Assembly: GCA_020718905.1 (NCBI GenBank) | Contig: DYRD01000002.1 | Span: 40,047 to 82,354, forward strand | Direction of reading: 5' to 3' | Source: Syntrophus aciditrophicus | GTDB lineage: Bacteria > Desulfobacterota > Syntrophia > Syntrophales > UBA8958 | DNA length: 42,308 bases | Shown here: piece by piece, positions 1 through 42,308 of the stretch | Numbering within the stretch: position 1 is the first letter of the stretch | Layout: each line of letters begins with the position of its first letter | Translations under genes and position numbers: made by a program | The notes under the pieces: model-generated | Told to the model about the DNA's origin: nothing | What the model saw: the letters and a program-made list of their open reading frames with translations, nothing else | Databases searched by the model: none

Positions 1-1239
1 GATGGTGATGTCGAGATTGGACATGATCTTGATCCGGGAGATCAGGGCGGCCCGGAATCTTACCTCCACATTCTTTTTGCCGATATTGGGTTCGATATGA
101 ATGTCCGAGGTGCGCCGGGTGTAGGCGTCATTGATGATCTTGTTGACAAGCTGCATGATGGCGCTGTCCGATTCGGTGACAACCTCGCCTGCTTCCTCAT
201 CGCTGTCATCCGCGTCGGCGTCCATCTTTCCGAGGATGTCGGAGATAGAGGTTTCTTCCTCTGGGGATTGAAAGAAGTAGTTGATAAAATTGGTGATGTC
301 TTCAGTGAGGGCGACATCGTACCTTATGGCCTTGGTCTTCATGAGGTTTTCGATCATGTCCCGCTTGAGGATGTTATTGGGGTCGTCCACGAGCTTGCTG
401 ATGGGCACCCATAGTTCTCTCCGCATGTAGTCTTTCTTGAGGTTCTTGATGAGATCTTCGGGGATGGGAATTTTATCATTGAACTGGACAAACTTGCAGC
501 GATAAAAATCGGCAAAAGACTTCCCCAGATCTTCCTTAGAGATCTTGTACCTTTTCATGAGGAAGGCTTCCATCGTTTCCTTCTGCTCCCGGGATTCTTC
601 CCAGGAGGAGTCCAGTTCTTCCTCCTTGAGAAGGTCGCGGCTGATCAGGTAATCAAAGCGGGTCTTGCGCCTCCGGGCAAAACGCTTCTGGTTGAAGAAG
701 GCGACGCCGAGGACGTCGGTCATTTCTTGGAGAAACCCTTTTTCATCTTCTGAAAACCTGCCTGTCCCACCTTTTTTGTTGAGGATCTGGACGACTCACA
801 TGAGCTTGCCGTTGTGGTATACGGGGGCGGCAAGAATTTGTTTGGTCCGGAAGCCTGACTTCTTGTCCCAACTGGCGTCGAAGCTCAGTTCCTTGTCGAT
901 GGCATTCAATTCCTTTTCATCGTAGGCGTCGGCAATATTGGCAATTTTCCCCGTATTGGCTACGTAGCCGGCGATACTGCGATTACTGACGGGGACCCGG
1001 ATTTCGTTAATTTTTGATCCCGAAAGAAACATGGAAAAGATCTCGCTTCGCATGCGGTCAACGATATAAATGGTAACTGAGTAGGCATCGAAGAGGTTGA
1101 GAATGCCGTCCTTCAAGTCGACGAGAATCTGCTTGATGTTCTGAGCCGAGTGGATCCGGTTGGTGATATCCTGAAGATTTTTGCGGCGTTGAAGTTGTTC
1201 TTCCAGTTCGTTGATCTGTTGGGATGCGGGATTGACCAT
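1..1239 (-). pseudogene. GAF domain + GspE/PilB-type secretion/pilus ATPase (5' part; runs off window), interrupted by an in-frame TGA
   Basis: One frame reads continuously from 1239 to 1 apart from TGA at about 796-798 (...VYHNGKLM*VVQILNKKGGTGRFSEDEKGFLQEM...). Downstream shows a GspE N-terminal-like region and SDIHIEPN...VRFR/AALISRIKIMSNLDI. Confidence 0.8.
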
Positions 1240-1250
1240 GTTTATCCCCT

Positions 1251-3323
1251 TTAGAAATCGGTAACAAGCTTAGAGAAATCGGCAACTTTACGAAATAGAG
1301 ACGATATCTCTTCCAGAAGGGAGAGACGATTATGTTTGATTTCCTCCTCTTTGGCCATGATCATGACGGCCTCAAAGAACAGGTCGACAGGGGCGCGCAA
1401 ACTGGCCATCTCCACCAAGGCTGATTCGTAGCGGCGCCCGTCAAGATATGTCAGGGCCTTGGCACGGATGTCGAGAAAGACCCGGTAAAGCTCTGCTTCT
1501 TCCTTGGCCTGGAAAAGACTTTCCTTAACGGCCCCACCCTCGAAGTCTTTGAGAATATTGTATACGCGCTTGAAGGCGACGGCCAGGGGCTGGAAATCAG
1601 CGTGCTTCCGGAAGGCTTCCATGGCGACGATCTTTTTCATCGTCTCCGTTAAATCGGAAAAACCGGTGGCGACAACGGCATCAACGACATCATAAGGATG
1701 CCCCTGGGCGATTAACTGATTCTCGAAGCGGGTCTTAAAGAACTCCATGACGTCACTTTTTATATCGATGGCCGGCCGTTTGGCCTGCTCTTGCAGGTTA
1801 GTGAGGCAGGAGGCGATCAGTTCGTCCAGTGACAGGGGGTACGCCTTGTCCAGGATGATGTTGATGACCCCGAGGGCTTGCCTGCGGAGGGCATAGGGAT
1901 CGGCCGTTCCCGAGGGAATGAGATTGACGGCAAAAAAGCCCGTGATGGTGTCCAGTTTGTCGGCAATACTGACGATGGACCCTTCGTCGGTTACGGGCAG
2001 TTCCCCGCCGGCGGCGAGGGGAAGATAATGTTCATAAACAGCCCTGGCTACCAGCGGATCTTCGCCGGCCAGGAGGGCGTATTCGCGGCCCATTACCCCC
2101 TGGAGCTCCGAAAACTCTCCCACCATCTGTGTGTCCAGGTCGGCCTTGGCAAGAACGGCGGTACGGTCAACAGACGCCTTTAATTCGGGATTGATCTTTG
2201 CAGCGATGTGGGCGGCCAGCTTTCGGAAACGCTGCACCTTTTCGTAGGAGGTTCCCAGGAGGGTGTGGTAGACAACCTTCTGCAGATCTTCAAAGCGCCG
2301 ATGGAGAGGTATTTTCCGGTCCTCTTCAAAAAAGAACCGGGCGTCGGACAACCGGGCCCGGATAACCTTTTCGTTTCCCCTGGTCACTACGGCAGGATCA
2401 CGGGCCAGGGTGTTGTTGATGGTAATGAAATAGGGGAGGAGCTTGCCGTTGTCAGCGACCACGGGGAAATACTTCTGATGGGACATCATGGTCGTAGTCA
2501 GGACTTCCCGGGGAAGATCGAGATAGGACGGATCGAAACTACCGCATACCGCCGTGGGATATTCTACAAGAAAAGTAACTGTCTGCAGCAGTTCCTCGTC
2601 GATGAACGGCTTTCCGGAAACCGTTGCGGCAACCCGCCGGGCTTCCTCGCCGATGATCTTTTTCCTTTCTTCAGGATCAACAATCACATAGGCCTTCTTT
2701 GCTTTTTCCAGATAATCCCGGCAATCGGACACGGCAAAGGGACCGGGACTCATGAAACGATGCCCCCGGGAGGCATTGCCGCTCTGAATATTCTCGATGC
2801 GAAAGGGAATTACCGCCCCTCCAAAGAGGGCCAGTATCCAGTGGATCGGTCTGGCAAAGCGGATTTCCAGGTTCGACCAGCGCATGGCTTTTTTAAAGGG
2901 AATGGATAAGATCAGCTTGGCAAGAAGCCCTGGGAGGAGTTCGGCCGTGGGGCCGCCGGCAATTTTTTTGCGGGCACAGAGGTATTCTCCCTTATCGGTG
3001 CTAATGATTTCAATCTCCGCAAGCTCCAGTCCCTGTCCTTTCACAAACCCGATGGCTGCCTTGGTCGGGGCGCCCTGATCGTCAAAAGCGGCTTTTCTGG
3101 TGGGGCCGAGTTTCTCGATAACCTGATCTTCCTGCATTTCCGACAAATCCGCCACGCACAGAAAGAGACGTCTTGGCGTGGACATAGTCGTAACCTGCCC
3201 GTACCGTACCCTTTCGCTGTTCAACGCCTTGCGGATGAGCTCGTCCATATCGGCCATGGCCTTGGGTAGAAAGGCGGCCGGAATTTCTTCCGTTCCGATT
3301 TCAAGCAGCAGTTCTTTTCCCAT
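1251..3323 (-). CDS. glyS: glycyl-tRNA synthetase beta subunit
   Basis: 690 aa, MGKELLLEIGTEEIPAAFLPKAMADM...; follows glyQ. Confidence 0.97.
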   Translation of the reverse strand: MGKELLLEIGTEEIPAAFLPKAMADMDELIRKALNSERVRYGQVTTMSTPRRLFLCVADLSEMQEDQVIEKLGPTRKAAFDDQGAPTKAAIGFVKGQGLELAEIEIISTDKGEYLCARKKIAGGPTAELLPGLLAKLILSIPFKKAMRWSNLEIRFARPIHWILALFGGAVIPFRIENIQSGNASRGHRFMSPGPFAVSDCRDYLEKAKKAYVIVDPEERKKIIGEEARRVAATVSGKPFIDEELLQTVTFLVEYPTAVCGSFDPSYLDLPREVLTTTMMSHQKYFPVVADNGKLLPYFITINNTLARDPAVVTRGNEKVIRARLSDARFFFEEDRKIPLHRRFEDLQKVVYHTLLGTSYEKVQRFRKLAAHIAAKINPELKASVDRTAVLAKADLDTQMVGEFSELQGVMGREYALLAGEDPLVARAVYEHYLPLAAGGELPVTDEGSIVSIADKLDTITGFFAVNLIPSGTADPYALRRQALGVINIILDKAYPLSLDELIASCLTNLQEQAKRPAIDIKSDVMEFFKTRFENQLIAQGHPYDVVDAVVATGFSDLTETMKKIVAMEAFRKHADFQPLAVAFKRVYNILKDFEGGAVKESLFQAKEEAELYRVFLDIRAKALTYLDGRRYESALVEMASLRAPVDLFFEAVMIMAKEEEIKHNRLSLLEEISSLFRKVADFSKLVTDF

Positions 3324-3357
3324 TCCCTAATACTCCCGTGATCGCTTGTTGCTAAGA

Positions 3358-4224
3358 TTATTTGCTGAGGGGATAACCCATTTTCTCACGTTGCTTCATA
3401 TACAATTCGGCGCTCAGCCGGGCAAGGTTCCTGACCCTGCCGATATAACTGGTCCGTTCGGCGACGCTGATGGCTCCCCGGGCGTTAAGCATGTTGAAGG
3501 TGTGGGAACACTTGAGACAGCAGTCATATGTCGGCAGGACAAGTTCCATGTCGGCGGTGCGGATGCCTTCCCCTTCGTACATGTCAAAGATTTTCCTCAG
3601 CATCTCCACATCGGCCTTTTCAAAATTATAAATGGACCATTCCACTTCGCCCTGATGATGAACATCGCCGTAAGTTACCCGGTCGTTCCACTGCAGGTCG
3701 TAAACATTGTCGATTCCCTGTATATACATGGCTATCCGCTCGGTGCCGTAAGTCAGCTCGGCACATACGGGGTGGAGATCCACACCGCCGACCTGCTGAA
3801 AATAGGTAAACTGGGAGATCTCCATACCATCCAGCCATACCTCCCATCCCAGTCCCCAGGCCCCCACCGTGGGCGATTCCCAGTCATCTTCGACAAACCG
3901 GATATCATGTTCCAGGGGATCGATGCAGAAACCTCGGAGCGAGTCAAGGTAGAGCTCCTGAATGTTCAAGGGCGAGGGCTTCATGACTACCTGGTATTGG
4001 TAGTAATGCTGCAGGCGGTTCGGATTTTCGCCGTAACGTCCGTCCGTGGGGCGCCGTGAAGGTTCCACATAAGCCACATTCCAAGGTTCCGGCCCCAGGG
4101 ATCTCAGAAATGTAGCCGGATTGAAAGTCCCTGCCCCTACCTCGAGGTCGTAGGGCTGCCGGACGACACAGCCATGGTCTGCCCAGTATTTTTCCAGCGA
4201 AAAAATCAACTCCTGAAAGGTCAC
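3358..4224 (-). CDS. glyQ: glycyl-tRNA synthetase alpha subunit
   Basis: [72 protein letters not shown] start proposed at 4224 because AAGGAGG lies just upstream; the track ORF extends to 4245. Confidence 0.96.
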
Positions 4225-4297
4225 GATAACCTCCTTACTGTTCAAATATTCTGCAAAGTTATTAAGGCTGATCGGATAACACGGCTAGGCATGGGTG

Positions 4298-5089
4298 TCA
4301 ATAGGTATTTCCGCCGATGGCGCCTATCTGCCGGAGCTGCTTTAGGACCTGGAGGGATTTCAACTCCCGTCCCAGGAGATGCTGAATGAAATGGACGAGC
4401 AGATGCCTGCTTTCCTGGATGGCCTGCCGGGAAAGAATAAGTCGGGAAAGCCTGTCGACAGGCATATCCTTGGCGTGGATAAGGCTGCGGAGCGTTCCCA
4501 GGGACAATGAAGGCGTAGAGGGGTGAAAGGACTCGCAACGGCTGCACTTGAGCCCTCCCCGGCTGTTGCTGAAGCGATATGAGCTTTCCCCTTCCAATGG
4601 CCTGTTACAGAGGGCGCAGCGGTCGAGGACGGGTTCGTAGCCGGCGAGGTGCAGGAGGCGGATTTCGAAGAAAGACAATAAACCGGGTATAAACGGTCCG
4701 TTGTCCATGACGGACAGAAAATCGATTAACAACAAGAAAATCGGTTCGTTCTTTTTGCCTTCCACGGTAAAGGCTCCGGTCAGTTCAACCAGGTATGATG
4801 CGATCGTGCTTTTTTCAAGATCAGCGCGGATGGTAGAAAAATGATCAATCATATCGCATTGATCAACGAAGGCCAAGGAATCGGCTCCCTTCCGGGAAAA
4901 GCGGATGTCGGCACAGGAAAAGGGTTCGAGGGCATTGGCAAAACGCCGGCGAGAGCGACGTGCCCCTTTGGCGATACCCTTTACCTTGCCGAATTCGAGG
5001 GTATAGAAGGTCGCGATGCGGTCCGATTCTCCATAATCAAGGGCGTGGAGAACGACGGCCCTGGTTTTATGAATGGCGCGGGTGGTCAT
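4298..5089 (-). CDS. recO: DNA repair protein RecO
   Basis: AVVLHALDYGESDRIATFYTLEFGKVKGIAKGARRSRRRF...; CxxC pairs (CALC, CSRC). Confidence 0.92.
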   Translation of the reverse strand: MTTRAIHKTRAVVLHALDYGESDRIATFYTLEFGKVKGIAKGARRSRRRFANALEPFSCADIRFSRKGADSLAFVDQCDMIDHFSTIRADLEKSTIASYLVELTGAFTVEGKKNEPIFLLLIDFLSVMDNGPFIPGLLSFFEIRLLHLAGYEPVLDRCALCNRPLEGESSYRFSNSRGGLKCSRCESFHPSTPSLSLGTLRSLIHAKDMPVDRLSRLILSRQAIQESRHLLVHFIQHLLGRELKSLQVLKQLRQIGAIGGNTY

Positions 5090-6380
5090 GGCAATTATGA
5101 AGCTCGTTGTAGGTTACCACCCCGCCCTTCATGGTCAGGACGGCCTTGCCGGTCAGGTTCCGGCCGAGGAAGGGCGTATTTTTGCTGCGCGAACGGATCG
5201 CTTCGCAGGAGACCGTCCATGAGCGCTCCAAATCGATAATGGTCAGGTCGGCCGGGAGGCCGGGACGCAGGCTTCCTCCGGTAATCCCCAGGATCATGGC
5301 CGGGCGGGTGCTCATTTTATCGATCAACTGGCTCAGGGTCAGGGTCTCCGCAGCGACGAGTCGGAGACTCAACGCCAATGATGTTTCCAGCCCGATCATG
5401 CCGCTGGCGGCATATTCAAATTCCACTTCTTTGTCCGTAAGGGCATGGGGGGCATGGTCACTCGTAATCGCGTCAATGGTTCCATCCCGCAGGCCTTCCT
5501 TGATCGCCTCGACGTCATGTTTCCCTCGCAAGGGGGGGTAAACCTTGGCATTAACGTCATAGGTTCTCAGGTCCTCATCGGTCAGGGTAAAATAATGGGG
5601 CGCCGTCTCGGCGGTGACCTTTATTCCTCTTGCCTTGGCGTCTCTGATCAGACGCACGGAACCGGCGGTACTGACGTGGGCGATATGGATGGACGACCGG
5701 GTGTATTCGGCCAGCAACAGATCTCTGGCTACCATGATGTCTTCGGCGAGCCCCGGTATTCCCGGCAAGCCCAGTTCCGTGGACGGAAATCCCTCATTCA
5801 TGGCGCCGCCGGAGGAAAGACTGGTGTCCTCGCAGTGGGAGATGATGAGGAGGCCGAGGGAATCGGCGTATTCCAACGCCCGGCGCATGATGGCGCTATC
5901 CAGGACCGGTTTCCCATCGTCGGACAGAGCGATGGCCCCGGCTTCCTTGAGATCCCAGAACTCGGCAAGTGATTTTCCCTGTGATTGCAAGGTGATGGCG
6001 GCAATGGGATAAACATTGACGAGATTGGTCTCCGCCGCTTTTCTGAGAATAAATTCCGTAACGGAACGGGTGTCATTTACGGGATTCGTGTTCGCCATAC
6101 AGGCAATGGATGTGAATCCCCCGGCGCAGGCGGCTTCGGAGCCGGTCTGAATGGTTTCCTTGTATTCGAACCCTGGTTCCCGCAGGTGAGTGTGCATATC
6201 GACCAGTCCGGGCGTGACGACAAAACCGGCAAGGTCCATGCCGGTTATGCCCTTTTTTCTTGACGCCGACAGGTTCTGGCCGAGTTTGACGACCTTTCCG
6301 TCTTCGATCAAGATATCCATCGGGCCGTCGATATGTTGGGACGGGTCGATAATCCGGGCTCCTTTGATAAGCCAATTCAT
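5067..6380 (-). CDS. pyrC: dihydroorotase
   Basis: MNWLIKGARIIDPSQ..., VTPGLVDMHTHLREPGFEYKETIQTGSEAACAGGFTSIACMANTNPVNDT, SDHAPH. ATG at 6380 chosen; overlaps the recO start. Confidence 0.96.
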   Translation of the reverse strand: MNWLIKGARIIDPSQHIDGPMDILIEDGKVVKLGQNLSASRKKGITGMDLAGFVVTPGLVDMHTHLREPGFEYKETIQTGSEAACAGGFTSIACMANTNPVNDTRSVTEFILRKAAETNLVNVYPIAAITLQSQGKSLAEFWDLKEAGAIALSDDGKPVLDSAIMRRALEYADSLGLLIISHCEDTSLSSGGAMNEGFPSTELGLPGIPGLAEDIMVARDLLLAEYTRSSIHIAHVSTAGSVRLIRDAKARGIKVTAETAPHYFTLTDEDLRTYDVNAKVYPPLRGKHDVEAIKEGLRDGTIDAITSDHAPHALTDKEVEFEYAASGMIGLETSLALSLRLVAAETLTLSQLIDKMSTRPAMILGITGGSLRPGLPADLTIIDLERSWTVSCEAIRSRSKNTPFLGRNLTGKAVLTMKGGVVTYNELHNCHDHPRHS

Positions 6381-6381
6381 A

Positions 6382-7305
6382 TTATGCTTTGCCTCCTGTG
6401 AGAAGGTACAACAGGGCCATGCGCACCGCCACCCCGTTGGTGACCTGATCGAGAATGACCGAGTAGGGACCGTCGGCAATATCCGGGGATATCTCTACGC
6501 CCCGGTTGATCGGTCCCGGATGCATGACGAGGACGTCCTTTTTTGCCAGGGAGATGTTCTTCTTGCTCAGACAGAAGCGTTGGGCATATTCGCGGAGGGA
6601 AGGAAAAATGTTCTGATGCTGGCGTTCGATCTGAATCCGGAGCATCATGATGACATCAACCTCCTTGATGGCCTCGTCGAGGGATGAATGAACATTCACC
6701 CCCATTTGTTCGATATCTTTCGGGATCATGGTTGCCGGTCCGGCGACGGTGACTTGGGCGCCCATTTTCTTCAGACCGTAGATATTGGAACGGGCTACCC
6801 GGCTATGGGCGATGTCGCCAACAATGGTGACCTTCAGGTTTTCGAGGCGGCCTTTCTTGGCCCGGATCGTCATCATGTCGAGGAGTGCCTGGGTGGGATG
6901 CTCATGGGCGCCGTCGCCGGCGTTGATGATGGACTGTTTCACCATGCTTGCCAACATATGGGGGGCCCCGGCAGCGCTGTGACGGATAACGATCACATCG
7001 GGATTCATGGCCTCCAGGTTCCTCGCCGTATCGAGAATGGTTTCTCCCTTGACGACGCTGCTCGTCGAAGCGGAGATATTGATCGTATCGGCACTGAGGC
7101 GCTTTCCCGCAATCTCGAAAGAGGTCCGCGTGCGTGTAGAGGCCTCGTAAAAGAGATTGATAACCGTTTTGCCTCTTAAGGTGGGGACCTTCTTGATTTC
7201 CCGGGTGGATATCTCGATGAAGGAATCGGCCGTATCGAGAATGAGGACGATTTCATCCTTAGAAAGTTCCTTGATGCCCAGGATGTCTTTTCTCGCTAAT
7301 ATCAT
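6382..7305 (-). CDS. pyrB: aspartate carbamoyltransferase catalytic subunit
   Basis: [47 protein letters not shown]. Confidence 0.97.
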
Positions 7306-7309
7306 ATTG

Positions 7310-7873
<564 letters not shown>

Positions 7874-7913
7874 TCAACAACGACAAAACAGTAAAAAGTA
7901 TCTATGGATGTCT

Positions 7914-7950
7914 AAAAAACAAAAAAACCCCCCCTTGGCATTTGGGGAGG
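7914..7950 (-). terminator. intrinsic terminator in the pyrR leader (candidate attenuator)
   Basis: Minus strand: CCTCCCC-AAATGCCAA-GGGGGGG-TTTTTTTGTTTTTTA, upstream of the pyrR start at 7858. Confidence 0.8.
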
Positions 7951-7991
7951 CCCGCTTACAACTATTTTGATCGTTACCCTTTTCACATCTT

Positions 7992-8026
7992 ACCTTTTTC
8001 AATCTCTCCGGATTAATTTAAAAGGT
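7992..8026 (-). promoter_or_regulatory. PyrR-binding loop hairpin
   Basis: Minus strand ACCTTTT-aaatt-AATCCGGAGAGATT-g-AAAAAGGT. The core matches the Bacillus-type consensus ARUCCNGNGAGGYU at 13 of 14 positions and is enclosed by an ACCTTTT/AAAAGGT stem. Confidence 0.82.
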
Positions 8027-8254
8027 TGCACCGTCTAAAAACCGAGTCACGTATAGAAGATCGAATCCTTTTTGTCAAGTTTTATAGCGGCCGGCCACCG
8101 TGAGCAATGAAAAGGCAACGGACAGACTGACGTCATCCATCCAGCCTCAGCAGGGGTTACAGCTTCATCCGGGCGGTCTGATCCTCGGGCTTTAACCGCA
8201 GGGCCTCCTGCCGATGGCTTTCATGAAATCCCAACCATGTTGCCTGTATTGTCG

Positions 8255-8665
8255 CTACTTTGACCAGTCATCCGTCAGTTCAATATTAGCTTTAGCCCAG
8301 CTGATAAGTTCGGATATGGAGGTGCCTTTGGGGAAAAACTCAATCACCCCCGCCTCCTTGACCTTGTCGATGTCGCTATAGTCCAGGAAGCCGCCGGCGG
8401 TAACCCTGACGTAGGACATGTCTTCCTTTTTCAGTAAGGCCATGATTCTGGCGATGTCTTCTATTTTGGCTCCCGGCAAGGTCGTAATGCCGATATGATC
8501 GACGGCCTCCTGGAGCGCTGAAGCGACGATAGCCTCAGGCCGCTGATTCTCCACGTGCACAACTTCGTAGCCCGCTTCCCGGAAAGCAAAGGATAGTCTC
8601 CCCACCGCCGCTTCATAACCATCGCCCAGTTTAGCCATTAAAATCCTTATCGTGCCTGTGCCCAT
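8255..8665 (-). CDS. cobalamin-binding-domain-like protein (methylmalonyl-CoA mutase C-terminal type) with a degenerate ligand motif
   Basis: TIRILMAKLGDGYEAAVGRLSFAFREAGYEVVHVENQRPEAIVASALQEAVDHIGITTLPGAK...VTAGGFLDYSDIDKVKEAGV; Rossmann-like B12-domain layout. Confidence 0.75.
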   Translation of the reverse strand: MGTGTIRILMAKLGDGYEAAVGRLSFAFREAGYEVVHVENQRPEAIVASALQEAVDHIGITTLPGAKIEDIARIMALLKKEDMSYVRVTAGGFLDYSDIDKVKEAGVIEFFPKGTSISELISWAKANIELTDDWSK

Positions 8666-8824
8666 GCTATGCTCCTTTCGCCCCTTGATTGCTTTCGACC
8701 GTCTCATCATGCATAATTATGAAAATAAGTCAATCAGTTACAAGCTTGTCCATCACTAATTATTTGCCAAGGATTTCTGTTATATGGGGCGGGGTGCTGC
8801 GATAGGCAGGAGTGGAAATAAGCT

Positions 8825-8853
8825 AAAAAAATGGGGAGACCCAAGGTCTCCCC
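8825..8853 (-). terminator. intrinsic terminator, minus strand
   Basis: Minus strand GGGGAGACC-TTG-GGTCTCCCC-A-TTTTTTT; perfect 9-bp stem, 3-nt loop, U7. Confidence 0.85.
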
Positions 8854-8940
8854 GCATCCAGGAGGAATATTGGGTATTTACTGTCGGCTGTTCATGCCCG
8901 TTTGTTCAACCGATCAATTTCTTTTCTGACTTTTTAGGTC

Positions 8941-8956
8941 TGCATATCCTGTGCCA
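8941..8956 (-). promoter_or_regulatory. candidate sigma-54 promoter
   Basis: Minus strand TGGCACAGGATATGCA; GG-N10-GC spacing exact, near the TGGCAC-N5-TTGCA consensus. Confidence 0.55.
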
Positions 8957-9186
8957 TTATCTAGCTAAATTAATAAGTACTTGAATATCAAGGGTATTTA
9001 TATTTTATTTAACCCATTGTCCGCAGGAGGGGCTTCCTTTATTAGCGGCAAGGATTGTCGATCCGCCCTGGTTGCGCTTATTAATAATGAACAATATCAA
9101 ATTCTTATCTCAATGACGGATTTGTCCGGAATGTCGACGATAATGTCGAACCGGATTTTGTGGTTGACTTTCCCTTTGAATTGCCT

Positions 9187-11007
9187 ATGATGCGGATCGT
9201 TGTCCATCCCCAATCGAACAGGTGGTATGAAGAAACGATGACCCCTCCCGAAAAGATTGTCTGGAAGGATCGGCCTCCCCAGGGGAGCAGACCATTCCTG
9301 CAGCCCATAGCCGTGGCGATTGTATGTGCTGTTTTTATCTGCCTTATTCTCATCATGGGGATCATGGACCTGCGGCGGTTGGATAAAACCCTGGTGGGCA
9401 TTCTGGAAAATCGTGCCGTCGGGATTGTGGAAGTCGTACAGAGACTGGCCCAAGAAAATCTCAACAATCTTGTGCAGGCATCCCAGCAGAAGAGAAAAAG
9501 CACCTTTGTTCCCGTTGCCGCGGAGGCCTTTTCTCCCCAAAAGCTTTTGATCAACGCCCTTGCTCAATTAGCGGAGGAGGTCGATAACCACTGGAAGAAG
9601 GATCGCTTAAGCGAGGACTATCTGAGAAAGTATGCCGATGAAAAGGGGCTGTTGATGATTGCCGTAATGAATCGTAAAGGGCAGTGCGTGTTTCAGAGCC
9701 GGTCCCTGCCTCCGGAATTGGTCCCCGATAATCCCTCCGCCAAGATTACCATGGAACTCTTCGACCAGTTGGAACAGAGGAATAAGATTGGTTTTATCGC
9801 CTTGCGGAGGAAGGATGGGAGCGGGACGATCGTGATTGCCCTGGACCCTGCGGGGCTGCGCTTTTGGGCGACGAAGGTGTCCGTGGAGAAGGCCCTGCAG
9901 GAACTGGGGGGAGGCAAGGGCCAGGGGATATCCTATTTTATGATCACGGACACGCACGGGAAAATTCTGGCCAGCGCCGGAAGGTTGCCCGAGAAATGGA
10001 AGCCTGCGGACATGCATGTAACCGAGCTCCTCGCCGGCAACCGCCGCGTCGAAAGTAGAAAGGTTGCATACCTGGAGAAACCTATGCTCGATATCGCCAT
10101 TCCTATTTATCTGAACCGCCAGGTCATGGGTATTGCGAGGATAGGATTGGAACGGGAGAGCACGGAAAAGATTCTTGACGAAAACGGGGAAAATATTGCC
10201 ATTTTCATGGGACTCACGATGCTGATTGCCTTCATGTCCATGTGGGTGCTTTACATGAACCAGAACCGGCATCTGGCGGGGATAATCAGCATGGAGCGCA
10301 AACTTGAAAAGGCGGAAAGGCTTTCCGCCCTTGGTCAGCTTGCCGCCGGAGTGGCCCATGAGATCCGCAACCCCTTAAATGCCATCAGCATGGCGTCGCA
10401 GCGCCTGAAGAGGGACTTTGTCCCCGCTGACGAAAGCAAGACCAATGACTTTCAGACGATTACCGGCGTAATTCGTGACGAGATCCGCCGCCTGAACGGG
10501 ATTATCGAGGAATTCCTGACCTTTTCGAGAAGCCGCCGCCTCGACCTGCGGGAATATCCCGTAACGGAGGTTCTGCAGAAAATCGTGAATCTCCTTGACG
10601 AAGAGGTTCGAGAGCAGGGGATCGCCCTGGAAACGCACTGGATGGAGCCGTCGCCGGTGATTCCCATGGACATGGACAAACTCCAGCAGGCCCTCCTCAA
10701 CTTCATCAAGAATGCCGTCGAATCCATTTCCGGGGCGGGGAAGGTTACCTTGACGGTAGAACCGGAGAAAAAGGGCTGGATCAACGTCCGCATTGTTGAC
10801 ACCGGGTGCGGGATGACGGCGGAAGAAATCGAGCGAATTTTCAATCCCGAATATACGACCAAAGAGAAGGGGCTGGGTTTGGGGCTGCCCCTTTCCCATG
10901 AGATCATCCGCGGCCATGGCGGGGAGATTCGCGTTACGAGCCAGAAAGAGGTGGGTACGACATTTGAAATTCTCCTGCCGGCCGCAAAAACGGGAAACAG
11001 GACTTAA
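9187..11007 (+). CDS. membrane sensor histidine kinase (NtrB/AtoS/ZraS-like)
   Basis: Two TM segments flanking a periplasmic sensor; H-box GQLAAGVAHEIRNPLNAISMASQRLKRDF; N/G boxes NFIKNAVES, DTGCGM, GLGLGLPLSHEIIRGHGG. Start uncertain (9160 GTG to 9190 ATG). Confidence 0.92.
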   Translation: MMRIVVHPQSNRWYEETMTPPEKIVWKDRPPQGSRPFLQPIAVAIVCAVFICLILIMGIMDLRRLDKTLVGILENRAVGIVEVVQRLAQENLNNLVQASQQKRKSTFVPVAAEAFSPQKLLINALAQLAEEVDNHWKKDRLSEDYLRKYADEKGLLMIAVMNRKGQCVFQSRSLPPELVPDNPSAKITMELFDQLEQRNKIGFIALRRKDGSGTIVIALDPAGLRFWATKVSVEKALQELGGGKGQGISYFMITDTHGKILASAGRLPEKWKPADMHVTELLAGNRRVESRKVAYLEKPMLDIAIPIYLNRQVMGIARIGLERESTEKILDENGENIAIFMGLTMLIAFMSMWVLYMNQNRHLAGIISMERKLEKAERLSALGQLAAGVAHEIRNPLNAISMASQRLKRDFVPADESKTNDFQTITGVIRDEIRRLNGIIEEFLTFSRSRRLDLREYPVTEVLQKIVNLLDEEVREQGIALETHWMEPSPVIPMDMDKLQQALLNFIKNAVESISGAGKVTLTVEPEKKGWINVRIVDTGCGMTAEEIERIFNPEYTTKEKGLGLGLPLSHEIIRGHGGEIRVTSQKEVGTTFEILLPAAKTGNRT

Positions 11008-11027
11008 AGATTTCTGAGGGAGTGGCT

Positions 11028-12395
11028 ATGAGGTCATTGAATATCCTGATTGTTGAAGATGGACAGTCGCAACGGGAAATGCTGAGGGATTTCCTGATTC
11101 AGGAGGGCCATGCCGTCAAGGAAGCGGATAATGGAGAAAAGGGGGTTACCCAGGTCCGGGGCGCCCATTTCGACCTCGTCCTCCTTGATTACAAGATGCC
11201 GGGCATGGACGGGATGCAGGTCCTCACGGCGATCAAGCAGATCAATCCGGAAATCGATGTCGTCATCATTACCGCCTATGGAACCATCGAGACGGCCGTG
11301 GAGGCCATGAAGGCCGGGGCCATCGATTACATCACCAAGCCCGTGGAATTCGAGGAGCTGCTGATCCTGGTGGATCGGGTAGCCGAACGCCGCACCCTGA
11401 TCAAGGAGAACGAGATCCTGAAACATGAACTCCGAGAGAAGGGAGTCACGACGGACCAGATTATTTACCGGAGCCCCAAAATGGACGCCCTGATCAATAT
11501 GGCCGGCCGGGTGGCGTCAAGCAGGGCTACCATCCTCATCCAGGGAGAGAGCGGCACCGGCAAGGAACTAATGGCCCGGCTGATTCATCACCTGAGTCCC
11601 CGCTCCGCCCGGCCCATGCTCGCCGTTAACTGCGGCGCCCTCCATGAGAATCTCCTGGAAAGTGAGCTCTTCGGCCATGAAAAAGGGTCCTTTACCGGGG
11701 CGGCGGCCCGGAGGATCGGCCGTTTCGAGGAGGCGGACGGCGGCACCCTTTTCCTCGATGAGATTGGAGAACTTTCATCCACGGTTCAGGTCAAGCTCCT
11801 GAGATTCCTCCAGGAACGGGAATTCCAGCGCCTCGGGGGCAACCAGACCCTGCATTCCGATGTGCGGATCATCAGCGCCACCAACCGGGATCTGGAGGCC
11901 CGGGTTAAGGAAGGGGCCTTTCGGGAGGATCTTTTCTACCGCCTTAATGTCGTGACCATGGCCATGCCGCCGCTCCGGGATCGAAAAGAGGACGTACCGC
12001 CCCTGAGCGAGCATTTTTTGCAGAAGTACGCCCAGGAAAACGGCAAGACCATCAAAGGAATCAGCAGTGAAGCCCGAGACCTGCTCATGAAGTATGATTA
12101 TCCGGGAAATGTCCGGGAACTGGAGAACATCCTGGAGCGGGCCGTCGTCATCGGCCGGGAAGAGATCATCTCCGTGGAGGACCTGCCTTTCCTGGAAGAC
12201 GCCCTCTCCTCGTCGGACGACGGCAAAAAGGCCGAGGGCCTGTTGCGGGGGTCAATGGAAGAGATGGAACGCAAGATGATCGTCGAAGCCATGGAAAAGG
12301 CAGGGGATCATCAGACGAAGGCGGCGGAGATCCTCGGCATCAGTGAACGGATGCTCCGTTACAAACTGAAAAAATACGGCCTGAAAACCCATTAA
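11028..12395 (+). CDS. sigma-54-dependent response regulator (NtrC/AtoC/ZraR family)
   Basis: Receiver DLVLLDYKMPGMDG; GESGTGKELMARLIH, GAFTGA-type loop as GSFTGAAARRIGRFEEADGGTLFLDEIGE; C-terminal Fis-like HTH. Confidence 0.95.
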   Translation: MRSLNILIVEDGQSQREMLRDFLIQEGHAVKEADNGEKGVTQVRGAHFDLVLLDYKMPGMDGMQVLTAIKQINPEIDVVIITAYGTIETAVEAMKAGAIDYITKPVEFEELLILVDRVAERRTLIKENEILKHELREKGVTTDQIIYRSPKMDALINMAGRVASSRATILIQGESGTGKELMARLIHHLSPRSARPMLAVNCGALHENLLESELFGHEKGSFTGAAARRIGRFEEADGGTLFLDEIGELSSTVQVKLLRFLQEREFQRLGGNQTLHSDVRIISATNRDLEARVKEGAFREDLFYRLNVVTMAMPPLRDRKEDVPPLSEHFLQKYAQENGKTIKGISSEARDLLMKYDYPGNVRELENILERAVVIGREEIISVEDLPFLEDALSSSDDGKKAEGLLRGSMEEMERKMIVEAMEKAGDHQTKAAEILGISERMLRYKLKKYGLKTH

Positions 12396-12442
12396 GGAAA
12401 ACAATAGGCACCAGGCGATGATGGGGTGGCTTCTCCTCCTCT

Positions 12443-13247
12443 TCAGAGCGGCAGTTTCAGGATCGCCCTGGCCTCTGCAGGTGAGGCGATCTCCCGGCCA
12501 TATTCCCTCGCAATTCTGACTACCCTCTCCACCAACTCGGCGTTGGTTTTTGCCGGCACTCCCCGGCGCAGGTAAATGTTGTCTTCCATTCCCACCCGGA
12601 TATGGCCGTCCATAATCATGGCCATGGGCAACTGTCCCGCCCCGATCCCGATATTGGACCACGTGGCTTCCGGGGGGGAGGTATGCGTGGATATGGAGAA
12701 AGGCCTGCGGCGTCGCCGGGGTGCCCCAGGGGGTACCCAGGACAAACTGAAAGTGGAGGGGATCGGCGAGCTTTCCTTCCTGGCGCATCCGGAGGGTGGT
12801 GATCATCATGCCGAGATCGAAGATCTCAATTTCCGGTTTAACGCCGGCGGACGCCATCATCGCGGCGGCCTGATCGAGGAAAGCGGGGGTATTGATAAAG
12901 GCATGACCGCCCAGGTTGATGGAGCCGGCGTCTAAAGATGCCAGTTCCGGTTTGAGCGACAGGGGGACGAGACGATCTGCGACCGGGAGATTCCGTCCGG
13001 GGATGCCGCTTGTCGTGAGGCTGAGGTCCGTTTTTTTCCGGAGCGGCGCGACCACCCGGCGGAAAAGCTCGACATCCTGGCTGCTCAGGCCCGTTTCGGG
13101 GTCCCGGAGATGGACAATGGACGCCCCGGCCTGCCAAGCCTCAAGGGCCGATTGGGTGATTTCTTCCGGGGTGATGGGGATGTCGGGGGCTATATCCCGC
13201 ATCATGCGGCTGCCCGTAATGGCGGCGGTGATGATTACTTTATGCAT
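12443..13247 (-). pseudogene. BKACE/DUF849 family (beta-keto acid cleavage enzyme), frameshifted
   Basis: N-part MHKVIITAAITGS...PITPEEI...ASIVHLRDPETG; C-part in another frame ([36 protein letters not shown]). Frames rejoin if one C is removed from C7 at about 12671-12677. Confidence 0.85.
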
Positions 13248-14406
13248 GCAAGGGTACGTTCCGTCTCCGCGATGGCCTCGTCAAGGATGGCCACCAGCTC
13301 ATCGATCTGTCCTGCCGTGATGATGAAGGGGGGGCGATGAGGATGTGGTCGCCGTTGACGCCGTCGGCGCCTCCGCCCCCGGGATAGACGATCAGCCCCT
13401 TGTCAAAGGCCAGGTTGCCTACGAGGGCGTTGACCTTCAGGGCGGGGCCGAAGGTTTCTCTGGTCTCCCGGCGGCGGACGAATTCTACGCCGGCGAAAAG
13501 TCCCAGGCCCCGGACGTCGCCCACCATGGAATGGCGGTAGAGGATCTTCAGCTTTTCAAGGAGATAGGACCCCATCTTTGCGGATCTGGCGACCAGGTCG
13601 TGACGGTCGATGTAGTCGAGGACGGCGATCCCCGTGGCGCAGGCCAGGGGATTCTGGCTGTAGGTATGGCCGTGGACGAAATTTCCGTTTCCATTTTTGA
13701 TTGCTTCGTGGACGTCCTCGGTGGTAATGACGGCGAAAATGGGGTAATATCCGGCCCCGAGACCCTTGGCGCCGACGATCATGTCGGGGGCAACCCCCCA
13801 GTGCTCGATGGCGAAGTTCCGCCCCGTCCGGCCGATGCCGGTCATGACCTCATCGACGATCAACAGCACATCATAACGGTTGCAGATTTCCCGGATTCTC
13901 TGAAAATAGCCGTTTTTGGGAACCAGTGCCCCGGCGGTGGCCCCCACGACCGGCTCGGCCATGAAGGCGGATACGGAATCAGGACCCTCGTAGAGGATCG
14001 TCTTTTCCAGGTCGTCGGCGCATTCGAGCTGGCAGCTTTCCGGCTTCAGGCCAAAGGGGCAACGGTAACAATAGGCGGGGAGGACGATATGGGGGGTATG
14101 CTGGATCAGGGGCTGGTAGTAGCGCCGTCGCCCCGTATGGCCGCTCAGGGCCAGGGCTCCCAGGGTATTGCCGTGATAGCTTGTCCAGCGGGAGATGACC
14201 TTGAATTTCATATGCTTGCCCCGGTCAACCTGGTACTGGCGGGCCAGCTTGACGGCTGTTTCCACTGCTTCCGATCCCCCGGAGAGGTAAACTGGGAACC
14301 ATGGGAAAAGGCTACCTTGCCGAGCTGCACAAGCATGGCCTCCTCAAGATCCCGGAGGCCGTGCCCGAGGGCGGCGACCACGGCCCCCCCCCGACCCGTT
14401 AGGGGC
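13235..14406 (-). pseudogene. class III (omega-type) PLP aminotransferase: 5' truncated, internal deletion, 3' frameshift
   Basis: GSEAVETAVKLARQYQVDRGKHMKFKVISRWTSYHGNTLGALALSGHTGRR, LLIVDEVMTGIGRTG, GAKGLGAGY. Readable upstream in frame as ALGHGLRDLEEAMLVQLGKVAFSHGSQFTSP; C-terminus restored by one extra C in the poly-C near 13328-13334. Confidence 0.82.
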
Positions 14407-14420
14407 TCTCTTCATAATTC

Positions 14421-14900
14421 CTATTTTGCAAAGCGGGTTCTCAGGTTGGACAATCCCTTGAAATGTTTTCTTTCCTCTTCGATCACGTCGTCAATGACGG
14501 CATGTTCGTTTGCAGAAACAAAGCGCTTTATTTCGTGGTAATAGAGGATGGAGTCGAGTTCCCGCTGCATGGCGAAATCGATTGCCGCCAGGGTATCCTT
14601 TACCTTGGCCAGTTCCGTCTCCAGCATCCCCTTCTTGAAGATGATCTTATTGTCCACGTAGTCGTGCAGGTAGGCCGCATATTCTCCATCATAGGTCTCG
14701 GGGGGATTGTCTTTGTCCATGGCGGCAAAGATCCGGCTGAAGGTCTTCTGGTGCTGAAGCTCTGCGTCCGCCAGATTGCTGAATATCTTTTTCGCATCCT
14801 CGTCTTTGGCCAACTGCATGGCATACCGGTAGAAATGCTCGCCGTTCTCTTCGATACGCACGGCAATTTCCACAATGTCACTGCCTCTGAAAGCGCTCAT
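14421..14900 (-). CDS. ferritin-like/rubrerythrin-type diiron protein
   Basis: 159 aa; EENGEHFYRYAMQLA...NLADAELQHQKTF, IEEERKHFKGL. Confidence 0.82.
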   Translation of the reverse strand: MSAFRGSDIVEIAVRIEENGEHFYRYAMQLAKDEDAKKIFSNLADAELQHQKTFSRIFAAMDKDNPPETYDGEYAAYLHDYVDNKIIFKKGMLETELAKVKDTLAAIDFAMQRELDSILYYHEIKRFVSANEHAVIDDVIEEERKHFKGLSNLRTRFAK

Positions 14901-14927
14901 ACTAAACCTCCTCGAACTTCAATATAT

Positions 14928-15026
14928 GACGGCTTCGTAAAACATCCGGATGCGGCGTTGCGCGGCATCCTTCGTCTCATTCCTCATGATTGTCGCGCCT
15001 TGCTTGCGGATCTTTTACGAAGCCGT
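14928..15026. repeat. dispersed repeat copy A (99 bp)
   Basis: GACGGCTTCGTAAAACATCCGGATGCGGCGT...CTCATTCCTCATGATTGTCGCGCCTTGCTTGCGGATCTTTTACGAAGCCGT; termini are inverted copies of each other. Confidence 0.85.
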
Positions 15027-15097
15027 TGCTTATGCCCAAGGGTTCCTCTTTTTACCTGTTCTTCAACCGACAGATGTATAAAGGAAAACAGCTTCCT

Positions 15098-16168
15098 TCA
15101 CAACCACTTTTTTCTTTTGAAGAAGTGGACCATGGAGAGGGCGACCGTAACCATGATCCCCAAGACCATAAAATATCCCCACCGCCATTCCAGCTCGGGC
15201 ATGTACTTGAAATTCATGCCGTAGACTCCCGCCAGAAAAGTCAGGGGCATGAAGATCGTGGCGATAATGGTCAGCACCTTCATTACCTCATTGAGCCGGT
15301 TGCTCACGGAAGACAGGTAGATGTCCAGCATGCCCGAGAGTATGTCACGATAAGTTTCTATAGTATCGATAAGTTGAATGGTATGATCATAGACGTCCTT
15401 CAAGTACAGATCGGTCGCGGTTTCCATGAGGGTCGAATCGCTGCGCTGAAGGGCGTTGACAGCTTCCCGCAGCGGCCAGATGGACTTTCTCAGATAAAGC
15501 ATTTCCCGTTTGATGTCCTGGATGGCATGCAGGGTGTCCCGCTCCGGGCGGGTGACTAACTGGTCCTCCAGGGATTCGATATTTTCTCCCAACTTTTCGA
15601 GGAGGATGAAATACTGATCAACAATGGTGTCGATGATGGTATAGGCGAGGTAATCGCCGCCGGCCTTTCTAATTCTTCCCCGGGCGGTGCGGATTCTTTC
15701 CCGGATCGGTTCCATGAGGGGGCTTTGCCTCTCCTGGAAAGAAATGAGGAAATGGGGACCGAAGACAATGCTTATCTGTTCCGGCATGAGTTCTCCGCCC
15801 CCCTCCGGCGGTAGAGATAAATCCTTCAGGACAATATAGATGTAGTTGCCGAAGTCCTCCATTTTGGGACGCTGGTCTGTATAAAGAATGTCCTCGATGG
15901 TCAGAGGATGGAGATGATAAAAGTCACCCAGCTGTTCCATGAGGCCGATATCGTGAAGTCCCGCGACGTGAAGCCAGGACACCGTATCCGTCTGTTCCCG
16001 CAGGCCACGACATTCCCCAATCCCGGTCAGAGTTTTTTCCGCGATCCCCTCTTCATTGTAAACCATCAGGGAGAGCAGCGGTTCCTCGGTATGCCTTTCC
16101 CCGACGTGGACCAGAGACCCCGGCGGGAGGCCGGTTTTCGCTATTCTTGTCCGGTAATTTTTCCGCAT
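15098..16168 (-). CDS. corA: magnesium/cobalt transporter CorA
   Basis: 356 aa; C-terminal LTIIATIFMPLTFLAGVYGMNFKYMPELEWRWGY. Confidence 0.95.
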   Translation of the reverse strand: MRKNYRTRIAKTGLPPGSLVHVGERHTEEPLLSLMVYNEEGIAEKTLTGIGECRGLREQTDTVSWLHVAGLHDIGLMEQLGDFYHLHPLTIEDILYTDQRPKMEDFGNYIYIVLKDLSLPPEGGGELMPEQISIVFGPHFLISFQERQSPLMEPIRERIRTARGRIRKAGGDYLAYTIIDTIVDQYFILLEKLGENIESLEDQLVTRPERDTLHAIQDIKREMLYLRKSIWPLREAVNALQRSDSTLMETATDLYLKDVYDHTIQLIDTIETYRDILSGMLDIYLSSVSNRLNEVMKVLTIIATIFMPLTFLAGVYGMNFKYMPELEWRWGYFMVLGIMVTVALSMVHFFKRKKWL

Positions 16169-16327
16169 GGCCTAACCTCTCCCATATAGTGGTTGAGATT
16201 TAGTCATCATTGCCGGGGATGTCAATGTAAAAAAGTTATGCGCCGATCTTTATATTGACAAAGTGCAAGCTTCGTGTCTCAATTTATCACAGCAGAATAA
16301 AAGACCGACCGAACCAGAGATAAAAGG

Positions 16328-18127
16328 ATGATAAGGGTGAGGGATTTCGTGCTGATCTCGATCAAAAAAAATGTTATTGCCTGTTTCCTGTTGCCCATTT
16401 CCTGTTGCCTCTTTTGTCTGGCGGCGTCTCTCGCCTTTGCCGGGGAGTCTGTGGAGTTGAAGGTTTTGGGTCTCGACGGCGACGTACTGAAAAACGTCCA
16501 GGCCGCCCTTGCTGTTCCTCCCGGACTTGTCAAGGACGGTAAGATCGATGTCTTGTGGCTCGATCATTTCCAGGAGCAAATGCCCCGGAAGATACAGGAA
16601 GCCCTCGAAGCCCTCGGTTACTATCATGGGGTGGCCACCGTATCACGAGAAATAACGCCGGAAGGGATTTTCCGTGTGACCGTGACGGTTGAAGCGGGGG
16701 AGCCGGTCCGGGTGCGGAGCGTGGCTCTTCGCATCGAGGGTCCCGGCGAGGGAGAGGCGGCTTTGCGGAATGCCGTCGAAAAATTTCCCCTTAAACAAGG
16801 CGATATCCTGCGTCATGACGCCTACAAAGAGGCCAAAAGAGGCATTCAAGATCTTGGTATCGGTATGGGCTACCTGAACGGCCGCTTCTCCCGTCAAGAT
16901 ATTCAGGTGACAGTCGGTCAAGCCGCTGCCGATATTGACCTCGTCTATGTGACGGGCCCCCGGTATTTTTTCGGAAAGATCAATTTTTCCGGCGCCCCCG
17001 GGTATCCACAAATGTTTCTGAACCGGTATGTGGCGTTCAAGGAGGGAGAGGTATTCTCTTATGAAAAGATCTGGGAGACCCAGCGGAATCTTACCCTTGC
17101 GGACCGTTATTCCGATGTCCGGATCGAGACGGACAAGGAGAAGGCGCAAGAAAACCGGGTTCCCGTGGAGATAAAGCTGACCCCCTCGCCGGAGAATCAG
17201 GTGAAAATCGGCGGCGGCTACGGCACCGATACGGGGCCGCGATTTTCCGTTACCTACCGGGACAAGAACGTCCTCGCCGCCGGCCACCAATGGGACACGG
17301 GGGTGAATGTCAGTAAGGTCCTGCAGGGTGTCGCTATGGGGTATACGGTGCCGGGAGCGGATATCCGGACTTTCTCGGCCCTTAAAGTCAATCTCAAGCA
17401 GGAAAACAACGATACCTATACGACGAAGGAAATGTCCATGGAGTTGCAGCACGTCCGTCCCTATTTCTTCGACAAGTCGGGGGCCGTCTTTCTCCAGGTG
17501 TTGCGGGAAAGCTCCGACGCCGGCGATCACAAGACGAATACCTTCTCCCTGATGCCGGGATTCCGCATTTTCGACCGTCAGTACGACCATCCGGCGCGGC
17601 CGACCAAAGGGTTCTCCTATCTGGCGGAAATCAGGGGAACCAATCAGACGCTTGGCTCCTATACGGGCTTTATCCAGGGCAGCCTTACCGGGAGCGGTCT
17701 TTACCCCCTGGGCGGTGGGTTTTCTCTCCTGGCCAGACTTAATGCGGGCGCTACGCTGCAGAATGAGGGGTCGAAGGAGCTGCCCATTGCCATTCGGTAT
17801 TTTGCCGGCGGCGACAACAGCGTTCGGGGATATGCCTATCAATCCTTGGGGGCAAAGGATGACAAGGGTAACGGCGGCGGCGGGAAAAACACCCTGGTCG
17901 GAGGCGTCGAGATGGAGCGCGTTCTATGGAAAGACTGGGGGGCCGCCGCTTTTTATGATGTCGGTAACGCCTTTAACAGTTTCCGTGAAATGGATCTTGC
18001 CCAGGGGGCCGGAATCGGCTGCCGTTATTATACTCCTGTCGGTCCCATAAAACTTGACATCGCCAGACAGCTCGGAACGCCCGAACCAACGTTCCGCCTC
18101 CATCTCGGATTCGGATTTACCCTATGA
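16328..18127 (+). CDS. tamA: TamA/Omp85-family outer membrane protein (POTRA + beta-barrel)
   Basis: Signal peptide, POTRA-like repeats, barrel motif RYFAGGDNSVRGYAYQSLG, C-terminal LGFGFTL; overlaps tamB by ATGA. Confidence 0.9.
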   Translation: MIRVRDFVLISIKKNVIACFLLPISCCLFCLAASLAFAGESVELKVLGLDGDVLKNVQAALAVPPGLVKDGKIDVLWLDHFQEQMPRKIQEALEALGYYHGVATVSREITPEGIFRVTVTVEAGEPVRVRSVALRIEGPGEGEAALRNAVEKFPLKQGDILRHDAYKEAKRGIQDLGIGMGYLNGRFSRQDIQVTVGQAAADIDLVYVTGPRYFFGKINFSGAPGYPQMFLNRYVAFKEGEVFSYEKIWETQRNLTLADRYSDVRIETDKEKAQENRVPVEIKLTPSPENQVKIGGGYGTDTGPRFSVTYRDKNVLAAGHQWDTGVNVSKVLQGVAMGYTVPGADIRTFSALKVNLKQENNDTYTTKEMSMELQHVRPYFFDKSGAVFLQVLRESSDAGDHKTNTFSLMPGFRIFDRQYDHPARPTKGFSYLAEIRGTNQTLGSYTGFIQGSLTGSGLYPLGGGFSLLARLNAGATLQNEGSKELPIAIRYFAGGDNSVRGYAYQSLGAKDDKGNGGGGKNTLVGGVEMERVLWKDWGAAAFYDVGNAFNSFREMDLAQGAGIGCRYYTPVGPIKLDIARQLGTPEPTFRLHLGFGFTL

Positions 18128-21100
18128 ATAAAAAAGCGATTGTCCCCCTTACTCTGCTTGCCTCGATCCTGGTGCTTGCCGGAATCGTGGTTTGGCTCTT
18201 CTATACCGAGACGGGGGCCCAATATCTTGTCAACCGCCTCATTCGTTTCGTTCCCGCCAAAATAGAAACCGCCGGGATTTCGGGAACCCTGGCGTCAGAG
18301 CTTGCCGTTCGTGACCTGCGGATTATTAGCATTACTGAAGGACATCGGCTTACGATCGGAAAGGCGAGCGTGCAATGGCGGCCCTGGGAACTCCCCCTGG
18401 GAAAGGTCGTGCTGGCTAAGCTGATTTTGCGGGAGGTTTCCCTTCAGGATGGTCGTCCCGATGACCCTATCGGCTTGACCTGGCCCCGATTACCGGAAGC
18501 GCTGTCATGGTTTCAGGGACGTATCGATCAGCTCGAGATCCGGGGGCTTGTCTACCGGAGCGGCAGCCGGGAGACCCTTATCCAGAAGGCCGATTGCCGA
18601 GTTGACTACTCATACGGCTTTGCCCGCATCCACGACCTGTTTATGGAAAGTATGGCCGGGAAAATGACGGGAGCCATCCAGACCCATCTGATGAGCCCCT
18701 TCCTCGTTGCCGATATCAAGATCGAACCGAAAGGGTCTTCATGGCCCATGACAGTGCTCCAGGCCCGGCTTCGGGATCCTGACCGATCAATGTATGTCAA
18801 CGGACCATTCACGGCCAAGATCTTCGACGGCCTTAAGGAGCGGTTCACTCTTAATGGCGGCGTTTCCGTCGATCGCCATGCCCTCACTTTCGCGGGCCTA
18901 TCCCTGAAGGAAAATGGACGTAAGGGCGCCGTCAAGGGCGAGGGGAAGGTCGATTTTTCCCGAGCTGTGACGTTTATCCAGGGGGTCGTGAAGGCCGAGG
19001 AGCTCGACCTCACCCGAGAGGCGGGTGTAGAATGCCGTCTTACGGGAAACCTCGACATTGCGGGTAATCTCTCTTCCTATCAGGGGCGTTTCCGCCTGCG
19101 GCCGTATTTTACTGCCGGGGATTCGGGAGAAGCCTCCGGCGTTTTTTCCGGGGATCGGGACCGGGTAAGCATCGAAGAGCTGCGCATGAACCTTGACCTT
19201 GGTAAAGGGACGATCAGCGGTCGCATGCATGTCAACTGGGAAAAGGGTCTTGCCGCTACGGCAACGCTTCACGCAAGAAAGATAGACCCTTCCCGGAAGG
19301 TGCCCGATTTGCGGGGAGAAATCAATGCCGACTTGGAAGGGTCCTTCCGCAGGCCCCCGGGGGCTTCCGTGGAGGCGGACGTGAAAGGCCGGCTTCTCGG
19401 CAGCCAGTTGATGGGTAAACAATTAACCGGGACGGTTAAAGCCCGCTGGAAAGACGAAAGCCTCAAGCTCGATGACCTGAGCTTGCAGGGAGACGGGTTC
19501 TACGTCCGCGCCCGGGGTGCTGCGCGGGACCGTATCCTCTATGAGGCGCGAGTTACAAAGCTTTCCCGCCTGCTGCCGAAGGCGGAAGGGCAATTTCAGG
19601 GCCAGGGATGGTTTCGGTTGCACAACCGCCTCCTCTCCGGAAAGCTTGTCGCTGCGGGAAAAGGGATTGCTGTTGATCGCACAACGGTCGAGTCCTTGAC
19701 GGCAGATCTTTCCCTTGCCGAGGGTGGGAACAAGGACCTCCAGGCTAGGGTGACGGCGAAAAATCTGTCCCTGTGGGAGACGAGGTGGCGGGATGCCGAG
19801 CTGAAGGTAGGAGGAACAAGGAGCCGGCACCGTGCCGAGCTGACGTTCATGGGCCCGGAAAACGGCATACGGATTCAGGCTGCCGGTTCGTACCAGCAAG
19901 CGGTCTGGACCGGAATAATCGAGGATGTCCTCTGGGACAGCAAACGCTTCGGTTCCCTGGCCATTGTCAAGCCGGCGGACATTGTGGTCACAAGGCATGC
20001 CTTTTCCCTTTCCCCCCTCCTTCTGGCCGGACGCGGAGGGGAACAATTGGAATTGGCCGCCCGTATGGATGGTCAAAAAAAACAGGAGTCCCTGTCCGCC
20101 GGATGGCAGGATTTCGAGCTTGGCCGGGTGACCTTTTTTGCCGCCGACACGGAGATGGCCGGTAAGACTACCGGGAAAATACAGGTAAACTGGCCGGGAA
20201 GGGCACGATTCCGCATGTCCGGAGCGGCGATGGTCAAGGGAGAAGTATCCCACGGGACATGGAAGCTTCCCGTTCGGGAGGGTCAGACCCGCATCCGCTG
20301 GGATGAAAGGGGCTTGGACGTGAGACAATCCCTCGACTTGGGAGCAAAGGGAAAGGTTACGGCGGTATTGTCCTCTGCGGCGCCGCCGGCCGGGGCGATG
20401 CCCGGGGAAGGAACCTTTCAGATACGCCTTGCAGATATGGATCTTCAACTTATCAAACCCTTGCTGCCGGCGTCGCTGGAGACGGAAGGCCGTCTCTCCG
20501 GGCAAGCGGACGGCCAACTGCTGCCGCAACAGCGGTTTACTATGAAGGGGCAGTCAACGGTTTCAGGGGGGGCTTGGAGGATCGCCTACCCGAAAGGGAA
20601 GGTGCAGCTTTCCCAGGAGCGTCTTGCCCTTGCCTGGAACTGGCAGGACGACGCCCTGCGGGGGACGCTGGAGGGCAAGCTCGTAAACCACGGTGAAATA
20701 CGCTCCACCTTCAGCTTGCCGATCAAGGCGCAAATCCCGCTGAAAATGGACAAAGCAGGACCTCTTGCCATTGCCGCCAAGGGAGACCTCCGAGAAAAAG
20801 GATTGCTCAGCGCCCTCTTTCCCGGAACAGTCCGAGAAACTCACGGTCAACTGGTCATGGATCTGGCCATGACCGGATCATGGCAATCTCCTGCCTATCA
20901 GGGGACGGTCCGTCTGGACCGGGCCGGAGCTTATGTCCCGGCTACGGGAATAAGCCTTGAGGATGTAAGCGCCGTAGTAAGATTCTTCCGGGACCGGATC
21001 GAGATCGAACAGGCCTCCGCCCGTTCCGGGGACGGCAGCATCAAAGGGAAGGCGACGCTCTGGTATGGAGACAGAAAAATACAGCGCATCAAGGGTTCCT

Positions 21101-22050
21101 TGGCGGGGGAGAGGTTTCAGGCCGCCTACCTTCCGGAGCTCCAAATAATAGCGAATCCCCGTCTCACTTTCGAAGGAACCACCGCGCTGCTGATCCTGCG
21201 CGGGGCTATCGATGTCCCGGAAGGGCGGTACACCGAGTCCAAAGAACCCGGTATGATCCAGACAAGCCGGGATGTCCGGGTCCTGGACAGGGGAGAAAAA
21301 AGACCCAGTCCCTCCCCCGTTGCGATGGATATTGACCTCTCCATTAGTTTGGGGGAAAAGGTTTTCATGAAAACCCGAGATATTGAAGGGAGGTTTACCG
21401 GCAAGATGACCGCTGTCGGCAGGAGGCTGGATAATCTCCGCACCCGCGGCGAGATCCACATCACCCAGGGAACTCTCTATGCGGCAGATGCCAAGCTTCC
21501 CATTGAAAGGGGCCACATCTTCTTCAAGGACAAGCCCTTTCCCCTTGCTTCCCTTGATATCCTGGCGGTAAAGACGGTCGGTGATGTTCGGGCGGGATTG
21601 CTTGTGACCGGCACCATTCGCACCCCCGTCGTAACCCTCTATTCTGTGCCCTCCATGTCGGACCAGGACGTACTCGCCCATATCGTCTTCGGTACGAGCT
21701 ATACCGGCGACAAAATCCAGGTCACGACGCTGCTGAAATCGGCAGGAATGTTTCTTGCCCAGGGAAAATCGGGGGGGCTCGAAGACAGCCTGAGAAAAAG
21801 CGCCGGTCTGGAGATCGGGGGGCTGACTTCCCCTAATCGCTCGAAGCAGGGAAGGACCGATATGACCACTTCTCTATCCCTGGTGGGCCAGTATTTGTCG
21901 CCCCAGCTCTATGTCGGTCTGGGGTGGGCCCTCTTCAGCGATGATATCCTGTATGTCATGAAATATTCCCTCACGAAACAATGGGAAGTGGAAACGAAGG
22001 CGGGAACGCAGAGCAGCATCGATCTCTTTTTCAAGATCGACTTCGATTGA
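18124..22050 (+). CDS. tamB: TamB/DUF490 translocation and assembly module
   Basis: 1308 aa with one N-terminal TM; repetitive beta-rich body; C-terminal VPSMSDQDVLAHIVFGTS...YLSPQLYVGLGWALFSDDILYVMKYSLTKQWEVETKAG. Confidence 0.92.
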   Translation: MNKKAIVPLTLLASILVLAGIVVWLFYTETGAQYLVNRLIRFVPAKIETAGISGTLASELAVRDLRIISITEGHRLTIGKASVQWRPWELPLGKVVLAKLILREVSLQDGRPDDPIGLTWPRLPEALSWFQGRIDQLEIRGLVYRSGSRETLIQKADCRVDYSYGFARIHDLFMESMAGKMTGAIQTHLMSPFLVADIKIEPKGSSWPMTVLQARLRDPDRSMYVNGPFTAKIFDGLKERFTLNGGVSVDRHALTFAGLSLKENGRKGAVKGEGKVDFSRAVTFIQGVVKAEELDLTREAGVECRLTGNLDIAGNLSSYQGRFRLRPYFTAGDSGEASGVFSGDRDRVSIEELRMNLDLGKGTISGRMHVNWEKGLAATATLHARKIDPSRKVPDLRGEINADLEGSFRRPPGASVEADVKGRLLGSQLMGKQLTGTVKARWKDESLKLDDLSLQGDGFYVRARGAARDRILYEARVTKLSRLLPKAEGQFQGQGWFRLHNRLLSGKLVAAGKGIAVDRTTVESLTADLSLAEGGNKDLQARVTAKNLSLWETRWRDAELKVGGTRSRHRAELTFMGPENGIRIQAAGSYQQAVWTGIIEDVLWDSKRFGSLAIVKPADIVVTRHAFSLSPLLLAGRGGEQLELAARMDGQKKQESLSAGWQDFELGRVTFFAADTEMAGKTTGKIQVNWPGRARFRMSGAAMVKGEVSHGTWKLPVREGQTRIRWDERGLDVRQSLDLGAKGKVTAVLSSAAPPAGAMPGEGTFQIRLADMDLQLIKPLLPASLETEGRLSGQADGQLLPQQRFTMKGQSTVSGGAWRIAYPKGKVQLSQERLALAWNWQDDALRGTLEGKLVNHGEIRSTFSLPIKAQIPLKMDKAGPLAIAAKGDLREKGLLSALFPGTVRETHGQLVMDLAMTGSWQSPAYQGTVRLDRAGAYVPATGISLEDVSAVVRFFRDRIEIEQASARSGDGSIKGKATLWYGDRKIQRIKGSLAGERFQAAYLPELQIIANPRLTFEGTTALLILRGAIDVPEGRYTESKEPGMIQTSRDVRVLDRGEKRPSPSPVAMDIDLSISLGEKVFMKTRDIEGRFTGKMTAVGRRLDNLRTRGEIHITQGTLYAADAKLPIERGHIFFKDKPFPLASLDILAVKTVGDVRAGLLVTGTIRTPVVTLYSVPSMSDQDVLAHIVFGTSYTGDKIQVTTLLKSAGMFLAQGKSGGLEDSLRKSAGLEIGGLTSPNRSKQGRTDMTTSLSLVGQYLSPQLYVGLGWALFSDDILYVMKYSLTKQWEVETKAGTQSSIDLFFKIDFD

Positions 22051-22195
22051 CGGCTTCGTAAAAGGTCCGGATGCGGCGTGGCGCTGCATCCGGACCCGTA
22101 GCAAGCACGGGGCAGGCTTGCTGCGAAGTATGTCAAGTACGCCTCATTCCTCAGTATTTGCGCGCCTTGCCTGCGGATCTTTTTACGAAGCCGTC
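22049..22195. repeat. dispersed repeat copy B (147 bp)
   Basis: GACGGCTTCGTAAAAGGTCCGGATGCGGCGT...CCTCATTCCTCAGTATTTGCGCGCCTTGCCTGCGGATCTTTTTACGAAGCCGTC; same ends as copy A plus about 48 bp internal sequence. Confidence 0.88.
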
Positions 22196-22197
22196 AA

Positions 22198-23679
22198 TTA
22201 TGGCCAACTTTTCCACTTTTTTACGGGCTCCTCTTGATTAGTTCTTTTTTTCGTTTTGATCGTTACCTCAACCGTAGGCGGTTTACCGCCCTCAAACCTG
22301 ACATTCGGCGGATAGCGGAGGACGGCTGCGAAGCTGGTCCGTTCGGCAATTTTCGAGAGATCGATGGGTTCGGTCTGAATCTTAATCTTTCCCTGGGTAG
22401 CGGCGACGCCGGGAACGATGACCCGCACTGCCGACGGGGAGGCGGATATTTCCTGGACGGCGATTCCCCGGGGAGGCTTCCCGGTAGTGGGGACGGCAAC
22501 GGGTATGGAAACGGCAACGAAACGGGAGGCCGTAATTGTAACCTCCGGGGGGATAACTGCTACTACGGTAAGACTTGATGGGGCCTTCACCATCTCCCGG
22601 GTGAGAATAATTGCCTGTTTCCCCTCACGAATATCACCTAATTTCACAGATATTTTAAGTGTTTCCGGATCAAGGAGCTGAAATGCCTGAGTGGGTCCGG
22701 AGAGGATCACTTTTGCTTCCGTAAGCTTGGGATCTTCAAGGATGTACTGGCGGGAGACGTTGAGATACTCAATGGGAATGAGGAAGTCGCGGCGGACAGA
22801 TTCTTTCTGGTAGCCGAAAACAACCCACAGGATGCATGCCAGCGCCAGGGCGATTACCTTTTCCCGGGTGTTCTTCTTGATTTCCTGCGATAAGCGCGAT
22901 GTCTTCCCTTGCTCGGGCGACATTTCCCGATAGAAGGTCTCCAATTCGTTTTGCAGGGCCGCTGCGCCGCTCAAGGCCTGAATCCTCTCGTTCCGGGCGA
23001 TAGAAATGGTGCCCCGTTCTTCCGACACGACGATGCAGAGGGCGTCGGAACGCTCGGCAAGGCCCAGGGCGGCGGTATGGCGCAGGCCCGTCGCGCCGAT
23101 CCGCTCCATATTCGTTGACAGGGGCAGGTGACAGCCGAAACGGGTGATGCGGTTCCCATAAATGATGACGGCGCCGTCGTGCCCCGGGGAGTGGGGATCG
23201 AAGATGCTTTCGAGGAGGGCCTGACTGAGCAGACCGTACAGTTTTGTGCCGCCGCTGATGTGCCTGTCCAGGGGGTCGTCTCCCCCCAGCACGATCAGGG
23301 CGCCCCTATGATTTCTCGCCAGGTTTGCCACCGTTGCCGCAAGCACTTCCGTTTCCTCATGTTGAGGGCCGGCGGATCGCGCCTGTTTATTGAGGCGACC
23401 GATAATGGCGAGGCGCTCGAAGAACCTGCGCAGGTCTTCCTGAAAAATGACAACGAGCACAAAGAGCAAGATAGCGAAGAAACCCTGAAGCACAACCGTT
23501 GTCAAGTAGAGCTGAAAGAAGCGTGCCGTGACGTAGACGGCGCTGATGCCGACCAGGACGAAACGAGAGGCCCGCTCTTTAAACCAGACGAGGAGGGCAT
23601 AGATCATCAGGGAAACAATGATGATATCAAGAACATCTTGGATTCTGAGATTATTGATTATGGAGATTATCGTCTGCAT
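22198..23679 (-). CDS. diadenylate cyclase (CdaA-like, DisA_N) fused to a YbbR/CdaR-like region
   Basis: Three N-terminal TM segments; GGTKLYGLLSQALLESIFDPHSPGHDGAVII; ERIGATGLRHTAALGLAERSDALCIVVSEERGTIS; then TM and YbbR-like repeats to 493 aa. Confidence 0.9.
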   Translation of the reverse strand: MQTIISIINNLRIQDVLDIIIVSLMIYALLVWFKERASRFVLVGISAVYVTARFFQLYLTTVVLQGFFAILLFVLVVIFQEDLRRFFERLAIIGRLNKQARSAGPQHEETEVLAATVANLARNHRGALIVLGGDDPLDRHISGGTKLYGLLSQALLESIFDPHSPGHDGAVIIYGNRITRFGCHLPLSTNMERIGATGLRHTAALGLAERSDALCIVVSEERGTISIARNERIQALSGAAALQNELETFYREMSPEQGKTSRLSQEIKKNTREKVIALALACILWVVFGYQKESVRRDFLIPIEYLNVSRQYILEDPKLTEAKVILSGPTQAFQLLDPETLKISVKLGDIREGKQAIILTREMVKAPSSLTVVAVIPPEVTITASRFVAVSIPVAVPTTGKPPRGIAVQEISASPSAVRVIVPGVAATQGKIKIQTEPIDLSKIAERTSFAAVLRYPPNVRFEGGKPPTVEVTIKTKKRTNQEEPVKKWKSWP

Positions 23680-23853
23680 CGTGATCCCTGATTGATACTA
23701 TTGTCTTTATGTGGATAAGCCGCCATGAAAGTCAAGAAGAGAGCTTGACGGCAACGGGCAGCAGACAATTCGCGGACAGCATTTCCATTGACTCGCGGAC
23801 AACTAAGGATTATAGTTTTTCAAATTTCTCTTTGGCCGGAAGGAGGGTCGTAT

Positions 23854-23976
23854 ATGAAAAAGGCGCTCCACCTTGCCATGGGCGTCCTTTTTCTACTGGT
23901 TGTTTTCTGTTCGGTGGCCTCCGCCAAGATGTTTCTCGGGGAAGGGACAATCGAGGCAAAAGAACCGTCGGGTTGA
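23854..23976 (+). CDS. short putative secreted peptide (40 aa), possibly a truncated gene
   Basis: GGAGGGTCGTATATG then MKKALHLAMGVLFLLVVFCSVASAKMFLGEGTIEAKEPSG*; RBS and signal peptide. Confidence 0.45.
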   Translation: MKKALHLAMGVLFLLVVFCSVASAKMFLGEGTIEAKEPSG

Positions 23977-24028
23977 GGCGGCGGTCGAATATCCCATCAA
24001 GAAAGATGATATCGTGTATTCTCCACCC

Positions 24029-24820
24029 ATGAGCCAAGAGAGCTTACATAACGGGATTAACCAAACGGCAGCGTTGATTGCCAAAGCCGGGAAAGTAGTC
24101 GTTTTTACGGGAGCGGGGGTCAGTACGGAGTCGGGTATTCCCGATTTCCGCAGCCCCGGAGGTCTTTGGTCCAAGTTTGACCCCGACGATTTTACCATCG
24201 AGCGCTTTCTGTACAGCCCGGAAACACGAAAAAGGCAATGGAAATCTCTGCTCGACGGAGGGATCTTTGCTCAAGCCCAGCCCAATGCCGCCCACAAGGC
24301 CATCGCCTGGCTGGAAAACATCGGAAAGCTGTCCTGTGTGATTACCCAGAATGTGGACAACCTGCACCAGAAGGCGGGTAACAGCCCCGACAAGGTACAT
24401 GAACTTCACGGCAATATGAAGTGGCTCAAGTGTCTCGATTGTTTTGAGCGATATCCGTTGGAGGACCTGCTCGCGAGATTCCGCGAGACCGAGGAGGTCC
24501 CGGGCTGCGGTCGTTGTCAGGGGATTCTGAAGCCCGATGTGATCTTTTTCGGAGAGTCCCTGCCAACCCAAACATTGAAGGATGCAACCTCTGCGGCCAG
24601 TAACTGCGATCTCCTTATCGTCATCGGTTCCTCCCTCGTCGTCTATCCGGCGGCTTACATCCCCCTCTACGCCAAGGGAGGGGGGGCAAAGCTGGTGATT
24701 ATCAATAAGGCGGAAACCTCCTATGACGCCAATGCCGATGTGGTGATCCATAGGGGCGCAGGTGCGGTGATGGATAGGATCGTAACGGTCATGCAGCAAC
24801 TGGACGCCCCATGTGCCTGA
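24029..24820 (+). CDS. cobB: NAD-dependent protein deacylase, sirtuin family
   Basis: VVVFTGAGVSTESGIPDFRSPGGLW, ITQNVDNLHQKAG, VHELHGN, four zinc cysteines, IIGSSLVVYPA-like. Confidence 0.94.
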   Translation: MSQESLHNGINQTAALIAKAGKVVVFTGAGVSTESGIPDFRSPGGLWSKFDPDDFTIERFLYSPETRKRQWKSLLDGGIFAQAQPNAAHKAIAWLENIGKLSCVITQNVDNLHQKAGNSPDKVHELHGNMKWLKCLDCFERYPLEDLLARFRETEEVPGCGRCQGILKPDVIFFGESLPTQTLKDATSAASNCDLLIVIGSSLVVYPAAYIPLYAKGGGAKLVIINKAETSYDANADVVIHRGAGAVMDRIVTVMQQLDAPCA

Positions 24821-25579
24821 TCATCCTTTCCTGGCGGACCCGCACCGATTTTCCCCTGATTCTCGCAGCCAACCGGTATGAGTTCTATGACCGGCCTTCG
24901 CTGCCGGCCGATTTCTGGCCGGACCATCCCGACATTCTGGGGGGGCGGGACCTTAAGGAAGGGGGAACCTGGCTGGGGATCACCAGAAAGGGACGCATTG
25001 CCGCCCTGACCAATTATCGTGATCCCCTTTCCATGCGAGGGAATGCTCCTTCCCGGGGCTGGCTGGTCCGGGATTTTCTTACTGGCCACGACCGGCCGGG
25101 AGACTACCTGGAACGATTCCAACTGGAGGCCCCCCGTTATAATGGTTTCAGCGTGCTTCTTGGAGACGGCTCGGGGCTGTATTATCTTTCCAATCGTGGC
25201 GGTGGAGGCGTCACCCCCCTTGCCCCCGGTATCCACGGCCTCAGCAACCACCTCCTTGACACGCCCTGGCCCAAGGTCGGGAAGGCCAGGGAGCGCTTCC
25301 GCAGCGCCATCGCCGGGAAGAACAGTCCCCCTGCTGACTGATTCCTCGCGGCCCGAAGATGGCGATCTACCCGAGACGGGGATCGGATTGGAGTGGGAAC
25401 GCATCCTGTCGTCCGTTTTCATCGCTATTCCTGTTTACGGGACCAGGTCTTCCACGGTGTTGATGATGGATCGCTTTGGCCGCGTCCTCTTCGAAGATCG
25501 ACAATTTGACGGGAATGCCGGTGCCTGTATGACTGCCCGTTTTGCGTTTGCTCTGGAGGGAAACAATGTCGAGATGTGA
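24811..25579 (+). pseudogene. NRDE/TANGO2 family protein, frameshifted
   Basis: MCLIILSWRTRTDFPLILAANRYEFYDRP...; C-part LLTDSSRPEDGDLPETGIGLEWERILSSVFIAIPVYGTRSSTVLMMDRFG continues in another frame after the C5 run near 25325-25330. Confidence 0.85.
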
Positions 25580-25997
25580 ATATCCGCAAAAACCGATCGT
25601 AGGCGTAGGCGCCATTGTCGTGAAGGAAGGGAAGGTGCTCCTCGTGAAGCGGGCCGCCCCTCCGAGCCGGGGCTTGTGGGCGATCCCCGGCGGGTCGCTG
25701 GAGCTGGGAGAAACCATCCAGAGCGGGGCGGAACGGGAAATACTTGAAGAAACGGGCATTCGGATCAGGGCGGGGACCCCGGTATATACCTTTGATTTTC
25801 TGGAATATGACGCAAAAAATCGGCTTCAGTATCATTTTGTCATTGTCGATGTGGAGGCCGAGTATGTGTCGGGAGAGATACAGGCTGCCGATGACGCCCT
25901 CGCTGCCCGCTGGTCCTCCCCGGAGGATTTGGAGGGGTTGCCTGTATCCGTAAACACTCTGAAGATTCTTAGGGCCAGGGGGTTTATTTCTTCTTGA
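25566..25997 (+). CDS. NUDIX hydrolase
   Basis: Nudix box GGSLELGETIQSGAEREILEETGI. Confidence 0.93.
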   Translation: MSRCEYPQKPIVGVGAIVVKEGKVLLVKRAAPPSRGLWAIPGGSLELGETIQSGAEREILEETGIRIRAGTPVYTFDFLEYDAKNRLQYHFVIVDVEAEYVSGEIQAADDALAARWSSPEDLEGLPVSVNTLKILRARGFISS

Positions 25998-26081
25998 AAT
26001 CCATGGGCATTTTAATTTAAGATGGCCGAGTGGAATCATGTCTTAGGGGGTCGAACGAATCATAATGATAAGGAGGTCTTT

Positions 26082-26774
26082 ATGAAGAGAATGACGGGTT
26101 ATCTGGTTATGGCAATGATTGCGGTGGCGCTAGTTATGCCTGCGGTGGCGAAAGCGACTCCGAAGGTGGAAGGGGAAATCAAGGCGGTCCTGAAAAAACA
26201 CGGCGAGCTCTATAAGGCGAGGGATCTCAAAGGGATCATGAACCTCTATGCAAAAGGACCGGAGGTCATGTCCATCGGTTCCGAGGAAGGGAAAGTCGCC
26301 ATCGGACAAGGGCAGATCAGCGCCGAATACAAGAAGTCCTTTGTGGCGATTGCCGAGCTGAAATCCATAAGCAGCAGCAATTTTAAGATGTCCGTCTCCG
26401 GAAACGTTGCCTGGGTCTATCTCCAGATCAAGGCCAGCCTGGTCTTTGCTCAGGGGGGCAAGCCGCTGGATGTCAAAGGTCACTTCACGGCGGTCTTAAA
26501 GAAAGATGGTAAACAATGGAAGTTTGTCCAGACCCATTTTTCCGAGGTTGCCAGACCGCTGGTGATCACTTTTGAAGAGATAGACGTCAACAAGGATGGC
26601 AAGATCGATTACAAGGAGATGACCGTTGTGATCCCGGGAATGACGCCGGAACAGTTCAAGTCCCTGGACAGGAATAAAGACGGCTTCATTACCAAGGATG
26701 AATACCAGGGCTACATGACGGACGAGCAGACGCAGGTCGTCTGGGCCCGTCCCCATAATATATCTTTTAGGTGA
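26082..26774 (+). CDS. secreted SnoaL/NTF2-like domain + EF-hand pair protein
   Basis: Signal peptide; NTF2-like region (HGELYKARDLKGIMNLYAKGPEVMSIGSEEGKVAIGQGQI...); EF loops DVNKDGKIDYKE and DRNKDGFITKDE. Confidence 0.82.
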   Translation: MKRMTGYLVMAMIAVALVMPAVAKATPKVEGEIKAVLKKHGELYKARDLKGIMNLYAKGPEVMSIGSEEGKVAIGQGQISAEYKKSFVAIAELKSISSSNFKMSVSGNVAWVYLQIKASLVFAQGGKPLDVKGHFTAVLKKDGKQWKFVQTHFSEVARPLVITFEEIDVNKDGKIDYKEMTVVIPGMTPEQFKSLDRNKDGFITKDEYQGYMTDEQTQVVWARPHNISFR

Positions 26775-26778
26775 CGTC

Positions 26779-27519
26779 ATGAAGGTCGTCTATCACAAGG
26801 ATTTCAACCTGTCCTACTGTTCCGATCCAGCGGCGGCCTTCGGCCGGATCGAAGGGGTGCACAAAGTCATCCGGGAGCGGGTGACCTTTGTGGGCGCCGT
26901 GCCTGCAACGGCAGAGGATATCGATGCCGTTCATACCCCGAGTCATGTCGAGATGGTACGGCGCGAAGGGATATACGACATTGCCGCCGTGGCTGCCGGC
27001 GGGGCGGTCCAAGCTGCCCAGATCGGGCTTAAGGAACCGTGCTTTGCCCTGATCCGGCCGCCCGGTCATCACGCCTCCGCGGCGAATTCCTGGGGATTCT
27101 GTTATTTCAACAATATGGCCATTGCCCTGGAGAAGCTCAAAAGAGAGGGCCTTATCAACAAAGCCCTCGTTCTCGACTTCGATCTCCATTTCGGCGATGG
27201 GACGGTAAACATCCTGGGAATTAAAGGCTATGTCAATATCTACAACCCCTCATTCTCCAGCCGCACCGACTATCTCAAGGGAGTCCGGTCCTTTCTGGAT
27301 TCGAATCCTGCCGATATTATCGGTATCTCCGCCGGATTCGACAACCATGTTGAAGACTGGGGGGGGCTTTTGACTACGGAGGATTACAAGGAGATGGGCA
27401 AGATGGTCAAGGATGCCGCCCAGAGCAATAAAAGCGGCTATTTTGCCATCCTCGAAGGGGGATACAACCACGAGGTCCTGGGACAGAACGTGATGGCCCT
27501 GATCGAAGGCATGGAGTAG
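26779..27519 (+). CDS. compact histone deacetylase-superfamily protein
   Basis: FALIRPPGHHASAANSWGFCYFNNMAIA, VLDFDLHFGDGT, GISAGFDNHVEDWGGLLTTEDY, LEGGY; 246 aa. Confidence 0.9.
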   Translation: MKVVYHKDFNLSYCSDPAAAFGRIEGVHKVIRERVTFVGAVPATAEDIDAVHTPSHVEMVRREGIYDIAAVAAGGAVQAAQIGLKEPCFALIRPPGHHASAANSWGFCYFNNMAIALEKLKREGLINKALVLDFDLHFGDGTVNILGIKGYVNIYNPSFSSRTDYLKGVRSFLDSNPADIIGISAGFDNHVEDWGGLLTTEDYKEMGKMVKDAAQSNKSGYFAILEGGYNHEVLGQNVMALIEGME

Positions 27520-27560
27520 GAGCAAGAGCAGCAAAAGCGGCACCGTAACCAAGAACAATG

Positions 27561-27602
27561 AAAGCCCGTCATGACCTTTATGGCCAGGTCATGACGGGCT
27601 TT
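27561..27602. terminator. bidirectional intrinsic terminator between convergent genes
   Basis: AAAGCCCGTCATGACCT-ttatggcc-AGGTCATGACGGGCTTT followed by T run; 17-bp perfect stem. Confidence 0.93.
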
Positions 27603-27635
27603 TTTATATGGATACTTTTGCTTCGCTCAATCCGT

Positions 27636-28813
27636 TTATTTGAGGGGATTCCTCTCGATAAGCTGCCCGACTTTGACCATGCGGAGCTGTTCCGGCTTGT
27701 TCACATTGGCCAGCGCCCAGGCGACATTCGGCTGCAACTGGTCGGACGACACGATCAGGCTGACGGGAAGCTTCTGAACGTCGCATTCCTTCTTGCCCGA
27801 CATGGGATCTTCCACCTCTTCAAAGGTATACACGAAGAGTTCGTTTCCCGGTTTGATCCCCACTTTTTCCCCGACACTGATCCGGACGGCCTTCTCTTTG
27901 CCATCGGGACTGTTCTTGATCATGGTGATGTAACCTTTGAGGGGGAAATACTTGGACAACTCCGGGCGGGCGGTCTCGATGCTCTTGCTCGCGGCCTTCT
28001 TGATGCCGCCGATGAGGGCGTCGTAATTGGGATAAGGGATCTTGCCGATGATATGCTTGCCTGTCATCTTTTTCGATAGAACGACTTCACCGGTCTCCAC
28101 ATCGAGGATCCTTATTGTGAGCTCGGTGCCGATATTCCATCCTTCCTGAGTTTCCAGGGCGGCGGCGCCGGCGGCAAGGGCGAGATCGCCGATAAAGCTG
28201 CCGCTGCCGCCCTTGCCGAGGCCCTGCCTGGCCGATTGGTAGGAGACCCACTTCAGATCCACATTATTCACCGATCCGGTGATGATGTATTTGACGCCTT
28301 TGAGCTTTCCCAGGCGGACCATGGTGGCGTCGTCCACCAGGCCGGATTGCTGGAATTTCTGCTCTGAAAAGACTTTTTCCATCTCCTTGCGGGTATAGAC
28401 CTTGGCCCCTCCCATATTGACCATCTCATTCATGACGCCGTCTTCGATGCTCTCGCTGAGTTTGGCGTTGATCTGACGGGAAACACTTTCGGAATTGGCC
28501 TGGAAGGAAGACCGTTCTTTCGTCCCCCATACAACGCCGGCTGCCCCGACTGCCGCGCCGCCTACGGCCGTTCGCTGTCCTGAACCCTGAACCTGGCTCT
28601 GGACGACGTTGCATAATCGAAGGAGGTGTTATTGGTGAAATTGGTCACCGCCACAAAGGGCAGGGGCGCATCGTATGAGGATTTACATATCAGGGGAATT
28701 CTGATTTTGTGTTCTCGGTCGGGTACGAAGCCGGTCAAATCGATCTTTGGCGCCGAGACGCAGCCGCTGATAAAAAGAACCATGAAGACGGACAATATCA
28801 ATCGTTTGTTCAT
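27636..28813 (-). pseudogene. CsgG-like lipoprotein, frameshifted
   Basis: N-part MNKRLILSVFMVLFISGCVSAPKID...FVAVTNFTNNTSFDYAT; C-part VVQSQVQGSGQRTAVGGAAVGAAGVVWGTKERSSF...GGAKVYTRKEMEKVF...ITGSV. Frame changes near 28608-28615. Confidence 0.8.
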
Positions 28814-28828
28814 CGTTAATTATCCCCT

Positions 28829-29970
28829 CTATTTCTGATAATTAATGGTAAGCGAGTAAGGCGTAAAGTTGTTCATCGTGAAATTACCCTTCTGTTTTAT
28901 GCTGTTAGCCAGGTAGACGGAATTTCCCGGATAACTGACAATGAACGCGCCCATTTCCTTCTCTTCCACTTCCGAGACCCAGACGCTGTTCTGGAGGATG
29001 CCCTTGATTTCCATATTCGTATCGATATCGCCGACACCGGTAATCTGAATCCGGATCTTCTTGACGTTCCCCCGAATGTAGTGGGCGACCTTGTCCAGGA
29101 GCTTGGGGGTGATCTTTTCCGCCACGTCCTTGAGGGCCGCCGCCGCATCCTCGACGCTGTTCCGGATGCCCTTGCCCTGCTCCGATCCGGCGGTGAGTAT
29201 TTCCATCGCTCCGGTCTTGTTGTTTCGGGCCACCATCCGGTAGGTCAGGCGGACGGTGACGTTATTGAAGGGCATCGAGAGCCCATAACCAATATCTTCG
29301 CCTTTTTTGGTAGAGATCGTATAATCGGTCTTGCCGATAATGATGATATTGGACAGGAATTTATAGAACATGCTCCGGATGGCGAGGGTGCTGCCGCTTT
29401 TGACGGCCCTCTCGATCTCGGCGGCGGCTACGGCCTGAGTCGGGGCGACATCGACGACCTTATAATTCTGATCCGTCAGCTTGCCGATGAGATTTTCAGA
29501 CAGGATATTCGTCTCTTCGTAAACAGACCCTCCCTGTCCCCCCTGGGGTCTTCTGGCAGGGATGAAAACGGCGATGCCGTTATTCACAGGGCCAGTTCCG
29601 AGGCAATGGCTTCCTGGGCCTGCTTCGGCTCCACGCAGGCGTTGATTCTGACGGTGAGGGCGTCCTTTTTTTCATCCTCGCTCAAGACGGTATATTTCTT
29701 CACCGCTCCCCCCACCTGGGTTTTCATGACATCCTCGACGAGGGCAAAGTTGGAGACAAAGCTACCCGCTTTGACGTCAACTCCAACGGTCTGTTCAATG
29801 GCCTACCATTTGGCCCGAGCGATGGCTTCCATCTTGGCCGCGGGACGATCATTATTGACGATTGCCGCTTCCCCTTCGGCGTCAACGCACTTGCTCTGGC
29901 CGTAAGCCGGTGCAAAGGAAAGGATACTTAAACAGGCAAAGAAGAATAAAAAAAACAGATTCTTGCGCAT
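28829..29970 (-). pseudogene. FlgT-like secreted protein split by an in-frame TAG and a frame change
   Basis: MRKNLFFLFFFACLSILSFAPAYGQSKCVDAEGEAAIVNNDRPAAKMEAIARAKW*AIEQTVGVDVKAGSFVSNFALVEDVMKTQVGGAVKKYTVLSEDEKKDALTVRINACVEPKQAQEAIASELAL*/NNGIAVFIPARRPQG.... Confidence 0.75.
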
Positions 29971-30128
29971 GGCTATATGCCTCCCATAAAGATGCGTATT
30001 GCTCACTTACCGGCCGATGTATTTCACGGGGTGGGGATGGGGCAACTGACGCCGCCTCCGCCCGCCCGACAATTGCCAAAAATATACTGAAAAGGGAGGT
30101 TTTTGTAAAGAATAAAAGAATGAAAAGT

Positions 30129-31511
30129 TTACTTTCCGATGCAGAAGGAGGCAAAAATCCGGGCGAGGATGATGTCGTTTGCCGTTTTTCCGATTATCTC
30201 TTCGAGAGCGTCGAGGGCGTCCCGGAGGTCGGCAGCAGTCAGTTCCAGCGATACGCCGCTTATGGCCCCCGCCGTAGCCTCGCAGAGATGGAAAACCGCC
30301 CTTTCAATGGCGAGCCGGTGGCGCAGATGGGTGATGGTGTCAGGAGGGGGACCGTCGTTCCTGTCTCGACAGAAATGCCGGTAAATCGCCTCCTGAAGCT
30401 CCTCCATGCCGTTACCGTATTTTGCGGAGACCAGGATGGCAGGCCCTCCCGGCAGGATGCGGGAGATGTCCTCGGGAGAGATGAGCTGGGGCAGATCTGC
30501 CTTGTTGACGACGGGAATGAGCGGTTTGCCTCGGAGTTTTTCGATGATTTCTTCGTCTTCCGTCGTCAACGCTTCCGAGCCGTCTAGGAGGATCAACACC
30601 GCATCGGCCGCCGCCGCGCGTTGCCATACGAGGTCAATGCCCGCTTGCTCAATGGCCTCCCCCGCATTCCGGATCCCCGCCGTATCCGTCAATCTGACGA
30701 CAAGATCATGGATCCGGAGCGGTTCCTCTATAAAATCCCTCGTGGTACCCGGTATCGGCGTAACAATAGCCCGCTGCTCTCCCAGGAGGTGGTTCAGCAG
30801 GCTGGACTTGCCGACGTTGGTCCGACCGGCAATGACAACGCTGACCCCTTCCTTGAGGACCTTTCCCTCTCCATAAGACGCCGCGAGTCTGTTGAGATCT
30901 TGAACAATATTCTGGAGCCGCTTCGGGATGGATTTGTCTTCGGGAAGGTCAGCGAGGTCCTCGATAAAATCGATGGCCGCTTCGAGATGGGCAAGAATGT
31001 CGACAATTTCCGCGCCCACTTTCCCGATGCATCCGGAGAGGCGGCCTTGGTATTGCGCCTGGGCAAGCTCCAGCCCCCCTTCGGTCCGGGCGGCGATCAT
31101 GTCCGCCACCGCCTCGGCCTGAGAAAGGTCGATCCGATTGTTGAGAAAGGCCCTTTTGGTGAATTCACCCGGTTCGGCATGACGCGCCCCTGTCTTGAGG
31201 ACTTCCGCCAATATCCTTTGGGGGAGAAGATACCCCCCATGACCGCTTATTTCCAGGACATCTTCACCGGTGTAGGAATGGGGGGTCCGCATGAGGGCAA
31301 CCATGACCTCATCGATTATAGCGCCCCCATAGGAGGAAATGATGTGGCCGTGGTAGAGATGGTGGGTTTCCAGAACCGGCAGGCGGTCATCCTTCCTTCG
31401 AAAGAGGCGAAGGGCAATGGCTTCCGCCTGGGGGCCGCTGACACGGACAACGGCAATTCCGCCTACCCCCGGGGCGGTGGCAATGGCGGCAATGGTGTCG
31501 TCCGTCTTCAT
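30129..31511 (-). CDS. mnmE: tRNA modification GTPase MnmE (TrmE)
   Basis: GRTNVGKSSLLNHLLG, TPIPGTTRDFIEE, DTAGIR, C-terminal FCIGK. Confidence 0.96.
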   Translation of the reverse strand: MKTDDTIAAIATAPGVGGIAVVRVSGPQAEAIALRLFRRKDDRLPVLETHHLYHGHIISSYGGAIIDEVMVALMRTPHSYTGEDVLEISGHGGYLLPQRILAEVLKTGARHAEPGEFTKRAFLNNRIDLSQAEAVADMIAARTEGGLELAQAQYQGRLSGCIGKVGAEIVDILAHLEAAIDFIEDLADLPEDKSIPKRLQNIVQDLNRLAASYGEGKVLKEGVSVVIAGRTNVGKSSLLNHLLGEQRAIVTPIPGTTRDFIEEPLRIHDLVVRLTDTAGIRNAGEAIEQAGIDLVWQRAAAADAVLILLDGSEALTTEDEEIIEKLRGKPLIPVVNKADLPQLISPEDISRILPGGPAILVSAKYGNGMEELQEAIYRHFCRDRNDGPPPDTITHLRHRLAIERAVFHLCEATAGAISGVSLELTAADLRDALDALEEIIGKTANDIILARIFASFCIGK

Positions 31512-31519
31512 GAGGCTGC

Positions 31520-32404
31520 TCAGGTTGCCGTCGGCTTGATCACCGCCCGCTCCCGCTCGCTTCGGGCCGGCATGATGATGATCTTGCGGTACTCCCCCTC
31601 GCCGCGACTCTTTGTTGTGAGCGAGGAGTCCGTCTGGAGGGTCAAGTGGATGATCCGGCGGTCGTGGGCGTTCATATTGCTTACGGTGACCGCTTTTCTG
31701 GTCTTCTTGACCTTCTGCCCCAGCCTTTCCGCCAGTGATACGAGGGCGTCTTCCCGGCGTTTCCGGTAGGCCTCCGTATCGATGATGATCATTTTTTTGT
31801 CTTCCCCGGACCGGTTGGTGGCCTTGTTGACAAGATATTGAAGGGCGTCGAGATTCTGCCCCCGCTTACCGATCAAGAGGCCACCGCCATCCCCCTGGAT
31901 ATTGAGGACAATGGCGTCTTCCCGGGCATCGGCGGTAACGGGGGCTTCGATATTCATACGCTCCAAAATCCCGGAGAGGAGCGTTTTTGCTTTCATGGCC
32001 AATTCATGGTCCGTTTCCTGAACCGTTTCCTTGCCGGCATCCCGCACCGATTCCCTCGATATTTCCTTTGCCGGTTCTTTAATGGTCTTGGCTGCCCTCG
32101 CATGTTCTGGGGAGGCTTCCCTCTTTCCCGGTTTCCCCTCTTTTCTGACCTGGGGAAGCACGGCAGCGGCTACCGGCAGGACAGGAGTTGCTTTTATTGC
32201 CGGTTTTTCAAAGGATTCCTCTTCCATGTGAATGGACAACAGGCGAGCCCGGATCTTGGCCCGCTTGGCACCGACACCGAAAAAACCCTGCGATCCTTCC
32301 GAGACTATTTCGATATTGAGCTTGTCCCGGGGGACCCCAAACTCATTACAGGCCTTTTCTATAGCTTCGTCAATGGTTTTACCTTCAATTTCGGTCATGT
32401 TCAT
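31520..32404 (-). CDS. jag: Jag/KhpB RNA-binding protein (Jag_N, KH, R3H)
   Basis: MTEIEGKTIDEAIEKACNEFGVPRDKLNIEIVSEGSQGFFGVGAKRAKIRARL; GLLIGKRGQNLDALQYLVNKA; R3H MNAHDRRIIHLTL. Confidence 0.93.
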   Translation of the reverse strand: MNMTEIEGKTIDEAIEKACNEFGVPRDKLNIEIVSEGSQGFFGVGAKRAKIRARLLSIHMEEESFEKPAIKATPVLPVAAAVLPQVRKEGKPGKREASPEHARAAKTIKEPAKEISRESVRDAGKETVQETDHELAMKAKTLLSGILERMNIEAPVTADAREDAIVLNIQGDGGGLLIGKRGQNLDALQYLVNKATNRSGEDKKMIIIDTEAYRKRREDALVSLAERLGQKVKKTRKAVTVSNMNAHDRRIIHLTLQTDSSLTTKSRGEGEYRKIIIMPARSERERAVIKPTAT

Positions 32405-32416
32405 CCATCACCTCGA

Positions 32417-34045
32417 TTAAGCATGTCGCTTATTGATATAATATTGTTGCCCGATACTGATTACGTTGTTGAGCAACCAGTAGATAACCAGTCCGGCCGG
32501 GAAGTTCAGGAAGAGGAAAGTAAAGATAACCGGCATCCACAGCATAACCTTCTGCTGCATCGGGTCGCCGCTCATGGGTGTCATTTTCTGCTGAACCCAC
32601 ATCGTGCCGCCCATGATGATGGGGGTTATGTAATAGGGATCCTTGTCGGAGAGATCCTGAATCCAAAAGAAGAATGGTGAGTGCCGCAGTTCAATGGCAT
32701 ACAGAAGGGTCCTGTAAAGACCGAAGAAAACGGGAATCTGAATGAGCATGGGCAGGCAGCCGCTCATGGGATTGACCTTGTGGGTCTTGTAGAGGGCCAT
32801 GGTCTCCTGGCTGAGTTTCTGACGGTCACCCTTGTACTTTTCCTGGAGTTCCTTCATCTTCGGCTGCAATTTCTGCATCTGTTTCATCGATTCGTAGCTC
32901 TTGTTTCCCAAGGGCCAGAAGATAAGTTTGATGAGGATGGTCAGGATGATAATGGCGATGCCGTAGTTGTGAACATACTGATAAAGCCATTTGAGAACGA
33001 TGAGCATAGGCATGGCCAGCCATTTCAGCCACGATCCGAAATCGATAGCGTCTTCAAGATTTACCTTCTGGGCCTTGAGGATGGAATAGTCCTTCGGGCC
33101 AAGAAAGAGGGTGTACATAAACGACCCGGCCTGTCCTCCCGGGATGAGATCCTTCGGTCCCTGCAGGCTGGCCGTGACCATGTCTCTGCTGTCTTTGGAC
33201 ATGGCAAAACTGGTCAGGGACGGGTTCTGGGGGATCATGGCCGCCATGAAGTATTTGCTTTCAAAGCCGCCCCAGGAGACATTCGGTCCCAGGACCTTTT
33301 CTCCCTCTATTTTCTTGACTTCCGTACGCTCCATATCCTTGGCGACGAAGGCTACGGGGCCTTTGTGGCTCCAGCTGTCCGTTTCCTCCTTCGGGTCGAC
33401 ATACTGGTTCCAGTTGAGACTCGCATTCTGGCTCAGGGGGGTTGCCGTGAGGTTGTGCACGCGGACTTCGAGATCGATGCCATAGCGGTCGGGGTGAAAC
33501 GTAAAGATTTTCTCGACCTTCATGACCCCGGTGATGTTCTGCTGAAGAATCAGCCGCTGGCTTTCTTTGCCCTTGGTCAGATCGAGGCTTTTTGTCTCGC
33601 TGTCATACATACCCTCGGCGGGCAGATCGGCGGTGGAGCCGGGGAAAGAAAAGGTCAGGGGCCGAGGCATGCCCATGCCTACATCCACCAGTTCAATCAA
33701 TTCGGATTTTTCGCCCAGTTTTTGCCGGTAACCTTTGAGCTTGAAAGACTGAATGGCCCCTCCCTTGGTGGTAAATTGCGCAATGTACAGAGGGGTTTCC
33801 ACAGCGATGAAGCGTTCCGCTACGGCTGGGGAGATTTTAGCCGGCTGCCCCGCCTTGATAGCCGTCTGCGGCAGTACGGACGGCGCCGGGGAAGGGGCCG
33901 CCGCCGTCTCCGCCTTATTCGCTGTTTGTGAACTTTCTTTCGCAGGCGCCGGGATCTGCTTCACCGGCGGCTTCATAAAAAATATCTGGTAGATGAGAAT
34001 AACCGCCACTGATAGCACAATGGCAAGAATGGTTCGCTTATCCAT
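32417..34045 (-). CDS. yidC: membrane protein insertase YidC
   Basis: 542 aa; MDKRTILAIVLSVAVILIYQIFF; ...MKELQEKYKGDRQKLSQETMALYKTHKVNPMSGCLPMLIQIPVFFGLYRTL. Confidence 0.97.
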   Translation of the reverse strand: MDKRTILAIVLSVAVILIYQIFFMKPPVKQIPAPAKESSQTANKAETAAAPSPAPSVLPQTAIKAGQPAKISPAVAERFIAVETPLYIAQFTTKGGAIQSFKLKGYRQKLGEKSELIELVDVGMGMPRPLTFSFPGSTADLPAEGMYDSETKSLDLTKGKESQRLILQQNITGVMKVEKIFTFHPDRYGIDLEVRVHNLTATPLSQNASLNWNQYVDPKEETDSWSHKGPVAFVAKDMERTEVKKIEGEKVLGPNVSWGGFESKYFMAAMIPQNPSLTSFAMSKDSRDMVTASLQGPKDLIPGGQAGSFMYTLFLGPKDYSILKAQKVNLEDAIDFGSWLKWLAMPMLIVLKWLYQYVHNYGIAIIILTILIKLIFWPLGNKSYESMKQMQKLQPKMKELQEKYKGDRQKLSQETMALYKTHKVNPMSGCLPMLIQIPVFFGLYRTLLYAIELRHSPFFFWIQDLSDKDPYYITPIIMGGTMWVQQKMTPMSGDPMQQKVMLWMPVIFTFLFLNFPAGLVIYWLLNNVISIGQQYYINKRHA

Positions 34046-34066
34046 TCATAACCTCCCGTATTTCAG

Positions 34067-34303
34067 TTATTTGACAGGGTCGTAACCACCCGGATGCAGG
34101 GGGTGACAGCGACCGAGACGCTTAAGGCCGGCTAAAGAGCCCTTCCATGGGCCATGGCGCCGGATGGACATAATGGCGTACTCGGAGCAGGTCGGGTAAA
34201 AACGGCAGGATGGGGGCAGGATCGGGGAGATGAACAGCTGATATAGACGTATAAGCAAAACAAGAATGTTTGCCGGGATTTGTGAAAATATCTTATTGTT
34301 CAT
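34067..34303 (-). CDS. yidD: membrane protein insertion efficiency factor YidD
   Basis: [61 protein letters not shown]. Confidence 0.97.
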
Positions 34304-34643
34304 CCCTGGTTCTGATTAAAAGCCTTTCCAGCTCCCTCTTAAGCTCGTGATGTGTCGGCAACGCCGGTCGGACCTTCACCATGATCACGATGTCAAGAGC
34401 AGCCGGCAACCTCGGCTTATGCAAACGATAAAACTCCCGAATGAGACGTTTGATCCTGTTTCTTGTGACAGCGTTCCCCACCTTTTTTATTATGGTGATC
34501 CCCAGCCGTCTGACTCCTGATGGGTTCGGGCATACGATACAGGTTAAATGCTCCGAATGTTTGCGAACCCCCTGTTGATAGACCGTCAAATAATCTCGTC
34601 TTTTGTCTATCCTTTCCAGTTTGCCAAAGGTTGAATTTTCCAT
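34293..34643 (-). CDS. rnpA: ribonuclease P protein component
   Basis: [28 protein letters not shown]. The track ORF 5' extension (34644-34784) overlaps rpmH in another frame, so ATG at 34643 is preferred. Confidence 0.93.
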
Positions 34644-34695
34644 GGAATATGCAGATGCAAATGCGCCGGGGCGCACAGACCTGTCTTTGGCAAGG

Positions 34696-34833
34696 CTAAA
34701 CAGCCAGCCTTTTTCTTCCTTTCGCCCGCCGGCGGTTAAGGACAAGCCGGCCGCCTTTCGTAGCCATGCGGACAAGGAAGCCATGGGTTCTTTTCCTGCT
34801 TGTATTACTGATTGTTTTTAATGTCTTTTTCAT
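34696..34833 (-). CDS. rpmH: 50S ribosomal protein L34 (absent from the ORF track because it is 45 aa)
   Basis: Translated by hand: [45 protein letters not shown]. Confidence 0.94.
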
Positions 34834-34925
34834 TTTTTCAAGCCTCAGTTAAATAAATGACCGTGCGAAGAGGAGTCATTAATCATATCCGGTTTTAATT
34901 GTCAAGACAAAACGTCCCCCTGGCA

Positions 34926-35310
34926 TCATGTCTGCAATACGTATGTTCCGGGAGCGTCTCCCCGCGGTTTGAGTCCCTTTTCCGGGGACCCCATCTCCGG
35001 CGGCGCCGTCTGGTCCGTAGAATGGGCGGTCAGCCATTCCTCCCAGGGGAGCCACCAAGAACCTTTAAATGTAGGTGCTTCTTCCAGCCAACGGTCGGTA
35101 TTGATATATTTTTCTCCTTTAGGTCATGCTTTTTTCCTTGAAATCCTCGATGATCCGGTACTGTGTCCCCGGCGAATCGGCGAGGTTGAGGAACCAATCG
35201 AGGAAGGCGAGTACCTGGGTGACCGGCGAAAGATTCATGGTGAATCTGGCCTGCCGGGCGTGGATGAAACTGTCAATACTGGCATGGGCGGTATTCTTAA
35301 TCGCGTCCAT
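34926..35310 (-). pseudogene. remnant of poly(3-hydroxyalkanoate) synthase PhaC: N-terminal and C-terminal ends only
   Basis: N fragment ...FIHARQARFTMNLSPVTQVLAFLDWFLNLADSPGTQYRIIEDFKEKSMT*; then in another frame KGEKYINTDRWLEEAPTFKGSWWLPWEEWLTAHSTDQTAPPEMGSPEKGLKPRGDAPGTYVLQT*. Confidence 0.75.
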
Positions 35311-35416
35311 CTAATATCCTCCTGGAAATGACGGTTCTGTGAAGCTGCCGGGTAAAATATTTCTCTGCCTCTGGAAATGCTACCAGAAATCAAAATAATA
35401 TCAAGCTGCAAATATT

Positions 35417-35438
35417 GACGGTGTCGTAAAAAAATCCG
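35417..35438. repeat. possible solo end of the GACGGCTTCGTAAAA repeat
   Basis: GACGGTGTCGTAAAAAAATCCG; one mismatch in the first 13 nt; no partner end seen. Confidence 0.4.
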
Positions 35439-35579
35439 AGCATAACCGTGTTGTAACTACTCAACATTTATAATTTTTATCATCTTTCTAAATATTAGTC
35501 GCAGACATGGCCATGCTTTTCGGCACTCTGAAGAATCTGACCGAGGCCGCCTATGAAGAAGGCCTGCTTCAAGCCATCC

Positions 35580-35723
35580 ATGAAGGTCTCCGGGTATAGC
35601 AAGGGTCGGGAGGCAACGGCTATGCTCGCAAAAGAGTGTGACGGCTTCATCCAGAAACAGTTTAAGATTAATGAGCTTTCACGCAGCATCCGCCAGGAGA
35701 TGGAATGCCGGACGATAGCCTAG
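35580..35723 (+). CDS. short ORF or gene remnant, function unknown
   Basis: MKVSGYSKGREATAMLAKECDGFIQKQFKINELSRSIRQEMECRTIA*; a preceding ORF at 35507-35599 in another frame (MAMLFGTLKNLTEAAYEEGLLQAIHEGLRV*) reads like its N-terminal part. Confidence 0.3.
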   Translation: MKVSGYSKGREATAMLAKECDGFIQKQFKINELSRSIRQEMECRTIA

Positions 35724-35844
35724 CATTAACCAGGCCTGCGAACCACCTTCACGCCGCCACGACGAAAAATCAACCATAAAAGCACAATGATCTTTCGGGG
35801 ATGAATTTGAATAATTGCCTTTGCGGGCATTTCCTCGTAATGGT

Positions 35845-37863
35845 ATGGAGATTTATATGCCTCCTTTTCGTATCACATCCGAATTTGAACCCCAGGGCGA
35901 TCAACCCCGGGCGATAGCCAGGTTGACTGCCGGGATCCAACGGGGTCTTCCCCATCACGTTCTCCTGGGGGTGACCGGTTCGGGGAAGACCTTTACCGTT
36001 GCCCAGGTCATCCAGGCCGTGCAGCGTCCCGCCCTGGTGATCGCCCACAACAAGACCCTGGCTGCCCAGTTGTACGGGGAATTCAAGAGCCTTTTCCCCG
36101 ACAATGCGGTGGAATATTTCGTCAGTTATTACGACTACTACCAGCCTGAGGCCTATCTTCCCAGCACGGACACCTATATTGAGAAGGATTCCGCCGTCAA
36201 CGAAGAGATCGACAAGTTGCGCCATGGGGCGACCCACGCCCTTTTCGATCGTCAGGACGTGATTATTGTGGCCAGCGTGTCATGTATTTACGGTCTCGGT
36301 TCCCCCGAAGACTACCAGGGGATGATGCTTTATATCGAGGAAGGGATGGAAATCGGACGGGACGTCATGCTCCGGCGCCTCGTGGAAATCCAGTACGAAC
36401 GAAACGATATCGATTTTCACCGGGGGACCTTTCGGGTGAGGGGCGATGTCGTGGAAATCTTTCCCGCCTATGAACAGGAACGGGCGGTGCGGGTGACCTT
36501 TTTCGATGATGTTATTGAAGATATTGTTATCGTTGACCCCCTGCGTGGGAAAAAGATAGAAAAAATTAACAAGTTAGCGATTTATCCGGGAAGCCATTAC
36601 GTAACGACCAAGGATAATCTCAAGCGGGCGATGGCGGATATCCGCACCGAACTCCGGGAACGGCTTGCTTACCTGAAGAGCCAAAACAAGCTGCTCGAAG
36701 CCCAGCGTTTGGAACAGCGTACGATGTTTGACCTCGAGATGATGGAGGAGATGGGCTACTGCCAGGGGATCGAAAATTACTCCCGCCATCTGACGGGAAG
36801 AAGCCCGGGACAGCCCCCCCCCCTCCTCATGGAATATTTCCCGAAAAACTCCCTTTTGATCATCGATGAGAGCCATGCGACGATTCCCCAGCTCATCGGC
36901 ATGTACCGGGGGGATCGTTCCCGGAAGGAAACCCTGGTGGAGTACGGTTTTCGTCTCCCCTCGGCCCTGGACAACCGGCCCCTCCGTTTTGAGGAATACG
37001 AGGCCTTTCCCCAACAGCGCATATATATCTCGGCAACGCCGGCGTTATACGAAATTGGCAAGGCAGATGGACAGGTTATCGAGCAGATCATCCGTCCCAC
37101 CGGCCTCATGGACCCGGAGATCATCATCAAGCCGGTTAAGGATCAGGTCGACGACCTCCTCGGGGAGATTCGGACCCGGGTGGAGAAGGGAGAGCGGGTG
37201 CTCGTGACGACCCTGACCAAGCGCATGGCGGAAAACCTCACGACCTATTACCAGGAACTGGGGATCAAGGTCCGCTATCTCCATTCGGATATCCATACCC
37301 TGGAGCGGGTGGGGATTATCAGGGATCTGCGCCTGGGAGAATTTGATGTCCTGGTCGGGGTAAATCTACTCCGGGAGGGCCTTGACATCCCCGAGGTTTC
37401 CCTGGTGGCGATCCTTGACGCCGACAAGGAGGGATTCCTCCGCTCGGAACGATCTCTGATCCAGACTGCCGGCCGCGCGGCACGGCATGTCTCCGGACAG
37501 GTCATCATGTTCGCCGATGTGATCACGAAATCCATCCAGGCCTGCCTCAATGAGACGAAACGCCGCCGCAAGCTCCAATCCCGCTACAATAAGGAGCACG
37601 GCATTACCCCGGAGTCCATCCGGAAGACCATCTCCCATGTCCTGACTTCGGTTTATGAGGCGGACTATCTCACCGTGCCGCTGGTCCGGGAAGGAAAAGC
37701 GCCCTACGGAAAGGAAGACGAATTGGCCACCTTGATCGCACGTCTGAAGGAGGAAATGAAAAAGGCCGCCGAAGACCTGGACTTTGAAAAGGCGGCGGAA
37801 CGGCGCGATGAGATTCGGGAGCTTACTTCCCTCATGGTTGAGCTGGGTGGTGAAGTCGCGTGA
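35845..37863 (+). CDS. uvrB: excinuclease ABC subunit B
   Basis: [52 protein letters not shown]-terminal UVR motif. Start could also be 35857. Confidence 0.97.
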
Positions 37864-37948
37864 TCGGCAACGATGGCAAAGTATTAAAAAGTCAGGTAAT
37901 TTCCTCGCCATGGGAAGGGTTAGGGTGGGGGAAGGCAGTATTTGCGTT

Positions 37949-40021
37949 ATGACGGAACACCCGTTGGATAAGATAATTCATCCTGCTCCCCGTTCCCCCG
38001 GGGTGTATCTCATGAAGGACATCACCGGGAAAGTCATGTACGTCGGCAAGGCCAGGGACCTCCGTTCCCGCCTCCGGAACTATGTGGGAGGGGGAGATAC
38101 GCGTCCCATGATCCCCTTTCTTGTCTCCCGCATCCGGGACATTGAATGGATACTTACGGATACGGAAAAAGAGGCCCTCATCCTCGAGAATACCCTCATC
38201 AAGGAACACCGGCCCCGCTATAATGTTGATTTCCGCGACGACAAGGCCTACTTTAACATTCGCGTGCTTCCCACGGAGACCTTCCCCCGGTTTCAGCTCG
38301 TCCGGCGACAGAAAAAGGACGGGGCGAGATACTTCGGTCCTTACCCGTCCAGCGCCTCAGCCAAGGAAACCCTGCGCTTCCTCCAGACCGTCTTTCCCCT
38401 CCGTACCTGCCGGGACGTGGAACTCCGGAGCCGCAGACGGCCGTGCCTGGAATATCAGATCGGTCGTTGCCTGGGGCCCTGCGTCCGGCTTGTTACGGAA
38501 GAAGACTATCAAGATGCCGTCCGGGACGCCTTGACCTTCCTCGAAGGCAGGGAAACGGATCTGTTGCAAAACCTGGAGAACCGGATGAAGGATGCGGCGA
38601 AGGCGCTGCACTTCGAGGAAGCCGCCGCTTTGCGGGACAGGATAGCAGCTGTCCGGAGGACTCTGGAAATTCAGCGGACCGCTTCCCTGACGGCAAGAGA
38701 TCAGGATGTATTCGGCCTGTATCGGGAGGGCGCCCTGACCCAGGTTTGTCTCCTGAAGGTGAGAGCAGGCAAAATGGTGGGAAAACAGACTTTTCCCCTG
38801 ATCCGGGTCGGCCTCCCGACCGGGGAGATCCTTGCCGCGGTGCTTACCCGGTACTATGACGCCGGCCATGAAATCCCGGGAAAGATCATGCTTCCTGCCG
38901 CGACCGAGGACCGGTCTGTCCTTGAAGAGTGGCTCGGGGAGACGCGGGGGCGATCCGTCAAGATCCTGGTCCCGAAAAGAGGGCAGGGGAGGGCCCTCAT
39001 CGGGATGGCCAACCGTAACAGCGAAAGCACCCTGAAGGTCATGCAGCAGACCACCGGTCCCGATGAGGCCATGAAGCGTCTCGTGACGGCGCTGGGGCTC
39101 CGGAAGACGCCGGAGCGGATGGAGTGTTTAGACATCTCGAATATTGGCGGCGAATATGCCGTCGGGGCCATGGTCGTCTTTGCGCACGGCGCTCCGGATA
39201 GGGATCATTATCGCCGCTTCCGGATCCAGACGATCTCCGGCGCCGATGACTATGCCATGATGTATGAGGTTCTCACGCGGCGTTATCGCCGGAGGGCGGA
39301 CCTGCCGGACCTGTTGATGGTGGATGGAGGAAAAGGACAGCTTTCCGTGGCCCTTTCCGTATTGAAGGACCTGGATATCAGCGGGGTAGAGGTAATCGCC
39401 CTGGCCAAAGGGGGATACTATGACGGAGAGGAGACGAGGGGTGCCGATCAAATAGAGAGATATCAAGTCAATGAAGGATCAAGCCATGATGAGCAACCTT
39501 TGCATAACAGTTCCTTTTCTAATTATGGGCTTGACCGGGAAGCCGGCCACGACTTTTCAATTCCCGCTCCCGCCCCGCTTTCTGCCGGGGTGACGTGCGG
39601 GAATGACGATGGAGAGGCTGGAAAGGTATATTTAAGAGGTCTTGATGATCGTGAGGGGAGACTTCGTGTCAAAGGCAGACCAAGCGGCGACCGGGTCTTC
39701 CTGCCGGCACGAAAGGACGCCGTAGATATCTCCCGCTGGCCGGCGGCCTTATTCCTTCTCCAGCGGCTCCGGGATGAGGCCCACCGTTTTGCCGTAAGTT
39801 ATTATCGGAAGGTAAAAGAAAAAGAGGATTTCCGCTCCCTCCTGGATCATATTCGAGGTATCGGTCCGGAGAGAAGGAAGGCCCTTCTCAAAGGGTTGGG
39901 AGACCTGGGAAAGATCAGGGAGGCGACTGTTATTGACTTGCAGAAGATCGGGGGAATTGGTAAGGATCTGGCCCAGGAAATTTTTGCTTTTTTTAGAAAG
40001 GAAAACGGTCTGCCGTCGTGA
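37949..40021 (+). CDS. uvrC: excinuclease ABC subunit C with an approximately 80-aa internal insertion
   Basis: PRSPGVYLMKDITGKVMYVGKARDLRSRLRNYV, UVR motif, ECLDISNIGGEYAVGAMVVF, DRVFLPARKDAV, C-terminal HhH. Insert about 39408-39690. Confidence 0.96.
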   Translation: MTEHPLDKIIHPAPRSPGVYLMKDITGKVMYVGKARDLRSRLRNYVGGGDTRPMIPFLVSRIRDIEWILTDTEKEALILENTLIKEHRPRYNVDFRDDKAYFNIRVLPTETFPRFQLVRRQKKDGARYFGPYPSSASAKETLRFLQTVFPLRTCRDVELRSRRRPCLEYQIGRCLGPCVRLVTEEDYQDAVRDALTFLEGRETDLLQNLENRMKDAAKALHFEEAAALRDRIAAVRRTLEIQRTASLTARDQDVFGLYREGALTQVCLLKVRAGKMVGKQTFPLIRVGLPTGEILAAVLTRYYDAGHEIPGKIMLPAATEDRSVLEEWLGETRGRSVKILVPKRGQGRALIGMANRNSESTLKVMQQTTGPDEAMKRLVTALGLRKTPERMECLDISNIGGEYAVGAMVVFAHGAPDRDHYRRFRIQTISGADDYAMMYEVLTRRYRRRADLPDLLMVDGGKGQLSVALSVLKDLDISGVEVIALAKGGYYDGEETRGADQIERYQVNEGSSHDEQPLHNSSFSNYGLDREAGHDFSIPAPAPLSAGVTCGNDDGEAGKVYLRGLDDREGRLRVKGRPSGDRVFLPARKDAVDISRWPAALFLLQRLRDEAHRFAVSYYRKVKEKEDFRSLLDHIRGIGPERRKALLKGLGDLGKIREATVIDLQKIGGIGKDLAQEIFAFFRKENGLPS
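39560..39604. repeat. imperfect palindrome inside the uvrC insertion
   Basis: ATTCCCGC-tcccg-CCCCG-ctttctgc-CGGGG-tgacgt-GCGGGAAT-GACGA: outer 8-bp and inner 5-bp arms. Confidence 0.65.
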
Positions 40022-40049
40022 GTCGGCACCGGTTACGGAAGTTTAGACT

Positions 40050-40607
40050 TTGAGTTTTATTTCGATTTTGGTTATTGCCGTCGGGTTGGGCATGGATGCC
40101 TTTTCCGTGGCCATCAGTATCGGAGCGGTGAACCGCAAAGTATCATTTACCCCGGTCCTGCGCCTGGCCGCAAGTTTCGGCCTTTTCCAGTTTATGATGC
40201 CTATTGTCGGCTGGCTGGGAGGGATGACGGTGGCGAATTACATTGCCGGGTTTGACCACTGGATCGCTTTTGGCCTCCTCCTCTATGTCGGTGGCAAGAT
40301 GATCCATGATTCCTTTCAGTGCGAAGAGAAAGTCCATCCCACCGACCCCACGAAGGGCCTCACGCTCCTCATGCTTTCCGTGGCCACGAGCATCGACGCC
40401 CTCGCCGTGGGACTGAGTCTGGCGTTCCTGAAGGCGCCGATTCTTTATCCAAGCATGATCATCGGGCTAGTCGCGTTTATCATGACGGCGTCGGGGATGC
40501 TCTTCGGGGAGAAACTCGGCAAGATCTGCGGGAAACGGGTCGAGGTTATGGGGGGGATAATTTTGATCGGAATTGGTATCAAGATCCTCTGCGATCACGT
40601 TGCTTGA
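40050..40607 (+). CDS. mntP: manganese efflux pump MntP (DUF204)
   Basis: 185 aa; GLGMDAFSVAISIGA, ATSIDALAVGLSLAFL; TTG start. Confidence 0.93.
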   Translation: MSFISILVIAVGLGMDAFSVAISIGAVNRKVSFTPVLRLAASFGLFQFMMPIVGWLGGMTVANYIAGFDHWIAFGLLLYVGGKMIHDSFQCEEKVHPTDPTKGLTLLMLSVATSIDALAVGLSLAFLKAPILYPSMIIGLVAFIMTASGMLFGEKLGKICGKRVEVMGGIILIGIGIKILCDHVA

Positions 40608-40888
40608 TAGTGACCGCCTGCGCCGAACCTAATCATTGCTTATTTTATGCTGCCATGCTACAGGTGAACCACGTGTAGCAGAAAGAAGGTGGCATGATGA
40701 AGCAGAATATTACCACTGTCTTTCTGGGACGCTTTGGTTATTGTCGCCGCCCAGCTTCTGCAAGCGGATAAAATTCTAACGGAGGATATGAATCATGGGC
40801 AGAGAATCGAAGGAATCCTCATAGTCAATCCTTTCCTGCCGTGATGAGTAAAGCAAAAGAACGATATCTGACTATTTACTACCTTCTT

Positions 40889-40920
40889 GTGAAAATCACC
40901 GCGTGCCGGTGAAAATCACC
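40889..40920. repeat. two copies of GTGAAAATCACC, 20 bp apart
   Basis: GTGAAAATCACC-gcgtgccg-GTGAAAATCACC; each copy is itself a near palindrome (GGTGA-AAA-TCACC). Confidence 0.6.
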
Positions 40921-41038
40921 ACTGTGGTTTCCTTTGCCTGAGGAACGAAAAAAGAGCAGTGGCTGGTGTGTTTTCAAAAAAGTTCTTATATACAGGAACT
41001 TTCGCCCTTCTCTTCATTAGGCAGACGAAAGGCGCCTC

Positions 41039-41055
41039 TTGGCATGTCAATTGCT
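41039..41055 (+). promoter_or_regulatory. candidate sigma-54 promoter for pilA
   Basis: TTGGCATGTCAATTGCT; GG-N10-GC exact, close to YTGGCACGRNNNTTGCW; about 130 bp upstream of the pilA ATG. Confidence 0.65.
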
Positions 41056-41186
41056 ATCCAACAGAGCAGATATAAATTTGGGAATGCTTCAAATAATCGA
41101 GAGGGTGATGAAAGGGGGCATAGGTCAGACGCAAGGGAGTTGCAGCTTAACTATCAACAAATACATTTAGAAGGAGAAAGGAAAGC

Positions 41187-41556
41187 ATGAAAGTTTTTCG
41201 TAAGAGAATAAGGACAGAAGGGTTTCACCCTGATCGAGCTCATGATCGTTATCGCGATCATCGGTATCCTGGCAGCCATCGCCATCCCGCAGTTCACGGC
41301 GTATAGGACCAGGGGCTATGAGTCGCAGGCGAAGGCCGATGCAAAGAACGCCTACACTGCGGCACAGGCATTCTTCTCCGATTCCCCTGCAGCAACAGTT
41401 ACCTCTGCTCTGTTGGGATCCTATGGATTCAAGTCGACACAGAATGTAACGACAACTGTTGCTACTGGAACGCAGGCCGGTTTGTCGATTACAACGACAA
41501 GCACGAATGGCGGTCGGGGGTTTTCTGTAGATAGTACGGGTACAATAACTCCGTAA
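41187..41556 (+). pseudogene. pilA: type IV major pilin, leader separated by a 1-nt frameshift
   Basis: ATG at 41187 reads [12 protein letters not shown] then loses frame. Removing one G of GGG at 41220-41222 gives [56 protein letters not shown].... Confidence 0.85.
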
Positions 41557-42308
41557 AACATTTGGTAGTCATTGGACAAATGTTATCCTCCATATCCTAA
41601 ACACCCTGCTTCTGTTCGCTTTACTCCGGGAGGCAACGGAAGCGCCCCTACGGAGTGCCTTTGTTGCACTCCTTTTTGCAATTCACCCCCTGCATGTGGA
41701 ATCCGTCGCCTGGGTTTCGCAGCGCAGGATCTTCTCTGTACCTTGTTTGGTTTTGCTTCACTTTGGGCGTATGTGATATACGCCAAGGCCCCCGGCTGGC
41801 GGAAATATTACCTTGTGATCATTATTTTCATTCTTGGGCTCATGTCCAAACCCATGATTGTAAAGTTTCCTTTTGTCATGCTGCTTATGGATTTCTGGCC
41901 TCTACAGCGCCTGGCCTCTCTAAAACCTAAAAGTATAGAAGACCTCCCGCCGGTCAATCATCCCGCCTTGAAAAGAAGTATCTTATTCCTTTTGCTGGAA
42001 AAACTACCCCTCATCGCGCTTTCATTCATGGCCTCAATTCTCGTGATCTTTAAGGAAGGTCGGCGCGTTGATGAGCCTGGAAGATTTGACCATTATGGAG
42101 CGTTGTGCCAAAGCCGTCGTGTCCTACGTAAAGTATATCGTCATGACCTTTTGGCCGGCCAATCTCGCTTTTTACTATCCCTATCCGGCCGCCATCCCGC
42201 CAGGTCAGATCATCGGCGCCGTTGCCATCGTCATAACCGTCACCACCATCGTCATTAGAGCGGGTATGGCAAAACTGGACAGGTGCATAAGTGGGAGGAT
42301 TGTTCTAT
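41557..42308 (+). pseudogene. TMTC/TPR-type polytopic membrane protein fragment, 5' truncated with two frameshifts; runs off window
   Basis: FGSHWTNVILHILNTLLLFALLREATEAPLRSAFVALLFAIHPLHVESVAWVSQR / DLLCTLFGFASLWAYVIYAKAPGWRKYYLVIIIFILGLMSKPMIVKFPFVMLLMDFWPLQRL... / VGALMSLEDLTIMERCAKAVVSYVKYIVMTFWPANLAFYYPYPAAIP in successive frames. Confidence 0.75.

Follow-up and report, generated by a model that had tools for sequence, protein, structure and literature searches.

What is the extra stretch inside the UvrC protein encoded by this DNA, and how did it get there without interrupting the gene? The question concerns the window, i.e., the whole stretch of 42,308 nucleotides from Syntrophus aciditrophicus that was analyzed. 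The original prediction saw in it an in-frame insertion of about 280 nt, 39408-39690, carrying a palindromic repeat, and the reading frame is indeed open throughout this region. The answer that we favor, with high confidence, is that the uvrC loop holds a palindromic MITE bounded by terminal inverted repeats (TIRs), which inserted at GATGA, extended the protein, and then diverged, most likely in a near-neutral way. Only a part of the proposed extent belongs to this mobile insert: the element covers 39493-39643, the net gain is 156 nt, and the remainder is attributed to an older loop. The features of the locus are the following.

37949..40021, + strand: uvrC, excinuclease ABC subunit C, 690 aa, insertion-bearing (open frame, Pfam, PDB relatives).
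39408..39487, + strand: pre-existing hypervariable loop, left part, not element (homologous to the empty alleles of L010 and L012).
39488..39492, no strand: left target-site duplication (TSD) GATGA (sequence; element start from the covariance-model alignment; 5-bp TSDs of the family).
39493..39643, + strand: palindromic MITE, full-length diverged copy, 151 nt (family consensus of 133 bp plus 18 nt; cmsearch, nhmmer).
39493..39507, + strand: left TIR GCAACCTTTGCATAA (family form GAGACCTTTGAAAAA; alignment).
39562..39610, no strand: nested palindromes ATTCCCGC..GCGGGAATGACGA around CCCCG..CGGGGTGACG, CGTC-tagged REP-like (sequence; family core with paired CGTC-type units).
39629..39643, + strand: right TIR TATTTAAGAGGTCTT (family form TTTTTCAAAGGTCTC; alignment).
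39644..39648, no strand: right TSD GATGA (sequence).
39649..39690, + strand: pre-existing hypervariable loop, right part (ungapped match of the joined flanks to congener L012).

Pfam recognizes the GIY-YIG, UVR, UvrC_RNaseH, UvrC_RNaseH_dom, and HhH domains in the protein, and the closest PDB entries are 3c65, 2nrt, and 8b0q. The loop at VIALAK..GDRVFLP far exceeds that of the solved structures 3c65 and 2nrt, in which a gap of 13-19 residues separates the two stretches of the profile match. Relatives were originally thought to have a short linker, and this view does not hold: the VIALAK..FLP segment measures 105 aa in the window versus 47, 62, 76, and 81 aa in four close congeners, while distant relatives range widely, with a DGGKGQ-to-RDEAHRFA spacing of 69 to 160 residues across the order, the window being the longest seen. 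To judge from these alignments, the loop is hypervariable in the order; since the congeners differ so much in its length, part of 39408-39690 predates the element, and roughly half of it is older loop. In other genera, the UvrC linkers L013, L014, L015, L018, L043, and L059 are long, rich in Gly, Pro, and Glu, and do not contain the uvrC-loop MITE; their source is possibly other elements or loop drift. The same assembly has a second UvrC-like gene (G000:C208:14540-16357), 43% identical to the window UvrC, which is either a paralogue or part of a contaminant contig, and a short type IV pilin-like ORF lies downstream of uvrC (window 41242-41556).

Is the whole segment just the outcome of ordinary length drift, by slippage and small duplications, with an accidental likeness to a repeat? 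Loop lengths vary greatly across the order and most lineages do not have the element. In addition, when the genome was searched with the insert by BLASTN, the check that the original prediction proposed, no second copy was found (best other match, E 0.42). The reason is the divergence of the window copy; only congeners and profiles make the family visible. However, an nhmmer profile and a covariance model, both trained exclusively on non-UvrC copies, recognize the element: cmsearch places it at 39493-39643, covering model positions 1-133 (E 3.2e-9 in a search space of 139 kb), and nhmmer at 39496-39642 (E 2e-10), as the single match in the window, with zero matches of the profile to the reversed window. 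The model-defined ends are bordered by exact GATGA on both sides. Once the element and one GATGA are removed, the joined flanks align ungapped to the L012 linker (52/77, against a shuffle maximum of 40), and each arm, taken alone, matches L012 best at adjoining positions; neither the profile nor the covariance model matches the congener linkers L010, L011, and L012. This duplication and empty site bear out the prediction of a mobile insertion. To these points one can add a recognizable and apparently orthologous copy in the congener G007. Length drift is refuted as the sole explanation, a role for which it is highly improbable, yet it accounts for the loop outside 39488-39648.

As for the copy in G007, its linker, L009, matches the MITE model at the same UvrC site and shares the right flank TCTTGATGATC..AGGGGAGAC with the window, the left part of the element having been lost in G007. 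The window and L009 linkers agree at 71% over 154 nt (E 3.3e-16). The simplest reading is that both copies would derive from one insertion in a common ancestor; we infer this, since the branching order of the five closest species is not settled by the UvrC tree built without the linker. The same copy is relevant to another doubt, namely that a repeat was wrongly joined into uvrC during assembly or binning, given that the window assembly is fragmented (319 contigs) with 3% contamination. Such an artefact has a practically negligible probability: an independent genome carries a copy at the same site, the reading frame is unbroken at either side of the insert, the TSD is exact, and a mis-join from another copy is ruled out because the uvrC copy is diverged and single-copy.

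The family to which the MITE belongs was first recognized via L009, which matches further loci in the genus, and the type copy (G001:C190:51696-51828), used as query, has matches across the genus. The consensus is a 133-bp palindromic element with TIRs GAGACCTTTGAAAAA..TTTTTCAAAGGTCTC, in pattern form GAGACCTTTG(A/C)AAAA; in the uvrC copy the TIRs are degenerate, and the left one is short of part of the consensus. In the compared genomes, which are assemblies and probably mostly metagenome bins, the covariance model gave 10 matches in the window genome (G000), thus few, 17 in G001, at least 149 in G002, 18 in G003, 19 in G005, 8 in G006, and 15 in G007, some copies being scored on both strands. 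In G002 the exact 15-mer TIR occurs 167 times, versus 0 for the reversed control, and over the order the model matches in 41 of 60 genomes. The very large expansion in G002 (2.8 Mb) includes copies that are often adjacent or nested, and many of them have a TAG inside the frame that other species use.

Do these copies bear the scars of transposition? Exact 5-bp duplications are found at the model ends of 15 of the 50 full copies, versus 0.16 expected from pairing the ends of different copies, and among the lengths compared (3-9) the peak clearly lies at 5 bp. Duplications of this size also flank copies in other genera, such as GAATC for L348, GTATA for L349, and ATGTC for L351. With its TIRs, its TSDs, its shortness (133 bp), its many copies, and no transposase gene, the family reads as a non-autonomous, TIR-bounded MITE of the genus and the order. 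In the genome stretches that were examined, no recognized transposase was found inside the MITE TIRs. Inverted TIR pairs 0.6-2.7 kb apart in these stretches were considered as candidates for an autonomous partner and enclosed housekeeping or spurious ORFs; the best-looking pair, G002:C3:239963-241151, contains an endonuclease III-like gene.

The dispersed repeat family that the original prediction envisaged is therefore found, through congener copies, profile and covariance-model matches, TIRs, and 5-bp duplications; the outcome that would have spoken against it, an insert conserved family-wide with no repeat copies elsewhere, is not what is seen. The predicted palindrome, ATTCCCGC..CCCCG..CGGGG..GCGGGAATGACGA, is present in the window, where it makes up a part of the element and not the whole. 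The motif GTCATTCCCGC is barely enriched in the window genome (7 versus 3 in the reversed control). In Rfam the window has no match, and the element loci gave just one sub-threshold chance match. The support comes from family membership, the TSD, and the empty site, not from palindromicity.

The window also contains a different inverted-repeat element, with copies at 14922-15030 and 22046-22198 that are alike up to 91% in parts and have the ends ATTGACGGCTTCGTAAAA / TTTTACGAAGCCGTCAAT; the second copy provides the TGA stop for an ORF ending at 22050. In other genera, some elements of the CGTC type (L353, L359, L360) are bordered by related ends, GACGGCCTCGTAAAA and TTTTACGAAGCCATC.

Another question is whether uvrC is a singular case. 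In six genomes, other than G002, 62 distinct MITE copies were placed; in the GC-rich G002, the six-frame ORFs across the elements were mostly judged spurious and left out of the genic count. A copy was counted as genic when conserved domains lie on both sides of it or when it splits a domain. Besides UvrC, at least six conserved genes are concerned, as follows.

Spermidine-synthase-like membrane protein, G001: in-frame MITE copy.
CheR-TPR, G007: in-frame MITE copy.
SpoIID, G003: in-frame MITE copy within the domain, splitting the match into two Pfam stretches.
HrpA helicase, G003: in-frame MITE copy.
Carbamoyltransferase, G001: in-frame, right part of the MITE.
Two-Thy1-domain protein, G001, G003, and G007: left half of the MITE in the common frame, after which an internal indel shifts the frame.

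The seven insertion sites, including UvrC, use one orientation and one frame, RPLKN..HSGLDPES..LDSGLRRNDD..EFFKGL; the inserted UvrC peptide includes the stretch EQPLHNSSFSNYGLDR..GLDD. In the type copy two frames are free of stops, and the one that is used is hydrophilic (GRAVY -0.99, versus +0.09 for the other). As for the G001 membrane protein, its homologues in G003, G007, G005, and G002 span the MITE site and lack the element, and a partial homologue in G006 is also without it. The original prediction of an in-frame entry like that of Rickettsia palindromic elements (RPEs) thus extends to other conserved proteins of the genus. Is the element made for genes? With its duplication it amounts to 133+5=138 bp, or 46 codons, a frame-neutral length that is common in this genus but not universal, so that an adaptation to genes is still a hypothesis. 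That the whole family is frame-adapted is a reading weakened by the many copies of 130-132 bp and by the copies in other genera, which often measure 131 bp.

How can UvrC live with such an insert? In an AlphaFold model built on 42 relatives, the domains are well predicted, and residues 490-578 have a pLDDT below 50 and no secondary structure; two strands of the RNase H domain, 481-486 and 582-584, frame this stretch, and the conserved Asp, Glu, and His residues (D395, D459, D609, E610, H612) are outside it. The model agrees with the early idea of an insert tolerated in a loop, and we propose that it is tolerated because the loop is unstructured. The insert-bearing UvrC is presumably made and functional. 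Perhaps, then, the element has been kept for the benefit of the host, as an mRNA hairpin tuning uvrC expression or as a peptide changing UvrC? The frame has stayed open and in phase ever since the split from G007, and several excinuclease and other repair genes have REPs (Di Nocera et al. 2013, PMC3733652). On the other hand, the sequence is poorly conserved between the window and G007, where the left part is gone, the same MITE is carried by unrelated genes, and shuffled versions of the window DNA strand fold just as well, the bare fold of the insert region not being unusual (z 0.61). We consider a host benefit very unlikely.

The preferred course of events, that of a mobile element with a near-neutral fate, would be as follows. 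The MITE would have been moved by a transposase supplied in trans and working on its GAGACCTTTGAAAAA ends, and the landing site would have been GATGA in an already long, disordered RNase H loop, in the ancestor shared with G007. Element and duplication together make a multiple of three (138 bp in the common form; 156 nt, or 52 codons, gained in uvrC), and the inserted frame is stop-free and hydrophilic; because of this length and this open frame, UvrC would have been lengthened, not broken. The segment would later have diverged, also through an indel whose length is divisible by three, and its most likely status is that of a selfish, near-neutral sequence, with no selection for UvrC function.

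How does this MITE relate to the palindromic repeats already described? RPEs are palindromic repeats found in frame in protein genes, as Ogata et al. (2000, 2002) are reported in PMC2229807 and PMC10969869, and in a review table their TSD entry is a question mark (PMC2229807). Like them, the present elements measure ∼100-150 bp, are palindromic with inverted ends, and occur in frame within conserved protein genes that are unrelated to one another, seven in this family, and also between genes; unlike them, the uvrC MITE has clear 5-bp TSDs and a Syntrophales-related host, not Rickettsia. Because of this host it is not classed among the RPEs: it works like one, by analogy of behavior, and is best described as a MITE with a CGTC-REP-like dimer.

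The CGTC-tagged REP superfamily, which includes RPE-4 and RPE-6, occurs inside genes, those for excinuclease and other repair proteins among them, and seems to have no dedicated transposase (Di Nocera et al. 2013, PMC3733652). The MITE core is alike, with two inverted units (T/C)GTC-ATTCCGG..CCGGAAT-CCA. By eye, against the description in PMC3733652, the type copy has the CGTC/TGTC tag, the 8-9 bp stem from AT, the 4-5 nt loop, and the CCA tail (TGTC-ATTCCGGG-CTTGA-CCCGGAAT-CCA plus an inverted partner), and the window copy has them in degenerate form. The difference is that here the dimer is nested in a longer element, which has a TSD and inverted ends (GAGACCTTTGAAAAA) of its own. ERIC and the 107-bp NEMIS of Neisseria (PMC2229807) share the TIRs, the TSDs, the lack of a transposase gene, and open frames fused to host genes, but have other sequences and hosts, and termini 5'-TA-3' (PMC2229807), against 5-bp duplications without a fixed sequence here. 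Among open-licence papers, none was found on miniature inverted-repeat elements of Syntrophus. The novelty lies in the host group, together with the TIR and TSD signature for such repeats.

Rickettsia and Wolbachia are the best-known carriers of coding palindromes, which have often been tied to reduced intracellular genomes. The same phenomenon is now seen in free-living syntrophic bacteria with genomes of 2.6-4 Mb, this time accompanied by TSDs and by congeners whose sites are empty, and the family supplies a natural collection of in-frame insertions into domain loops and linkers. Through it, the movement of CGTC-type repeats (left open in PMC3733652) and the duplications of RPEs (PMC2229807) become testable. 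A more tentative idea, toward which we lean less than away, is that CGTC-type REP dimers travel in Syntrophales inside a TIR- and TSD-bearing element, of which the subfamily of this genus (138 bp, one frame, seven genes) would be fit for landing in genes. If REP dimers do move inside such an element, repeats of unexplained mobility would gain a mechanism of transposition.
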